DNA from: an uncultured Alphaproteobacteria bacterium
Lineage (GTDB): Bacteria; Pseudomonadota; Alphaproteobacteria; RF32; CAG-239
Direction of reading: 5' to 3'
Assembly: GCA_949297145.1 (NCBI GenBank)
Contig: CASFQO010000009.1
Coordinates: 1-64,000 of the forward strand
Length of the DNA stretch: 64,000 nucleotides
Shown: positions 1-64,000 of the stretch, in pieces
How positions within the stretch are numbered: position 1 is the stretch's first letter
Layout of the letters: each line of letters starts with the position of its first letter
Position numbers and translations under genes: made by a program
Notes under the pieces: generated by a model
Seen by the model: the letters and a program-made list of their open reading frames with translations, nothing else
Told to the model about the DNA's origin: nothing
The model's database searches: none

Positions 1-1
1 C

Positions 2-109
2 AAACCTTATATTGACGATTTGGTTTATACAAACCCTGATGACCCGAAATGAAAAACAATGATGCGCCGTGTATACGATGTTTTTGAAAGTTTTTTTTAA
101 AGCGGCTCT
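2..109 (+). other. disrupted upstream part of ileS
   Basis: This stretch is in the same frame as the intact ileS portion that follows. It translates to IleRS-like sequence (KPYIDDLVYTNPDDPK, stop, KTMMRRVYDVFESFF, stop, SGSM). IleRS normally reads close to MRRVPDVFDCWFDSGSMP here, so the homology continues through a TGA at 50-52 and a TAA at 98-100. Tyr stands where Pro is usual and Phe where Trp is usual. The excess of substitutions, a run of eight T and the position at the window edge favour low-quality assembly over a genuine pseudogene, but the sequence alone cannot decide. Confidence 0.6.
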
Positions 110-1618
110 ATGCATTATGCTCAAGTGCATTATCCGTTTGAAAATAAGGAATGGTTTGAAAATCACTTCCCAGCAGACTTTATTGTGGAAGCTATTGACC
201 AAACTCGCGGATGGTTTTATACATTGACGGTTCTTTCCACCGCTCTTCATAATAAACCCGCTTTCAAAAACTGTATTTGTACGGGATTATTGATGGCTGA
301 AGGCGGACAGAAGCTCTCTAAACGTTTGAAGAACTACCCTGATCCGAATGATATTCTGGAAACAATCGGTTCGGACGCTTTGCGTTGGTTCTTGATTTCT
401 TCTCCGGTTCTTAAAGGCGGTAATGTTGCTGTTGATAAAGAAGGTAAAGAAATTGCTAAAGCAGCTCGTAAAGCTCTTATTCCGTTCTGGAACGCTTATT
501 ATTTCTTTACCTTATATGCTAACGCTGAAGGAATTGAAGCAAAAGAGATTTCTCAATCTGCCGACGTGTTAGACAGCTATATCTTAGCTAAATTAAAGGC
601 TTTGTCTGATATCGTTCGCAAAGATATGAACGAATATGAAATTGCCAGAGCTTGTGCGCAAATTGAAGATTTCTTAGAAATTTTAAATAACTGGTACATT
701 CGTCGTTCCAGAGCTCGTTTCTGGGACGGAGAAGATTTGAGCGCTTTCAATACGCTTTATACCGTTTTGGTTAATGTGGCTAAGATTGCGGCTCCGCTTA
801 TGCCGTTTATGAGCGAATTTGTTTATAAAGGATTAACCGGGCGCGAATCCGTTCATCTTGAAGATTTACCGAATTTATCCGCTATTGCCGATAATGCGCA
901 GTTAATTGAGCAGATGGATATGGTTAGAGCTATTTCTTCGGTGGCTAAATCTATTCGTGAAGAGCATAAGCTGCGTAACCGTTTGCCTTTGCGCTCTATG
1001 ACGGTTGCCGGTGATAATGCCGAAACACTTAAAGACTTTGCGGATGCGCTAAAAGATGAAGTAAATGTTAAGGAAATTTATCTGAAGTCTGATATTGCTG
1101 ACGTTGCCGGTCGTTTCCTTTATCTAAAGACGCCGCTCATCGGTAAGAGACTTGGTGCGCATATGAAAGATATTATGGCTAAATCTAAGACTAATGAGTG
1201 GAAACAAAACGAAGACGGTACTCTTTCTATTGCCGGACAGACTTTGTTTGCAGAAGAGTATGAGCTTCGTCTCGTTATTAAAGATGGTATGAGCGGGCAG
1301 GCTTTACCTGACAATACAGCCGTTGTGATTTTGGATACGGAAGTTGATGAAAATCTTGAAAAAGAAGGTATTGCCCGCGATTTTGTTCGTATGATTCAAG
1401 CTCTTCGTAAAACTAAAGATTTTGATATTTCTGACCGTATCAAACTCGCTTATTCCTCTAATGATTCAACCGTTAAAGCGGCGATTTCTGAATATGCCGA
1501 CTATATTAAAGAGCAAGTTCTTGCTTTGGAAATTGCCGAAAATGCAAACCTTTCTGCACCGACTGTTGATGAACTTGGCGGCTCAGAAGTCAAATTTGAT
1601 GTTGTTAAAGCAGCCTAA
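110..1618 (+). CDS. ileS: isoleucyl-tRNA synthetase, C-terminal half (5' partial)
   Basis: Class I aminoacyl-tRNA synthetase that charges tRNA-Ile in the cytoplasm. The segment begins in the catalytic domain (HYPFENKEWFENHFPADF, then DQTRGWFYTL) and holds the KMSKS-type loop as QKLSKRLKN near residues 66-74. It then runs through the anticodon-binding domain (NNWYIRRSRARFW) and a long C-terminal region typical of the larger bacterial/eukaryotic-like IleRS type. The ATG at 110 is an internal Met, not the true start: IleRS homology continues upstream in frame through two stop codons. About half of a normal IleRS is present. A terminator follows the stop. Confidence 0.93.
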   Translation: MHYAQVHYPFENKEWFENHFPADFIVEAIDQTRGWFYTLTVLSTALHNKPAFKNCICTGLLMAEGGQKLSKRLKNYPDPNDILETIGSDALRWFLISSPVLKGGNVAVDKEGKEIAKAARKALIPFWNAYYFFTLYANAEGIEAKEISQSADVLDSYILAKLKALSDIVRKDMNEYEIARACAQIEDFLEILNNWYIRRSRARFWDGEDLSAFNTLYTVLVNVAKIAAPLMPFMSEFVYKGLTGRESVHLEDLPNLSAIADNAQLIEQMDMVRAISSVAKSIREEHKLRNRLPLRSMTVAGDNAETLKDFADALKDEVNVKEIYLKSDIADVAGRFLYLKTPLIGKRLGAHMKDIMAKSKTNEWKQNEDGTLSIAGQTLFAEEYELRLVIKDGMSGQALPDNTAVVILDTEVDENLEKEGIARDFVRMIQALRKTKDFDISDRIKLAYSSNDSTVKAAISEYADYIKEQVLALEIAENANLSAPTVDELGGSEVKFDVVKAA

Positions 1619-1647
1619 GTTTGATTATCTCGCATTTTGCATAAAAT

Positions 1648-1675
1648 AAGGGAGCAAATTTGCTCCCTTTATTAT
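1648..1675 (+). terminator. Rho-independent terminator of ileS
   Basis: A perfect palindrome GGGAGCAAATTTGCTCCC at 1650-1667 is followed by TTTATTATTGTTTT. It lies 30 bases after the ileS stop and before the convergent gene that ends at 1698. Confidence 0.8.
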
Positions 1676-1697
1676 TGTTTTATTTGCTATTATTGCG

Positions 1698-2957
1698 TTA
1701 TCTATCGCTTACTGGCTTTTGTTGGATAGCTTGCCATACCGGAGGGCACGAGGGAGGTTCTTTATCCTTTAAATCCAGAAATTTTTCTATTTCTTTGCTG
1801 GCAGACCAATTTTCCGGTATATCGTAGGCAAGGCTGTCTTTAGTTTCTCTGATATTCATCGCTTCTATCATTTCTTGAGGTAAACCCGCAAAGCTCTTTT
1901 GAATTTGTTTTACACCCAAATATGGCGTCTTATGGTGTTCAAATGTCACACTTTTGCCGTTATGTGTTGTTTTATATGGAGTGCCTAGCGTATCTTCAAT
2001 ATATGGATATAATTTGAGGCTGTTTTTTTCTGAATATTGATTTACATAATTTCTATAAGTATGCTCTATCATTAAACCCATAATATTGGCGTGTTTTTCA
2101 ACCGGTTGCTTACGATAGCTTTCAAATGCTTTATCTTGATATTTTCTTTGCTCTTCTTTATCTAAGGCGGAAATATCCTTTTTGCTCACAGAACTTAAAT
2201 AGTATGCAGAATTCATTTTTAACAACATTGCAAAATCATAGGGAATATCTTTGGCGGTTGTTCCTTGTTCCAACTGTTCTTTCATCCATTTTGCCGTTGT
2301 TTGAAAATAATAGTGTGTACCTTCGTGCCCCATCGTCTTCAAACTGCTATCATAGATACTTCCGTCTATTTCTATTCCGTTTATGCCGCTGGAACTCACA
2401 TTTGTTCTATCGGTTATTTGGATTTTGGCTAAAAATTGTTCAAATTCGTTTGGATTATCTATATCATAAGCTTCTTTTAGCATGACGACATTTATGTTGT
2501 TCATAGTCTCTGCACGAGAATTACGTTCAAAAGCAATGGCTGCACAATCTATATCTCCCCTTAACGCCAAATGCTGTCCGATTTCTTTGCCTTTTTTCAT
2601 CATAGCGGAATATTGCTCGGGTGATATTCTATAATTTTTATAGATTTTAACGAATTCTTCTTCACATTCCACAACAAATTCATTACGTAAAAATTGTGTA
2701 CTATCCAGTCTCGAACTTAGTTTTTTTAATTCTTCATCACTGATTTGATGCGCTTTCCATTTTTTGTGATATTTTTCCCATATAAATCCTTTATGCAGTA
2801 TGCTGTTTTGTATGCAATCTTCTATTCGGTCATACATTTTTAGCCAATCTCTGGTTGTCCACGATTGGATTGACTGCTCGTCTACTGTTTTTATCCATTT
2901 CTTGAAATTGTCGGCATATGATATTTTAGGACAAGGATTTTCTTCATAGTTGCTCAT
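1698..2957 (-). CDS. putative zinc metallopeptidase of unknown family (HEGTH motif)
   Basis: A 419-residue protein with no signal peptide or membrane segment, so probably cytoplasmic. The one clear motif is HEGTH at residues 211-215 within KTMGHEGTHYYFQTT, which fits the HExxH zinc site of metallopeptidases. A later helix, QPVEKHANIMG around residue 287, offers a Glu that could be the third ligand, as in gluzincins. The N-terminal half is charged and helical and the C-terminal tail is Pro-rich. The start at 2957 is backed by GGAG eight bases upstream. It stands alone between ileS (convergent) and ruvX (same strand, about 110 bases away). Substrate and family are not recognised; the metallopeptidase call rests on the motif. 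Confidence 0.6.
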   Translation of the reverse strand: MSNYEENPCPKISYADNFKKWIKTVDEQSIQSWTTRDWLKMYDRIEDCIQNSILHKGFIWEKYHKKWKAHQISDEELKKLSSRLDSTQFLRNEFVVECEEEFVKIYKNYRISPEQYSAMMKKGKEIGQHLALRGDIDCAAIAFERNSRAETMNNINVVMLKEAYDIDNPNEFEQFLAKIQITDRTNVSSSGINGIEIDGSIYDSSLKTMGHEGTHYYFQTTAKWMKEQLEQGTTAKDIPYDFAMLLKMNSAYYLSSVSKKDISALDKEEQRKYQDKAFESYRKQPVEKHANIMGLMIEHTYRNYVNQYSEKNSLKLYPYIEDTLGTPYKTTHNGKSVTFEHHKTPYLGVKQIQKSFAGLPQEMIEAMNIRETKDSLAYDIPENWSASKEIEKFLDLKDKEPPSCPPVWQAIQQKPVSDR

Positions 2958-3065
2958 TATGTTTTCTCCATCTCTTCTTGCACGAATATCTCTTGACCTT
3001 TTTACTTCGCTTGTTTTGTTATTTAGGTAAAATTATACTCTAAATATATCTTCTCTGCAAGTTTT

Positions 3066-3524
3066 TTATGCATATTTAAGGGCGTCCAAGGCTCCTTGCA
3101 AAATGTAGGCCGCTGCTGTTGCATCCAGCACCTTTGCCCGCTTTTTACGCGATAAATCTACTTCTTTTATCAAAAAATTTTCCATAGCTGACGATGATAA
3201 TCTTTCATCCCAGAGCAATATCGGCAAACCAATTTCTTCAGCTAAGACTTCCGCAAATTTGCGAACTTCTGCGGCAATTTCCCCCTCTACTCCATTCATC
3301 TGCAGCGGCAACCCCATAACGATACCGCCGATTTCTTTTTCTAAGATAATCTTCTTTAGCTCGGTTAAATCTTTTTCCATATTCGTGCGATGAATTATTT
3401 TATGCGATGTTGCGATGGTACAGGATAAATCCGATACGGCTATTCCCATTCTTTTACTGCCATAATCTATCCCTAATATGGCTTTGCGCGAGGGAAGTAT
3501 TTGCTTAAACTCTTTGGTATTCAT
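3066..3524 (-). CDS. ruvX: RuvX/YqgF, putative Holliday junction resolvase and 16S rRNA pre-processing nuclease
   Basis: RNase H-fold nuclease of the YqgF family, credited with pre-16S rRNA end maturation and possibly Holliday-junction resolution. The 152-residue protein has the usual length. The first catalytic Asp lies in GIDYGSKRMGIAVSD near residue 20, the central acidic residue precedes LPILLWDERLSS, and the last Asp is in KRAKVLDATAAAYILQ. The start has a clean SD (AAGGAG, then AAACA, then ATG). The gene reads away from the lytic transglycosylase, sharing its short promoter region. Confidence 0.93.
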   Translation of the reverse strand: MNTKEFKQILPSRKAILGIDYGSKRMGIAVSDLSCTIATSHKIIHRTNMEKDLTELKKIILEKEIGGIVMGLPLQMNGVEGEIAAEVRKFAEVLAEEIGLPILLWDERLSSSAMENFLIKEVDLSRKKRAKVLDATAAAYILQGALDALKYA

Positions 3525-3574
3525 TGTTTCTCCTTTTTTATTCTTGTAACATAAAAAATTTTTTCTGTAAACTG

Positions 3575-3604
3575 TTGAATGTTAGGATAAAATAAAGATA
3601 TTAT
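3575..3604 (+). promoter_or_regulatory. sigma70-type promoter of the lytic transglycosylase gene
   Basis: TTGAAT at 3575-3580 and TATTAT at 3599-3604 are 18 bases apart and lie about 45 bases upstream of the start at 3647. Called by inspection only. Confidence 0.45.
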
Positions 3605-3646
3605 ACATTATCGTTTGATACACTCATTTTTTGAAGGCGAACTTGT

Positions 3647-4948
3647 ATGTGGAAAAAAGCGTTATCCTTTCTTTTGGTTTCTTGTTTTTTATGTCAGGCG
3701 GCTGTTGCCGGGATTAAAAGTGTTGATGAACAGCGCAAAGAGTGGGATGAGTGGCTTAGTAATCTCAAACAGGAAATGATTGACAAAGGTATTTCTAAGA
3801 AAACTATTGATGAAGCCTACAAAAATGACTATTTTCATGAAGTTAAGCAGATTGAAATTCATGATAAAAAGCAGGCGGAATTTATTTTAATCTCGGATAA
3901 ATATATCAATAAGCTCATCACGGCCAATAAGGTCAAACGAGCGCGCGAGCTTTATAAAGAACTTAAGCCCAAATATCAAAAAGTCAGTGAGCAATATGGT
4001 GTTCCTCTTAACTATCTGATTGCGTTTTGGGCTGTGGAAACGCATTTTGGTTATAACAAGGGGAAATATCACCTAATTGATGGGCTGACAAACTTAAGCT
4101 ACAAGAATCGTCGGGCAAAATTTTTTAAGCGTGAACTTTATCATGTTTTGCTGATTATGGATGCATATGGGCTCAGTGATGATAAGATGATGGGGTCTTG
4201 GGCCGGTGCTATGGGGCACTTTCAATTTATGCCTTCAACTTATAATGCTTATGCCATAGATTATGACGGCGACGGGGTTGCGGATATTTGGGATAGTTTT
4301 GATGATGCAATTGCTTCGGCTGCGAACTACCTTTCTAAACTTGGCTGGAAAGCGGATGAACCTTGGGGACAAGAAGTTAAGCTTCCTTGGAATTTTGATT
4401 ACAATCTTATCGGGCCTAAAAAATTTAAAACCGTCAAAGAATGGAAAAAAATTGGTGTCATTAGTGCAAATGGTAAAGGTATAAAACTTCCGGATAATGC
4501 TCCGGCGACCGTTATTCTTCCTGATGGACGGCGCGGAAGAGCTTATTTGGCTCTTAGCAACTTCCGCAGAATTATGATTTGGAATCGTTCGACCAACTAT
4601 GCTTTAGCTATTGTGACATTGGCTGATTATATCGGCAACAACTCTCCTTATCATGCTCTTAGTGAAAAGCCTTATTATAAGCTCACCAATGAGGATATTT
4701 TGACAGTACAGCACTTTGCTAATCGGGTCTTGAAATCTCACCTCAAAGAAGATGGAAGATTGGGAACACAAACATCTCAAGCCGTTAAGAAACTTCAAAA
4801 AAAGTGGAAACTTCCTCAAGACGGCATGCCTGACTACGCTCTTTTAAATAAAATCAAAAATTATAAATCTCGTGCGGATTTTATGACTCCTCCACAGCCA
4901 AAGAAACCTCATGTCGTAAAAAAGGCGAATAAGAAAGCTCGTCCATAA
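3647..4948 (+). CDS. lytic murein transglycosylase, MltB-type, with peptidoglycan-binding domain
   Basis: Periplasmic enzyme that cleaves the MurNAc-GlcNAc bond of peptidoglycan to give 1,6-anhydro ends. Residues 1-21 form a Sec signal peptide ending AVAG, with no lipobox, so it is probably soluble rather than a lipoprotein like E. coli MltB. The SLT_2-type domain spans about residues 25-330. It contains the catalytic Glu131 in FWAVETHFG, the SWAGAMGHFQFMPSTY motif and DYDGDGVADIWDS, a family feature. A C-terminal PG_binding_1 domain (LKEDGRLGTQTSQAVKKLQ) occupies about 355-410, followed by a basic tail. The stop codon sits inside an inverted repeat shared with the convergent deoA operon. Confidence 0.9.
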   Translation: MWKKALSFLLVSCFLCQAAVAGIKSVDEQRKEWDEWLSNLKQEMIDKGISKKTIDEAYKNDYFHEVKQIEIHDKKQAEFILISDKYINKLITANKVKRARELYKELKPKYQKVSEQYGVPLNYLIAFWAVETHFGYNKGKYHLIDGLTNLSYKNRRAKFFKRELYHVLLIMDAYGLSDDKMMGSWAGAMGHFQFMPSTYNAYAIDYDGDGVADIWDSFDDAIASAANYLSKLGWKADEPWGQEVKLPWNFDYNLIGPKKFKTVKEWKKIGVISANGKGIKLPDNAPATVILPDGRRGRAYLALSNFRRIMIWNRSTNYALAIVTLADYIGNNSPYHALSEKPYYKLTNEDILTVQHFANRVLKSHLKEDGRLGTQTSQAVKKLQKKWKLPQDGMPDYALLNKIKNYKSRADFMTPPQPKKPHVVKKANKKARP

Positions 4949-4961
4949 CTTTTCTTATTCG
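4926..4961. terminator. inverted repeat between convergent transglycosylase and deoA genes
   Basis: CGAATAAGAAA at 4926-4936 pairs perfectly with TTTCTTATTCG at 4951-4961, an 11-bp stem with a 14-base loop that contains the transglycosylase stop codon. There is no long U-run on either side, so its efficiency as a terminator is uncertain. Confidence 0.5.
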
Positions 4962-4977
4962 TCTGAGTTCGTTTAAC

Positions 4978-6291
4978 TCATGCTATTTTTCTTAAAATTA
5001 CCGGTGTTTTTTCCGGAGCTTTGTCTGAAATTTGTATTGCTTTGCGGATAACATCCGATACTTCTTTAATGGCGTCCTTATCCTCTGCATGAATATAGCA
5101 CAATGGTGTTTTTGGTGTTACTTTATCGCCAATTTGGCAAAAATCCGTAAATCCTGTCGTATAGTTAATTTGTTGTTCAGGACGTGTTCTGCCGCCGCCA
5201 AGCATGATAACACCTAAACCTACTTCCCGCGTATTGATACTTGTTACATAACCGGATGTTTCCGGATAAATCGCCTCAACATACGGCGCTTGCGGCTTCT
5301 TTTGTTCATAATTATCCAGGATATCCATGTCCGCTCCTAGCATCTCTGCCATTTTACAGAAATGTTCATAAGCCGCTCCGGTGGAAATACTTTGTCTTAA
5401 TTTGGCTTCTGCTTCCTTATCATCCTTGGCTATTTGACTGTTTACCAACAATTCTTTGCATAGAGCCATCGTTACCGTATCCAAACGTTCATCTGCTTTA
5501 TTGCCTTGCAAATATTCTATTGCTTCCGTTAGCTCTAATGCGTTTCCGACTGTCTTTCCCAACACACTATTCATGTCTGTTAGAAGGGCGGATGTTTTTG
5601 TGCCTGCCCCATGGGCTACGTCTACTATAGAATAGGCTAATTCTGATGCTCTTTGCATATTTTCCATAAATGCGCCATTGCCGCACTTAATATCCATTAC
5701 CAAATATTGCAATCCTGCCGCCAGTTTTTTAGATAATATTGAAGCTGTGATTAGCGGAATTGACTCAACCGTAGCACAAACATCGCGGATAGCATATAAT
5801 TTTTTGTCTGCCGGCGCTAAATCGGCTGTTTGTCCGATAATAGCACATCCGGCCTCTTTAACGGCTCTTTTAAATGTTGCTATGTCTACATTCGTCTTAT
5901 AGCCTTTTAAGGAATCTAGCTTGTCCAGTGTTCCTCCCGTGTGTCCCAATCCTCTGCCGGCAATCATCGGAACATAGGCTCCGCAGGCAGCTAACATCGG
6001 CGCTAACATCAAACTTACTTTATCCCCTACCCCGCCGGTTGAATGTTTATCTACAATTGGTTTATCGGTTAGTTCTTTCCATTCTAACTTTTCGCCGGAA
6101 TCTCTCATAGCTAAAGTCAAAGCCAAAGTTTCTTCTCGGCTCAGACCGTTTAAGAATATCGCCATACTCCAAGATGCGGCTTGAATATCTGCGATTTCTC
6201 CAGAAGTCATTTTTTGAATAAAATATTGAATTTCTTCTGCGCTTAAACGTTCATGATTTCTGGTTTTTCGAATAATTTCTTGAGGCAACAT
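4978..6291 (-). CDS. deoA: thymidine phosphorylase
   Basis: Cytoplasmic enzyme that converts thymidine and phosphate to thymine and 2-deoxyribose-1-phosphate. The length (437 residues) is right for DeoA. The phosphate-binding signature KHSTGGVGDKVSL is near residue 82, followed by PMIAGRGLGHTGGTLDKLDS, the nucleoside phosphorylase family II signature. The C-terminal domain (GLGVIMLGGGRTRPEQQINYTTGF) distinguishes it from anthranilate phosphoribosyltransferase. It is the last gene of cdd-punA-deoA, three bases after punA, with its own SD (GAGGAGGAATAAGCG before ATG). Confidence 0.95.
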   Translation of the reverse strand: MLPQEIIRKTRNHERLSAEEIQYFIQKMTSGEIADIQAASWSMAIFLNGLSREETLALTLAMRDSGEKLEWKELTDKPIVDKHSTGGVGDKVSLMLAPMLAACGAYVPMIAGRGLGHTGGTLDKLDSLKGYKTNVDIATFKRAVKEAGCAIIGQTADLAPADKKLYAIRDVCATVESIPLITASILSKKLAAGLQYLVMDIKCGNGAFMENMQRASELAYSIVDVAHGAGTKTSALLTDMNSVLGKTVGNALELTEAIEYLQGNKADERLDTVTMALCKELLVNSQIAKDDKEAEAKLRQSISTGAAYEHFCKMAEMLGADMDILDNYEQKKPQAPYVEAIYPETSGYVTSINTREVGLGVIMLGGGRTRPEQQINYTTGFTDFCQIGDKVTPKTPLCYIHAEDKDAIKEVSDVIRKAIQISDKAPEKTPVILRKIA

Positions 6292-6294
6292 CGC

Positions 6295-7110
6295 TTATTC
6301 CTCCTCTTTGATAAATTCTGTGACCAAGGCACTTAAGCGCTCTGATGCTTTATCTGCCTCAGCTAAGGTTTCTTGATGTGTCGGCGTATTATTGACTAAT
6401 CCTGCCGCATAGTTCGTTATAACGGATATGCCTAAAACCTCCATTCCGCAATGTGCGGCGGCTATTACTTCCGGCACGGTGGACATACCTACGGCATCAC
6501 CACCCAATATTCCAAAAGCTTTAACTTCTGCCGCGGTTTCAAAATTTGGGCCCATCACCATAAAGTATGTTCCTTCAGTTATCGGAATATCCATTTTATG
6601 AGCTATAATCTTGCACTTATTCCGCAGATGCTCCGTATAGGCATTATTCATTGCCGGAAACCTTGGACCATACGCATCATCATTGGGGCCTATCAGCGGA
6701 TTTTGAGCACTGAAATTTATATGATCTTTTATGATCATCAACGTTCCCGGCGCCATATCACGACGCAAAGAACCTGCTGCATTGGTTACAATCAGACGCT
6801 TAATGCCCAAATTTTTTAATACTCTTACCACGCGGGCTATTGTTTGCGGCTTGTGCCCCTCGTATAGATGAAATCTACCGTTTAAACAAATTATTTCCTT
6901 ATTACCGATATAACCATGTAGCAGTTCCCCTTTATGCCCGCTGACGCTGGTTTGCGGAAAATCTGTTATGTCTTTATACTTCAAGCTTTGTTGATTTTCT
7001 AATTTCTGCGCAAAGCCACTCAGTCCTGACCCTAATATAACCGCTGTTTCAGGTTGTTTTAAGGCTAATTTTTCACGAATTTCCGCGGCGATTTCTATTT
7101 CATTTTTCAT
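6295..7110 (-). CDS. punA: purine nucleoside phosphorylase (trimeric, PNP/XapA type)
   Basis: Phosphorolysis of inosine or guanosine type nucleosides to free base and ribose-1-phosphate. The 271 residues carry the trimeric-PNP motifs: VILGSGLSG near residue 25, SVSGHKGELLHG, GRFHLYEGH, VTNAAGSLR and MGPNFETAAEVKAFGILGGDAVGMSTVPE, then SVITNYAAG. This separates it from the hexameric DeoD type. The start is backed by AGGAAGGATTGTTAA before ATG and overlaps the end of cdd by 11 bases, implying translational coupling. Base preference cannot be read with certainty. Confidence 0.92.
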   Translation of the reverse strand: MKNEIEIAAEIREKLALKQPETAVILGSGLSGFAQKLENQQSLKYKDITDFPQTSVSGHKGELLHGYIGNKEIICLNGRFHLYEGHKPQTIARVVRVLKNLGIKRLIVTNAAGSLRRDMAPGTLMIIKDHINFSAQNPLIGPNDDAYGPRFPAMNNAYTEHLRNKCKIIAHKMDIPITEGTYFMVMGPNFETAAEVKAFGILGGDAVGMSTVPEVIAAAHCGMEVLGISVITNYAAGLVNNTPTHQETLAEADKASERLSALVTEFIKEEE

Positions 7111-7507
7111 TTAACAATCCTTCCTCCTTGAATGCGTATGGTAACAAATCTTTTAGATAATGAGTTTCTTGTATTCCTTGTTTATCCGCTACGTATATAA
7201 TTGTTTTGGAGTTTGAAAACTCGGCAATTCTTTGTAAACAAGCGCCGCACGGATACACTAAATTTTTGCCAAAAGATACAACGAGCAGCGCTTCTATGGT
7301 TTTATCTCCTTCGGCTATCATGGCTGCTATTGCTCCGGCTTCAGCGCAGGTGCCGCATGGATAAGAGATATTTTCTACATTGCATCCGACATAATATCTT
7401 TTCTCTCCAGATAATAAGGCAGCTCCGACTTTATATTGTGAATATGGGGCATATGCCTTTTCCCTTACTTCCTGTGCTTTTTCATATAGTGTTTGCTTTG
7501 TATCCAT
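7100..7507 (-). CDS. cdd: cytidine deaminase
   Basis: Zinc enzyme deaminating cytidine and deoxycytidine to uridine and deoxyuridine. At about 135 residues it is of the short tetrameric type. Visible motifs are the N-terminal APYSQYKVGAAL, the catalytic CAEAGAIAAM (Cys ligand and Glu) and PCGACLQRI with the two remaining Cys ligands. An ATG nine bases upstream (7516) directly abuts the SD AAGGA, so the ATG at 7507, nine bases after it, is the better start. First gene of the salvage operon that continues with punA and deoA; together they feed pentose-1-phosphates and free bases. Confidence 0.93.
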   Translation of the reverse strand: MDTKQTLYEKAQEVREKAYAPYSQYKVGAALLSGEKRYYVGCNVENISYPCGTCAEAGAIAAMIAEGDKTIEALLVVSFGKNLVYPCGACLQRIAEFSNSKTIIYVADKQGIQETHYLKDLLPYAFKEEGLLNEK

Positions 7508-7630
7508 AAAAAACATTCCTTTTTTAATATTTTTACAAAAAATCTGTGAAAATTATCGTTTCGTTAATTTTTTATAATATACAATAACAAAAAAATTTAG
7601 CAAAGTTTATTTTTATTTTAGGAGAAAATC

Positions 7631-10600
7631 GTGCTAAAAAAGATTATTGTCGGTATTTTGTGTTTTGTCATCTTAGCCGCTACAGGATGCGGTATATATC
7701 TCTATACCTTAGATTGGAATAAACACAAGACACTTGTTGCGCAACGTTTTTCGCAAATTACGGGACTTAAAGCCGTCATTGAGGGTAATTTGAATGTTAA
7801 ATTATTCCCTTCTCCTAAATTTTCTGCAAGCAAAGTTAAATTTTTCCCATCTACCGGTGGAAAAACACCTTTGGTTGTTGTCAATGATTTGACGGCAAAT
7901 GTTGATTTGATGCCTCTGCTTGATAACAATTTTGTTGTTAAATCAATGACTTTATCTAAAGCAACTGCGTATGTTGAAATTAATGACAAAGGTGTCAGCA
8001 ACTGGAATGGCGTTGGGAAAAACAGCATCAATAAATCTGGAAATATTGAGGTGTCTTTTAATGATGTTCAAGTTTCGGACTCTACTTTAAGTTATAAAAA
8101 TCTTGAAGACAATTCTCAATTTGACATTAAGAATATTTCGGCAAATATTTCTGCTCCATCTTTATCTGGTCCATATAAAACAAGCGGTAAATTTATCCAC
8201 AATAATAACGAGATCCGCTTTAAGGGGGATATTGCAAAAAATAATGGTTTGGTCCTCAAATCTGAATTAACTAATGCTAGCAGCGGCTCTAAACTTACTT
8301 TAGACGGAACACTTGGTGAGAAAGCACAAGGTACAGTTACTTTAGATACGCGTAGCTTATTTGATTTTTCTAATATCGTTTGGGGTAAAGATGCCATTTC
8401 TAATCGATATAGCAAACCTTTATTCTTATCTTTTCAATATAATTACGATAAGTCTTTGCTGAAGCTCGATAACTTTACTACTAAATTTGATAAAAATACT
8501 GCCGGCAGCGGTACTGTTATTGTTAATAAAACGGCTGAAATTCCTCAAATTAACGCCTCTTTTGATTTAACTAAATTTGATTTAAATATTATTGAGGATT
8601 TGGCTAAAGATCTTGTTGAATATACAACATCAGGTAAAAAATTTGTTGAATCTCCTTTTAGTGGTTATGATGTTAGCTTATCCGCAAAAGCCACATCGGC
8701 TTGGTATAATAATATTGAAGCTCGTAATTTAACCATGGCTTTTAACCTCACGCAAAATATATTAGATATTACGCGGTTCGGCGTTGTTATGCCTGGTGAG
8801 TCGATTATCAAAACTGTCGGAAAAATTAATCTTAATAACGGTGTGGAATATATTTTCAATCAGTCATTTGATACTAAAGATTTGCGCACATTTGCTTCTG
8901 TTTTTAATTTAGATTTGGCTAAACTTGCTTCAGCTGATAATAAAAAATCTATTTTTAAGCGGGCTCAAGCTGATATTAAATTGGTCGGCAATCTTGATAG
9001 TATTAAGATTTCTTTACCGCAAGCCTCTATTGATGCTACCGATTTTAGAGGCAATATCGGTGTTGTTAAAAAGGATAAAGTTTTTGTTTTGGCTGATATG
9101 GATGTTTCCAAAGTTATTCTTGATAAATACTTATTGGGTATACCGGATAGCTTAAAGGATGCTTCATTAAAAGATAAATTTGTTTATCAAATGAATTTAC
9201 TGCCTTGGAACAGAGATTTTAATGTTGATGCAGAGCTTAATGTGAACAGTCTTGTTTATAATAATATTCCGATGGAAAAACTTTCTTTGCATTTTATTTC
9301 TGAGAAAGATAACTTAAAAGTTAATAAACTTTCTGCTGGCAGTTTGGCGGGCGCTGAGGTTAATCTTAAAATGGATGCGCAAAATATCTTCACAATACCT
9401 CAATTTAATGAGCTAAGTTTTGATGTAAAAACCGACAATTTTCCTTTATTTGCCTCAACTTTAGGTATCAATACCGGTACTAAAGGACTGTTTAAGAGAA
9501 AAATTTTTGCAACACAAGGCGCTCTCAGCGGCAACTTTGATGAATTTAGTTTAAGTTCTGTGCAAAAATTTGGCGATACAGAATTTGCATATACCGGTCT
9601 TGTTCGTAATGATACTAAAAATCCTTTAACCATCAATGGTGATTTGGAGTTGAAAACAAATAATTTCAACCTTTTTGTTCGGGCTTTGGGCTTAAATTAC
9701 ACTGCAGATATTCCTGTTACCACCTTTGCTCTTTCTTCTAAAATTAAAGGTTCTGATAAACTGTTTTCTTTAGATAATGCAACTGCATATTTTGGGGCAA
9801 ATGCCATTAAAGGTTCTGTACAATTTGATGATACAGGATTAAAGCCCATACTAAAATCTAACTTATCTTTCGATAAATTTGATGCAGACAGATGGTTTAA
9901 TCTTAATAAATATCTTGCGGATGTTCCTGAAACGCAAACAAATGGTACTTTTTTAGCAAAAGATTTTTCAGATAAAAATATTGACTACTCGGCTCTGGCT
10001 AAAATTGATTTTGACATAGATGTTGCAGCTCATCTGTTAACATTTAGAGGGAAAAATTATTCTGATGCCAAAACTAAGCTTTCCTTAAAAGATAGTTTAT
10101 TAAAGGTTGCTTCTTTTGATGCAACTATTGATAAGAGCATTATTAACTTTCGCTTTGACTTGAATACAGCTGATTTGCCTAGAATCGATGGCTATTTCAA
10201 TATTAAAGACCTTAAGATACCGGAATTTGGCGGCTCTCTCTATACGGTTGAAGAAGGTTGGCTCACCGCTGAAGGTACCTTTAATTCTGCGGCTAATTCA
10301 GAAAAAGATTTCTTTGAGAATTTAAATTCTAAAGGTAAATTCTCTTTTGCCAATACAGCTATTCGTGGTTGGGATTTGGATATTATCAAATTTGAATTAG
10401 AGCAAAGAAAGTCTGTTGCCGGTTTTGAAGATACTGTGACAAATAGTTTAAAATCCGGTAAAAGCAGTTTTTCAAAAATCAGAGGTGCTTATAATATTAG
10501 CAAAGGGTTTGTGGTTGCCGATAGTGTTATTTGGGAGTCTCCAGTTGTTAATATGAATATGAAGTTTGACTTAAACTTGAGCGACTGGTTGTTTAATGCT

Positions 10601-12925
10601 ATATTTAGTGCGGTCTACCATAATGCCTCATTCTCTGATATTCTTAAATTTACTTTTGATGGAAACATGGCTAATCCAAATCTTTCATTAGACTTAGAAG
10701 AAAGTATTAAACGTATTAGCGGTATAGAAGATAAAATTAAAAATGCTCGCCAATATAAGGAAAAAGCAAAAATGGAAAAAATCGGCGACAAATTAAAAGC
10801 TTTACAAAGAGCCGTTGACGGTGCTCTTCAGGACATCAACCGCTTGACTCTTGAGGTTGTCCGTTTTAAGCCAATTACGCAAAATGAAAATGTCGTTTCG
10901 GTTTATCAGGATAACCTTAAAACAATCGCTCAAGCTGAAATCAATATTAAAAAGATGAAGGATCAGCTCAACAACTACCCCAACGAAGAAACTTTGATGA
11001 ATATTGAAGCTGAACTGGGTGCTGAAAAAGCTAAATTAAAGTATATTCCCAAAGTCTTAGAAGAGAACTATGTTGTAGACAGTAAATATATATTTGACGA
11101 CACCTTTAACAAAATTGCTTGGATATATAATTTATCACAAAATAACTATGCTTATCATCACAGCCTAACAGATGTTTATATGGCTCAGGTTGAATTTATG
11201 AAATCTAGTCCAACTCCTGTGAGTGAGGAGAATATTCAAAAGCTTCAAGACGGTTTGGATAAAACAAAAGAAGTTATGGATAATATTAGTGCGCTACATG
11301 GTAAGATCAGAGATAATTATCTGAATATTATTGATTCTGTTAAAGTTTCGCAAATGAAAGAAAATAATGATATTGCTCGTCAAGCTTTGGAAACATTGCT
11401 TACTTATTCTAAGCAGCTGTATAACGACATTGTCATTAATATTGATGATTTCCGTGCTATTTTAAGCATTACTTCCAGAGATTATGACCAATACATGATT
11501 TATCCTCCGGAGACAACCGCTGATATTGATATCAGACAACCGACATTAAAAACCGGAGGCAAAGCTGTCTCATCAACAAAAGATGATGTTAAATCCGGTG
11601 AATCTAATGAAGAACAAAGTTCTGTTCCTTCCTCTCCGGAAAAAAAGGCTGATACGTCGGCAGCTTCTAACGTTTCAGCAGCAGCAACTGTTCAGCAGAA
11701 TCTTGATAAAAAAAAAGAGTCTTTTAGTTTAGCTCTCCAAGCTAATGCCGATAACGGGTTAATTAATGTTTTAGATGACATCCAAAATAAGAAAAAGCTT
11801 GATAAAGGTATTGAATTGGCATCTAATTTGGATTTTGGCGGATTATCCGAAATTTTCAAAAGTAATATAAGTGTTGAAAAAACTCCGAAGGTTGCAGTGG
11901 CCAATATCCCGCAAAAAGACTTATTAAAGAACGATGTTTCATTATCTAAAGAAGATACAACCCAGAAAGCTGCGGCAGAAACTTCTATCTCTAGCAAAGT
12001 CCCTACCCCTACATTAAAAGAGGACAAGCCTGTTGTTGTATCTCAAAAAGATACGACTCAAATTGCTGCAAATTCTTCTAAGTATCAAATTTCCGCACAT
12101 GATGATAATATTCTCGAAAAAACAAAAAATGCTATTGCTAGCATTCTTGCCAAGGTTAAGAAGCAAGAAAAAGCTTTAGAAAAAGATTTTGCTAAAAATA
12201 ATGCTGTATTGCCTGTTAAAACGACTGACAAATCTAAGGAAATATCAAAAACTGAGGAACCATCTTCTGTCAATAAATCTAGAGATACTCTTGTTGCAGA
12301 TGTTAAAAATATTCCGACTTTACCGACTTCTCCAAACAAAATATCCAGCAAAAAGTCCTTACCTTCTTCTCTGAAGGTAAATCCGGTTGTCGCACTTAAT
12401 ATTGGAAAAGAAGATGTTCCTTCGCTTACATCAACTTCACTTCCTCCAATAACGGCTAAAGGCAAATTTAAAAAAGTTGCTAAGAAAACTAATAATAAAA
12501 ATGCATCTCCGACAAAGCTTTCTGCCGCTCAAATTGATAAATTTTCAAATTTTATTGATGAGGCTATAGATGGTGAAAAGAAAGTAGAGCCAGATAATGC
12601 TTCTGCTTTGTTAGATATTCTACCTCGTCCGCAACATACCTCACCTGCTGATGATATTAATAACCTGACAGACGCTGCTCTGGTTGCCGTTAGTGACCTC
12701 TCTTACGAAAAAGAAGATACTTCTCATCATGATAATCTCTATGTCATCAAAAATGCAACGCCTTTCTCCTCTGAGCTAAGCGGTCACGTTGGCAAAGAAA
12801 TGTTAAAGGATATTCACATCAGCTCGCCTGCTAAACCTCAGCAAAAATATCTTTTTGCCGTCAATACATCCCTATCTATACCCACAACCGGAAAAGTTGC
12901 CAAACAGTTCTCTTTTGCTGATTAG
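7631..12925 (+). CDS. very large AsmA-like protein with coiled-coil and disordered C-terminal region
   Basis: A 1764-residue member of the AsmA/TamB-like superfamily, which is linked to lipid transport and outer-membrane homeostasis. Residues about 5-27 form an inner-membrane anchor. The AsmA N-terminal domain follows (VAQRFSQITGLKAVIEGNLNVKLFPSPKFSASKVKF). Residues about 30-1030 are beta-rich repeats, with an AsmA C-terminal signature around 920-1000 (GKFSFANTAIRGWDLDIIKFELEQ). A helical coiled-coil stretch occupies about 1030-1290, and from about 1300 to the end the chain is Ser/Lys/Thr-rich and looks disordered. It begins with GTG after a good SD (GGAG). Roughly the last 700 residues have no counterpart in ordinary AsmA (600-1100 residues). 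Confidence 0.8.
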   Translation: MLKKIIVGILCFVILAATGCGIYLYTLDWNKHKTLVAQRFSQITGLKAVIEGNLNVKLFPSPKFSASKVKFFPSTGGKTPLVVVNDLTANVDLMPLLDNNFVVKSMTLSKATAYVEINDKGVSNWNGVGKNSINKSGNIEVSFNDVQVSDSTLSYKNLEDNSQFDIKNISANISAPSLSGPYKTSGKFIHNNNEIRFKGDIAKNNGLVLKSELTNASSGSKLTLDGTLGEKAQGTVTLDTRSLFDFSNIVWGKDAISNRYSKPLFLSFQYNYDKSLLKLDNFTTKFDKNTAGSGTVIVNKTAEIPQINASFDLTKFDLNIIEDLAKDLVEYTTSGKKFVESPFSGYDVSLSAKATSAWYNNIEARNLTMAFNLTQNILDITRFGVVMPGESIIKTVGKINLNNGVEYIFNQSFDTKDLRTFASVFNLDLAKLASADNKKSIFKRAQADIKLVGNLDSIKISLPQASIDATDFRGNIGVVKKDKVFVLADMDVSKVILDKYLLGIPDSLKDASLKDKFVYQMNLLPWNRDFNVDAELNVNSLVYNNIPMEKLSLHFISEKDNLKVNKLSAGSLAGAEVNLKMDAQNIFTIPQFNELSFDVKTDNFPLFASTLGINTGTKGLFKRKIFATQGALSGNFDEFSLSSVQKFGDTEFAYTGLVRNDTKNPLTINGDLELKTNNFNLFVRALGLNYTADIPVTTFALSSKIKGSDKLFSLDNATAYFGANAIKGSVQFDDTGLKPILKSNLSFDKFDADRWFNLNKYLADVPETQTNGTFLAKDFSDKNIDYSALAKIDFDIDVAAHLLTFRGKNYSDAKTKLSLKDSLLKVASFDATIDKSIINFRFDLNTADLPRIDGYFNIKDLKIPEFGGSLYTVEEGWLTAEGTFNSAANSEKDFFENLNSKGKFSFANTAIRGWDLDIIKFELEQRKSVAGFEDTVTNSLKSGKSSFSKIRGAYNISKGFVVADSVIWESPVVNMNMKFDLNLSDWLFNAIFSAVYHNASFSDILKFTFDGNMANPNLSLDLEESIKRISGIEDKIKNARQYKEKAKMEKIGDKLKALQRAVDGALQDINRLTLEVVRFKPITQNENVVSVYQDNLKTIAQAEINIKKMKDQLNNYPNEETLMNIEAELGAEKAKLKYIPKVLEENYVVDSKYIFDDTFNKIAWIYNLSQNNYAYHHSLTDVYMAQVEFMKSSPTPVSEENIQKLQDGLDKTKEVMDNISALHGKIRDNYLNIIDSVKVSQMKENNDIARQALETLLTYSKQLYNDIVINIDDFRAILSITSRDYDQYMIYPPETTADIDIRQPTLKTGGKAVSSTKDDVKSGESNEEQSSVPSSPEKKADTSAASNVSAAATVQQNLDKKKESFSLALQANADNGLINVLDDIQNKKKLDKGIELASNLDFGGLSEIFKSNISVEKTPKVAVANIPQKDLLKNDVSLSKEDTTQKAAAETSISSKVPTPTLKEDKPVVVSQKDTTQIAANSSKYQISAHDDNILEKTKNAIASILAKVKKQEKALEKDFAKNNAVLPVKTTDKSKEISKTEEPSSVNKSRDTLVADVKNIPTLPTSPNKISSKKSLPSSLKVNPVVALNIGKEDVPSLTSTSLPPITAKGKFKKVAKKTNNKNASPTKLSAAQIDKFSNFIDEAIDGEKKVEPDNASALLDILPRPQHTSPADDINNLTDAALVAVSDLSYEKEDTSHHDNLYVIKNATPFSSELSGHVGKEMLKDIHISSPAKPQQKYLFAVNTSLSIPTTGKVAKQFSFAD

Positions 12926-13014
12926 TTGTGCTTGTTGTTAAATTACTTTTATAATTGATTATCTCTTCTTTTCAGTGTAGTTTATAGCATATTTAATATA
13001 GCAAGGAGATGATT

Positions 13015-13908
13015 ATGTTTGCGAGGCCTGAAGTTGTTGTATTGCCGGTTGCCGGTTTATCCACACGAAACCTTCCTGCTACAAAAGCTATGCACAAAGG
13101 TTTTTTATGTTTAAATAATTTACCGATTATTCAGTATGCTGTTGATACTTGCGCCGAGGCCGGTGTTAAGGAAGTTGTTTTTGTTTATAGCGATGAAACT
13201 TGCCGGAGTATGTATGAACATTACTTTTCTCCTAATAAAAAACTTGAAGAGCGTTTGCTTAGAAATGATAAACTCGAATTATGGGAAGCTCTCAAAAGAA
13301 CTGTTCCGGCAGGCATGAAATTTTCTTTTGCTTGTCAAGATGAACCTAAAGGAAATGGGCATGCTATTCTTTGCGCGAAAAAGATTATCGGTCAACGCGA
13401 TTTTATGGTTATGTGGGTTGATGATGTTTATGTTTGCCGCGGGCAAGGTATTTTATCACAATTGCTTGATGTTTATGAGCGTTTCGGCGGGATGGTTGAA
13501 AATGTTATCAAATTCCCTAAAGATCAACTTTCTCGCTACGGCGTTTTAACCGGGGTTACTTGCGAGAATAATGTTATTTTAGCAAAAGGCGTTGTGGAAA
13601 AGCCTAAAATGGAAGAAATTGATTCTGACTACGCCAGCATGGGACCGTACGTTTTGCCTAACCTTATTCTGGATTTACTACCGCAGGTTACTAAAGGCTC
13701 TAATGGCGAGATTAATCTTACAGACGCCATTAATCTTGCCGCACAGCAAGGATGCCCGCTCAGAGGTGTTTTAACGACCGCAGAACGTTATGATTGCGGA
13801 ACTAATGAAGAACTGGCTAAATCAAATATTCGTCTTTCCATCCGCGAAAATAAAGTCCTTTATGACGAGGCGGTACGAACTATCAAAGAACTTAACAAGC
13901 AGCTTTAA
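13015..13908 (+). CDS. galU: GalU-like UTP-glucose-1-phosphate uridylyltransferase
   Basis: Sugar nucleotidyltransferase expected to make UDP-glucose from UTP and glucose-1-phosphate for envelope glycans. The N-terminal nucleotide-binding motif is LPVAGLSTRNLPATKA, then IIQYAVDTCAEAGVKEVVFV. The metal-binding Asp is in MVMWVDDVY, and VVEKPKMEE is also typical. The length of about 297 residues fits GalU. Departures from the family are HKGFLCL where PKEMLPL is usual and a highly shortened insert, so a different sugar substrate is possible. The start at 13015 follows AAGGAG by six bases; the ATG at 13009 abuts the SD. The stop overlaps the convergent DUF3137 gene by four bases. Confidence 0.8.
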   Translation: MFARPEVVVLPVAGLSTRNLPATKAMHKGFLCLNNLPIIQYAVDTCAEAGVKEVVFVYSDETCRSMYEHYFSPNKKLEERLLRNDKLELWEALKRTVPAGMKFSFACQDEPKGNGHAILCAKKIIGQRDFMVMWVDDVYVCRGQGILSQLLDVYERFGGMVENVIKFPKDQLSRYGVLTGVTCENNVILAKGVVEKPKMEEIDSDYASMGPYVLPNLILDLLPQVTKGSNGEINLTDAINLAAQQGCPLRGVLTTAERYDCGTNEELAKSNIRLSIRENKVLYDEAVRTIKELNKQL

Positions 13909-14891
13909 TTTTGTAATTGCATTTGTTTTTGGTTTAGTTTCAGCGTTGTTATGATGGAAAACAAGAGATATAGCTCATCAAATTGTTGAGCTATTCTTTT
14001 TTGATTGATTACGGAACGGAAAAAATTGGAACATTCAAACGTGTTCTTTTTCGTTTCTATTTTTACTAAGACGTGTTGCTTAAAAAAACTAAACTCAATT
14101 TGATTAAACATCTCTTTTAGTTTTTCCATATACTCCAGCATAACAGGTGTTAGGATATAACGTGCTTCAATTTGATTATCCGAGTAGACTTCAAACTTCT
14201 TTTCAAATTCCGGAGATTCAAGCCCTACCCTTTGTAAATTTTTGAATTTTTCTACAAAATTTAACCAACCTTTATCTTTGACCACAATTGTTTGACCGGA
14301 AAATTGTTTATTCATATCGGCATAGAAAATCAGCCCTCTTTCTTTTGAGACATAAATATTTTCTCTTCTATGATTTTCTTCATTATATCTCTGCGATTGC
14401 TTAAAACGGTGATATTCGGCAATTTGCACGGACACATCTTGATATGTACCGCTAAAACAATCTTCTCCGCGCATTTGCCCTTTAGCTTTGAATAATAAAG
14501 ATTCATCCATTAAGTCCAGAGGTAATTCCTGATTATAAAAATATGTAAATTCTCCGAAAAAGTTGGCCAGAACCGGAAGCAGACTTTCTTTGCTACGGCG
14601 GTAATAACTCAACATCGGTAAGCATAACAATAATATTATCACACATCCGGCCAGCCCGTACCATCCATTTGTTTCGGTTAGTCCTTTTATTCCGGTTTGA
14701 AAGTTTTTGACGACATAACCTATCCATAAAATTAAAGCAAAAGACATGAGTATAAATGTGTAAAAGTATCTTTTTCGTGTTTTTTCTATTTTTTGCAAAA
14801 GAGGCAGCACCTTTTCTTCATAGTACTGATTAAATTTATTTTTTTCTTCCAAATATTCCTGTGTTGTCGTGTATTTCCATTGTTTTGACAT
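13905..14891 (-). CDS. DUF3137 family membrane protein
   Basis: A 328-residue protein with two membrane helices near residues 43-63 and 80-97. A large soluble C-terminal part matches the DUF3137 pattern: DCFSGTYQDVSVQIAEYHRF, KERGLIFYADMNKQFSGQTIVV, then FEKKFEVYSDNQIEARYILTP. No function is established for the family. The long soluble part follows the hairpin and has no visible catalytic residues. It is transcribed alone, converging on galU with a four-base overlap. The family call is from memory of its conserved blocks. Confidence 0.7.
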   Translation of the reverse strand: MSKQWKYTTTQEYLEEKNKFNQYYEEKVLPLLQKIEKTRKRYFYTFILMSFALILWIGYVVKNFQTGIKGLTETNGWYGLAGCVIILLLCLPMLSYYRRSKESLLPVLANFFGEFTYFYNQELPLDLMDESLLFKAKGQMRGEDCFSGTYQDVSVQIAEYHRFKQSQRYNEENHRRENIYVSKERGLIFYADMNKQFSGQTIVVKDKGWLNFVEKFKNLQRVGLESPEFEKKFEVYSDNQIEARYILTPVMLEYMEKLKEMFNQIEFSFFKQHVLVKIETKKNTFECSNFFRSVINQKRIAQQFDELYLLFSIITTLKLNQKQMQLQN

Positions 14892-14970
14892 ATCTCCTCC
14901 TTTGGCGATTTCTTAATCTTTTTTGTATATTATGAAACTAATATCTTAAATATTTGCTAAGCGAGGGGCT

Positions 14971-16203
14971 ATGATTAATATCTTATGGGCGGGAATGTTT
15001 TTGAGCGCGATTTTTGTGGCCGCATATCAGCTGATTTTTTTGCAGAATTATGAAATTTTTTCACAAATTACCAATGCTATTTTTCAAAATGCGCAGAGTG
15101 CAGTTGAAATTTCTATCGGGCTCATCGGCATTTTGAGTTTTTGGCTCGGAATCTTAAAGCTTATTGAAAATGCGCACATTGCTGAAAAAATTTCTGAAAA
15201 ACTTACGCCGCTTTTTAGAGTTCTGATGAAAGACGTTCCGGCAAACAGCCCGGCTATTTCTACGGTTGTGCTTAATATGGCTGCTAATTTTTTGGGACTT
15301 GATAATGCGGCAACCCCGATGGGGCTAAAGGCCATGGAGCAATTGCAAGAGCATAATCCTTCAAAAGATGAAGCAAGCGATGCGCAAATTCTCTTTATGA
15401 TACTTAATGCGTCGTCGGTTACGCTTATCCCTATTACTATTTTTATGTATCGTGCTCAAATGGGAGCGACGCATCCTACTGATGTCTTCATCCCTATCCT
15501 GCTGGCAACTTCGGTTTCGACACTTACGGGTTTTATTCTTGTGGCTATTCGGCAAAAAATTGATTTGACTAACCGTACTTTATTAAAATGGTTGGGAGGC
15601 TTTGTTTTGCTCATTGCGGCACTCACGTCATTTTTCCTTTATCTTGCCCCCTCTTTAAGATTAGCTCTTTCTTCAGCTCTTGGTAATATTATCTTGATTT
15701 TTCTTTTAGGGGCTGTTGTTTATATTGCGCTTCGGCGTAAAATCAAATGTTATGAAGTATTTGTAGACGGCGCCAAAGAAGGATTTTCTATTGCCTTGAA
15801 TATTTTACCCTATTTGTTATCCATGCTTGTTGCGATTGGCGTGTTTAGAGCATCCGGAATTTTGGATATGATTGTGGATGGCATTAAGTTTTGTTGTGAT
15901 AAGCTTAATATTGATTCTGGTTTTGCTGATGCGCTTCCAACGGCTTTTATGAAGCCTTTATCCGGAAGCGGTGCGCGGGCGATGATGATTGAAACTATGC
16001 AAACCTTTGGTCCTGATAGTTTTGCTGCCTTTGCATCTTCTGTTATTCAAGGGTCTACGGAAACAACATTTTACGTCTTGACGGTTTATTTTGGGGCTAT
16101 TAATATCTCCAAAACCAGATATGCCCTTAAATATGCGTTACTCTCCGATTTGGCGGGAATTTTAGCGGCTATCGGGGTTGCTTATTTGTTTTATTCAAAA
16201 TAA
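14971..16203 (+). CDS. SpmA-SpmB fusion (nucleoside-recognition/GATE domain) membrane protein
   Basis: A polytopic membrane protein of 410 residues joining two homologous halves known separately in Bacillus as spore maturation proteins A and B. The first half (about 1-200) has [31 protein letters not shown], the SpmA hallmark. The second (about 210-410) has the SpmB-like [20 protein letters not shown] and [19 protein letters not shown]. Fused forms are common in non-sporulating Gram-negatives, where the substrate is unknown; the GATE fold suggests a transporter. The next gene, dtd, begins 19 bases downstream, so the two are probably cotranscribed. Confidence 0.85.
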
Positions 16204-16222
16204 TCTGTTTGGAGTAGGCCTT

Positions 16223-16660
16223 ATGAAATTGTTAGTTCAAAGAGTTTTAAGTGCACATGTTGAAGTTAACGGACAAACTGTCGGGCAAATTCAAAAAGGG
16301 ATGTTGGTCTTTTTGGGTGTTGAAAAAGGTGATACCAAGCAACAAGCCGAATTTTTGGCAAATAAGCTCACAAATTTGCGAATTTTTGAAGATGATGCCG
16401 GCAAAATGAATTTATCCGTTAAAGATGTTTGCGGGGATATTCTTGTCGTATCTCAATTTACTTTAGCGGCAGATCTTTCACGCGGAAATCGTCCGGGTTT
16501 TGATAATGCCGAAATTCCTGAAAAGGCAAATGAAATGTATTTGTATTTTCTTGATTTGCTTAAAAATAAAGGTATTACACCGCAAACAGGAATTTTTCAG
16601 ACAGATATGAAAGTTCATCTGGTTAATGACGGGCCTTGCACTTTTGGGCTCTCCAAATAG
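16223..16660 (+). CDS. dtd: D-aminoacyl-tRNA deacylase
   Basis: Proofreading enzyme that removes D-amino acids (and Gly from tRNA-Ala) from tRNA. The 145-residue length is normal. Both signature motifs are present: [17 protein letters not shown] around residues 78-94 and the cross-subunit Gly-Pro motif as [11 protein letters not shown] at the C-terminus. The usual NxGPVT is here GPCT, a conservative change. The start at 16223 follows GGAGTAGGCCTT; upstream in-frame codons lie inside the SpmA-SpmB gene and lack DTD homology. Last gene of a probable two-gene unit. Confidence 0.93.
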
Positions 16661-17518
16661 TTAATTTTTAATCAAACTGTTCAGTTTCCCAGAGAGGGCA
16701 TTTATGCCGTCTTCCAGCAATTTTTCTACCAGTTTATGCGCTATTTCTTGCGTATTCTGTTCTTTATTGATAATTATGTAGCGATTTTGAGTTTCCGAAT
16801 CTACCAGTGTTCCATCATTTTTTCTTAATTCTATGACTATGGACATGCTGTATCGGCTATTTGTTTCGTTTATTGGTTCTATTTTAGATAACGCCAGTTT
16901 CGGGGCTAAGAAATAATCGGCTAACTCTTTATCTTCCGTTACTAAAACTCGTGGCTCAAAGCTTAGTTGTTCAGTTATTTTTTGAGTGAAATTGTTTGTG
17001 GAGCTGCCGTTGTAATATTCCATTTCCTTAATATAAATCAAGGGAATCGTACTGTCTGTTTCATACATGGATTTGGGTAAAACCGTGTTTACCTGTTGGG
17101 CAATTTTCTCCGCCCTATCCTCGTTAAACGATGGCAATTTTTCGGTTGCGGCGATTTCTGCTATTTTATTTTTAGCTAACTTTCCGCTTATTTCCAAGCA
17201 TATCTTTTCATTATCATCTTGGGTTGTTATGACCGTTACATCATTTAAGGCTTTATCTGCTATTCTGTATGCTAAGATATTATAGCTATGATCATCCATA
17301 TCTTGCGCTAGGGCTTTTACTTCCGAACATTTTTTTACCGCTATCAACACCGCCTTATCATAGGCCTTGTATCGTATTTCTGCGCGGGTTTGATCTTCTG
17401 TGATGTCCGAGCAAGCCGTTCCTCTTATTTCTGAAAAAAAACTATCTGCCTTTACCGAGCTGATTGGATTTATCAGCAGAGCAAAGACAGATAGTGTAAT
17501 TACAAGGGTTCTTTTCAT
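16661..17518 (-). CDS. secreted protein of unknown function, second of a related pair
   Basis: A 285-residue protein with a signal peptide ending near residue 25 (SSVKA, then DSFF), so it is periplasmic or outer-membrane associated. The first mature part (EIRGTACSDITEDQTRAEIRYKAY) recalls the Lpp20/FlgT-like fold found in some envelope proteins, but the match is only suggestive. The C-terminal part (IPLIYIKEMEYYNGSS through ELADYFLAPKLAL to IELRKNDGTLVDSETQ) follows the same pattern as the C-terminus of its upstream neighbour: IYIK, then an AD(Y/F) strand, then a K.DG..V strand. The neighbour's stop is four bases upstream, so the two form an operon. No catalytic motif is visible. Confidence 0.6.
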   Translation of the reverse strand: MKRTLVITLSVFALLINPISSVKADSFFSEIRGTACSDITEDQTRAEIRYKAYDKAVLIAVKKCSEVKALAQDMDDHSYNILAYRIADKALNDVTVITTQDDNEKICLEISGKLAKNKIAEIAATEKLPSFNEDRAEKIAQQVNTVLPKSMYETDSTIPLIYIKEMEYYNGSSTNNFTQKITEQLSFEPRVLVTEDKELADYFLAPKLALSKIEPINETNSRYSMSIVIELRKNDGTLVDSETQNRYIIINKEQNTQEIAHKLVEKLLEDGINALSGKLNSLIKN

Positions 17519-17522
17519 CCAA

Positions 17523-18467
17523 TTATTCTTGAACTTGTCTGATAATTTCTACCCATTCATTGACTTTTTTACCGTTCTTGTCAAACATTTCAAGTTTGTA
17601 TTGCAAAGCCGGAACAGTATTATCTGGCGCAACATACCAATCTGCAGAAGTATCTACAACGAAATCTGCATTGTTGATATTATTGACAACTTCATAAGTT
17701 TTGGAACCGCTGATAATATCTTTGGTTGCACCCTTTAAGCGGTGACTTCCATATGGCAAATCAGAACTCAACAACTTGGTATCTTTGATATAAATTGTTC
17801 TGGTTTTGCCACTGTCATAAATGGCTGAAGTATCTTGCAACATACGATTTGTCGCGCGGGTTGCCACAACAATATATGCTTCCGGAGAATATTTAGCGAT
17901 TGTAGCTGCATCAACTTTTGCATTGGCTGATTTCATACCGACAACTTCTGAATGGTACGGATTTTGTTTTACCGTTACTTCTACAGTATCTCCTGCCGGA
18001 GCGGCTTGAGGTGCTATAGGAGCCGGAGCTGCATAACCACTGTAGCTAACTTCTGCCGGAATGATTTCTTCATGAGTTGTTACAACCGGTTCGCATACAT
18101 CTTTACCGCAAGGTTCTTCTAAAGTGGTCGTTGTGGTAATGATTTTTTTCGTTGTGGTTACTTTGGGTTGCGGCATTGGCATCGGTTGACATCCACATGG
18201 CTGCATGCATGTTGGCTGATAGCACGGTTGTGCGACTTCTGCACATGGGCAGTCATATACCGGTTGCGGTGCCGGAACATATATCGGTTCCGGTTTTACA
18301 ACAACTGGTGCCGGAGCTGGTGCTACAGGCGCTGACTCTATAACCGGAGCTTGGTCTTCATAAACTGTTTCATCAAATGTTACGTTGTCTACCTCTTCCC
18401 ACTGGTTGTCACTGCATGAGCAGGCGGCCAGCATCGTACAGGTAATGACACTTATTATTCTTTTCAT
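17523..18467 (-). CDS. Pro-rich outer-membrane-type lipoprotein of unknown function
   Basis: A 314-residue lipoprotein. The N-terminal signal MKRIISVITCTMLAACSCS contains a lipobox (LAAC), giving Cys16 as the probable lipidated residue. Residues about 35-140 are a Pro/Val/Cys-rich linker (APVAPAPAPVVVKPEP, then CPCAEVAQPCYQPTCMQPCGC) with many Cys residues that could form disulfides. The folded C-terminal domain (about 165-314) carries RTIYIKDTKLLSSDLPYGSHRL, INNADFVVDTSADWYV and DKNGKKVNEWVE. The layout of lipid anchor, Pro-rich arm and small domain resembles LpoB-type regulators of peptidoglycan synthases, without clear LpoB sequence identity. SD AGGAG precedes the ATG by seven bases. First gene of the pair with 16661-17518. 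Confidence 0.6.
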   Translation of the reverse strand: MKRIISVITCTMLAACSCSDNQWEEVDNVTFDETVYEDQAPVIESAPVAPAPAPVVVKPEPIYVPAPQPVYDCPCAEVAQPCYQPTCMQPCGCQPMPMPQPKVTTTKKIITTTTTLEEPCGKDVCEPVVTTHEEIIPAEVSYSGYAAPAPIAPQAAPAGDTVEVTVKQNPYHSEVVGMKSANAKVDAATIAKYSPEAYIVVATRATNRMLQDTSAIYDSGKTRTIYIKDTKLLSSDLPYGSHRLKGATKDIISGSKTYEVVNNINNADFVVDTSADWYVAPDNTVPALQYKLEMFDKNGKKVNEWVEIIRQVQE

Positions 18468-18600
18468 CGGGCATCTCCTACTAAATTATTATTATTTATA
18501 CTATTAGCGCCAAGCAATTAAAAATTTCTTAAGTTTTTGATTTACTTTTGCCTTTTTTTATGTTACTTCCCTCTAAAAGTTTAGCCTATGAGGAGTTGTT

Positions 18601-19041
18601 ATGACGATTACTTTCGCATCTTTTATATTTGCTTTTTTGTTCTTATTTAAAGCCGTACAAAAGAATACGTTTTTTATTCTTTACGCCACGGCTATGATCT
18701 TAGCATCTTATTATTGCGAAAGTCAACTGGGTTGGAGGGTCAGACCTTTCTCTAAAGTTGCCATTATGCTGTTTGTTCTTTTTCATCTGCCCTTAATTAA
18801 TTTTTTCACATTTGCCGCTTATGGCCGAGATAAAAGATGCGCTCAAAGAGGTGAGTGGCGTATTCCTGAGGTTCAATTGCATACTCTGGAACTATTGGGC
18901 GGAACAATCGGCGCTATTATCGGACAGAAGTTTTTTCACCACAAAAACAAGAAAAAATCTTATATGGCTACTTTTTTTGCAACGATTGTCATTCAAGTCG
19001 GCGTTATCTTATATATTTTACGAGCGTTGCGGCTTTTATAG
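18601..19041 (+). CDS. DUF1294 family membrane protein
   Basis: A 146-residue integral membrane protein with about four hydrophobic segments. The DUF1294 hallmark block is clear in the middle: NFFTFAAYGRDKRCAQRGEWRIPE, then LHTLELLGGTIGAIIGQKFFHHKNKK, matching the family pattern DK..A....WRIPE..L..L.LLGG..GA......HK. Family function is unknown. The gene has an SD (GAGGAG) before the ATG and ends head to head with the YbjN-family gene without a gap. Confidence 0.85.
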   Translation: MTITFASFIFAFLFLFKAVQKNTFFILYATAMILASYYCESQLGWRVRPFSKVAIMLFVLFHLPLINFFTFAAYGRDKRCAQRGEWRIPEVQLHTLELLGGTIGAIIGQKFFHHKNKKKSYMATFFATIVIQVGVILYILRALRLL

Positions 19042-19566
19042 TTACATAACCATGGCACTGGTATATAAAGCCTGAGACGGCTCAACATTTTGACGCATCA
19101 CTGCATTGAAAATCGGATACACACGTTCGCACTCCATAATTGCGAGTTCTATAATCTTACTGATTTTATGAGAGAATAGCTCTTCGTTATCTTGCAGTAT
19201 CAGCGAATGTTTAAAGATTGGCATTTTTTGTTCACTCCAATAAGAGAAGTGACCAAGCCACAAATTTTCGTTCAAAAGCGCTAGCAACTCAAACATTTTG
19301 GCTCTGTCTACGTTTGAAGTTTCTATGTTTAACAGACAGGAAATGTGTAAACATCTTAAATGTTCCTCATAGGCAAAAAATATCAGCATATTATCCCATT
19401 TGCCTAAAACCTCTGCCACTAATTCATTATCTTTGCGGCGATCGTATGAAACTTTATCTCGGGAAAATATGCCCTCTATTGTGTCTATCGGATTGTATAA
19501 ATCTTCCTCAACTGCTAAATTTATCACCGCTTCATCCTCTTTTTTGTTTCTACTGCGCTCGTGCAT
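19042..19566 (-). CDS. YbjN-domain protein
   Basis: A 174-residue acidic cytoplasmic protein. The pattern with DNMLIFFAYEEHLRCLHISCLLN, LLALLNENLWLGHFSYW and the C-terminal PSQALYTSAM is typical of the alphaproteobacterial YbjN-like proteins, which resemble type III secretion chaperones in fold. Exact function is unknown. It is transcribed alone, converging on the DUF1294 gene; the lgt promoter lies on its other side. The family call rests on recognising these blocks. Confidence 0.65.
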   Translation of the reverse strand: MHERSRNKKEDEAVINLAVEEDLYNPIDTIEGIFSRDKVSYDRRKDNELVAEVLGKWDNMLIFFAYEEHLRCLHISCLLNIETSNVDRAKMFELLALLNENLWLGHFSYWSEQKMPIFKHSLILQDNEELFSHKISKIIELAIMECERVYPIFNAVMRQNVEPSQALYTSAMVM

Positions 19567-19724
19567 TTATTTTTGACGCATGCACCGGCTTAAAACAACT
19601 ACAATCTATACTTTTCCACTTATTTAAGAATTTTGTAACTTTTTCATTTTTTATAAATTCCCTTTAATCATACACTTAGCTTTTTCTTTAAAAAAAATAT
19701 CTTTTTTATGTGGATTATATTTTT

Positions 19725-19754
19725 TTGTTAATATAAATTTAAGCGTTATATAAA
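19725..19754 (+). promoter_or_regulatory. candidate promoter of lgt in a 214-base gap
   Basis: TTGTTA at 19725-19730 is followed after 16 bases by TATATA (19747-19752), or after 18 by TATAAA (19749-19754). The gap 19567-19780 is very AT-rich and holds nothing else that I can support. Confidence 0.35.
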
Positions 19755-19780
19755 AGTTATTTTGCAAATCGGAGCTAAAT

Positions 19781-20569
19781 ATGTATTTTGATTTTCCCAA
19801 TATCTCTCCTATCATTTTTTCTGTTGGGCCTTTTTCTCTGCGTTGGTATGCTTTAGCCTATCTTATCGGAATTATATCTGCGTGGATGCTTACTAAAAGA
19901 AATATCAAAAAATATAATTTGGGAATCTCTGATGAACAATTAGATGATTTGGTTTTTTATGTTACTTTGGGGATTATCTTAGGTGGTCGGTTAGGTTATG
20001 TTTGTTGCTACGGAAATGGCTATTTTTGGGAAAATCCTCAAGAAATTATCGCTTTGTGGCACGGCGGTATGTCTTTCCATGGCGGTATAATCGGCGTTAT
20101 AATCGGGCTTTTCTTATTTGCCAGAAAATATAAATTTCCTTTTCTTAAAATAACGGATATTGTTGCTTTATATGTGCCTATCGGAATCTTTTTAGGCAGA
20201 CTTGCTAATTTTGTTAATGATGAATTATGGGGACGGGTCACAACAGTGCCGTGGGCCGTTAAATTTCCTGAAGGGGGCTATCTGCCTCGTCATCCCTCGC
20301 AGCTTTATGAAGCTATGCTTGAGGGAGTGGTTATGTTTATTATCCTTAATCTTTTATGGAAAAAGCCTTTTGTCAGAGAGCACTTTGGTATTACCTCTGC
20401 GGTTTTCTTGATTGTTTATGCGATTTCTCGTGTTATCGTGGAATTTTTCAGAGAGCCGGATCAGCAAATCGGTTTCCTTTTAGGCGGTATTACCATGGGG
20501 CAGCTTTTGTCGCTTCCTTTTTTGCTGCTGGGAGTTTATGTCCTCCACCGCTCGGTCAAAAAATCTTAA
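19781..20569 (+). CDS. lgt: phosphatidylglycerol-prolipoprotein diacylglyceryl transferase
   Basis: Inner-membrane enzyme that transfers diacylglycerol from phosphatidylglycerol to the lipobox Cys of prolipoproteins, the first step of lipoprotein maturation. The 262 residues include about seven membrane helices. The Lgt signature is RLANFVNDELWGRVT near residues 143-157, preceded by WHGGMSFHGGIIG with the essential His and followed by HPSQLYEAMLEG. The SD GGAG sits six bases before the ATG. This window has several predicted substrates (17523-18467, LptE, the TolC-like protein). The last bases overlap the convergent GGDEF-like gene. Confidence 0.96.
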   Translation: MYFDFPNISPIIFSVGPFSLRWYALAYLIGIISAWMLTKRNIKKYNLGISDEQLDDLVFYVTLGIILGGRLGYVCCYGNGYFWENPQEIIALWHGGMSFHGGIIGVIIGLFLFARKYKFPFLKITDIVALYVPIGIFLGRLANFVNDELWGRVTTVPWAVKFPEGGYLPRHPSQLYEAMLEGVVMFIILNLLWKKPFVREHFGITSAVFLIVYAISRVIVEFFREPDQQIGFLLGGITMGQLLSLPFLLLGVYVLHRSVKKS

Positions 20570-21738
20570 GCTTTAATCGTAATATTTCGTGTAAACTTGC
20601 AAGCTTTTTGCAGATTTTCTTCGGCTCTTACCAAAACAGCTTCCGCATCGGCGTCGCTACGTTTTTTTTCGCTGATGCATTGAGATACCGTTAGTTGCAA
20701 ATTGTTATTTTCATTAAATACAAAAATAGATTTTGCAATGCTGCGGCGGATATTTTCTGCTTTTTCAAAACTTTCTGATGCATTCATATTGGTAAAAGCT
20801 AAAATTAATGCATCCGGTTTATAATTATAAATCAAGACCTCTGTATTGACTCCTTTAATCCGTTCTAAAAACATTTTTTTCAGTTGTTGCATCTTTCTTG
20901 GGCCGAAACGCTTCATCAGGCGTTCATATTCATCTATGTACATCAAAGAAATACTATATTTTAACGGATATTTATTTTCTGCGTCACGATAATAACCCCG
21001 GTAATTTTCTATATCTAACTCCTCATCCCTACTACGAATGTAAAATACGTAGTATACGGAAGATACTAAAAGAATTAGACTTGCAGTTAAGAAGAACAGG
21101 CTAAAAGCCAAAATATTATCCGAATAATATATCCCCATAAAAACGGCTATGGATGTAAAGAGCGTTGCGGCGCCTAAAATTTTTCCCTTGCCGATGTAAT
21201 ATATCAGAAGAATAGCTAAGCATATTAAAGAAATGCTTAGTGCGGGATAGTTGAACATGCCTATATGTTTATAAAAATAGTAAGAATCCGCATCTATGCT
21301 GTGATTTTGTAATTTTTCTATCAATGCTGTTTGTAAAAATAAAAAAATATAAAAGAAGCTCCAGTATTTGTAATTTTTCTGTTTTCTAAAAATGAAGTAC
21401 GCTAAGCTCAAATTAGGCAAAATCAAGGCGCTCCAAATATTATAACCTGATGAAAAAATATAGTCCTCGCCATAGGTGTAGCGCAGATTATTTATCATCA
21501 GATAGCTAATATAAATAACTGAGGCTAGCATGACAGAACTTAAAATTCTTAAGCTGCCCATGACTATCATCGTTAAAAAGATGCAGCCAATAAACGATGC
21601 ATGAATGGTTTGATAATTTTCTTCCGAAAACTCGGATACTGAGAAAAAATATATAAGGAAAGCTCCCATAATCATTATCGGGAGCCAAGCACCTTTATTA
21701 AATTTAAAAATTTTTTCCAGTTCAAATTCTAACAACAC
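20566..21738 (-). CDS. membrane protein with a degenerate GGDEF-like domain
   Basis: A 390-residue protein. Residues about 15-230 form some seven or eight membrane helices, and the soluble C-terminal part (about 240-390) has the shape of a diguanylate cyclase domain: YSISLMYIDEYERLMKRFGPRKMQQL (the usual D.FK..ND..GH.....L region), then NYKPDALILAFTNM where GGDEF would stand, and AEENLQKACKFTRN at the end. The active-site GGDEF is replaced by YKPDA, so c-di-GMP synthesis is unlikely; a sensory or binding role is possible. GTG start with CTGGAG upstream. It converges on lgt with a four-base overlap and follows queA by 63 bases on the same strand. Confidence 0.6.
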   Translation of the reverse strand: MLLEFELEKIFKFNKGAWLPIMIMGAFLIYFFSVSEFSEENYQTIHASFIGCIFLTMIVMGSLRILSSVMLASVIYISYLMINNLRYTYGEDYIFSSGYNIWSALILPNLSLAYFIFRKQKNYKYWSFFYIFLFLQTALIEKLQNHSIDADSYYFYKHIGMFNYPALSISLICLAILLIYYIGKGKILGAATLFTSIAVFMGIYYSDNILAFSLFFLTASLILLVSSVYYVFYIRSRDEELDIENYRGYYRDAENKYPLKYSISLMYIDEYERLMKRFGPRKMQQLKKMFLERIKGVNTEVLIYNYKPDALILAFTNMNASESFEKAENIRRSIAKSIFVFNENNNLQLTVSQCISEKKRSDADAEAVLVRAEENLQKACKFTRNITIKA

Positions 21739-21801
21739 TATTCTCCAGCGGCATGATTTGTTTTAATTAGCCTTAATGTTGTCTATTGTAATCAAGAATG
21801 G

Positions 21802-22884
21802 TTAAATTTTATTTACACATTTTAAAATTGAACTGTCTCCATATGAATAAAAACGGTATTTTTCTTTAATTGCGTGCGCATAAGCCGCTTTCATTCTTTC
21901 TGTACCGGCAATAGCGCAAATGAGCATAAACAGCGTCGATTTTGGTAAATGAAAGTTTGTGATTATCCCATCTATTATTTTAAATTTATATCCAGGGGTG
22001 ATAAAAATGGATGTTTCTCCATTAAATGGGTGCAATACACCTTTATCGTCTCCGGCACTTTCCAGCAGGCGAACGGAAGTGGTTCCTACAGCGATAATTC
22101 TTCGCCCTTCTGCTTTGGCCTTATTGATGATATCACATGCTTGTGGTGTGATTATTCCATATTCAGCATGCATTTTATGGTCTTTGGTATCTTCCGTTTT
22201 TACCGGCAAAAACGTTCCGGCGCCAACGTGCAACGTCAAAAAGACTTTTGTTATCCCCTTTTCATCCAAGCGCTTTAGTACGTTATCCGTAAAGTGCAAA
22301 CCGGCAGTTGGGGCTGCAACGGCTCCTTCATATTTTGCGTAAACAGTTTGATAATTCTCTTTATCATTGTATTTATTCCAAAGCCCCGGTAAAGGTTTTT
22401 CTCTTTTTATATATGGCGGAAGCGGCATTAACCCATATGTCTCAAGTTTTTTTGACAAATCATCTACAGGACATAAAAATTCCAACAAAACTCCGTCCTC
22501 GCCATGTTTTTCCAGAACTTTTGCTTTAAAATCAGATTTTTCAACCGGTATTTCCGACGTATAGAAAGTGACAACATCTTCCGGATGCAAGCGTTTGGAA
22601 TTTTTAATAAACGCCCACCACGTTTGCCCATTTTCCGGATGGTATAAAGTTACCTCTACCTCTGCTTCGCCTCTTTTGCCGTATAGACGTGCCGGAATAA
22701 CTTTTGTATCATTAAAAACCAAAACATCGCCCTTGTGGAGGATATCCGGCAAATCATAAAAGTGACGATCTATAATTTTATCGTCTTCTGTTACATCCAT
22801 CAAACGAGAAGTATCTCTCGGATTAGCCGGCTCCTTGGCTATCAGGTCTTTATCCAGCTCAAAATCAAACAAATCTACACGCAT
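21802..22884 (-). CDS. queA: S-adenosylmethionine:tRNA ribosyltransferase-isomerase
   Basis: Transfers and isomerises the ribosyl group of SAM onto 7-aminomethyl-7-deazaguanine at tRNA position 34, the epoxyqueuosine-forming step of queuosine synthesis. The 360 residues show the family blocks FDFELDKDLIAKEPANPRDTSRLM, VFNDTKVIPARLYGKR, GAVAAPTAGLHFT and TLHVGAGTFLPVK. It ends in a Lys-rich tail of normal length. The start at 22884 follows AAGGAAAGAACA. No other queuosine gene is nearby (tgt often adjoins queA). Confidence 0.96.
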   Translation of the reverse strand: MRVDLFDFELDKDLIAKEPANPRDTSRLMDVTEDDKIIDRHFYDLPDILHKGDVLVFNDTKVIPARLYGKRGEAEVEVTLYHPENGQTWWAFIKNSKRLHPEDVVTFYTSEIPVEKSDFKAKVLEKHGEDGVLLEFLCPVDDLSKKLETYGLMPLPPYIKREKPLPGLWNKYNDKENYQTVYAKYEGAVAAPTAGLHFTDNVLKRLDEKGITKVFLTLHVGAGTFLPVKTEDTKDHKMHAEYGIITPQACDIINKAKAEGRRIIAVGTTSVRLLESAGDDKGVLHPFNGETSIFITPGYKFKIIDGIITNFHLPKSTLFMLICAIAGTERMKAAYAHAIKEKYRFYSYGDSSILKCVNKI

Positions 22885-23014
22885 TGTTCTTTCCTTTATC
22901 TATTTTTTCCACGGTTATAACCCTGCTTATTTATTTTGGCAACCCCTTTTTTATTTACAGCTTTTTTACTTTTGACAATTTTTTAAAAATTTATTTAAAA
23001 TCGACAAAAAGTAG

Positions 23015-23043
23015 TTGAAATAATTAAAATACTAGTATATACT
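23015..23043 (+). promoter_or_regulatory. sigma70-type promoter of the 1161-residue protein gene
   Basis: TTGAAA at 23015-23020 and TATACT at 23038-23043 are separated by 17 bases, close to consensus. The ATG at 23081 follows 37 bases after the -10 box, with GGAG at 23068-23071. A second TTGACA at 22972-22977 lacks a good -10 partner. Confidence 0.55.
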
Positions 23044-23080
23044 GCCAGTAAATAATGGTCTTTTTTTGGAGATGAATACG

Positions 23081-26000
23081 ATGACTGATGCTTTTGATAG
23101 CATGGATTTAAATACAGCTTATGAAATAGCTGGCGGATATATTGAAGCTGATGACAAAACTTTTGAGCAAGCTCTGAAAATGGTTCGCGAAGACGATGAA
23201 CGTTTTGCTCAAGAGCTTAAAAACGCTCATGAAGCTCAACGCCGCTTTGCCGAAAAACAAGAAAAAGAAGAAGCTATTACCGCTTCGGCAGAAGAAGCTC
23301 TTGAAAATGCGTCTTTCATTAAAGCTGAATTTGATGATGAAAAATTGAAACAAGCTTTCTTTGACGATAAAGAAGTTAAAGAAGCTGAAAAGAATACGCC
23401 TGTTTATGACATTAACCCTGAAACCCAAGAACGCTTTGAGCTTGATGGGGATGAGAAACATGCTCACTTTGAAATGTTATATGAAAAGGCTAAACTTGAT
23501 GTTTGGCGCGAAGAAGCAGGTAATAAAGAATTTAGTCAGCTTGACGCTAAGAAAAAGAAAAATCGTTTGTTCTCCGCTATTAAAAGCTCTTTCTTAGGTA
23601 CTTTGGCTCACTTGAGAACTTCGGCTCAGGTTGAAAATGAAGTTCCTCAGGCTGCTGAAGCTGTTAAATCTGATAATAAAAATTTCTTTGCAAGACAAGC
23701 AGCTTCCATGCTTGCTAAAGTTCAAAAGGCCATCAACTTTGATAAAGAAGTCAGAATTTCATCAAGCTCCGTTATGGCAGCTTGTGCCGAATCGGAAGCC
23801 AAGACAAATTCTTTTGCTAAAAAGTTTGCTGATTTAGCTAAGAAATCTTCCGGCAAAGCCAAAGAATGCTACTCTAAAGTATCTGTTTTAACTCACAAAT
23901 TTAAAGAGTCTTTTGTTTCTAAAGCTAAAGTTGTTTGGGGACAACGTTATGAGTTTATGGCAAACATCCGCGATAGAGCTCCGAAAATTGCAACAGATTT
24001 GGCTGCTACCGGTGTTTTGGTCGGCGCTACCGTTGCGTCTGCACCGTGGCTTGGTACCGCCGTTATTGCCTATGGTGCTTATAAAGCGACTTCCGCTTGG
24101 GTTTGGCCGGTCGTTACACACGCTAGAAAGGCTCAGCGCTTAGCTAAAAATGATGAAAAAGCTCCTAAAATGAGTTTCTTCAAGAGATTGAAACAATCTG
24201 CAAACCAAGTTGTTGGCACGAAAGATTATTACAAAGAAGCCGGATGGGGTTGCGCTGCCGGATTGCTCGGCTTGGGTGCCGCCGGTGCTACTGCAGGTCT
24301 TGGTGCCGGTGCTCTTGTTCAAAAGAGCTTTCAATCTTTATCCAGCACAGCTGTTTATACAACTAACAGTATCACCAACGCCGTTAAAAAATTAAAAGAA
24401 AAAGACGGTAATTGGTGGAGCAAAGGTCTGGCTGTTGCTTCGGCTGCTGTTATGACTTACGTTTTAGCATCCTGCGGTGATCACGCTGAAGATGTCGTCA
24501 GAACCACTCAAGTTAACGGCGGCTTACCGAACGAACCTATATTTACACCTAAAGCTGCTAATGCTGTACAAGAGCAAGCAACACAGGTTGCTCAGGCGGC
24601 TCCTGTTCAAATCAGTGTTCCGGAAAACTGGGAAGCCAGCATGGGTATTACCGAGCAGCAATGGACAAGATTACAAAGTTTCTGGGGTGGTGAAGCTCAA
24701 TATAATTACTTCTACAAAAAAATTACCGACGATATGCTTAAAGACGGTGGTATTTTTGCCGGTAAAACTCGTGAACAAGTTTTGTTTGAATATGAGCGTT
24801 TGTCTTCTTGGAATTTACCTCAACATCAGGAAGTCATCAGACGTATGGATTCATTCTTCGGATGTGATGGCGAAGAACGCATTATGTTAACTACCGAAGA
24901 CACCAAATCTTTAAATGACGTTATGCCTAACGGTTCTATCCGTGATGTTAACGGCAGTGCATGCGTTCGTGTTACTGGACGTGAAGTTAACTGCGGTGAG
25001 GAAGCTATCCGTCATGATGAAAAGATTGATTGCGGATGCGAAGAACATGTTGTTGTTAACGAAACTGTTCAACAACCTACTGTTAATGAACCTGCTCAAG
25101 CGGCAAGTTCTGAACCTACTTTCACGGAAGTTGAGGGTGAGACACATTATGTTGCTGTTCCTCGGTCTGAAGAGCAAGCTGTTAATCCAGCTGTTAAAGT
25201 TGTGAAAGCTAACAACCTTCAACCTGGAAAAATTATAGGCAAAACTGATGCTTCTACAGTTGCTCAAACTCAGGCAGACAATGTTGAAGTTGTTATCGGG
25301 AAAGGTAGTGCTGAAGCTGCCAGTGAAAATGCTCAAGGTGATGCTAGTGGTATTGTTATCACGGATGATATAGAATTTGAGGAAATTCCTGGTAATACAA
25401 TTTATGCTGATGACGCAGCCAGACAAGCTGCTCAACACGTGTCTGCGACTGGTGAGGAAATTTCATTTACGGAAGTTCCCGGACGCACAATTAAAGTTCC
25501 CGCAGGAGATGCTGCATCGCAAGAAGCAGTTGCGGAAGGCGCTGATCCTGTTGCTTCTGCCGTGAATGGTGATGTTAAAGAAACTATTATTCCTAATTCT
25601 GCGGATATTGAAGTTGGAACTCCGGCTGCTGATAATGTTCCAGAACGCGGCGGATATATGAATACCGGTTTGACAGAAAAACAATATCATCGTATGGAAG
25701 CTTTCTTTAAGGATAAATTCGGTGAGAATGCTTTTGAAGATTATATGAATAGAATCACTGATGATATGCGTGCCAAAGGTGGTATGTTCGAAGGTTTAAG
25801 TAAGGCTCAGGCTTTATATTCCGTTCAGCAAATGACAGCTTGGTCTAATGATCAGCATGGCGCTTTTGCTAAAGAAATTTCTACTATGATTGAATATTTA
25901 AAAGGCGAATGTAAAGATACTGTTACCTTAACCGAATCCGAGCAAATCAAAGCTATTATTGATAAAGTTAACGAAAACGGTACTATTGACGGCGTAACCG

Positions 26001-26566
26001 GAAAAAATAATACAATGGTTAAATATTTCCAAGCTAACGATTGTGGCGAGGCCGGAACCTATAATATTCAGGATGTGGCCGGAAATTCTCATACAACGCA
26101 ACCTTCCGGTAACAAATTTGCTCGTTTCTTTAAGAAAATTTGGAACACTTCTCCAGAGCCTGTCTTTACAGAAGTTGAAGGTGAAACACGTTATATACCT
26201 GTTGTTCATGTTCAGGAAGAAGTTGTTGATCCTAGCGTTGTGGTTGTTAAGGCTAATAACTTGCAACCGGGCAAAGTTCTTGGTGAAACAAGTGCTGATG
26301 CCGTTAGTAACGTCCAAGCTGACAATGTTGAAGTTGTTATCGGGGAGGCTTCATCTACTCCTGCCAGTGAAGCTGCTGTTGAAGCAGCAAAAGAGCGTGT
26401 TGCTGGCAAGGTTTCTAAAAAAGCTGCCGAAACAGCTTCTGAAGTTCCTGCCGATAAATTAACTAAAGAGGCTGAGGCTTATGTTCGTTCAAGAGGATTT
26501 GATCCGAAAAAAGTTAATCCGAATTTATATAAATATCTTAACGAAGGACGCGGAAAAAATAACTAG
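23081..26566 (+). CDS. large duplicated-domain protein of unknown family
   Basis: A 1161-residue acidic protein matching no family I recognise. Residues 1-300 are charged and helical with long coiled-coil-like runs. Three hydrophobic segments lie near 303-345, 387-412 and 448-463, the last ending VLASC, which looks like an internal lipobox. Two copies of a helical domain (about 514-650 and 855-990) align as ITEQQWTRLQSFW / LTEKQYHRMEAFF and ITDDMLKDGGIFAG / ITDDMRAKGGMFEG. Two copies of a linker block (about 678-750 and 1026-1100) share FTEVEGET, VKANNLQPGK and QADNVEVVIG. A short motif F.E(V/I).G.T occurs four times. GGAG nine bases before the ATG at 23081 sets the start. It has its own promoter and terminator, so it is probably monocistronic. 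A surface, envelope or secreted role is a guess. Confidence 0.75.
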   Translation: MTDAFDSMDLNTAYEIAGGYIEADDKTFEQALKMVREDDERFAQELKNAHEAQRRFAEKQEKEEAITASAEEALENASFIKAEFDDEKLKQAFFDDKEVKEAEKNTPVYDINPETQERFELDGDEKHAHFEMLYEKAKLDVWREEAGNKEFSQLDAKKKKNRLFSAIKSSFLGTLAHLRTSAQVENEVPQAAEAVKSDNKNFFARQAASMLAKVQKAINFDKEVRISSSSVMAACAESEAKTNSFAKKFADLAKKSSGKAKECYSKVSVLTHKFKESFVSKAKVVWGQRYEFMANIRDRAPKIATDLAATGVLVGATVASAPWLGTAVIAYGAYKATSAWVWPVVTHARKAQRLAKNDEKAPKMSFFKRLKQSANQVVGTKDYYKEAGWGCAAGLLGLGAAGATAGLGAGALVQKSFQSLSSTAVYTTNSITNAVKKLKEKDGNWWSKGLAVASAAVMTYVLASCGDHAEDVVRTTQVNGGLPNEPIFTPKAANAVQEQATQVAQAAPVQISVPENWEASMGITEQQWTRLQSFWGGEAQYNYFYKKITDDMLKDGGIFAGKTREQVLFEYERLSSWNLPQHQEVIRRMDSFFGCDGEERIMLTTEDTKSLNDVMPNGSIRDVNGSACVRVTGREVNCGEEAIRHDEKIDCGCEEHVVVNETVQQPTVNEPAQAASSEPTFTEVEGETHYVAVPRSEEQAVNPAVKVVKANNLQPGKIIGKTDASTVAQTQADNVEVVIGKGSAEAASENAQGDASGIVITDDIEFEEIPGNTIYADDAARQAAQHVSATGEEISFTEVPGRTIKVPAGDAASQEAVAEGADPVASAVNGDVKETIIPNSADIEVGTPAADNVPERGGYMNTGLTEKQYHRMEAFFKDKFGENAFEDYMNRITDDMRAKGGMFEGLSKAQALYSVQQMTAWSNDQHGAFAKEISTMIEYLKGECKDTVTLTESEQIKAIIDKVNENGTIDGVTGKNNTMVKYFQANDCGEAGTYNIQDVAGNSHTTQPSGNKFARFFKKIWNTSPEPVFTEVEGETRYIPVVHVQEEVVDPSVVVVKANNLQPGKVLGETSADAVSNVQADNVEVVIGEASSTPASEAAVEAAKERVAGKVSKKAAETASEVPADKLTKEAEAYVRSRGFDPKKVNPNLYKYLNEGRGKNN

Positions 26567-26592
26567 ATAGTTGATATTCTTCTTCCTTTCAC

Positions 26593-26629
26593 ACTGAAAA
26601 TGGCCCTTGAGCCATTTTCAGTTTTTTTA
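26593..26629 (+). terminator. Rho-independent terminator of the 1161-residue protein gene
   Basis: ACTGAAAATGGC at 26593-26604 and GCCATTTTCAGT at 26611-26622 form a perfect 12-bp stem with loop CCTTGA, followed by a run of T to about 26628. Confidence 0.93.
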
Positions 26630-26740
26630 TATCTTAAATTTTTGCTTAACCTATTCTTTTTATTTAAATCTTGGGGATAGTTGTGGGTATAACCTTTTGG
26701 TTTTTAAAATTTTTCTTGAAAAATGCAGAATTGGTGTTAA

Positions 26741-27820
<1,080 letters not shown>

Positions 27821-27830
27821 TAATATTACT

Positions 27831-27887
27831 TCCCGCCGTCGTTGAACTTTTATGTACTTTGTGGCACAAAAGTTTGTGATGGCGGGA
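27831..27887 (+). promoter_or_regulatory. nested hairpin in the gapA-pgk spacer
   Basis: An outer 7-bp stem joins TCCCGCC (27831-27837) to GGCGGGA (27881-27887), and an inner stem joins AACTTTT (27845-27851) to AAAAGTT (27868-27874). A further small hairpin is possible in the loop. It fills most of the 93-base spacer and lies 27 bases before the pgk start. It could be an intercistronic processing or stability element; it lacks a U-run, so it is not a standard terminator. Confidence 0.5.
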
Positions 27888-27913
27888 ATATTTTTTATTT
27901 TGAGGGATTTTAT

Positions 27914-29125
27914 ATGACTGAATATAGAACAATTAAAGATTTAGGCGATCTTAACGGTAAAGTCGTTATGTTAAGAGCTGACCTCAATGTTCCTATGGAT
28001 GAAAATTTTCATGTTACAAACACGGCAAGAATTGACAGAACAGTTCCAACTATCAAGGCTTTGATGAACCAAGGTGCTAAAGTTGTGGTTATTTCTCACT
28101 TTGGCAGACCGGAAGGCAAAGGCGATATGAAAAACTCTTTGTCCCACATTGTTAAAGATTTGGAAAAAGCTCTTGGAAAACATGTTGTTTTTGTTGATGA
28201 CTGCATTGGCGAAAAAGTTGAAAATGCCGTTAAAAATATGAAGCAAGATGAAATCTTGTTGCTTGAAAATCTTCGTTTCTATAATGAAGAAAAGAAGGGC
28301 GATGAAGCTTTTGCAAAAGAATTGGTTAAGCCTGCTGATGTTTATGTTTCTGACGCTTTCTCTACGGCTCACCGCGCTCACGCCTCTATGGTTGCAGCTG
28401 CAAAGTTATTGCCTTCTGCAATGGGCTTGTTGATGGAAGAAGAAGTTAATGCGCTTTCTACCGGTTTGAATAATCCGGTTCGTCCGCTTATTGCTATTGT
28501 CGGCGGTTCTAAAGTTTCTACAAAGTTAGACTTGTTGAACAACTTGGTTAAAAAAGTTAATAAGCTCGTTATTTCCGGCGGTATGGCTCATACATTTATG
28601 AAAGCTAGCGGAATTGATACTATCAATGAAGCTAACTCTTTGGTTCAAATGGACATGATTGACACCGCAAAAGAAATTATGGCTACAGCTAAAGCAAACA
28701 ACTGCGAGATTGTTTTGCCGCAAGATGTTGTTGTTTCTAAAGAATTTAAGCCAATGGCTGAGCACAAAACAGTTGATTTGGCTAATATTCCGGCTGAAGG
28801 TTGGAGTTTGCTTGACGTTGGTGAAAAGACAATTGCCGCTATCAATGCTAAATTGGATGAATGCAAAACACTCGTTTGGAATGGTCCGCTCGGTGTTTTT
28901 GAAATGAAACCTTTTGATAACGCTACCAATAAAGTTGCCCAACATGCTGCTGAATTAACTCAAAGTGGCAAATTGACATCTGTTGCTGGTGGCGGTGATA
29001 CCGTTTCTGCTCTTGAAAATGCAGGTGTTGCTAATAAATTTACCTACATTTCAACTGCCGGCGGTGCCTTTTTGGAATGGATGGAAGGTAAAGAACTTCC
29101 GGGTGTTGTTGTTATGAAGAAGTAA
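27914..29125 (+). CDS. pgk: phosphoglycerate kinase
   Basis: Transfers phosphate from 1,3-bisphosphoglycerate to ADP, the step after GapA. The 403 residues include VVMLRADLNVPMD at the N-terminus, VVISHFGRPEG, DAFSTAHRAHASMVA, IVGGSKVSTKLDLL and the C-terminal nucleotide-binding VAGGGDTVSALEN. The start at 27914 is chosen because homology begins there; its SD (TGAGGGA) is moderate. It follows gapA on the same strand with a structured spacer. Confidence 0.97.
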   Translation: MTEYRTIKDLGDLNGKVVMLRADLNVPMDENFHVTNTARIDRTVPTIKALMNQGAKVVVISHFGRPEGKGDMKNSLSHIVKDLEKALGKHVVFVDDCIGEKVENAVKNMKQDEILLLENLRFYNEEKKGDEAFAKELVKPADVYVSDAFSTAHRAHASMVAAAKLLPSAMGLLMEEEVNALSTGLNNPVRPLIAIVGGSKVSTKLDLLNNLVKKVNKLVISGGMAHTFMKASGIDTINEANSLVQMDMIDTAKEIMATAKANNCEIVLPQDVVVSKEFKPMAEHKTVDLANIPAEGWSLLDVGEKTIAAINAKLDECKTLVWNGPLGVFEMKPFDNATNKVAQHAAELTQSGKLTSVAGGGDTVSALENAGVANKFTYISTAGGAFLEWMEGKELPGVVVMKK

Positions 29126-29150
29126 TTTAACACTTCATCTTTTGATTAAG

Positions 29151-29181
29151 GAGAGTGGATTATATTCTGCTCTCTTTTTTT
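29151..29181 (+). terminator. Rho-independent terminator of gapA-pgk
   Basis: GAGAGTGGA (29151-29159) pairs with TCTGCTCTC (29166-29174) including two G-U pairs, followed by TTTTTTT. It lies 25 bases after the pgk stop. Confidence 0.7.
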
Positions 29182-29302
29182 GTTATCTAAGCTATCTCGC
29201 AATGTTTGGTTATATAACTTTTGAAATACTCCGAAACATTATTTTATACGAAAGGCATATTATTTTACTTGTTTTTTACTAATTTCTCTATAGACTTTAG
29301 GC

Positions 29303-29319
29303 ATAACACTTAGTGTTAT
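29303..29319 (+). promoter_or_regulatory. palindrome in the leader of the outer-membrane protein gene
   Basis: ATAACAC at 29303-29309 and GTGTTAT at 29313-29319 form a perfect 7-bp inverted repeat around TTA. It lies 28 bases before the start at 29348, just upstream of the SD AAAGGAG. It could be a repressor site or a mRNA hairpin. Confidence 0.4.
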
Positions 29320-29347
29320 ATTCCGAAACTAGATAAAGGAGTTTATC

Positions 29348-30127
29348 ATGAACTACAGAACTATGTTATTAGCAACAGCTGCGGTACTTTTTAGTTCCCA
29401 AGCTATGGCTGCAGATATTACTAATCCTTTCTTTACACCTAATAAAGGACAGATTGTTTCTGATACCAATGTTGGTTATTATCGTACAAAATACAAACAC
29501 AACCAAGGTGTTGATGAAGGTTACTATGCTGCAGAAACATTAGAATATGGTATTACAGACAAGTTCAGCATTAACGGTACAATCGCTAACATGTTTGATA
29601 CTCAAGGCGAATATAATAATGACCACAACTTTGCATATCAAATCGGCGCAAAATATAACACTAACTGCGATAAAGTTTTGTTCCAAGTTGCCGCAAATTA
29701 TACAACTCTTGAACCTCAATCTTGGATGGGAAGTGAATATACTAACCACTGGTACAAGAGATTGGATGGCGAAATCAAGCTCGGTTATGATATGGGCAAT
29801 GGTTTAACACCTTATGCTTCTTACATCATTTCCGGCAATATTGATAATGGTGACAGAGATTTAGACCAATCCGTTAAAATCGGTGCTCATAAATATTTCG
29901 GCAAATATGCTCTTGATTTAGGTTTACGCTATAACTTCAGTACTGATGGCGGCAATAATCTTTATGAAGGAAGCTATAATGATTTGTGGGCAGAGGCTGC
30001 CGCTGACTACTATGTAAAAGAAAATATCGCTGTTGGTATTTATGGTAGTTATCGTATTGATGGTTCTTATGACAAGAATCTTGATTACGCCTATACAGCA
30101 GGTGCTCATTTGAAAGTTTTATTCTAA
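29348..30127 (+). CDS. small beta-barrel outer-membrane protein
   Basis: A 259-residue protein with a clear signal peptide (MNYRTMLLATAAVLFSSQAMA, then ADIT). The mature part is rich in Tyr, Gly and Asn, with alternating strands (NVGYYRTKYKHNQ, AETLEYGITDKFSINGTIANMF, YALDLGLRYNFS) and ends with AYTAGAHLKVLF, whose terminal Phe fits a barrel recognised by BamA. This suggests a 10-12 strand outer-membrane barrel. The specific family is not recognised. It stands alone, with a strong terminator after it and a palindrome before it. Confidence 0.75.
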   Translation: MNYRTMLLATAAVLFSSQAMAADITNPFFTPNKGQIVSDTNVGYYRTKYKHNQGVDEGYYAAETLEYGITDKFSINGTIANMFDTQGEYNNDHNFAYQIGAKYNTNCDKVLFQVAANYTTLEPQSWMGSEYTNHWYKRLDGEIKLGYDMGNGLTPYASYIISGNIDNGDRDLDQSVKIGAHKYFGKYALDLGLRYNFSTDGGNNLYEGSYNDLWAEAAADYYVKENIAVGIYGSYRIDGSYDKNLDYAYTAGAHLKVLF

Positions 30128-30147
30128 GGATATAACTTTTATTCCGA

Positions 30148-30178
30148 AGAGGGTTCTTTTTAGAGCCCTCTTTTTTTG
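30148..30178 (+). terminator. Rho-independent terminator of the outer-membrane protein gene
   Basis: AGAGGGTTC (30148-30156) pairs with GAGCCCTCT (30163-30171), nine pairs with one G-U, followed by TTTTTTT. Confidence 0.9.
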
Positions 30179-30259
30179 GCTTTATTGATGTTTCTTTGGG
30201 GCTTTTTTAAATTTTCTTAATATTAACACCTTATACTGACACCATTGTAAAATATTTAG

Positions 30260-30290
30260 TTTTGCCGTATATAGTCTATATATTGCAAAA
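30260..30290. promoter_or_regulatory. 31-bp near-perfect inverted repeat before the oxidoreductase gene
   Basis: The arms TTTTGCCGTATATAG (30260-30274) and CTATATATTGCAAAA (30276-30290) match at 13 of 15 positions about a central T. The repeat directly abuts the SD AGGAGAG, with the ATG at 30302. It may be an operator or a hairpin affecting ribosome access. Confidence 0.55.
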
Positions 30291-30301
30291 AGGAGAGAGA
30301 C

Positions 30302-31861
30302 ATGACAAGAAAAGCTATCATCATCGGGGCTGGTCCTGCTGGATTAACAACCGCATACGAAATGTTAACACGCTCGGATATTGAACCTGTTATTTTGGAA
30401 GAAAATGATTTTGTCGGCGGCATAAGCGCAACCCTTGATTATAAAAATAATAAAATTGATATGGGCGGACATCGCTTCTTTTCTAAATCTGACCGCGTGA
30501 TGAATTGGTGGCTCAGTATTTTACCTCAACAAGGGAAACCCTCTATTGATGATATTATGCTTAACCGTGATGTTGAGCTTTCTCAACTGCCTGATGCGCC
30601 GGATCCTGAAAAGACCGACAGAGTTATGCTCAAAAGGCACAGGTTATCTCGTATTTTTTATCTTAAAACGTTCTTTAGCTATCCGGTCAGCTTAAACTTT
30701 GACACCATCAAAGGGCTTGGTTTGTGGCGGATGTTTAAGATTGGATGTTCTTATCTTAAGGTTCTTGTTTTTCCGATTAAAGAGGAGAAATCTTTAGAGG
30801 ATTTTATGATAAATCGTTTCGGACGGGAGCTTTATCTGACGTTCTTTAAGGATTATACAGAAAAATTATGGGGGATTGATTGTTCTAAAATTTCGGCCGA
30901 ATGGGGGGCGCAGAGAATTAAAGGTATCTCTATCTTGAAAGTCTTAAAACAGATGTTCAAGGATTTGTTTGGCAAAAAAGGCGGTGCCGTTGAGACTAGT
31001 TTTATTGATAGCTTCTTTTATCCTAAATTTGGCCCGGGACATTTGTGGCAATCGGTTGCCAAATTGGTTGAAGAAAAAGGTGGTAAGATTTTGCTTCGGC
31101 ATAAAGTGGTGCGCATTGTCAAAAAAGGTGATAAAATTACTTCTGTTGAAGCGGTTGACGAACATGGTAAACTTAAAGTTTTTGAAGGAGACTTTTTCAT
31201 CTCCACCATGCCGGTGAAAGATTTGGTAGAATCTATGACCGATGTTCCGGCGAAGGTTAAAAAAGTTGCCGGTGGATTGATGTATCGAGACTTCAGAACT
31301 GTCGGAATTTTGTTGAAAAAATTAAAACTTAAAAACACCACTCATTTTAAAACTGTCAGTGATATCGTTCCGGATACGTGGATTTATATTCAAGAGCGCG
31401 ATGTGAAACTCGGACGCTTACAAATCTTTAATAACTGGAGCCCTTATCTGGTTAAAGATTTTGAAAATACGGTCTGGATTGGATTGGAATATTTTTGTAA
31501 TGAACAAGATAAAATCTGGACTGACGATGACGAGACCTTTATACAGTTTGCTATTGATGAAGCTGCGAGAATCGGCATCTTTGATAAAGAAGATGTGTTG
31601 GATGCTTATACTCATCGTGTGAAAAAAGCATATCCGGCTTATTTTGGTTCTTATGACAGATTTGATGAAATTAAAACCTTTGTCAACGGCATAGACAATC
31701 TGTTCTTAGTCGGGCGCAACGGTATGCATCGTTATAATAATATGGACCACTCAACTCTGGCGGCAATGAAAACCGTAGATTTTATTTTGGGAGAATGCCA
31801 ATCTCGTGAAGAGATTTGGTCTATCAATACCGAATCGGATTATCATGAAGAGAAAAAGTAA
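30302..31861 (+). CDS. FAD-dependent oxidoreductase (NAD(P)-binding Rossmann, UDP-galactopyranose mutase/amine oxidase-like)
   Basis: A 519-residue flavoprotein. The N-terminus [18 protein letters not shown] is a classic FAD-binding Rossmann motif, followed by [31 protein letters not shown], as in protoporphyrinogen-oxidase-like and mutase-like flavoproteins. The C-terminus has the second FAD motif ([28 protein letters not shown]). Relatives often lie in glycan-synthesis clusters, and here the next gene is a GT-C glycosyltransferase overlapping the 3' end. True substrate is unknown; protoporphyrinogen oxidation is unlikely given this context. It has a good SD just after a 31-bp dyad. Confidence 0.8.
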
Positions 31862-33353
31862 CGTGCTTAAAGAGAAAATTTTATCACTTTACTCCGTGTG
31901 CAAAGGCAGACTTGACAAAGAATTAGCTGATTTTGATGAAAATTCGGTTATTCGGATTTTTAAGATTTTTTCTGCTCTTGCTCTCTTGGTGGCAATGTAT
32001 GCTTTTGTCTTTTCCGGTTTTCAGATTGTTGATGAATTTGAACATTTGCATGCCTCGTGGTTGGTTAGTAGCGGAGAAGTTCCTTATCGGGATTTTTTTG
32101 AGCATCACAACCCCCTGCTCTGGTATATCAGCGCGCCGATTGTTCGTTTATTTTATGATAATGCCCTTATTTTTTATGTCATGCGGGCGGTTAGTTTTGG
32201 AGTATCTGTTTTAACGCTCTTTTTCATCTATAAAACAGCCTTATATTTCACCTCCAAAATCGGGGCGTGGTTTGCCGTCGCTTTAACCTTGGGCAACATC
32301 ATTACTCTCTATAATTTTAGCCAATTTCGCCCAGACAACTTTATGAATTGTTGTTTTATTATCGGGGTATATTACTTGTTAGCTTATCTCAAGCAAAAGC
32401 AGCTCAAACTGTTGATTTTCTCTTTCTTGGGTTTTACATTTTCTGCTTTGTTTTTGCAAAAGATATCGTTGCTTTTGATTGTGGTGGAAGTTATTTTGTT
32501 GGTGTTGCTTTTTGGTAAAAAAATTTCTTTCCGGCATATTACGGTTGCGGCCATACCTGCCCTTTTGATTGCGTTTGGTTTTCTGCTGCTTTTATATTTG
32601 AGTAATACACTACTGCAATATTTTGAGCTCAATTTACACTTTAACCAAGCGATGCTCGCTTATTTTGACAGAGGGGCGTTTTGGCTTGGTAATATTTTCT
32701 TTAGTTTCTATGGGCTTATTTTGATTTTCGGCCTCTATATCTATCGCAAACAGAATCTTAATTTCAAAATTATTTTTTGGCTTTTTGCGGCAGAATTTTT
32801 AATGCGGAATTTTTATTTTGCACCGCATCCAAATTATTATACTTTGTTGGTTATGCTTTCTGCTTTGGTCTTTGCGCCATGCGCTTCGCTTTTATTTCCT
32901 AAGCACAAAATTATCAGTCTCTTTTTGATTATCCTTACCTTCTTGCACTTGGGGTTAGTTTTTAATACGATTGATGCCACCTCTGCTAAGCATAACAGTT
33001 ATAAGCATTATCTCTTGGCAGATTATGTGCATAAAAATTCTCAGCCTGATGACTATTTGATGAATGGGTATGATAAAAACTTTAATATATACCGCAAGGA
33101 TGTCAGCTATTATTGGTTTGGACTAGATATGTTGCTTCCTATTATGGAATTGGAATACAATATTTCACAAAAACCGGATGTTAATCGTCTTATCATTCAG
33201 TATCGTCCTAAATTTATTTATGTACAAAATTATCCTGATTTACGAGCTTATCGCTCTTACGGAGAAAGTCGGTATTCTCAAGTTTTTATTCCGGAACTCG
33301 TTTGGGAGCTCTATCAAAAAACACCTTTTGAGAATTTGGCGGTGCTAAAATAA
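31845..33353 (+). CDS. GT-C fold glycosyltransferase, ArnT/PMT-like integral membrane protein
   Basis: A polytopic membrane enzyme of about 502 residues with ten or so helices. The early periplasmic loop has the GT-C hallmark as [34 protein letters not shown], with the acidic catalytic residue just after the first helix. Such proteins transfer a sugar from a polyprenyl-phosphate donor to a lipid, glycan or protein outside the inner membrane. The ATG at 31845 is inside the oxidoreductase gene (17-base overlap); a GTG at 31806 is an alternative. The overlap implies translational coupling and a shared pathway. Sugar and acceptor are unknown. Confidence 0.8.
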
Positions 33354-33383
33354 TTTAGCAAATTTTAAACCTTCCTTGCTAAA
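33354..33383 (+). terminator. inverted repeat between the GT-C gene and mlaC
   Basis: TTTAGCAA (33354-33361) pairs with TTGCTAAA (33376-33383) across a 14-base AT-rich loop. No U-run follows, so it may be a weak terminator or simply a leader hairpin for mlaC, whose ATG is 29 bases downstream. Confidence 0.3.
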
Positions 33384-33411
33384 ATATCGGATAGATTATT
33401 GAGGGATATTC

Positions 33412-34086
33412 ATGTTACGTATTTTTAAGTTTGTTCTACTTTCTTTTTGGCTTTCTTTTTCCTTGGCGTATGCTTCTGAAGTTGCCGTCAGCAGTCAAGA
33501 TGCTCGTGCTTGGGCTAATTCTAAGGGGCAAGAATTGATACAGGCATTGGCTGAAACAAATTTAGCCGCCAAATATGCTAAGTTGGATACCATGCTCAAT
33601 GAAGATGTTAATCTTGATTATATTTCAAAATTTGTCATCGGTAAATACGCAAAAATTATGAATGAAAAGCAACTTAAACAATACACAAGTCTTTTCCATA
33701 GGTACGCGCTTACGCTCTATAAACAATTCAATCTGAATTTTGATGCTACAGCTGTCCAGTTTTCTATTGATAACGTTATTGAGCACCAAAATTTCACAAC
33801 CGTTAATTGTTCGGTTGACCCGAGTAAGGTTTTTGAAAATATACGCGGTATCAAAGTAGAATCTCAGATTATTCCTGTCAAATTCAAACTTATTCGAGGC
33901 ACCAAGAATCGCATTCAGGCCGTTGATGTGGAAATTTCCGGCGTTAGCTTAGTCATAGAATACAGAAAGCGCTTTTATGAAATGATTAAAGAAGATGGCG
34001 AAGATATTGATTGGTTCTTGCAACGCTTTAATGATCAAGTTGTCGCTAACGAAAATGTGGCTTATCGCAACTTGCTTGGGCAATGA
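33412..34086 (+). CDS. mlaC: MlaC-type phospholipid-binding periplasmic protein
   Basis: A 224-residue protein with a signal peptide ending SLAYA, then SEVAV. The Tgt2/MlaC pattern is visible: FVIGKYAKIMNEKQLKQYTSLFHRYALTLY near residues 74-103 (the family's F.....G..W...s..Q...F...F...L...Y) and later EIDWFLQRFNDQVV. MlaC shuttles phospholipids between the inner-membrane MlaFEDB complex and the outer membrane. Usual partners mlaE and mlaF are not in the window; two MCE proteins at 45.4-46.4 kb are the likely inner-membrane partners. The gene stands after a GT-C enzyme and ends in TGA followed at once by TAA. Confidence 0.85.
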   Translation: MLRIFKFVLLSFWLSFSLAYASEVAVSSQDARAWANSKGQELIQALAETNLAAKYAKLDTMLNEDVNLDYISKFVIGKYAKIMNEKQLKQYTSLFHRYALTLYKQFNLNFDATAVQFSIDNVIEHQNFTTVNCSVDPSKVFENIRGIKVESQIIPVKFKLIRGTKNRIQAVDVEISGVSLVIEYRKRFYEMIKEDGEDIDWFLQRFNDQVVANENVAYRNLLGQ

Positions 34087-34200
34087 TAAAATTTTCTTAT
34101 CGTTTGCTCAAAAATTTTAAAATAGCGTTGTATTTTTTTTTCAATATGCTAAATTGTGGTTAATTTGTTAAGGTGAAACTTTAAAATAAGGATTTTAGCT

Positions 34201-36678
34201 ATGGTAGAAAATGCCAGATATAATGGTAAGGCTTCGTTTGAAGAGTGGAAAAAAGATTGGGAATTAGAAGAAAGATACAATTTCAAATCTATTGAAAGTA
34301 AATGGCAAAAAATTTGGGAAGATGAAAAGGCTTACAAAGTAGAAATTGATCATGAAAAGCCTAAATTTTATGCTTTGGTTGAGTTTCCTTATCCATCAGG
34401 TGCAGGGCTTCACGTAGGACACCCTCGTTCTTATACTGCTCTTGATGTTATCGCTCGTAAAAAACGTATGGAAGGCTTTAACGTGCTTTATCCGATGGGG
34501 TTTGATGCTTTCGGATTGCCTGCCGAAAATTATGCCGTCAAAACCGGTATTCATCCGGCTATTTCTACAAAAGCTAATATTGCAAATTTCACCAGACAAC
34601 TTAAATCTATCGGGCTTTCATTTGATTGGGACAGATGCTTTAATACTTGTGATCCAGAGTACTATAAGTGGACTCAATGGATGTTCCTGAAATTTTATGA
34701 AAAAGGTTTAGCTTATAAATCTAAAATTGCCATTAACTGGTGTCCATCTTGTAAGGTGGGTTTGGCTAATGAGGAAGTTGTCAACGGTCGTTGTGAACGT
34801 TGCGGGGCAGAAGTTGTACGCCGCGATAAAGAGCAATGGATGCTTGCCATTACCAAATATGCCGATAGATTGATTGATGATTTGGCTACGGTTGATTTTA
34901 TTGATCGCGTTAAATCTCAACAAATTAACTGGATTGGTCGTTCTCACGGTGCCGAGCTTGATTTTGATATTACTGATAATGACGGCAATTCTTTAGGGCG
35001 TAAATTGAAAGTATTCACAACACGTCCGGATACGGCTTTTGGTGTAACATACATGGTTATGGCTCCAGAGCATCAGTATATTAAAGAATTAGCTGAAAAG
35101 TTTGATAACTGGAATGAGATTGTTGCTTATGTTGCTGAAACAGCTAAAAAATCTGATTTACAACGCACTGCAGATGACTCTAAAACCGGTGTTGAGCTTA
35201 TTGGTATTAAGGCCAGAAATCCTTTTAACGGTCAGCTTATTCCTATCTTTATCTCTGACTATGTTTTAACCGGTTATGGTACGGGAGCCATTATGGCGGT
35301 TCCGGCTCATGATCAACGCGACTATGACTTTGCCAAGAAATTTAACCTTCCGATTATTCAGGTTTTGGAAGGCGGCGATATTTCTGAAAAAGCATTTGAA
35401 GAAGATGGGGTTCATATCAATTCTGACTTCTTAAATGGTATGGGCAAAGATGATGGTATCAAAGCTGCCATTGATTATGCTAAAGAACATGGTTTTGGTG
35501 ATGCAAAAGTTAATTTCAAATTGCGTGACTGGGTCTTTTCTCGTCAACGTTATTGGGGTGAACCAATTCCTATGGTTTATTGCGAACATTGCGGTTGGCA
35601 GCCTATTCCAGAAAGCGAACTGCCTTTGACTTTGCCTAATATTTCTGACTTTCAGCCAAACGACAATGGTGATTCACCTTTGGCAAAAGCAACGGATTGG
35701 GTTAACACAACTTGTCCGAAATGCGGTGCTCCGGCTAGACGTGAAACGGATGTTATGCCAAACTGGGCTGGGTCTTCTTGGTATTTCTTGAGATATTGCG
35801 ATCCGCACAATGATAAAGAATTTGCTTCTAGAGAAGCTTTGGATTATTGGATGAATGTTGACTGGTATAACGGTGGGATGGAACACACAACGTTGCACTT
35901 GTTATATTCTCGTTTTTGGCATAAGTTCTTATATGATTGCGGATACGTTCCCACCAGCGAGCCGTTCAAAAAGCGTACTTCTCACGGTATGATTTTGGCT
36001 GAAAACGGCGAGAAAATGTCTAAATCTCGCGGTAATGTGATTAACCCTGATGAAGTTATTGATGCTTATGGTGCAGATGCTTTCAGAATGTATGAGATGT
36101 TTATCGGGCCGTTTGATCAAGTTGCTATGTGGTCTGATGAAAGCTTAAACGGCGTTTATCGTTTCGTTAATAAGATTTTTGCACTGTTTGCGAAAGTTAC
36201 GAAAGTTTCTCCTTCTGCCAAAGATTTGCAGGTTATGCATAAATGCATTATTGAGGTTACCGAGCGTATTGACCAAATGAAATTTAATACGGCTGTTTCT
36301 TCCTTGATGACTTATGTTAATTATATGGCTTCTCTTCCTGAAATTCCGGTTGAGATGTATGAGACTTTATTAAAGCTTGTTTCTCCGTTCTCTCCGCATA
36401 TTGCAGAAGAAATGTGGGCACGTTTGGGACATGAAAATCTTATTATTAAAGAATCTTGGCCTAAGGGTAATCCGGAATTGGCGAAAGAAAATACTGTTAC
36501 CATTGCCGTACAAATCAACGGCAAGATGCGCGGCACAATTGAAGTGGAACGTGATTGCGACCAAGAAAAAGTTATTGCAACGGCTAAGTCGTTGGATAAC
36601 GTTGCTAAGCAATTGGCCGATGTTGAACCCAGAAAAATCATTGTTGTACCAAATAGGATTGTGAACATTGTCTTGTAA
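34201..36678 (+). CDS. leuS: leucyl-tRNA synthetase
   Basis: Charges tRNA-Leu; class I synthetase with an editing domain. The 825 residues carry the HIGH-type motif as LHVGHPRSYTALDV, the editing-domain threonine-rich block FTTRPDTAFGVTYMVMAPEH, zinc-like Cys pairs (CPSCKVG and CERCG), and the KMSKS loop as EKMSKSRGNVINPDEV. The C-terminal domain ends PNRIVNIVL. About 28 residues precede the usual N-terminal YNFKSIESKWQKIW, a short extension. SD AAGGA lies nine bases before the ATG. First gene of the conserved leuS-lptE-holA cluster. Confidence 0.97.
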   Translation: MVENARYNGKASFEEWKKDWELEERYNFKSIESKWQKIWEDEKAYKVEIDHEKPKFYALVEFPYPSGAGLHVGHPRSYTALDVIARKKRMEGFNVLYPMGFDAFGLPAENYAVKTGIHPAISTKANIANFTRQLKSIGLSFDWDRCFNTCDPEYYKWTQWMFLKFYEKGLAYKSKIAINWCPSCKVGLANEEVVNGRCERCGAEVVRRDKEQWMLAITKYADRLIDDLATVDFIDRVKSQQINWIGRSHGAELDFDITDNDGNSLGRKLKVFTTRPDTAFGVTYMVMAPEHQYIKELAEKFDNWNEIVAYVAETAKKSDLQRTADDSKTGVELIGIKARNPFNGQLIPIFISDYVLTGYGTGAIMAVPAHDQRDYDFAKKFNLPIIQVLEGGDISEKAFEEDGVHINSDFLNGMGKDDGIKAAIDYAKEHGFGDAKVNFKLRDWVFSRQRYWGEPIPMVYCEHCGWQPIPESELPLTLPNISDFQPNDNGDSPLAKATDWVNTTCPKCGAPARRETDVMPNWAGSSWYFLRYCDPHNDKEFASREALDYWMNVDWYNGGMEHTTLHLLYSRFWHKFLYDCGYVPTSEPFKKRTSHGMILAENGEKMSKSRGNVINPDEVIDAYGADAFRMYEMFIGPFDQVAMWSDESLNGVYRFVNKIFALFAKVTKVSPSAKDLQVMHKCIIEVTERIDQMKFNTAVSSLMTYVNYMASLPEIPVEMYETLLKLVSPFSPHIAEEMWARLGHENLIIKESWPKGNPELAKENTVTIAVQINGKMRGTIEVERDCDQEKVIATAKSLDNVAKQLADVEPRKIIVVPNRIVNIVL

Positions 36679-37231
36679 ATATAGAAATACATTTGTTTTG
36701 GCAGCACTTTTATTCGCAGCTTCGTGCGGATTTGAACCGTTGTATGTGGAGAGAACTTCATCTAGTCAGTGGTATTATAATGGAAAATTTGATACCAGTG
36801 TGAAAGATGAAATGGCCAGTGTTAAAATTGAGCTTATCCAAGACAGAATCGGACAGCTTATCCGTAACGATTTGTTAGATAAACTGACGCCTAAAGGTGA
36901 GCCTAAGCATGCAAAATATATTTTGAGTGTTACGGATATCAATAAACAAGAAATTGACCAAGCTCTTCGTAACGACATTACCGCTACTCGTAAAAAGGTA
37001 ATTTATAAAGTTACGTATGTCTTGAAAAATGCTGAACACAAAACCTTAATCAATGGTACGAGTGTTGCCTATACCGGCTATGATATTTTACGAGATCCTT
37101 ATTCGACGACTTTTGCTCAGAAAAAAGTTGAAAAGAATGCCGCGAAAATTTTAGCTAACGACATTTCTTTACGCTTGGGGGCTTATTTCCACTCGCTTGA
37201 AACAAACAGAGGCAACCCTAATGAATATTAA
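36668..37231 (+). CDS. lptE: LPS-assembly lipoprotein LptE
   Basis: Outer-membrane lipoprotein that plugs LptD and helps place LPS in the outer leaflet. The 187 residues begin with a lipoprotein signal ending LLFAASC, so the lipidated Cys is near residue 20, followed by GFEPLY, the usual first mature residues in alphaproteobacterial LptE. The reading frame starts with TTG at 36668 within the 3' end of leuS, an 11-base overlap, with AGGA eight bases upstream; no good ATG exists in the first 50 codons. Sequence conservation in LptE is low, so the call rests on the lipobox, length and position between leuS and holA. Confidence 0.85.
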   Translation: MSCKYRNTFVLAALLFAASCGFEPLYVERTSSSQWYYNGKFDTSVKDEMASVKIELIQDRIGQLIRNDLLDKLTPKGEPKHAKYILSVTDINKQEIDQALRNDITATRKKVIYKVTYVLKNAEHKTLINGTSVAYTGYDILRDPYSTTFAQKKVEKNAAKILANDISLRLGAYFHSLETNRGNPNEY

Positions 37232-38246
37232 ACCGGAACAGGTTGACAATCTTGTCAAATCTCTTCCGCAGAATATTCGCGGAGTTGTTATTTACGGCTC
37301 TAACGAAGGTATGATTGCCACTCTTTCTCAGCAGTTTATCAAGGCTATCTCTCCTGATATTTATGATGCCTTTCATGTGAGCTATTTGGAGATGTCTGAT
37401 ATTACGGCTGATGTTGGTGCTCTTTATGCTGAATTTAATGCACAATCGCTTATGGGCGGACGTAGAGTTGTAGTTGTTAAAGAAGCAACTAATCTTTTAA
37501 CCAAGATATTGAAAGAACTTTTTGCATCCAGTCCTTCCGATACTTTGCTGATAGCTACTTCTACTTCGCTTAAAACAAAAGATTCATTGGCTGTATTAGC
37601 TAAAGATGATGATTGTTTTTATGGAATCGGCTGCTACGATGATAGAGATGAAGATATTACGTCATTTGCCTCTAAATTCATCAGCAAAAACGGCTTTACT
37701 ATAGACAATAGTTCTTTCCAACTTTTATGCTCACGCCTATCCAATGACAGAAAAATCAGCGCTAATGAGCTTGATAAACTTATCACCTATATGGGTAACA
37801 AAAAAAATATTGAGTTCAACGATATTTTGACGGTGATTAGTGATACATCGGCATCCTCTCAAGAGGATTTATGTTATTTCGTCGCACTCGGACAAACCGA
37901 AAAGGCGATTGCTTCTTATAATCGTTTAGTTTTTGAAGGAGAGCAGCCGGTTGCGCTCATTCGTGCGATTAGTTATCATTTTATGAAACTTTTGGATTGT
38001 GCCGTTAAGATGGAAAAAGGTGAAACCGCGGATAAAGTTGTTTTTGGGCTTCGTCCACCGCTGATGTTTTTTAGAAAAAATGCTTTTATTTCTCAACTGC
38101 GCGTCTGGAACCGAAGTCGGATTATGAATGCGCTTAGTTTGCTTTATCAAACAGAACGCGAATGCAAAACGACGGATTTTCCCGCAGAACAAAATGCCAG
38201 CTTTACCATTATGAGAATTGCGAATGGCGTTAAGAGATTTAGATAA
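37221..38246 (+). CDS. holA: DNA polymerase III delta subunit
   Basis: Clamp-loader subunit that opens the beta clamp. The 341-residue protein begins with MNIKPEQVDNLVKSLPQNIRGVVIYGSNEGMIATL, a typical HolA N-terminus with a modified P-loop region. Further blocks are NAQSLMGGRRVVVVKEATN, STSLKTKDSLAVLAK and the C-terminal PPLMFFRKNAFISQLRVWNRSRI. It starts at ATG 37221, 11 bases before the lptE stop, with AGAGG upstream. Last gene of the cluster; a terminator follows. Confidence 0.92.
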   Translation: MNIKPEQVDNLVKSLPQNIRGVVIYGSNEGMIATLSQQFIKAISPDIYDAFHVSYLEMSDITADVGALYAEFNAQSLMGGRRVVVVKEATNLLTKILKELFASSPSDTLLIATSTSLKTKDSLAVLAKDDDCFYGIGCYDDRDEDITSFASKFISKNGFTIDNSSFQLLCSRLSNDRKISANELDKLITYMGNKKNIEFNDILTVISDTSASSQEDLCYFVALGQTEKAIASYNRLVFEGEQPVALIRAISYHFMKLLDCAVKMEKGETADKVVFGLRPPLMFFRKNAFISQLRVWNRSRIMNALSLLYQTERECKTTDFPAEQNASFTIMRIANGVKRFR

Positions 38247-38271
38247 CTTTTGATATTTTGGCAAAATAAAA

Positions 38272-38300
38272 ATCCCCTGCTCTCTTAGCAGAGGATTGGT
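38272..38300. terminator. terminator between convergent holA and clpX
   Basis: ATCCCCTGCT (38272-38281) pairs with AGCAGAGGAT (38287-38296) with one mismatch, flanked by AAAATAAAAA on the left, so it can serve the minus strand. The right side has only a weak T-rich tract. Confidence 0.7.
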
Positions 38301-38313
38301 TTATGCGTCTATT

Positions 38314-39573
38314 TTATGCGCTCTTTTTATGTTTTTTACGAACGTATTCCGGTTCTGCACCATTATTTATAACGTTCTCATCTATTATAATTTCTGTCAC
38401 ATCCTTTTTATCAGGAATATTATACATTAAATCTAACAGATTTTCTTCCATAATGGCACGTAAACCTCTGGCACCGGTTTTGCGCTCTATGGCTTTTTTC
38501 GCAATAGCGGTTAGCGCATCGTCCGTGATGGTCAACTTTACGCCTTCCATGTCAAACAATGTCTTGTATTGCTTCAACAGAGCATTTTTCGGTTCGGTTA
38601 ATACCTTAATCAAAGCTGCTTCGTTTAAGTCATCTAATGTTGCGATGACCGGTAGACGGCCGATAAATTCCGGTATTAGCCCATATTTCAACAAATCTTC
38701 AGGTTGAACTTGTTTATATATTTCTCCCAAAGTCTTTTCTTCCGCATCTTTAATTTGCGCACCAAAACCAATAGAAGTTTCCTGTCCGCGGCGACCGATA
38801 ATTTTTTCCAGTCCAGCAAATGCACCACCGCATATAAACAAAATATTGGTTGTATCTACATGCAAAAATTCTTGCTGAGGGTGCTTTCTTCCTCCTTGCG
38901 GCGGAATATTCGCAACTGTTCCTTCAATAATTTTCAGCAGTGCTTGTTGAACACCTTCACCTGATACATCTCTTGTGATAGATGGGCCGTCGGTTTTACG
39001 CGTAATTTTATCTATCTCATCAATATAGACAATTCCACGCTCTGCTTTTTCTATATCGTAATTAGCGGCTTGTACTAATTTTAATACTATATTTTCAACG
39101 TCTTCACCAACGTATCCGGCTTCTGTTAAAGTGGTTGCGTCGGCTATTGCAAACGGAACTTCCAAAACTTTTGCTAAAGTCTGCGCTAACAATGTTTTTC
39201 CAGAACCTGTGGAACCGATTAAAATCACGTTTGATTTTGAAATTTCTATATCTGGATTTTGCAACTTGTTATTCAAACGTTTGTAGTGGTTATATACAGC
39301 AACTGACAACACCTTTTTGGCATAATCTTGACCAATTACGTATTGATCCAAAAATTCTTTGATTTTAGAAGGAGTTGGCAGATGTTCTTGTATTTCTGCT
39401 TCTTCTGCCTTTTTCTCTTCTTTCGCTTCTTGAGAAACAATATTGATGCAGACATCAATACATTCGTCACAAATATACACTCCTCGACCGGCAATTAACT
39501 TTTTGACTTCATTTTGACTCTTACCGCAAAATGAGCAATGTAATACTTTATCGTCATCTGTTCTATCTGTCAT
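38314..39573 (-). CDS. clpX: ATP-dependent Clp protease ATP-binding subunit ClpX
   Basis: AAA+ unfoldase that feeds substrates to ClpP. The 419 residues start with the four-Cys zinc-binding domain ([15 protein letters not shown], then [10 protein letters not shown]). The Walker A motif is [15 protein letters not shown] near residue 120, Walker B is GIVYIDEID, and [26 protein letters not shown] and [12 protein letters not shown] (pore and sensor regions) follow. It lies 11 bases after clpP on the same strand. In relatives, ClpXP drives cell-cycle protein degradation, such as CtrA. Confidence 0.97.
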
Positions 39574-39584
39574 ATTTCTTTTTC

Positions 39585-40211
39585 CTATTTGATTACTTCT
39601 AAACGATTTTTTACAATATGGTCAATTAAGCCGAATTCTTTGGCTTCTTCCGGATTCATAAAGTTATCTCTATCCATCGCTTTTTCAATTACGGATAACT
39701 TATTTCCGGTATTTTCGGCATATATCTTATTCAAGCGTTTTCTTAATTCTAAGATTTCACGAGCTTGAATTTCAATATCAGACGCCATACCTCTTGCACC
39801 ACCTGACGGTTGATGTATCATAATACGTGAGTTTGGAAGAGAAAAACGTTTTCCCTTGGTTCCGCCAGCTAACAAGAATGACCCCATTGAGCAAGCTTGA
39901 CCGATGCATAAGGTGGCAACATCGCAAGAAATATATTTCATTGTATCATACATTGCCATTCCGGATGTTACAACGCCTCCCGGGGAATTAATGTATAAAA
40001 AGATATCCTTTTTCGGATTTTCTGATTCCAAAAATAAAAGTTGGGCGCAGACTAATGCTGATACTTCATCGTTGACTTCGCCGGTTAGAAAAATGATGCG
40101 TTCTTTTAATAAACGCGAAAATATGTCAAATGAACGTTCTCCTCTGGAGGTTTGTTCGATGACCATTGGGACAAGGGTATTGTCAAATACTTCCAATGCA
40201 CTTTTACTCAT
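39585..40211 (-). CDS. clpP: ATP-dependent Clp protease proteolytic subunit ClpP
   Basis: Serine peptidase forming the barrel of ClpXP. The 208-residue chain has catalytic Ser108 in [16 protein letters not shown] and His133 in [14 protein letters not shown]. Asp is in the later [19 protein letters not shown]. Normal length. The SD AAGGA lies eight bases upstream of the ATG. First gene of clpP-clpX. Confidence 0.97.
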
Positions 40212-40313
40212 GGTGTTAAATCCTTATATTTAAATTATAAAAACTTTCTTATTTATATCGGTTAATTATTCAGAAATGGTAAACAAACGCAAGTTTTTTA
40301 TATTTTTTACACT

Positions 40314-41048
40314 TTAGTTTCGTTTACTCTTTATGTTGCTCCCCATATAGGATAAATCGTAGGTCGTTATTGTTATACCAAAGGGGTTGATCAGCCCTAA
40401 ATCCTTATTATCAAATTTTGAAAACTCAAATTTCATACGCATCGTTGCAATCCAATGCGTTATTAGAGGCTTTTCTAACCCAGGACCTGTTTCTATAATA
40501 TCAAATCGCACTTGCCAAAAGTCAAACGATACAGGATATATCATTGTTGTTTTTACCTGACGACGAAAGCCTTGTTTTTGTAATGTTTCAAAATATGGAT
40601 ATTCCGTATTTTTAAATGAATTATAGACGTCATCACTTGATGCCAGTTTTATGAATTCCCCTTCGCCCAAACGATGTTGCATTTCTTCTAAGTTATCGCC
40701 GATTGTATATCTCTTAGTAACGTAATCATCCAAAATACTTTCAGTCACCAAATCTCCCGCAAAAGCTTCACTCTCCGAACTTTCCATCAAGGTTACTTGA
40801 TAGCGTGTGTAATCTATCTGCATTGGGATAATTTTGGTCTTCTTTAAAGGAATCATAATGCATAGGGTTGCCCCCAATATCATACTCACACATAGACTAA
40901 GGCATGACACCACTACAAAGAATCGTGATGTCCATAAAAATCTTCGTTCAGGAAATGCTCGTACATTTACCTTTTCCGGATAATATCCTAACTCATCCTT
41001 TTGTGCTTTTTCTTTGTACTTAAATAATGTATAGAATAAATCAAACAT
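40314..41048 (-). CDS. VirB8-like inner-membrane protein
   Basis: A 244-residue bitopic protein: a short cytoplasmic N-terminus, one membrane helix near residues 41-67, and a periplasmic NTF2-like domain. Typical VirB8 blocks are IPLKKTKIIPMQIDYTRYQVTLME just after the helix and NPFGITITTYDLSYM at the end (VirB8 has NPLGF.VT.Y). In type IV secretion VirB8 nucleates the inner-membrane complex. Here no other VirB component is visible, only the divergent TolC-like gene. Scattered T4SS genes are known in Rickettsiales-like alphaproteobacteria. A conjugative or effector-transport role is inferred, not shown. DotI/IcmL-type is an alternative, less similar. Confidence 0.65.
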   Translation of the reverse strand: MFDLFYTLFKYKEKAQKDELGYYPEKVNVRAFPERRFLWTSRFFVVVSCLSLCVSMILGATLCIMIPLKKTKIIPMQIDYTRYQVTLMESSESEAFAGDLVTESILDDYVTKRYTIGDNLEEMQHRLGEGEFIKLASSDDVYNSFKNTEYPYFETLQKQGFRRQVKTTMIYPVSFDFWQVRFDIIETGPGLEKPLITHWIATMRMKFEFSKFDNKDLGLINPFGITITTYDLSYMGSNIKSKRN

Positions 41049-41180
41049 CTATTAGCCACCCATTGTTTTTCCCTTAAGGATATTTTACATGAAAGTTGTA
41101 TAAAATCAAATAAAATACTATCAATTAAAAAATATTTAGTGTAGATATTTATTTAAGTAAACTATTTGAGGGAAGGTTTA

Positions 41181-43037
41181 ATGAAGAAAATTATCTGCTT
41201 TTTAGGAGCTTGCAGTACGCTTTTGGTTGCTTGCTCTACTACAACTTCACAACAACAGGTTGTTGAGGCGCCGGTTATGTCTGCTTATTATTCCGATTGG
41301 GATCGTGCTGTTCGAGCAGACGTGGATATGCAAAATATGTATATCGGTACTCCTTCTAAAATTACAAGACCTATTGATATGTATATGGCTATGGCGCTGG
41401 CTTTGAAATATAACTACACAAGACGGTTAGCAAGCTACCAAGAAAGTCTTGTTAAAGGAAACTTAAATCCTTCTACTCTCCCGACCATGGCTGAGAATCT
41501 GGGATATGACACTGCCACTCAATCTTCCACCATTCCGGCTGATTTGAAAATGTCTTGGAATTTATTGGATTTGTCTTCTCTTTATTACCAAAATAATCTA
41601 GCTTCTCCGGAATTGGCTGCGCAAGAACAAAGTCGAAAAGTCGTTAATAATATTTTGCAAGAGACACGTTCTCTTTATTGGAAAGCTTTGGCTGCACAGC
41701 GTCTTATTCCTGTTATTGACGACATGAACGAATATTTGGTTCGCGTGGTTGATGAATTGAATGCTCGCGCTAATGAAACCATAAAAGAAGGTAAAAATCC
41801 CTCTACAAATCTTCTTTTGAAAAAACGTAAATACCTTGAAAGCATCAAACAGTTAGCTGATTTGAGACGGAAACTTGATACAGCTCAGGCAGAATTTGCC
41901 GGATTACTCGGTTTCTACCCTTCAACAGAAATCAAATTGGCCGGTGCAGAATATGGTAACTTCACAATTCCTTCCATGAGAGCTAAAATTCAACAATTGG
42001 AGTGGTTAGCTCTTACGAATCGTCCTGAACTGAGAGCGTTTGATCAGATTTCTTCTAAAGATGAGTTTGAATTAGTTATCAAAGATTTTGACGACGTTGA
42101 TAATAGTGATTATCGTCAAGATCCGAATTACTACAACAGAAAGTGGACTAAGGAATCTAACGATTTATCTATGAATGTATTTGAAGAAATTCGTCAGCCG
42201 GGTTATAGCACATATAACTCCTTAGCTCGTCAGAGAATGACCAATATTGTTCTTAACCAAGTTTATCTCTCTTGGGCAATGTATCAGTCCGCTGTTGAAA
42301 ATTATTTGCTCAATATGAGTGTTGCGACAACATCTGAAGATATTGCAGAAGATATTACGGATAAAGAGGGCTCTAATAAAGCTATCAGCCATCTAGAATC
42401 GGCGAAAGCGATTATTGATGAAGCCAATGCTTTCTTAGCTTATATTGATGTTCAAGAAGCTATTGGTAAATTATATGCCAGTGTCGGGATGGACGCTGTT
42501 CCTGCCGATATGCTGAATGCTTCTCCGTCAACTATTGCTGTTCAAATCAGAGAAACTTTGGATAAGTGGAAAGACGGAATCTTTATTACTTCACCTAAAG
42601 GGGCTTCTACTTCTTTATCTATCCGCAAGCCGCCGGTAGATATTTCATCTCCAACATTGGTTCCAGATGTTGTTGTTGGAACGGGTTCTAAGGTAAACAT
42701 TAAAATTCCGGATGAAGTATTTGATGCGGTTAATTGGAATGGAGAAATCAAAACCGTTGCAGGTTCTCTGGATGACGCCGGATTGCCAAAATGGTTGAAG
42801 TATGACAGCAAAACGCATACTTTCACAGGAACACCAACTATTGATGACACAGGCTCTCATAAGATTAAAGTCTATGCGATGGATAAATCCGGAAATGCTG
42901 CTGTATTAGGCTTTACAATTACTGTTGATAATATTTATATCCAAACGATGGAATATAAAGGTTTAACCGGTTATAGAAGAGCTAAAGTTTATCACAAATG
43001 TACTCCTGGTACTCCTTGTGCCAAAGGTGATATTTAA
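41181..43037 (+). CDS. TolC-family outer-membrane lipoprotein with C-terminal Ig-like domain
   Basis: A 618-residue lipoprotein with signal MKKIICFLGACSTLLVACS and lipobox LVAC. Residues about 60-450 show the long helical hairpins of TolC-type outer-membrane efflux proteins: ALALKYNYTRRLASYQESL, LPADLKMSWNLLDLSSLYYQNN, DTAQAEFAGLLGFYPSTEIKL and LTNRPELRAFDQ. The C-terminal about 110 residues hold a cadherin/He_PIG-type Ig-like domain (LPKWLKYDSKTHTFTGTP, then GSHKIKVYAMDKSGN). TolC proteins rarely carry such an extension. The start at 41181 follows GAGGGAAGG; upstream TTG rejected. It is divergent from the VirB8-like gene, with 132 bases between. Confidence 0.75.
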   Translation: MKKIICFLGACSTLLVACSTTTSQQQVVEAPVMSAYYSDWDRAVRADVDMQNMYIGTPSKITRPIDMYMAMALALKYNYTRRLASYQESLVKGNLNPSTLPTMAENLGYDTATQSSTIPADLKMSWNLLDLSSLYYQNNLASPELAAQEQSRKVVNNILQETRSLYWKALAAQRLIPVIDDMNEYLVRVVDELNARANETIKEGKNPSTNLLLKKRKYLESIKQLADLRRKLDTAQAEFAGLLGFYPSTEIKLAGAEYGNFTIPSMRAKIQQLEWLALTNRPELRAFDQISSKDEFELVIKDFDDVDNSDYRQDPNYYNRKWTKESNDLSMNVFEEIRQPGYSTYNSLARQRMTNIVLNQVYLSWAMYQSAVENYLLNMSVATTSEDIAEDITDKEGSNKAISHLESAKAIIDEANAFLAYIDVQEAIGKLYASVGMDAVPADMLNASPSTIAVQIRETLDKWKDGIFITSPKGASTSLSIRKPPVDISSPTLVPDVVVGTGSKVNIKIPDEVFDAVNWNGEIKTVAGSLDDAGLPKWLKYDSKTHTFTGTPTIDDTGSHKIKVYAMDKSGNAAVLGFTITVDNIYIQTMEYKGLTGYRRAKVYHKCTPGTPCAKGDI

Positions 43038-43049
43038 GGCGTAAAAAAC

Positions 43050-44630
43050 GTGTCGAATATTGTTCTTAAATATCCACTATCTTTTATTTCTATTATGTGC
43101 TTGCTGTTGCTCTTAACAGCAGGCACATTTTTTGGCTCAACTTACCTTTCTCCCATGGAAGCGTGTTATTTTTTAATATCCGCTTTTTTTGTGTTTACGC
43201 AGTGTACGTTTGTTGCAAAGTTTTTTGTTTTTATCTCGGCCCTTCTCTTCGCTCTGATATATTATTCATGTTCCCTCTCCTCCTTTTATTTATTTCTATC
43301 AGAAATTATACTTCTTGGAATTTGCGCATATAATTTGCTAAAAGAATCTGTCCGTTATATTTCTTTTTTTATTTTAGCTTTAGCCTTTCTTTGCCATTTA
43401 TTTTATATCCAAAGTATTCCGGTTGAACAATATCAACATGATTTAAACGGCATCTTGCTCTATATGAACAAAATCAGCCTCAACGGGTTTAATTGGCGTG
43501 ATTTTAATCCATGGTACATGTATTATCTTTTCCACCAACCTTTGCACTTTTGGCTCTTATCTTATCTACAAAATTTCAGCTTAGATTTATGGAATTCTCT
43601 TACCCTATCACATGAACTTTTGCAGTATATATCTCTTTTTTATGTTACTGTATTTTCAGTTATTTTTTCACTCATACTTAAAGAATTAAAGTTCAATACA
43701 AACTTTTACTTTTTTGCTTTATTACTTTTTATCTTTAACCCAACGCTATTCCTGTTTTCTGGCTATATTTCCGATGATGCGTCGGTTCTTTTTTGGGGAT
43801 GTCTTGTGGTATATTTTAGTTTCAAATGGTTTCTTAAAAACAAAACTCGTTATATTGTTTTTTCTGCACTTTGTTTTGGTTTTGGGGTATTGACTAAATT
43901 ATCCATCTTGATGTTGGTACCGGCTTTGAGCTTTTTATTTTTATATAAGTTGATATCTGCTCGTTTTAATAAATCTGTGTGGCTTGATTTAAATCTTTTT
44001 ATTATCATTGCAGTGCCTCTTGCTTTATCCTGGATTGTTCGCAATCATGTGCTTTTTGACATGCAATTTTATAATGTTCCAGACACCTCCCCTAATGGAC
44101 AGAACTTTTATAATTTAGATTTTTGGGAGAGGATTTTTGATTTCTCTCAAATTTTTATCCCCTTTATCCAATCCCCTGTAATTGTTGATGGCAATATCTG
44201 GTTGGCGCTTATCAAGACTGAACTTTTTGGTGAGTGGGATATGTCTTTGCGTAGCCCTATACTTTTTTATCCGGCATTTGGGCTTTATCTTTTTAATCTA
44301 TTACTCAAACTTTTTGTTTTATGCTCCGTTCTTTTTCTTCTTTATAAAATGTGTCGTAAGCAAATACCAGTCTCGCCCTTTCTCATCTTCTTTATAATCT
44401 TATATTTAACTTTATGGGGATACGGATTCAAATACGCTATGGATTATCCTTATGCTTGCTCCAGTGATTTTCGACTTTTTGCTTTGCTTATGCTGCCTGA
44501 TACTATTATTCCGGCGTACACTTTGCAAAAAATTTCATTTTTCCAACAACAAAAAAAGGCAAACATTTTGCTTGCCTTTGCCATTATTTATTCAATCCTC
44601 ACGTGCTTCATTTATACTTGGGGATTTTAA
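43050..44630 (+). CDS. GT-C type integral membrane glycosyltransferase (PMT-like)
   Basis: A 526-residue polytopic protein with about ten or more helices. The first periplasmic loop has a QYQHDLNGILLYMNKI block, and LFHQPLHFWLLSYL follows after the next hydrophobic stretch, the pattern seen in PMT_2/GT39-like enzymes. Such proteins use polyprenyl-phosphate sugars. GTG start with AAGG ten bases upstream, 12 bases after the TolC-like gene, so the two are probably cotranscribed. A hairpin in its 3' end probably terminates transcription from the opposing DUF2155 operon. Sugar and acceptor are unknown. Confidence 0.6.
   Translation: MSNIVLKYPLSFISIMCLLLLLTAGTFFGSTYLSPMEACYFLISAFFVFTQCTFVAKFFVFISALLFALIYYSCSLSSFYLFLSEIILLGICAYNLLKESVRYISFFILALAFLCHLFYIQSIPVEQYQHDLNGILLYMNKISLNGFNWRDFNPWYMYYLFHQPLHFWLLSYLQNFSLDLWNSLTLSHELLQYISLFYVTVFSVIFSLILKELKFNTNFYFFALLLFIFNPTLFLFSGYISDDASVLFWGCLVVYFSFKWFLKNKTRYIVFSALCFGFGVLTKLSILMLVPALSFLFLYKLISARFNKSVWLDLNLFIIIAVPLALSWIVRNHVLFDMQFYNVPDTSPNGQNFYNLDFWERIFDFSQIFIPFIQSPVIVDGNIWLALIKTELFGEWDMSLRSPILFYPAFGLYLFNLLLKLFVLCSVLFLLYKMCRKQIPVSPFLIFFIILYLTLWGYGFKYAMDYPYACSSDFRLFALLMLPDTIIPAYTLQKISFFQQQKKANILLAFAIIYSILTCFIYTWGF
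44551..44579 (-). terminator. minus-strand terminator inside the 3' end of the GT-C gene
   Basis: On the minus strand CAAAGGCAAGC and GCCTTTTTTT form an 8-bp stem (plus coordinates 44555-44562 and 44572-44579) followed by seven U. It lies about 60 bases past the DUF2155 stop, within the coding end of the opposing gene. Confidence 0.55.
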
Positions 44631-44634
44631 TTTT

Positions 44635-45429
44635 TTATTGATTCAGATATTTGAGTTCCGCATCTATTTCATCTGAAATATCATCATCACTCTTGCTTGA
44701 GGTTGTCTCTTCATTTTTCTCGGTATTGTTCTCTATTTTTTGAGAGCTTGCCGGAGCCTCTTGCATTTTAGTGAATTGCAATAGATTTTGAGGTTCTGCC
44801 CCTTCTTCTATATCGCTCACATAGGATGCTGACGGTTCAGAGATATAAGCCGGTGTTTTACGGATGTCTTTTTCTATATCTCTATCTTGTTGCATAAATT
44901 CTTGAATATGAATAACTTTTTCTTCTTTTTTAGGTTCCTCTACCGATGTATTTTCTTTAATCTCTGGAGTTGCTTTGCCTTGAATGGCCTCTTTTGTTGG
45001 CAGGTTATCTCTTTCTTTTAATTCCTCTTCACTCAACAATTTTGATGCATCAACATCTGTATCTATGCACTCCAGCAGCCAAACATCATATATAGGGTGT
45101 TCAATAGCATTTAACCCTGGGGTTGATGATACGATCCACCCTCTGAAAATGTTGTATTCATCTGTTCCGAAACTTTTATCGGTTACATCTATAAATGCAA
45201 AATTTTCTGGCGCTTCTTCGGCAGGACGCTTTTTGCAAGACCTTAAAACTAACGAGAAATCACCAAATGTAACTTTTGAATTAACCGGAACCGTTATCTT
45301 ATTAACGCGCCCCGTTACTTTATCCATCGCTTGCATTAGTGCTGCATTGGTTGAAATTTCTGTGGCATCAGCCGTGCTTGCTATGCTCAAGCCTGCCAAG
45401 ATAGAATATGCTAAAGTTTTATTTCTCAT
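44635..45429 (-). CDS. DUF2155 periplasmic protein
   Basis: About 264 residues with a signal peptide (TLAYSILAGLSIASTADA, then TEIS). The DUF2155 block occupies about 35-125: MDKVTGRVNKITVPVNS, LVLRSCKKRPAEEAPENFAFIDV, FRGWIVSSTPGLNAIEHPIYDVWLLEC, a set of residues conserved in alphaproteobacteria. The remaining about 140 residues are acidic and disordered. The SD GGAG is followed at once by ATG, and six bases later by the chosen ATG (45429). It overlaps the MCE gene upstream by 11 bases. Its usual neighbourhood is mlaD, as here; function is unknown. Confidence 0.85.
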   Translation of the reverse strand: MRNKTLAYSILAGLSIASTADATEISTNAALMQAMDKVTGRVNKITVPVNSKVTFGDFSLVLRSCKKRPAEEAPENFAFIDVTDKSFGTDEYNIFRGWIVSSTPGLNAIEHPIYDVWLLECIDTDVDASKLLSEEELKERDNLPTKEAIQGKATPEIKENTSVEEPKKEEKVIHIQEFMQQDRDIEKDIRKTPAYISEPSASYVSDIEEGAEPQNLLQFTKMQEAPASSQKIENNTEKNEETTSSKSDDDISDEIDAELKYLNQ

Positions 45430-45877
45430 TATCATCTCCCGTTACCATAAAGATAATTTCACCAACCATATCTTCCAAAGATTTCGCATCTTTAGTGTTT
45501 GTGGCGGTACTTCCCGGCGTTAACTTATTTGGAGATTGTCCTGGTTCTATTTTAATAAATTTATCTCCCATCAGCCCATCACCGGCAATGGTTATTTCAC
45601 TATCTTCCGGCAAAGATATCTCTGGGCTTAAGCTCATCTTTACATCTACCATATAATCTTCCGGATTGATGGATTGTGATAAAACTGTTCCTACCTTAAT
45701 GCCATTAATGCGGACATCGGCTCCCGTATTAAGACCGCCAACTTTTAAGAATCTGGCATTGATTTCATACCCTTTCACAACTTGTAAATCTGATACTTGG
45801 TATGCAAAAACCATAAATAGGGCAGCTACAGCTAACACTACTAATCCCATGATTGTTTCTACGGGTTTTTTATTCAT
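45419..45877 (-). CDS. mlaD: MCE-domain protein, MlaD-like (second of tandem pair)
   Basis: A 152-residue protein with an N-terminal membrane helix (IMGLVVLAVAALFMVFAYQ) and one MCE domain: YEINARFLKVGGLNTGADVRINGIKVGTV, then LPEDSEITIAGDGLMGDKFIKIEPG. MlaD forms a hexamer that carries phospholipids between the MlaFE transporter and MlaC. GGAG followed by ATG at 45883 is ambiguous; the ATG at 45877 is better spaced. It overlaps the end of the MCE gene upstream by eight bases. mlaE and mlaF do not lie here; mlaC is 12 kb away. Confidence 0.85.
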   Translation of the reverse strand: MNKKPVETIMGLVVLAVAALFMVFAYQVSDLQVVKGYEINARFLKVGGLNTGADVRINGIKVGTVLSQSINPEDYMVDVKMSLSPEISLPEDSEITIAGDGLMGDKFIKIEPGQSPNKLTPGSTATNTKDAKSLEDMVGEIIFMVTGDDNEK

Positions 45878-46394
45878 TTCCATCTCCTTTTACTTGTGTA
45901 TTTTCTGAAACCTGTTTTGCTCTTTTGCTCTTTCCTAATGAAATTATTCTATCTAAGAGTTCTTCCAGCACCATTGCATCTTGCGTGAAACCAATTGTAC
46001 TATCTGGTTGCAGATAATCTTCAGAACCGCCGACATCTATTTCTACATATTTGCCGCCGATTAAACCAAAACTAATGATTGAGGCGCTGCTGTCATCCGG
46101 AATCTTATATTTATCATCTATCTCTAATGTTAATTTGGTACGAAAATTTTTATCTAATTCCGCTGCGGTTACTCGGCCGATATTTACGCCTGATAACCTC
46201 ACAACATCCCCTACATTTAAGCCATCCGTTCGCCCAAAACTGGCGTATATATTGTAGGTATTTCCATCACCGTGACCTTTGATGGAAGCATTATGCGAAA
46301 TGGTTATAAAAACACCAATCAAAATTACTATTAGGGCGATGACGCCATTGCGAATCGTCTTCATTTCTTCTTTGGTATATTTTTCTTCCACCAT
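45870..46394 (-). CDS. MCE-domain protein, MlaD-like (first of tandem pair)
   Basis: A 174-residue protein. A membrane helix lies near residues 14-32 (NGVIALIVILIGVFITIS), then one MCE domain (YNIYASFGRTDGLNVGDVVRLSGVNIGRVTAAEL, IPDDSSASIISFGLIGGKYVEIDVGG) and a basic C-terminal tail. It is a paralogue of the next gene in the same operon, so the two could form a mixed ring. AAGGGAGAG two bases before the ATG at 46394 fits its start better than the upstream ATG at 46436. First gene of the operon ending in DUF2155. Confidence 0.8.
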   Translation of the reverse strand: MVEEKYTKEEMKTIRNGVIALIVILIGVFITISHNASIKGHGDGNTYNIYASFGRTDGLNVGDVVRLSGVNIGRVTAAELDKNFRTKLTLEIDDKYKIPDDSSASIISFGLIGGKYVEIDVGGSEDYLQPDSTIGFTQDAMVLEELLDRIISLGKSKRAKQVSENTQVKGDGNE

Positions 46395-46546
46395 TACTCT
46401 CCCTTTAGATTGAAAATTTACTCTCTTATATCCCATAAATAATTTTTTGTCACCATTAAGTTTTATTATTTGTCATGAAATTGTGAAATTTTTAAACATT
46501 TTTTGCTACCTATTTAATTAATTAATTTTGTTTTTAAGGGATGCCT

Positions 46547-47266
46547 ATGATTAAAATACAGAATATCTCCCAAATTTTTGATAAAAAAGTTGCACTTAAC
46601 GATATTTCTTTAGACCTAAAAACTGGTGAAGTTGTGGCTTTGATTGGAGAAAACGGAGCAGGAAAATCTACCCTGATGCGTATTATTTGTGGGTATCTCA
46701 AAGCGACTTCCGGTATGGTGACGATTTTCAATCACGATATTGAAACAGACAGAATCAGCGCATTAAAATATATTGGTTATGTTCCTGAAATTTCTTCTTT
46801 ATATGGAGATATGTTAGTTTTTGATCTTTTAAAATGGATTGCAGGTCTCTGGAATATTCAAGATTTTAATTCGGCCATTTTACAAGCAGCCAAGCAAATG
46901 CAAATTGTGGATGTTTTATCTGATAAAATTGAAACACTCTCTAAGGGATACAAAAAAAGAGTGGAAATTGCTTCGGCCATATTGCATGCCCCTAAAATTC
47001 TTATCCTTGACGAGCCGACTGATGGTTTAGACCCTAACCAAAAATTGCATATCCGGGATTTTATGAAAACGTATGCTAAAGAAAATTTAGTTCTTGTTTC
47101 TACGCACGTTTTAGAAGACGCTAGTGTTGCCAATCGCGTGGTTATGTTGGCTCATGGAAAGCTTATTTGTAATATGCCTATGAAAAATTTTAAAAAGATT
47201 TCGCAATCCGGCAGTCTCAGTGAGGCATTTAGTATATTAACATCCACAGAGAAGGATAAAAAATGA
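46547..47266 (+). CDS. ABC transporter ATP-binding protein, GldA-like
   Basis: A 239-residue ATPase with Walker [12 protein letters not shown] near residue 35, signature LSKGYKKRVEIASAIL, Walker B ILILDEPTDGLDP and H-loop STHVLEDAS. It resembles the ATPase of GldAFG and of other ABC-2 exporters, in which it drives the next-gene permease. ATG at 46547 lies six bases after AAGGG; the ATG at 46541 abuts it. The gene overlaps the permease by four bases (ATGA), implying coupling. First gene of a three-gene unit, divergent from the MCE operon. Confidence 0.85.
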   Translation: MIKIQNISQIFDKKVALNDISLDLKTGEVVALIGENGAGKSTLMRIICGYLKATSGMVTIFNHDIETDRISALKYIGYVPEISSLYGDMLVFDLLKWIAGLWNIQDFNSAILQAAKQMQIVDVLSDKIETLSKGYKKRVEIASAILHAPKILILDEPTDGLDPNQKLHIRDFMKTYAKENLVLVSTHVLEDASVANRVVMLAHGKLICNMPMKNFKKISQSGSLSEAFSILTSTEKDKK

Positions 47267-49629
47267 AACAGTTTTTAGTGCAATTTTCAAAGGAATTTCA
47301 AACACTTTTCTGTAGTGTTAATGCTTATATTATTTTTGCCGCCTACTATATCCTCTCTATGTTTTCGACCTTTTATATCGGGGATTATTTTTTGCGCGAA
47401 TCTGAGATTATGAATGCTTTTTTTGCATTGCAGCCTATTATGCTCTCTTTTATAATCCCTGCTATCACAATGCGTTTATGGGCGGAAGAAAATAAGAGCG
47501 GAACGCTTGAGTTGCTTTTAACGCAGCCTATCAGTTTTACAAAACTTGTTCTGGCTAAATATTGTGTTGCTTTCGGATTTTTTGTTTTATTGGTTCTATC
47601 CTCGCTTTTTTTATTTTGGGCTTCGTTACACTTATCGGTTTTAGATTTTGGATTAACTTATTCCGGTTACTTGGGTTTGATATTATGCGGTGCTTTTTTC
47701 ACCGCTATCGGGTGTTTAATTTCAACACTCTGCAAAAACAATATCCTTAGCTATATCTACACTATCTTTATACTCTTTGTTTTGACTCAATTTGAGTTTA
47801 ATTCTTGCTTTTCGGTACCTCTTGCCAGTTTGAATTTTGAAACGAACTATAATGCTTTTCTCAGTGGTATTCTATCATGGTCTAATCTTATCTATTTTTT
47901 GCTCGGGACTGTTTTATGCCTCTGGTTGAATGTTGTTACTTTGGAATTTCGGCGGACACATTCTCGTTCTGACAGATTTTATTTTAGCAGTTTTATTTTA
48001 TTGAGCTTTATCTTATTTTGTTGCGGCGTTTTGAGCACTAGCTTTATTTTTCAACAATCATATGATATCACTGACGAAAAGAAATTCACTTTGCAGAATG
48101 AGGATAAAGACTTTTTACAAGGCTTGGATAAACGTATTGATATCACATTATACGAATCTAAAAATCAACGGCAAAATGCCAATTCCGGTTACGCCGTATA
48201 TGCGAGTTTTGTTGAAAAAATTTTACATTTGATAGAAAAATATTCTCAAGGTGCAGTTCGCTCCGAAATTGTTTGGGTGGAACCTTTTAGTCAACTCGAG
48301 CAGCGTTTAATTCATGACAATCACATTCCTTTTGAAACAGATAAATTTGAGCAGAAAATTTTTATGGCGGCTGAATTATCCAGTAATGAAGGCGGAAGTT
48401 ATTTTATCAATGCCTTCAGTAATCTTCGGCAAAATTTATTGGAAGCTGACTTGATGCGAGCTCTCAAAATCTTCAATCTGCCTAAACCCAAAGTTGTGGT
48501 TGTAGCAAAAGATGCAGACTTAGATGAGATGCACGCCTTTAAGGGAATTTTGCAAGAATTTTATCAAGTAAAATATGTTGATCTATTCCCTTTCTTTATT
48601 CCTGAAGAATACAAATTTGTTGTTGTTATTAATCCTCAAGGGCTTTCTATGGAAGCAATGCTCGCTATGGAACAATATGTTCTTAATGGCGGAAGTTTGA
48701 TTATTTTTGGTGAGCCCAAACAAATCTCAGAACAAAGTGGGGAGCCTCTGATTAACTTTTTGCAAAATTTTGGCCTTTCTATCGTCCCTTCTGAAATTAT
48801 TACTGATGAAAATAATCCGGACAATCCGGCTATTTTCCCTTCTTCTGTTACTGAGCCTTCTCTTCAAAAAGACATCCGTTCTGTCATTGTTAATGAGGCC
48901 GGACGCCTTAATCTTAAAGAAGGAAAGACTTATCAAACGACACCTATCTTAAAAACGGCAGAACAAATCTCCGGCGCTTTATCTCAGGGAGAATATACTT
49001 CTAATTATCTTAATCTTGCTATAAGCGGGCAGCATATAGAACCTGCTTCCATTAAAGAAGGAAAAGTTTTCTTTTTCTATGATACGGATTTATTAAAAGA
49101 TTATCTTTTTGTTTCTGACGAATCTAAAGGGATGGATTTTTATCAAATTGTACCCACCTCTGATAATATGCTCTTCTTGTTGCGCTTGTTTGATTTTGCG
49201 GCAGGTGCAAATATTGAAAGCTCACTTACTTATAATCATTATGCTCTTAATACCTCCAGTATCGGAAACGCCATTCTTGATTATATCAATCAGTATTATG
49301 CTGCACAAATCAAACAGTTAGAAGAAAATATTCAGCTTTATACCTCGCGCAAAGAGGCATTCTATAATAGCTTAAAGAAACGCGGATTTGCGTCTATTCA
49401 AAACATTGGTGATATCAGCTCTATTGAGCAAAAAATCGATGAAAACCAAAATCAATTATACCGCCTCAAAGCTGAAATTGTTCAATATTACCAATCTGCT
49501 GTTATGATTTTCACGGTTATGATGACGTTTGGGGTATCGCTCTTATTGCTTTGCTTATTTATCCTTTTGAATGTTGTTCTTAAGAGAATCCGTTTAAAAA
49601 ACATCAGGAGAATCGTTGATGCTGCGTAA
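47263..49629 (+). CDS. ABC-2 permease fused to GldG-type auxiliary domain
   Basis: A 788-residue membrane protein. Residues about 1-240 form six membrane helices of the ABC-2/GldF type (MRLWAEENKSGTLELLLTQPISFTKLVLAKY). After another helix (about 245-265) comes a large extracytoplasmic GldG-like domain with YDITDEKKFTLQ and VVVINPQGLSMEAMLAMEQYVLNGGSLIIFG, ending with a C-terminal helix near 745-775. In Bacteroidetes these are two proteins, GldF and GldG. Function in proteobacteria is undefined, perhaps envelope export. Middle gene of the unit. Confidence 0.75.
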   Translation: MKQFLVQFSKEFQTLFCSVNAYIIFAAYYILSMFSTFYIGDYFLRESEIMNAFFALQPIMLSFIIPAITMRLWAEENKSGTLELLLTQPISFTKLVLAKYCVAFGFFVLLVLSSLFLFWASLHLSVLDFGLTYSGYLGLILCGAFFTAIGCLISTLCKNNILSYIYTIFILFVLTQFEFNSCFSVPLASLNFETNYNAFLSGILSWSNLIYFLLGTVLCLWLNVVTLEFRRTHSRSDRFYFSSFILLSFILFCCGVLSTSFIFQQSYDITDEKKFTLQNEDKDFLQGLDKRIDITLYESKNQRQNANSGYAVYASFVEKILHLIEKYSQGAVRSEIVWVEPFSQLEQRLIHDNHIPFETDKFEQKIFMAAELSSNEGGSYFINAFSNLRQNLLEADLMRALKIFNLPKPKVVVVAKDADLDEMHAFKGILQEFYQVKYVDLFPFFIPEEYKFVVVINPQGLSMEAMLAMEQYVLNGGSLIIFGEPKQISEQSGEPLINFLQNFGLSIVPSEIITDENNPDNPAIFPSSVTEPSLQKDIRSVIVNEAGRLNLKEGKTYQTTPILKTAEQISGALSQGEYTSNYLNLAISGQHIEPASIKEGKVFFFYDTDLLKDYLFVSDESKGMDFYQIVPTSDNMLFLLRLFDFAAGANIESSLTYNHYALNTSSIGNAILDYINQYYAAQIKQLEENIQLYTSRKEAFYNSLKKRGFASIQNIGDISSIEQKIDENQNQLYRLKAEIVQYYQSAVMIFTVMMTFGVSLLLLCLFILLNVVLKRIRLKNIRRIVDAA

Positions 49630-50563
49630 ACATATTAAAATTGCTCTGATTTTACTTTTATTTGCTGTGCCTTTTTTGATTTATGGGGTTTATCTCAACA
49701 GTACGCGGGTGCATCTGCTTTCAAGAGGTAACTATTTTTTTGATTTGACCAGAAACCGGGCTGATATTGAACAAATTGCTCTTGTTTTTCCCAATCAAAA
49801 ATCTATTCATATTGAAAAGAAAGATAATTTTTGGAGAATTAAAGAGGCTAACAATTATTACGCAGCTTTCTCTAAAATCAATGCTCTGGTTGCACTAATT
49901 CGCAATACGGTAATTTATCGGACGGATAATTTTCATTCAAAAGAAGAAGCTCTCTTTCAAAATGCTCTCAAAATTATTAGTACTGACGCCAGTGGGAAAA
50001 TTGTGGATGAGGCATCAATTGCGCCCCTCAAGGAGGGAAATAAATATTATTATGCTTTGCGCAATAGCGACGGTTTCATCTATCAGCTTGCCGGTAATTT
50101 TGATTTATCATCCAATGTTATGGACTGGGTGCAGATGCCCTTATTTACCTTTAATATCAATCATGTGAAGCGCATTAAGGCAGATAATTTTGAAGTGTAT
50201 CGTCGCTTTGAAAATGAAAATTTCAAGGATGTCCAAACCTCAACCGAATATACGCATTTGCAAAAATTGCTGGATAATTTCTGGTACTTAACGGCAGATG
50301 AAATTCAACAAATTTCGCAGAGTGATTTAGCGGCTTTTTCCAAAGTCAATCATTTTGATATTACTTTATTTAACGGAATTATTTATCAGATTGACCTCTA
50401 TACTCAAAATCGAGCGTACTGGATTACGGTTAAGCTTAATCGCGAAGGACTTATCAATAAAGCCTCACTGCAACAAATCAAAGAGAACAGTCTGCTTTTT
50501 GATGGATGGATTTTTAAGATTAACCACGATAAAGGAATAAACCTTGCGGAATTTATTTTATAA
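49619..50563 (+). CDS. DUF4340-like membrane-anchored protein
   Basis: A 314-residue protein with an N-terminal membrane anchor (IALILLLFAVPFLIYGVYL) and an extracytoplasmic body with repeated short blocks: RADIEQIALVFPNQKSIHIEKKDNFWRIKEANNYYAAFSKINALVALIRN, then SSNVMDWVQMPLFTFNINHVKRI. This matches DUF4340 proteins that follow GldG-like genes. The ATG at 49619 follows AGGAG by eight bases; the gene overlaps the previous stop. Presumably an accessory subunit of the transporter. A terminator follows. Confidence 0.75.
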   Translation: MLRKHIKIALILLLFAVPFLIYGVYLNSTRVHLLSRGNYFFDLTRNRADIEQIALVFPNQKSIHIEKKDNFWRIKEANNYYAAFSKINALVALIRNTVIYRTDNFHSKEEALFQNALKIISTDASGKIVDEASIAPLKEGNKYYYALRNSDGFIYQLAGNFDLSSNVMDWVQMPLFTFNINHVKRIKADNFEVYRRFENENFKDVQTSTEYTHLQKLLDNFWYLTADEIQQISQSDLAAFSKVNHFDITLFNGIIYQIDLYTQNRAYWITVKLNREGLINKASLQQIKENSLLFDGWIFKINHDKGINLAEFIL

Positions 50564-50582
50564 TTTCTAAAACACGCCTAAA

Positions 50583-50606
50583 AAAACCGGTATAGTTACC
50601 GGTTTT
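50583..50606. terminator. bidirectional terminator between the transporter unit and ettA
   Basis: AAAACCGGTA (50583-50592) pairs perfectly with TACCGGTTTT (50597-50606) around TAGT, with A-rich and T-rich flanks, serving both convergent units. Confidence 0.85.
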
Positions 50607-50613
50607 CTTATTT

Positions 50614-52293
50614 CTATCGTTCCAATTTTTTATATCTGATACGATGTGGATTGCATGCATCTTCACCTAAGCGGCGGATCTTATCCTTTTCGTAATCTTC
50701 AAAATTTCCTTCAAACCACTCTACATGGCCATCATCTTCATAGGCTAAAATATGCGTTGCCAAGCGGTCTAAAAACCATCTGTCGTGTGATGTTACCAAC
50801 ACGCATCCCGGATAGTTCATAATCCCTTCTTCCAGCGAACGCAAGGTATCCACATCCAGATCATTTGTCGGTTCATCCAGTAGAATAACATTTGCGCCTT
50901 TTTTCAGCATTTTTGCCAAATGAACACGGTTTCTTTCACCACCGGATAACTGTCCTATTTTCTTTTGTTGATCAGTTCCCTTAAAATTAAATTGGCCAAC
51001 ATATGCACGAGAAGGCATTTGCTTTTTCCCTAGTTCTATAATATCTAATCCGTCCGAAATTTCTTCCCAAATAGTTTTATTCGGGTCAAGCTCATCACGG
51101 CTTTGGTCTACATAGCCTAAATCTACGGTTTCACCAATAATAATTTCTCCGGAATCCGGTTTTTCTTGTCCGGTTATCATTCTAAACAGTGTGGTTTTTC
51201 CGGCTCCGTTAGGCCCGATGATACCAACAATTGCGCCCTTCGGAATTTTGAAAGATAAGTTGTCTATCAATACTCTATCGCCATATGCTTTAGAGATGTT
51301 TTTGGCCTCTATCACCATATCTCCCAATCTTTCACTCATCGGAATATTGATATATGCTTGGGTAATTTGCTCTTTAGATGTTTCTGCCAATAACTCTTCA
51401 TAAGCATTGATACGAGCTTTTGATTTCGCTTGTCTTGCTTTTGGATTTTTTCTAATCCATTCCAATTCATTTGCCAAAGTCTTTTGGCGTGCACTTTCTT
51501 CTCGAGCCTCTTGCTCTATACGCTTTTGCTTTTGTTCAAGCCAAGATGTATAGTTACCTTCATACGGAATACCTTGTCCGCGGTCTAATTCCAGAATCCA
51601 ACCGGTTACGTTATCTAAGAAATATCTGTCGTGGGTTACCATAACCACGGTTCCTTTATAATCACGTAAATGGTGTTCCAACCATGCAACAGACTCTGCG
51701 TCTAGGTGGTTTGTCGGTTCATCTAAAAGCAGCATATCGGGCTTTGACAGTAATAAGCGGCATAGTGCCACGCGTCTTTTTTCTCCGCCCGATAATTTTG
51801 TTACATCGGCATCTGCCGGCGGGCAACGAAGTGCATCCATGGCGATTTGAACGGTTCTTTCTATATCCCAACCGTTTGCAGCATCTATTTTTTCTTGCAG
51901 AGCGGCCTGCTCTTCTATCAAAGCATTCATTTCATCATCAGTCATAGGTTCGGCAAATTTCATGGATACTTCTTCAAACCGCTTTAACAAGGCTACCGTA
52001 TCCCCTAACCCATCCATAACATTTTCCATAACATTTTTGGATGGATCCAATTTTGGTTCCTGCTCCAAATAGCCTACTTTTACACCGTCTGCAGCCCAGG
52101 CCTCTCCGTTAAATTCTTTATCTACTCCGGCCATAATTTTTAACAATGTAGATTTACCGGCACCGTTAACACCCAATACGCCGATTTTTGCTCCGGGGAA
52201 AAATGATAAACTGATATTTTTGAATAATTCTTTTCCGCCGGGGAATACTTTACTCAAATTTTGCATAACATAAATGTATTGATAAGAGGCCAT
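50614..52293 (-). CDS. ettA: energy-dependent translational throttle protein EttA (ABC-F)
   Basis: A soluble ABC-F ATPase of 559 residues that binds the ribosome E site and gates the first elongation cycle according to the ATP/ADP ratio. Two ATPase cassettes show Walker [10 protein letters not shown] and GPNGAGKTT, signatures [16 protein letters not shown] and [16 protein letters not shown], and Walker [12 protein letters not shown] and [11 protein letters not shown]. Between them is the arm and P-site-interacting linker ([18 protein letters not shown]). No membrane domain, as in all ABC-F. The C-terminus ([14 protein letters not shown]) matches EttA. Confidence 0.93.
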
Positions 52294-52324
52294 TGATTTT
52301 TCCTTTTCATCTTAGATTGTGCTT

Positions 52325-52864
52325 TTAGTACTGACGTAGTTTCATTTCTTCTTGCTTGATTTTTTGGTATATACCTTCTTTCATCGCGCGTTGGCGTTTT
52401 TTTGCCATGACTTTGTCATAATAGGCATTCAATTTACTTCGTTCATCTTCCTGACGATTGTATACCAGGGTTACATCATATTCTTTTCGAGGCTTTAATA
52501 TTTTTCCATCCGGTAATTTGATGGTACCGTTTTTATACAGCGTGGATTTAAATATCTTTTGGTTATTAAACCGCCGATTTACTTCTTCGCATCCCCAATA
52601 GCCATCGCCTCTTTTTTCCATATAGGCGGTTGCCTTAGCTTTGTTATATTCATACATTCCATCGGCTTGTTCTTGGTCACTTCTGGCTTTACTAACCAAA
52701 TAGGCGCGCGCAATTAACTCATACGACGGATAGCGCTCTGCTCCGCAAGCCAACCCCTCTCCGGATACATACCCCAGATTTCTGACATCTTCCAGATAAC
52801 TTGATGAATATGCCGGAAGCGAAAATATACACATTCCCAAGCATATAATGGTTGTAAATTTCAT
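52325..52864 (-). CDS. small secreted protein of unknown function
   Basis: A 179-residue protein with a signal peptide (FTTIICLGMCIFSLPAYS, then SSYLED). The mature part is charged, with two Cys (GLACGAER and GYWGCEEVNRRF) that may form a disulfide, and a Lys/Arg-rich helical C-terminus. No family is recognised. It precedes ettA on the same strand by 31 bases, so it could be cotranscribed. The annotation rests on the intact reading frame, signal peptide and SD. Confidence 0.6.
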   Translation of the reverse strand: MKFTTIICLGMCIFSLPAYSSSYLEDVRNLGYVSGEGLACGAERYPSYELIARAYLVSKARSDQEQADGMYEYNKAKATAYMEKRGDGYWGCEEVNRRFNNQKIFKSTLYKNGTIKLPDGKILKPRKEYDVTLVYNRQEDERSKLNAYYDKVMAKKRQRAMKEGIYQKIKQEEMKLRQY

Positions 52865-52938
52865 CTTCTCTCTTTGCCTATTTTCTTAACTTTCGCTATT
52901 ATAATGGCAAATAAATCTAATTCAAGTGAAAAAATTAT

Positions 52939-52967
52939 TTGACAAATTAAAACATTTATCGTATGTT
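52939..52967 (+). promoter_or_regulatory. sigma70 promoter of rpmJ
   Basis: TTGACA at 52939-52944 and TATGTT at 52962-52967 are 17 bases apart, 33 bases upstream of the rpmJ start. Confidence 0.65.
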
Positions 52968-52999
52968 TCGCTCAAACTTTTGTGTAAGGAATAAGAAAA

Positions 53000-53125
53000 A
53001 TGAAAATATATAGCTCTTTAAAGTCTAAGAAAGACCGTGTTAGAGGTTGTAAGTTGGTTCGTCGTAAAGGTCGTCTTTATGTTATTAACAAAAGAGAACC
53101 TAAATATAAAGCTCGTCAAGGTTAA
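53000..53125 (+). CDS. rpmJ: 50S ribosomal protein L36, zinc-ligand-free type
   Basis: A 41-residue, very basic ribosomal protein. The translated sequence begins [19 protein letters not shown] and ends with [11 protein letters not shown], matching L36 with the VRRKGR.YVINKRE core. The zinc-ribbon ligands (CxxC...C...H) of the classical form are absent apart from one Cys, as in YkgO and in alphaproteobacterial L36 in general. AAGGA lies nine bases before the ATG. It has its own promoter and terminator. Confidence 0.95.
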
Positions 53126-53146
53126 TTCGGACGTTTATAAAATTAA

Positions 53147-53177
53147 AAATCGGGTTTATATTTACCCGATTTTTTTG
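53147..53177 (+). terminator. Rho-independent terminator of rpmJ
   Basis: AAATCGGGT (53147-53155) pairs with ACCCGATTT (53164-53172), followed by a run of T to about 53176. It faces the acpS end 22 bases further and may act for both strands. Confidence 0.85.
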
Positions 53178-53198
53178 TGCTCTTTACAATTCTTTTTA

Positions 53199-53603
53199 TT
53201 AAAAACTTTCTAATACCGCAACGGCATTAACGTATTCTCTTTCATTTGAAATTGTTAAATGAATTTTTATATCCTGATTTTGAGATACATAATATGCGCG
53301 CGCCAGAGCTTTCCCATATAAATTAACCTGAGGACATCCCAGAGAATCGTGCACTATCTCTACATCCTTTAATGTTATTCCACCGCGAAAACCGCTTCCC
53401 AATGCTTTTGACACCGCTTCTTTGGCTGAAAATCTGGTGGCAACGGCTAGGGTCAGCCCTTTTTCATCTCCATAAACGTTTCTTTGCTCCAGTTCTTTTA
53501 TTTCTCTTTGGGTAAAATATTTTTTTATGAACTTTAATAAAAATATTTCCCCTTTGGAAAAACGAGATACTTGAACAATATCGCAGCCGATCCCCTTTAT
53601 CAT
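53199..53603 (-). CDS. acpS: holo-[acyl-carrier-protein] synthase
   Basis: Transfers phosphopantetheine from CoA to apo-ACP, needed for fatty acid synthesis. The 134 residues have the metal-binding GIGCDIVQVSRF near the start and ATRFSAKEAVSKALGSGF in the middle, the 4'-phosphopantetheinyl transferase signature. The C-terminus (LTISNEREYVNAVAVLE) is typical. It lies five bases after the DUF2062 gene. In most alphaproteobacteria acpS is followed by lepB, rnc and era; here rpmJ lies next on the other strand. Confidence 0.94.
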   Translation of the reverse strand: MIKGIGCDIVQVSRFSKGEIFLLKFIKKYFTQREIKELEQRNVYGDEKGLTLAVATRFSAKEAVSKALGSGFRGGITLKDVEIVHDSLGCPQVNLYGKALARAYYVSQNQDIKIHLTISNEREYVNAVAVLESF

Positions 53604-53608
53604 TTATT

Positions 53609-54118
53609 TTACCCTCTTTTATTTGTTGTTTTCTTTAACAGCACATGTTTTATGGCGTGATAGACTATTTGCCATATTATCACATACAACGGAATGCAAC
53701 CTATCAACATGGGATAGAATACTGGCCAAATATCCACCCAAAACAGACTAAAGTCAAGATTTATCACACAATGGAAAAGCTCCTTAAATAAGCTCTTAAA
53801 GTCAATATCCTGTTCCGGTGCGTCGTGCCCTAATATCATTAGTCCTACATGCAACACAGCGTACCATATAAACGGAAACGTCCACGGATTGCCGGCAATT
53901 GTTCCCAATGCACTTGATATACTGTTTTGTTTGGTAACTTTACTGACGCATAAGCAAAGCAATAAATGGAAGCCGACAAATGGTGTAAAAGACATAGCGA
54001 CACCGGTTGCAAAGCCTTTGGCTATGGCTTCCGGTGTTCCTTTGATTGAAGTTAGTTTTTTTATAATTTTCTGATATAAGTTATGCAGTCCAAGTCCCTC
54101 TTTTTTCTCTCGGGACAT
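53609..54118 (-). CDS. DUF2062 membrane protein
   Basis: A 169-residue protein with about three membrane helices. The DUF2062 pattern is visible in AIAKGFATGVAMSFTPFVGFHLLLC and ALGTIAGNPWTFPFIWYAVLHVG, the conserved GNPWT block. Function unknown. It lies eight bases after rsh and five before acpS, so the three form an operon. The start is preceded by TAGGAGAGGCA. Confidence 0.9.
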   Translation of the reverse strand: MSREKKEGLGLHNLYQKIIKKLTSIKGTPEAIAKGFATGVAMSFTPFVGFHLLLCLCVSKVTKQNSISSALGTIAGNPWTFPFIWYAVLHVGLMILGHDAPEQDIDFKSLFKELFHCVINLDFSLFWVDIWPVFYPMLIGCIPLYVIIWQIVYHAIKHVLLKKTTNKRG

Positions 54119-54126
54119 TGCCTCTC

Positions 54127-56256
54127 CTATACTCTTGAAACGAAACTTACTACTTTTGATGCTTTTAATGCGGCTATAATATCGTTCAAATGATCGGTAT
54201 TTTTAACATCCACATCAATCAGTATCTCAAAATAGCTAATCGTTCTATACACAATATTCAAGTTGGCTATGTTGGCATTTTGTCTGGCTATCAGATTTGA
54301 TAACTCACCTAATGTACCCGGTTCGTTACTTATCATAACTTTTATTCTGGCGGTGTGATTTTCGGTTTGGGCATCTTCACCCCATGAAATATCCAACCAC
54401 CTTTCCGGTTCATCCGCATATTTTTCTAACGCCTTACATGACAGAGAGTGTACTGCAACACCTTTTCCTGTTGTAACAATACCCACAATTCTATCGCCTG
54501 GTATCGGGTGACAGCATCCGGCAAAATGTACAGCCATCCCCGTAATCAAACCTTCTATTTTAAGCGCGTTATTTTTCTTCTTTTTTGCTTTTGTTGATAA
54601 TTTGATAGAATTAACGACCTGGGTAATTTTAGATTGTTTGTAGGCCGGATATACCGTTCTTAACACATCCCAGCCGGTTACCAAGCCTTCACCCACTTTG
54701 GCATACAAATCTTCCATACTCTCGCATTCAAAATGCGGCAAAGTGGCATAAATCGCTTTTTCGTTAAATTCTAAATTCTCTTGTTTAAACAGTTTTTCCA
54801 GAATATCTTTTCCGAGAGACAAAAATTGTTCGCGCTTACATGCACGAACATATCTGCGAATCGCTGCTTTTGCTTTTCCGGTAACGACAAAGCGTTCCCA
54901 TTCTGTGGATGGGTGTTGTGCTTTGGAGGTTAAAACCTCTACTTGGTCGCCATTTTGCAATACGCTTCTTAATGGTTTAATTTCACCGTTAATTTTTGCC
55001 CCGACACATCTATCACCCACGCTTGAGTGAACCGCATAGGCAAAATCTACCGGTGTTGAGCCATACGGCAGACCGATTAAATCTCCTTTTGGTGTAAAGC
55101 AAAATACTTGGTCATTATACATTTCCAATTTGGTATTTTCCAAGAACTCATCTGGATTTTGAGCTTGTTCCAAAATCTCCAATAATTCTCGTATCCAGCG
55201 GAAACTTTTACCTTCAACCTTTTGCCCTTGTTTATAGGCCCAATGTGCGGCCACGCCTTTTTCATTGATTTCGTGCATTTCGTGTGTACGAATCTGAATC
55301 TCAATTCGGGTATTTTCCGGCCCAATAACTCCGGTATGTATTGACTGGTAGCCGTTTGGTTTTGGTGTTGATATATAATCTTTAAAACGGCGCGGTACCA
55401 TATGATATTTACTGTGAATAACCCCTAAAGCCTGATAGCATGATGCAATATCATCCACGCATATACGAAAGGCCATAATATCTGACAATTGTTCAAACGA
55501 TGCATTTTTTAATTGCATCTTGCGCCAAATAGAATACGGAGATTTCTCGCGCCCTGTTACCGTCGCCTTTATGCCGTTTTCTTCCATATCCTTTTCTAAT
55601 TGGCTTATAATCTTTGGAACAAGATTGCTCCCTTGCTCTCTTAAGAAATTTAAACGCGCTACAATAGAATCGTGAGCTTCTTTATGTAATTCTGCAAAAG
55701 CTATTTCTTCTAATTCCGTTTTTATCTCTTGCATACCGATACGTTCAGCCAGCGGCGCATATATATCAAGCGTTTCTTTGGCTATTCTTTTTCTTTTTTC
55801 TTCCGGACAAAAATGTAGCGTCCGAATATTATGCAAACGGTCCGCTAACTTGATAAGTAAAACTCGGATGTCTTCTGACATAGCCAATAGTAATTTACGG
55901 AAATTTTCTGCTTGTTTGCTGGAACCTGATTTTTGTTCTATGATTGCTAATTTGGTAACGCCATCTACAATTGCAGCCACTTGTGGGCCAAATAATTCTT
56001 TTATTTCTTCTAACGTTGTATCCGTATCTTCTACAGTATCGTGCAAAAGCCCAGCTATAATAGAATTACAGTCTAGGCGGAATTTCGTTAAAATACCGGC
56101 TACTTCTATCGGGTGTGAATAATACGGGTCTCCAGATGTTCTCATCTGGGCTCCGTGCTTTTTCATTGCGAAAACGTACGCTCTATTCAGTGCATCCTCA
56201 TCTGCATTCGGATCATACGACTTTACTATATCTACTAATTCATACTGTCTTAACAT
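54127..56256 (-). CDS. rsh: bifunctional (p)ppGpp synthetase/hydrolase, Rsh
   Basis: Makes and degrades (p)ppGpp. The 709 residues show in order: an HD hydrolase domain with intact LLHDTVEDTD near residues 66-80, a synthetase domain with RFKDYISTPKPNGYQSIHT and EIQIRTHEMH, a TGS domain (FCFTPKGDLIGLPYGSTPVDFAYAVHS) and a C-terminal zinc-finger and ACT domain (FAGCCHPIPGD, then EPGTLGELSNLIARQNANIANLNI). The intact HD and synthetase motifs make both activities likely. It has a possible own promoter overlapping the rpoZ terminator. First gene of rsh-DUF2062-acpS. Confidence 0.95.
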   Translation of the reverse strand: MLRQYELVDIVKSYDPNADEDALNRAYVFAMKKHGAQMRTSGDPYYSHPIEVAGILTKFRLDCNSIIAGLLHDTVEDTDTTLEEIKELFGPQVAAIVDGVTKLAIIEQKSGSSKQAENFRKLLLAMSEDIRVLLIKLADRLHNIRTLHFCPEEKRKRIAKETLDIYAPLAERIGMQEIKTELEEIAFAELHKEAHDSIVARLNFLREQGSNLVPKIISQLEKDMEENGIKATVTGREKSPYSIWRKMQLKNASFEQLSDIMAFRICVDDIASCYQALGVIHSKYHMVPRRFKDYISTPKPNGYQSIHTGVIGPENTRIEIQIRTHEMHEINEKGVAAHWAYKQGQKVEGKSFRWIRELLEILEQAQNPDEFLENTKLEMYNDQVFCFTPKGDLIGLPYGSTPVDFAYAVHSSVGDRCVGAKINGEIKPLRSVLQNGDQVEVLTSKAQHPSTEWERFVVTGKAKAAIRRYVRACKREQFLSLGKDILEKLFKQENLEFNEKAIYATLPHFECESMEDLYAKVGEGLVTGWDVLRTVYPAYKQSKITQVVNSIKLSTKAKKKKNNALKIEGLITGMAVHFAGCCHPIPGDRIVGIVTTGKGVAVHSLSCKALEKYADEPERWLDISWGEDAQTENHTARIKVMISNEPGTLGELSNLIARQNANIANLNIVYRTISYFEILIDVDVKNTDHLNDIIAALKASKVVSFVSRV

Positions 56257-56285
56257 GCGACCTCTTTTTTTACCCCCGTTTGTTG

Positions 56286-56313
56286 ATTATAGCGCGTTCA
56301 TAAAAAAAAGCAA
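56286..56313 (-). promoter_or_regulatory. candidate promoter of rsh overlapping the rpoZ terminator
   Basis: On the minus strand TTGCTT (56313-56308) and TATAAT (56291-56286) are 16 bases apart, about 30 bases before the rsh start. The -35 box lies in the last bases of the terminator stem. Confidence 0.45.
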
Positions 56314-56336
56314 GATAAGTTTGCATTATCTTGCTT
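56302..56336 (-). terminator. Rho-independent terminator of rpoZ
   Basis: On the minus strand AAGCAAGATAA and TTATCTTGCTT (plus coordinates 56326-56336 and 56308-56318) form a perfect 11-bp stem, followed by seven or more U. It separates rpoZ from rsh. Confidence 0.85.
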
Positions 56337-56364
56337 CTTCTTTTCTTAAAATTTCTTAAACGAA

Positions 56365-56850
56365 TTAATCGTCTAAATTATCCATATCATCGGAGAAATC
56401 ATCTTTATCATCAAGTAAATCATCATCCAAATCAGAATCAGCATCATCTAAAGAGATATCATCACCATCTACATCCAGAGGTTCACCATCGGAATCTTGA
56501 ATTTGCATATTATCAGCCAAAGCGGCATCCAAAACAGCGTCTCCGTCAAATTGAGTATCCAATCCGGATAATTCTTTCTCTGCTGCAAGGATTTCCAATT
56601 CTTCTTCTTCTGGCTCTTCAACTTCAACATGTTTTTGCAAGCCCATTACCAATGATTTTTGCAAATCTTCAATATCTGCTTTTCCTTCTGCAATTTCACG
56701 AAGAGCTACCACAGAGTTTTTATCATTATCTCTGTCTACTTTAATCGGAGCGCCTGCTTCAATATCTTTTGCGCGTTGTGCTGCAACCAACAACAACTCA
56801 TAGCGATTTGGAATTTTTTCTACACAGTCCTCAACTGTTACACGTGCCAT
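56365..56850 (-). CDS. rpoZ: RNA polymerase omega subunit with long acidic tail
   Basis: Omega helps assemble RNA polymerase and takes part in ppGpp binding. The N-terminal about 70 residues are standard ([33 protein letters not shown], then [13 protein letters not shown]). The following 80-90 residues are unusually long and acidic, ending in repeated Asp/Leu runs ([19 protein letters not shown]). Omega is usually about 80-130 residues, so 161 is long. SD and ATG are clear. It lies next to rsh, as in many alphaproteobacteria. Confidence 0.93.
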
Positions 56851-56939
56851 TTTAATCCATCCTTAAAATTAGTTTTTACGCTTTGTGTGACTTTATACAC
56901 AAGACCGTTATGAAATGCAACTATTTTTTTTGAAAAACT

Positions 56940-58205
56940 TTAGTAAAATATCGGGGCTGTCAACATCATGCCTTTGATTTTGAGGAATTTTTTAGAAAGT
57001 TCCCCATAATATGGGCGCGTTGCCTCTACATCTCCCTTTAATACCGTATACATTTTGACGATAGCGGCTTCTGTTGCATACATTTCATCTCTCCATTTTT
57101 TAGGTAGCTGATTGATGTATTGATCATAATATCCGCGGCGATGATATCGAACGGCATAAGCTATGGATTGGTTTGCATCCAATACGCGGAAGGCCTTAAC
57201 GGTTTTATCGCAGGTATATGCCCATTCCTCCGGACTAAATCCTTCTTTTATGACAATAGAGGCAAAATCATTATATAGCCCAGCAAATCTGGTTTTCAAA
57301 ACCAAGCGTTGGCACGGATTAACTATGTCTTTCAGGGAATTTTGCATTAACGATGTACCATGTTCTTGTTCCCAGATATCCAGCAAAGTTTCACCGATTA
57401 TCAGCCTTGAAAAATTACGCATATTATCTTTCATCCCAAATTCCATAATAGCATCTATGGTATTTGTGAAAGCGGCCACATCTTTTGTCGTCAGAGGCGA
57501 CGTCAATGTGGGTGACAGCGTTCTTAACTTACCACTCATAACAGAAGCCGGTTTTGTTTTTTTGACAGCTGATGCCGGCAGCATCTCTGCTGTTTTGCTG
57601 GGCAAATCTGCTTTTTCTCGCAAATAATCCGGCAACTCGATATCAACCTTCGGCTTTCTTACTCTTTTTTGTTTGGGGCGATCTAAATCTTCCGGTTTCT
57701 TTTCTCCCCATATTTCCGGCATTAGCAAGAAATATAGCGCTGGCGACATAAACTCAAGATTTTCCACACCTTTCATCCGTTCTGCCACATCTTCGGGAAA
57801 TTTATTTTTGGTTTCTTTAATTCCCGGCATATTTAATATTTTTTCAGACATTCCGGGGATTTGGTGCAGCATTGGGCCTATATATTGGTACGACTCTTTG
57901 GGGAGCCACCCGATTACTTCCATTAACTCATCTTCATAACTATTTTTTAAGCGTCCCTCGCTCATACCATAAAATCTAATTGTCTGGCTAAATTCTTTTT
58001 TAAACTGGTTTCCCATTTTTAAGCGCGAATCGTATCCTTTATCATATAATTTATATTTAGAATCGAGCTTCTTGATATACTCATTTATATCGGGTATCTC
58101 CATTTGCATATCTACACGAAAATATTTATCATAATCAGATAATTTAGCAGAAACATTTTGGGCTGTTGAAAGAAGAGCCAAGACGATTAGTAATAGTTTT
58201 TTCAT
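56940..58205 (-). CDS. secreted protein of unknown function
   Basis: A 421-residue protein with a signal peptide (KKLLLIVLALLSTAQNVSA, then KLSDYDKYF). The mature chain is rich in charged helices, with a Lys/Pro-rich segment near residue 190. Other blocks are TNTIDAIMEFGMKDNMRNFSRLIIGETLLDIWEQEHG and YAVRYHRRGYYDQYINQLPKKWRDEMYATEAA. No family is recognised. A GTG six bases upstream (58211) is possible, but the ATG at 58205 is nine bases from AAGGA. It is divergent from gcrA. Confidence 0.6.
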   Translation of the reverse strand: MKKLLLIVLALLSTAQNVSAKLSDYDKYFRVDMQMEIPDINEYIKKLDSKYKLYDKGYDSRLKMGNQFKKEFSQTIRFYGMSEGRLKNSYEDELMEVIGWLPKESYQYIGPMLHQIPGMSEKILNMPGIKETKNKFPEDVAERMKGVENLEFMSPALYFLLMPEIWGEKKPEDLDRPKQKRVRKPKVDIELPDYLREKADLPSKTAEMLPASAVKKTKPASVMSGKLRTLSPTLTSPLTTKDVAAFTNTIDAIMEFGMKDNMRNFSRLIIGETLLDIWEQEHGTSLMQNSLKDIVNPCQRLVLKTRFAGLYNDFASIVIKEGFSPEEWAYTCDKTVKAFRVLDANQSIAYAVRYHRRGYYDQYINQLPKKWRDEMYATEAAIVKMYTVLKGDVEATRPYYGELSKKFLKIKGMMLTAPIFY

Positions 58206-58270
58206 TTTCACAATTCCTTTTTACTTTTCTAACCTATTCTATTCAAAAAGAATTTAAAAAAACGTTATAC

Positions 58271-58301
58271 TTGCATTTTAAATACAAATAGATTATGATT
58301 C
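58271..58301 (+). promoter_or_regulatory. gcrA promoter with GANTC at the -10 box
   Basis: TTGCAT at 58271-58276 and TATGAT at 58294-58299 are 17 bases apart. A GANTC site (GATTC, 58297-58301) overlaps the -10 box. GcrA acts with sigma70 at promoters bearing CcrM-methylated GANTC, so autoregulation is plausible but not shown. Confidence 0.5.
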
Positions 58302-58338
58302 CGCGCAAATGGGCAAATAATGTTATGGAGAAAAAAAT

Positions 58339-58830
58339 ATGATTTGGACCGATGAAGCCGTTGAAGAATTAAAAAGAATGTGGGACAAAGGTATGACAAC
58401 CGGACAAATAGCTAAGGCCTTGAACGTTACAAAAAACTCTATTATCGGTAAAGTTCATCGTTTATGCTTAACAGCCAGACCTTCTCCAATTAAAAAATCT
58501 ACAGCTCCAAAAACTGAAACTAAGGCTGTAAAAGCAGCCCCTAAATCTGCTCCAGCGCAAGAGGCTGATAAGAATCAGAAATCCGTGGCCAAATCTACAG
58601 AAACCAGCTCTTCAAAAAATAATGATAAAGAATTCTCGGTTAAAGATAATTCTTATACCGAAGAGACCAATATTCCTTTGGTTAAATTAGATAATCACAC
58701 TTGCAGATGGCCGATTGGCGATCCTCGCGATGATGATTTTTGTTTTTGCGGTAAACGCGTTAAAACCGGTCAGACCTATTGCGAGGAGCATGCAGCTATT
58801 GCTTATGTTAAACCGGGAAAGAAAATCTAA
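58339..58830 (+). CDS. gcrA: cell-cycle regulator GcrA
   Basis: Sigma70-associated transcription factor of alphaproteobacteria that acts at promoters with methylated GANTC. The 163 residues start with the GcrA helix-turn-helix block MIWTDEAVEELKRMWDKGMTTGQIAKALNVTKNSIIGKVHRL, have a Lys/Ala-rich linker (about 50-105), and end with the sigma-binding region (CRWPIGDPRDDDFCFCGKR, then YCEEHAAIAY). All conserved blocks are intact. The SD GGAG is eight bases upstream. A GC-rich terminator follows. Confidence 0.95.
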   Translation: MIWTDEAVEELKRMWDKGMTTGQIAKALNVTKNSIIGKVHRLCLTARPSPIKKSTAPKTETKAVKAAPKSAPAQEADKNQKSVAKSTETSSSKNNDKEFSVKDNSYTEETNIPLVKLDNHTCRWPIGDPRDDDFCFCGKRVKTGQTYCEEHAAIAYVKPGKKI

Positions 58831-58852
58831 TCTCTTTAATTTTGTTTCTATT

Positions 58853-58884
58853 GGCGCGCTCCTTTTCAGCGCGCCTTATTTTTC
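58853..58884 (+). terminator. Rho-independent terminator of gcrA
   Basis: GGCGCGCT (58853-58860) pairs with AGCGCGCC (58868-58875) around CCTTTTC, followed by TTATTTTTC. The next gene's SD lies just after the tract. Confidence 0.8.
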
Positions 58885-58898
58885 AGGTTTGAGTTATC

Positions 58899-59597
58899 AT
58901 GTATAGTGAGAAATTTACAAAATTCATTGAAATGTGGCAAAAAGAATTTGCCATAGAGCGTACCATTGATGAAAAAGTTTGTATTGATAGGGACGGTAAC
59001 CCTATTCCTTGGTATACTTATCCGGCTATTGAGTATCTTTCTCAATTTGATGTTTCCGACAAAGAAGTCTTTGAGTTTGGTTGCGGAAACTCGTCTTTGT
59101 TTTGGGCCGGTCGTGCCAAAAAAGTTACAAGTATTGAGGATAACCTTACTTGGTTTGACAAATGGAAACATGAGTTTGTTCGCGACAACCTTGATATTCG
59201 GTGGCGCGATGAAGGTGATGGATACTTTAATGCCATATTTGAAGATAATAAAAAATATGACATTATCATTGTTGACGGAAAAAGGCGTGCAGACTGCGCA
59301 CGAACGGCTGTTGAAGCCCTCAATGACGGTGGGCTCATCATTTTAGATGACAGCGACCGCATTAACACCAGTAAAGAGTATGTTGATGCCGTGCATTATC
59401 TTAAACAAGCAGATTTGTTACAAGTTGATTTTTATGGTTTTTGCCCCATGAACAATTACACCAAAACAACCTCTCTCTTTTTTAGCAGAGATTTTAGATT
59501 TCCAACACTTTATACCATTCAACCTATCAACGGTTGGGGAAATTTGTGGAGTATGGGAAGAAAAAATCGCAAAGAGTTTTTTAAGGTTAATAAATAA
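58899..59597 (+). CDS. class I SAM-dependent methyltransferase-like protein
   Basis: A 232-residue cytoplasmic protein with a Rossmann-type SAM motif VFEFGCGNSSLFWAGRAKKVTSIEDN near residues 58-85. It continues with YDIIIVDGKRRADCARTAVEALNDGGLIILDD (motifs for SAM binding and the post-strand acidic residue). The first 40 residues precede the motif as in FkbM-like or glycan-associated methyltransferases. Substrate is unknown. The ATG at 58899 is preceded by CAGGTTTGAGTTATC. It converges on mrp with 20 bases between the stops. Confidence 0.7.
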   Translation: MYSEKFTKFIEMWQKEFAIERTIDEKVCIDRDGNPIPWYTYPAIEYLSQFDVSDKEVFEFGCGNSSLFWAGRAKKVTSIEDNLTWFDKWKHEFVRDNLDIRWRDEGDGYFNAIFEDNKKYDIIIVDGKRRADCARTAVEALNDGGLIILDDSDRINTSKEYVDAVHYLKQADLLQVDFYGFCPMNNYTKTTSLFFSRDFRFPTLYTIQPINGWGNLWSMGRKNRKEFFKVNK

Positions 59598-59617
59598 CTT
59601 TCTATTTTAAAAATGGT

Positions 59618-60679
59618 CTATTTCAGCTCTAGCTTTGCGGCAATTTTTTCGGCTATCTTTTCATAAGCTTTAGCATATGGGCTATCCGGTTCGCTTTGCA
59701 CAATCGGCGTTCCGGCATCTGAATTGGCTCGTATATCGTAGTGCAGCGGAATCTCCCCTAAAAAATCAACATTCAATCTTTTGGCAGTTTTTTCTGCTCC
59801 GGCATGTCCGAAAATATCTGCGCGATGTCCGCATTTTTCACAAATGTAATAGCTCATATTTTCTATAATTCCTAAAACAGGCACACCAATTTTGTTAAAA
59901 AGATTTATTCCTTTTATCGCATCAATTAACGCAATATCTTGTGGCGTTGAAACGATTATTGCGCCTGAAAAATTGATTTTTTGAGACATCGTTATCTGTA
60001 TATCTCCGGTTCCCGGAGGCATATCAATCACCATTACGTCAATATTTCCCCAAGATGTTTGTGTCAGAAGTTGTTCAATAGCTCCGCACGCTTTTGCGCC
60101 GCGCCATATTAAAGCCGTATCATCCGCAATCATACTTCCGATTGACATGGATTCAATGCCGCATTCTTTAAACGGCTGAAAGGTCACCCCATCATATGAA
60201 CTTGGCGGCATCTTGTTATATCCTAACATCATCGGTATGGATGGCCCATAGATATCTGCATCAAATATGGCAACATTCAGATTTAGGTTTGAGAGCGCCA
60301 ATGCTAAATTTACCGCCGTCGTTGATTTGCCAACACCACCCTTACCTGATGCAACGGCGATAATATGTTTTACACCCTTAATTTGCCATTTATCATCTTG
60401 CACAGCACCATCTTGATGATTTTGCACAAAGACAATACTCACCTTTTTTCCTGGGTTAATTTGTTCCAAGTCCCTTTTCAAATTTTCTGCAGCCTTATTA
60501 TTTTCTGGCTCATGGACAGTCACGATTAAACGATTTCCTAACTCTTTAATCACGACATTTTCTGGATGAAAATATTTTTTTACCAAGGATATGTTATCTA
60601 ACTCTAATGGTTCATTTTCTCTTTCTGACATTGGCTTTCCTAATGTGGATATTATTTTTTCAATGTTGTTTTTATACAA
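59618..60679 (-). CDS. mrp: Mrp/ApbC-type iron-sulfur cluster carrier ATPase
   Basis: ParA-type ATPase that delivers Fe-S clusters to target proteins. The 353 residues carry the deviant Walker A VASGKGGVGKSTTAVNLA near residue 112, MVIDMPPGTGDIQ and the CxxC pair in IENMSYYICEKCGHRADIFGH that binds the cluster. The N-terminal part is a reduced MIP18-like domain (IEKIISTLGKPMSEREN). Two starts are possible: TTG at 60679, which keeps the N-terminal helix, and ATG at 60631, which has a better SD (TTAGGAAAGCCA). Confidence 0.92.
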   Translation of the reverse strand: MYKNNIEKIISTLGKPMSERENEPLELDNISLVKKYFHPENVVIKELGNRLIVTVHEPENNKAAENLKRDLEQINPGKKVSIVFVQNHQDGAVQDDKWQIKGVKHIIAVASGKGGVGKSTTAVNLALALSNLNLNVAIFDADIYGPSIPMMLGYNKMPPSSYDGVTFQPFKECGIESMSIGSMIADDTALIWRGAKACGAIEQLLTQTSWGNIDVMVIDMPPGTGDIQITMSQKINFSGAIIVSTPQDIALIDAIKGINLFNKIGVPVLGIIENMSYYICEKCGHRADIFGHAGAEKTAKRLNVDFLGEIPLHYDIRANSDAGTPIVQSEPDSPYAKAYEKIAEKIAAKLELK

Positions 60680-60741
60680 GCTTTATATTATTTTTCTAGT
60701 GAAAAAGTGTTTTTTACGATATTTTTTAGAGGTTTTGATTG

Positions 60742-61767
60742 ATGACAGATAAATTAACCGCTTTGGATGTTAATCCATGGGATTCTACCGAAAGCAGCAC
60801 CTCCAAGCCGAGAGTTGTTGATTTTACGGCAAAAATTACAAAGATGCAGAATAACAAAGATAATTTTGATGGTATTTATAAACTTATTATCGGAATTATT
60901 CTCTTTTTATGGCTTATTTCCGGCTTTTATCAAGTTCAACCCAGCGAACAAGGTATTGTTTTGAGATTGGGTAAATATGTGGAAACAACTGATGCCGGCT
61001 TACATTATCATCTCCCCTATCCTTTTGAAAAAGTTTTTATCGTTGATATCACCAAAGAACGAAGCATCAATTTAGGGGTTAACGAAAATTCATTTCGTGA
61101 GGCTTCTACCAATGCGCTTACAGAAAGCCACATGTTGACCGGTGATGAAAATATTGTTGACATCAACCTTACGGTCGTTTGGAATATTAAAGATGCAAAG
61201 GATTATTTATTCAAAACGAGAACCCCTGATTCAACTGTTAAAGTTGCCGCACAATCTGTCTTAAGAGAAATTATCGGACAATCTAAAATGGAAGATGTTA
61301 TCACCGGCGACAGAAACAAAATTGAAAATGACACCAAAAAGGAATTACAGACCTTATTGGATAATTTCAAAACAGGTGTAAATATCGTTCGTGTCAAGCT
61401 CCAAAAAGCTGATCCTCCAAAGCAAGTAGTTGACGCTTTTAATGAAGTGCAAAGAGCTAAAACCGATGCAGAACGTTTTAAAAACGAAGCAGAAGCTTAT
61501 GCTAATGAGGTTTTGCCTAAAGCCGAAGGGGAAGCCATTAAAAGAAAGCAAGAAGCAGAAGCTTATCGTGAGGCTGTTATCAGCAAGGCGGAAGGTGAAG
61601 CACAAAGATTTACTTCTATTTACAATGCTTATAAAACCGGGAAAATTGTTACATCAAAACGGCTTTATTTAGAAACGATGGAAGATGTTCTTAAAAAGTC
61701 TAAGAAAGTCATTATGGAACCAGGGCAAAAGAGTTCTAATATGATGCCTATTTTACCGCTTAAGTAA
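60742..61767 (+). CDS. hflK: HflK, SPFH protein of the FtsH-regulating complex
   Basis: Membrane SPFH/prohibitin protein that with HflC forms a periplasmic cage around FtsH and modulates membrane-protein degradation. The 341 residues have a helix near 50-68 (LIIGIILFLWLISGFYQV), then SPFH motifs (PSEQGIVLRLGKYVETTDAGLHYHLPYPFE) and a long helical part rich in Ala/Glu (RFKNEAEAYANEVLPKAEGEA). The ATG at 60742 follows GAGG by nine bases. It precedes hflC at the stop codon. Confidence 0.95.
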   Translation: MTDKLTALDVNPWDSTESSTSKPRVVDFTAKITKMQNNKDNFDGIYKLIIGIILFLWLISGFYQVQPSEQGIVLRLGKYVETTDAGLHYHLPYPFEKVFIVDITKERSINLGVNENSFREASTNALTESHMLTGDENIVDINLTVVWNIKDAKDYLFKTRTPDSTVKVAAQSVLREIIGQSKMEDVITGDRNKIENDTKKELQTLLDNFKTGVNIVRVKLQKADPPKQVVDAFNEVQRAKTDAERFKNEAEAYANEVLPKAEGEAIKRKQEAEAYREAVISKAEGEAQRFTSIYNAYKTGKIVTSKRLYLETMEDVLKKSKKVIMEPGQKSSNMMPILPLK

Positions 61768-61778
61768 TGGAGTTAAAG

Positions 61779-62639
61779 ATGAAAAAGAATTTACATGCTA
61801 TTATCATTGGTGCCGTTTTATTGGTATTTTTGGCATCACAATCTCTTTATATCGTGCAACAGCCGGAGCAAGCCATTGTCCTGCAATTTGGTGATCCGGT
61901 CAGATTAGTGCAAGAACCCGGGCTAAAAATCAAAATGCCTTTTATTCAAAATGTTATTTTTTATGACAAGAGACTTCTTAACCTTGAACCTCCGGCACAA
62001 GAAGTTGTCTTGAAAGATAAAAAGCGTTTGGATGTTGATACCTTTTCGCGCTACAGAATCGTTGAACCGCTGACTTTCTATAAAACGGTTAGAAACGAAT
62101 ATCAGGCACAGAATCGTTTGCAAGAAATCGTTAACTCTTCAGCCAGAAATGTCTTAGCAACGTTTACTCTTAAAGAGCTTCTGTCTGAAAAAAGAACGGA
62201 AATTATGAAACAAATCAGTGATGCTGTTAAAGCTGATGCCAGCCAAATCGGAGTTGATGTTATTGACGTGCGTATTCGTCGTGCTGATTTGCCGATTCAA
62301 GTTTCTCAAGCTATTAATGACCGTATGAAAACCGAGCGTATCCGCGAAGCCAAAGGATATCGTGCCGACGGAGAGAAGACCGCACAAGAAATTCGTGCCA
62401 CCGCAGATAAAGAGGCTACTATCACTGTGGCTACGGCCGAAAAAGAAGCACAACGTATCAAGGGTGAAGGCGATAAAGAAGCAACGGAAATTTGGAACAA
62501 AGCTACAAGTGTTGACCCCGAATTTTATGCCTTTTATCGTTCTTTAGAGGCCTATCGCAACTCCTTTGATGGGGAAACTTCTTTAGTTTTAGCTCCCGAA
62601 GGCGAATTCTTTAACTATTTTGGACAATCTTTGAAATAA
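61779..62639 (+). CDS. hflC: HflC, partner of HflK
   Basis: SPFH protein forming the heteromeric cage with HflK. The 286 residues have a signal-anchor helix (HAIIIGAVLLVFLASQSLYIV), then QPEQAIVLQFGDPVRLVQEPGLKIKMPF and a helical C-terminal part (DRMKTERIREAKGYRADGEKTAQEIRA). The ATG at 61767, which overlaps the hflK stop, is possible but the ATG at 61779 follows GGAG by six bases and keeps the usual MKK start. The degP-like gene follows with ten bases between. Confidence 0.95.
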   Translation: MKKNLHAIIIGAVLLVFLASQSLYIVQQPEQAIVLQFGDPVRLVQEPGLKIKMPFIQNVIFYDKRLLNLEPPAQEVVLKDKKRLDVDTFSRYRIVEPLTFYKTVRNEYQAQNRLQEIVNSSARNVLATFTLKELLSEKRTEIMKQISDAVKADASQIGVDVIDVRIRRADLPIQVSQAINDRMKTERIREAKGYRADGEKTAQEIRATADKEATITVATAEKEAQRIKGEGDKEATEIWNKATSVDPEFYAFYRSLEAYRNSFDGETSLVLAPEGEFFNYFGQSLK

Positions 62640-62649
62640 GAGGCTTAGT

Positions 62650-64000
62650 ATGCGCTTTTCTTTCTTTTTTGCTTGTTGTATGTGTTTTTCTGTTCAGGCG
62701 TTTGCTCTTGATTCATATGCTGATCTTGTTGATGAATTGATGCCGTCTGTTGTGAACATCTCAACAGAAAAAAAAGTTATTGATACCAAAGAAGGCGGTA
62801 TTGATAATGTTATGGTGGATCCTGCATTGCAAGGAAGAGAAGCGCTCGGCTCCGGTTTTTTTATCCGCAATGACGGTTATATTTTAACAAATCAACACGT
62901 TATTGAAGGAGCTAAAAAAATTACAGTTGTTACAAATGATGATAAATCTTTTGACGCAACCATTGTCGGCGTAGACGCGCCAAGTGACTTGGCAGTGCTA
63001 AAAATAAGTAATGCCACCACAGACAAAGAACATCCTTTGGTGTTTAAGTCTGTGGTGTTCGGAGATGCCGATAAAGCACGAATCGGCGATAAAATCTTAG
63101 CTTTCGGGAACCCTTATGGTTTAGGGGTTAGCGTTTCTGCCGGTATTATATCTGCAAAATCTCGCTCTATCGGATTAGGTGAGCAGCAATATTTACAAAC
63201 GGATGCCGCGATTAACCGTGGAAATTCTGGTGGTCCGATGTTTAATTTGCAGGGAGAAGTTATTGGCATTAATGCAGCAATTTTCACAATGCGTGGCGCC
63301 AGCGGAGTGGGCTTTTCTCTCCCCTCCAATATCGCTAACTGGATTTCTTCGCAAATTATTTCTAACGGAAAAGTTCGGCGCGGTTGGCTTGGGATGACTG
63401 TTGCTCACGGAATTGATAAGTACACAGATAAGTCAGGCTTTGTGATTACGGAAATTAACGAAGAATCTTCGGCTTATAAAGAAGGTTTGCGCGTTGGCGA
63501 TATCATTACTGAGTATAATGACAGACCAGCGACAAATATTTCTGATTTTTTGCATTTTACAGAAACCATGGAACCAGGGCAAGCATTACGTTTGAAAACG
63601 TTGAGTTATGGAGAAGAAATCCGCAATGTGATACGCATTCAAGAAATGCCTGAACAAGAACTTAAAGATGTCACCAATAAAGCCTTAAGCGAGAATCGCA
63701 AGTATTCTCGTGAAGGTTTGGGAGAGGATGTCGTTTATATATCAGAATTAAAAATTGCCGTCAGAGAGGCTGAACCTCGGGGGTTAACGATTGTCAAGAT
63801 TGATTCTGATTCTCCTCTTCGGGGTAAAGGAATTAGCGTTGGTGATATTATTTTAGAGGCAGATCGGGCCGAAATTTATTCCGCAGACAATTTATTGGAT
63901 AATATCCGATATGCCGTTTTTAGCGACTATCGTCCGCTCTCGCTTCTCATTCAGGGTATTGATAACACCTTTTATTCCACTATAGAATTGGCAAAAGAAA
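62650..64000 (+). CDS. degP: DegP/HtrA-type periplasmic serine protease (3' truncated by the window)
   Basis: Periplasmic protease/chaperone that handles misfolded envelope proteins. About 450 residues are present up to the window edge. Residues 1-19 form a signal peptide (FACCMCFSVQAFA). The trypsin-like domain has catalytic His83 in LTNQHVIEG, Asp113 in APSDLAVLKI and Ser193 in INRGNSGGPM. A first PDZ domain follows from about 250 (RGWLGMTVAHGI, then YKEGLRVGDIITEYN), and a second (LTIVKIDSDSPLRGKGISVGDIILEAD) near 375. The reading frame is open at the right edge. Position after hflKC is typical for alphaproteobacteria. Confidence 0.95.
   Translation, partial: MRFSFFFACCMCFSVQAFALDSYADLVDELMPSVVNISTEKKVIDTKEGGIDNVMVDPALQGREALGSGFFIRNDGYILTNQHVIEGAKKITVVTNDDKSFDATIVGVDAPSDLAVLKISNATTDKEHPLVFKSVVFGDADKARIGDKILAFGNPYGLGVSVSAGIISAKSRSIGLGEQQYLQTDAAINRGNSGGPMFNLQGEVIGINAAIFTMRGASGVGFSLPSNIANWISSQIISNGKVRRGWLGMTVAHGIDKYTDKSGFVITEINEESSAYKEGLRVGDIITEYNDRPATNISDFLHFTETMEPGQALRLKTLSYGEEIRNVIRIQEMPEQELKDVTNKALSENRKYSREGLGEDVVYISELKIAVREAEPRGLTIVKIDSDSPLRGKGISVGDIILEADRAEIYSADNLLDNIRYAVFSDYRPLSLLIQGIDNTFYSTIELAKE

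Follow-up and report, generated by a model that had tools for sequence, protein, structure and literature searches.

An undescribed protein family of one order of uncultured gut Alphaproteobacteria, with a possible role as envelope tether

The window (the whole stretch of 64 000 nucleotides that was analysed) carries a gene for a large protein of an undescribed family, specific to one order of uncultured gut Alphaproteobacteria. The family is found in most genera of this order and is probably part of their envelope. An earlier note on this DNA had described a large protein with duplicated domains; the open reading frame, the repeated domain of about 150 residues and the repeated linker block of 60 residues are all borne out. 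We read the window protein as an order-specific envelope tether anchored in the inner membrane, which would combine a helical domain in the cytoplasm with membrane segments and with exported domains that are stapled by disulphides and carried on flexible linkers, and we give this reading an even chance of being right. The features of the gene are as follows (position in the window, strand, description).

22972..23001, +, sigma-70-like promoter match, TTGACA-18-TAAAAT, 11/12
23081..26566, +, open reading frame, 1161 aa; GGAG at 23068-23071, 9 nt 5' of the ATG
23102..23242, +, N-terminal helical motif of about 47 residues (residues 8-54), with two or three copies in some relatives
23258..23950, +, almost all-helical, probably cytoplasmic domain (residues 60-290); ten-residue pLDDT means 72-97, most >90
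23990..24124, +, hydrophobic stretch read as a hairpin (residues 304-348), K/R-rich on either side
24263..24319, +, Gly/Ala-rich hydrophobic segment (residues 395-413)
24425..24481, +, last hydrophobic segment (residues 449-467)
24464..24475, +, lipobox-like LASC (residues 462-465, Cys465) at the end of the last hydrophobic segment
24596..25051, +, domain copy 1 (residues 506-657), with Cys595 and Cys638
25121..25300, +, linker block copy 1 (residues 681-740)
25619..26101, +, domain copy 2 (residues 847-1007), with Cys944 and Cys988
26165..26344, +, linker block copy 2 (residues 1029-1088)
26593..26622, +, intrinsic-terminator-like stem of 12 pairs, followed by a T run

The reading frame is uninterrupted from 23081 to 26566 (+) and codes for 1161 residues. 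The alternative starts TTG 23066 and ATG 23072 lie upstream and are less likely than ATG 23081, which is favoured because GGAG 23068-23071 sits 9 nt before it. The near-consensus promoter and strong terminator reported earlier are both present, but such sites are no commoner in the region than in shuffled sequences (eight promoter-like and four terminator-like sites, versus shuffle means of 8.4 and 3.9). The suggestion of good expression receives mild support from codon usage relative to gapA and pgk, for which the gene ranks fifth among the 35 window reading frames scored (reference pair included). The names gapA, pgk and queA, and those of the genes beside the relative L156, are our presumptive assignments from reading the sequences. 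The third place in this ranking is taken by a 259-aa protein (29348-30127, +) in which we read a barrel-like pattern and, at the N-terminus, a signal-like stretch; it has no Pfam match at 0.01. Elsewhere in the window, an AsmA-family protein of 1764 aa is encoded at 7631-12925 (+).

Searched with the single sequence, 35 of the 127 genomes of the family-rank group contain relatives. The profile built from 31 proteins extends this to 82 of the 127, and to 104 of the 154 genomes of the order, representing 13 of its 17 genera. In a sample of the class, the same profile matches only four of 385 genomes: three belong to the window genome's own family (the window genome included) and one gives a weak partial match. 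A profile of the repeated domain is matched in 68 of 129 genomes of the order and, in a sample of the phylum, in one of 398, the window genome itself. The gene is therefore no isolated oddity but a member of a family that is conserved in, and specific to, this order. The window genome has a single copy, with no paralogue at E <= 10 in the single-sequence search; in genomes G138 and G142 of genus g12, the family profile matches on two contigs. A mobile origin was rejected, no match being found in phage or plasmid records or in viral contigs. The order is presumably the one named RF32/CAG-239; PMC12306168, background here, concerns the order Rs-D84, with smaller genomes.

Three further proteins, L157, L158 and L159 (1074, 1643 and 1230 aa; genera g8, g2 and g9), have a similar hydrophobic layout and weak profile matches. 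In one scan the family profile gives weak matches to L157 and L159 and none to L158, though the genome of L158 matched at 1.9e-7. They are possible, highly diverged members of the family.

The gene had been described as sitting alone. No dedicated partner is seen, but a divergent queA adjoins it in 25 of the 31 mapped loci; the others are four loci of genus g12 without queA as neighbour and two cut by contig ends. The term 'protein system' is unsupported, because there is one gene and no dedicated partner is seen. Within the window genus, the run lgt, GGDEF-like gene, queA, family gene, gapA and pgk is kept as far as the contigs reach, and the order from lgt to the family gene is common to many relatives. 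The lgt gene was identified by Pfam, and the GGDEF match is below its cut-off. In the window, Lgt (prolipoprotein diacylglyceryl transferase) is encoded at 19781-20569 (+), three genes before the family gene. Searches for queA were made in 20 genomes, most of them picked for a missing or weak family match, and of the 13 queA loci retrieved, 11 have another gene upstream of queA, G002 has the family gene there, and the contig of G120 ends within queA. Among the 20, no queA match was found in G092 or G038.

The absence of a recognisable family holds after sensitive searches: Pfam, NCBIfam, PHROGs, PDB sequences and fold searches return no convincing match. In Pfam, the best score of the window protein is 12.4 bits, for DUF2895, with a cut-off of 22.6; NCBIfam has no match for it, and PDB profile searches with its family give nothing of weight. 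When the 31 relatives were scanned against families, the matches were scattered and nearly all confined to single members. AlphaFold models residues 1-480 well (pTM 0.76), with residues 60-290 helical except for a small hairpin at 108-120. The model of residues 500-1010 is poor overall (mean pLDDT 52, pTM 0.34); the domain cores reach ten-residue pLDDT means of 60-91 in copy 1 and 53-81 in copy 2, and the stretch between them stays below 50. Foldseek finds no significant match and VIA-align no clear match for either model, so structure prediction also yields no convincing known fold relative, which does not demonstrate a new fold. The first Foldseek row for the N-terminal model is SmhB (7a0g), an alpha-pore-forming toxin subunit, at values that are not meaningful (E = 0.19, probability 0.11, TM 0.09).

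DUF2895, a family of integrating-conjugative-element proteins (PFL_4703; PF11444, TIGR03746), was followed up because the relative L043 passes its cut-off, with 44 residues of domain copy 2 scoring 23.5 bits against 22.6. The two families share the pattern QQxxAW...YL..C in the profile alignment. Membership is rejected: besides the low score of the whole window protein, its copy 2 alone scores 16.9 bits, only the copy 2 of L043 exceeds the cut-off among the ten copy-2 sequences scanned, three of the 49 domain copies match at E <= 0.01, and the matches span 39-44 of the 198 profile positions rather than most of the profile. A comparison of profile with profile, based on nine members of DUF2895 taken as frames from stop to stop, in which some leader residues may be uncoded, gives a probability of 4% with all copies and, with copy 2 alone, 54% and E = 1.3e-4 in a database of one.

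The earlier note had placed three hydrophobic segments in a charged N-terminal third; the charged, helical N-terminal part and the three segments are there, but the segments (residues 312-330, 395-413 and 449-467) lie in the second quarter of the protein, and their mean hydropathy is modest (1.35-1.71). The N-terminal motif of about 47 residues is present in two copies in L049 and in three in L062; outside this protein, one marginal match (E = 0.043) was found in the 30 genomes searched. N76 is invariant in the N-terminal alignment of the family, and the first hydrophobic stretch has three residues, Y331, Y334 and P343, that at least 90% of 36 aligned sequences share. Two later parts of the protein align with each other, each with a domain of about 150 residues followed by a 60-residue block. 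These parts are identical in 97 of 260 columns (37%, E = 9e-41), and the strings FTEVEGET, VKANNLQPGK and QADNVEVVIG, said to occur twice, are read at residues 681-740 and 1029-1088.

A domain-model search of 55 family proteins assigns the full duplication to the window genus, because two copies are found there in 16 of 17 proteins (L049 has one) and mostly one elsewhere: among the 38 proteins of other genera, 28 have one copy, eight have none detectable, and L114 and L068 have two matches, at least one of them partial. In the domain alignment, from which five near relatives were left out, copies 1 and 2 of the window protein are 22% identical; compared with copy 1 in other proteins of the genus, its copy 1 shows 37-64% identity for eight of them and about 20% for L050 and L051. 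The domain copies are thus old.

The linker blocks show a different pattern. In each of the 17 proteins, block 1 and block 2 match one another with local scores of 97-243, versus 45-75 for the best of 100 shuffles. Between 11 representatives of the 17, block 1 and block 2 score 24-95, most near the shuffle level, and block 1 against block 1 scores 24-157, the highest pair being L042-L043. Judged from these comparisons, the two blocks evolve in concert within each protein, which makes the repeat more interesting than the earlier note had claimed and gives a compact single-gene example of concerted evolution. Agreement between the blocks at fourfold sites is 0.29-0.60 in 11 of 14 proteins, versus 0.33-0.47 expected from codon bias. 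It is raised in the window protein (0.68 versus 0.47), L037 (0.69 versus 0.48) and L047 (0.71 versus 0.50); the uncorrected one-sided P is 0.02 for the window protein and 0.07 for L047. Gene conversion as the sole cause of the matching linkers appears doubtful, with no clear fourfold excess in these 11 of 14; old conversion events and co-selection each fit.

Linkers that match within each of the 17 proteins and hardly between most of the 11 representative species could also belong to a surface-displayed adhesin or receptor-like protein, with fast-evolving, internally alike linkers facing outside and domains that bind a ligand. The middle and tail regions are indeed the least conserved when compared with more distant orthologues, and repeats of the APADSLG/APVDSLG type are present in L056 and L054. 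However, disordered linkers evolve fast even when they are not exposed, no outer-membrane or secretion module is recognisable, and adhesins seldom have a cytoplasmic domain and membrane segments. We regard this explanation as unlikely.

The tether reading draws on the good N-terminal model, the modelled domain cores, the divergent position beside queA, the charges and the cysteines. The loops beside the hydrophobic segments are rich in K and R (K + R/D + E of 10/4, 11/4 and 4/2) and residues 466-1161 are acidic (65/110), which fits and suggests an N-in/C-out orientation of the last segment. The modest hydropathy of the segments and the slightly acidic character of residues 1-303 (51/57) count against the tether reading, as do the poor overall C-terminal model and the relative L156, in which one hydrophobic segment follows a long N-terminal region rich in repeats. 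Compared with the closest relative, the membrane region is identical at 164 of 164 residues and agrees at 77 of 93 fourfold sites; this region is thus under purifying selection. In the alignment of the domain, one glycine and two cysteines are kept in at least 90% of 49 copies, at a mean identity of 20%. Three other cysteines, Cys628, Cys651 and Cys653, are all present in nine and all absent in seven of 16 aligned proteins of the genus. This conservation of the domain pairs, together with the all-or-none occurrence of the other three, is read as disulphides in an exported part, and suggests both disulphide formation and export.

The reading frame, the family, the duplication, the conserved cysteines and the concerted linkers are direct observations, from which we infer the topology, the disulphides, the tether function and the partners of the protein, and tethering in particular from the arrangement of its parts; the fold searches give no match that offers a biochemical clue. 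Residues 1-300 would form a cytoplasmic, almost all-helical domain that binds an inner partner, and residues 300-467 would provide Gly/Ala-rich membrane segments of low hydrophobicity, the last helix being N-in/C-out. Residues 468-1161 would be exported, as flexible, fast-evolving linkers bearing the two helical domains of about 150 residues, each stapled by its conserved cysteine pair; held away from the membrane, the domains would most likely bind a partner in the periplasm or the outer envelope. Lipidation of this exported part at Cys465 is a further possibility in the window genus.

TolA and TonB are inner-membrane tethers that span the envelope. They resemble the window protein in arrangement only (an anchor, a long exported linker and small domains), and no convincing sequence or fold relation was found. 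Neither has a match in the window protein in Pfam or NCBIfam; among the 31 members scanned, TonB profiles reach E values of 0.012 and 0.022, in one member each. TolA and TonB are not known to contain a helical domain in the cytoplasm or domains stapled by cysteines.

The domain may not always be outside, because L155, a protein of 272 aa, carries it with no visible export signal. This favours a further explanation, a cytoplasmic or membrane scaffold in which the repeats would be structural spacers and the cysteines reduced or metal-binding. Export is favoured instead by the acidic C-terminal half, preceded as it is by a positively flanked last hydrophobic segment, and the domain cysteines match no metal-site pattern known to us; we consider a scaffold very unlikely. 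L155 (1646-2461, -) and L154 (1-681, +; a 227-aa frame open at the contig start) are both from genus g14; they contain the domain, have no visible membrane segments and end in GR.

To return to Cys465, the tether could have been elaborated in the window genus by an internal lipobox. Lgt would lipidate Cys465 and LspA would cut there, leaving a polytopic N-terminal membrane protein and a separate lipoprotein of about 697 aa with both domains. We find lipidation or cleavage at this site plausible from the motif and its setting, while use of the protein as such a polyprotein is doubtful. The pattern [LVIM][ASTVGI][GAS]C stands at the end of the last hydrophobic segment, near residue 465, in 12 of the 17 proteins of the genus, and the narrower [LVI][ASTVI][GAS]C in ten; these carriers are related and hence not independent. 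L046 and L047 have NCC instead, L045 and L069 have no cysteine, and L050 has TFSC. In a like-for-like count of distinct internal segments above one shared hydropathy threshold, the motif occurs in 9 of 37 segments of the genus, 1 of 103 segments of the family outside the genus (an earlier segment of L070) and 1 of 579 segments of neighbouring reading frames; the genus count is affected by L039, whose segment falls below the threshold, and by L048, which breaks off just short of its segment. At the last segment, the motif is seen in none of the 38 proteins of other genera, although the lgt-queA neighbourhood is also found in genera without it. The diverged proteins L049, L050 and L051 are missing the two earlier segments and retain the last one, with the motif in L049 and L051.

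Lgt is encoded three genes away and LspA is found in 116 of the 127 genomes of the family-rank group, but LspA was not found in the 87%-complete assembly of the window genome. Like the substrates of Lgt and LspA, the window protein has K/R residues and then a hydrophobic helix ending in a lipobox-like cysteine; unlike them, it has no N-terminal signal peptide, and its motif is internal, behind other hydrophobic segments and about 450 coded residues. The likeness to classical lipoproteins, as that to DUF2895, thus breaks down at a tested feature, and the protein is not placed in any known family. Start-type codons within residues 380-465 are TTG395, TTG398 and ATG458. A separate internal start at TTG398 is unlikely and is retained as a possibility because GGA lies nine bases upstream. 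Were the internal lipobox in use, maturation as a lipoprotein would split a polytopic protein in its middle, and predictors that consider only the N-terminus would miss it. No such internal case was noticed in the literature consulted, which is not proof of absence. A wider scenario joins these elements: in the window genus a polytopic protein would have gained an interior lipoprotein signal, Lgt and LspA would split it, and its linkers would be kept alike by gene conversion or by a shared, fast-changing partner. We consider this combination rather improbable.

The C-terminal ends of the family also follow a pattern. GR is the terminal pair in 15 of 56 complete family ends, versus 1 of 325 ends of conserved neighbours; a G, at most one of G/R/N/S and then R occur within the last eight residues in 25 of the 56 and 4 of the 325, respectively. 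Of the 15 proteins ending in GR, 13 are from outside the window genus, and several window-genus proteins have an NPxLxKWI-like end instead. The GR-ending relatives include L060, L104, L108 and L156. In the last of these (1095-3596, +), PEVKEEVKEEPAPAPVV units recur along the extended N-terminal region, ahead of the only hydrophobic segment; the adjoining gene is presumably alanine-racemase-like.
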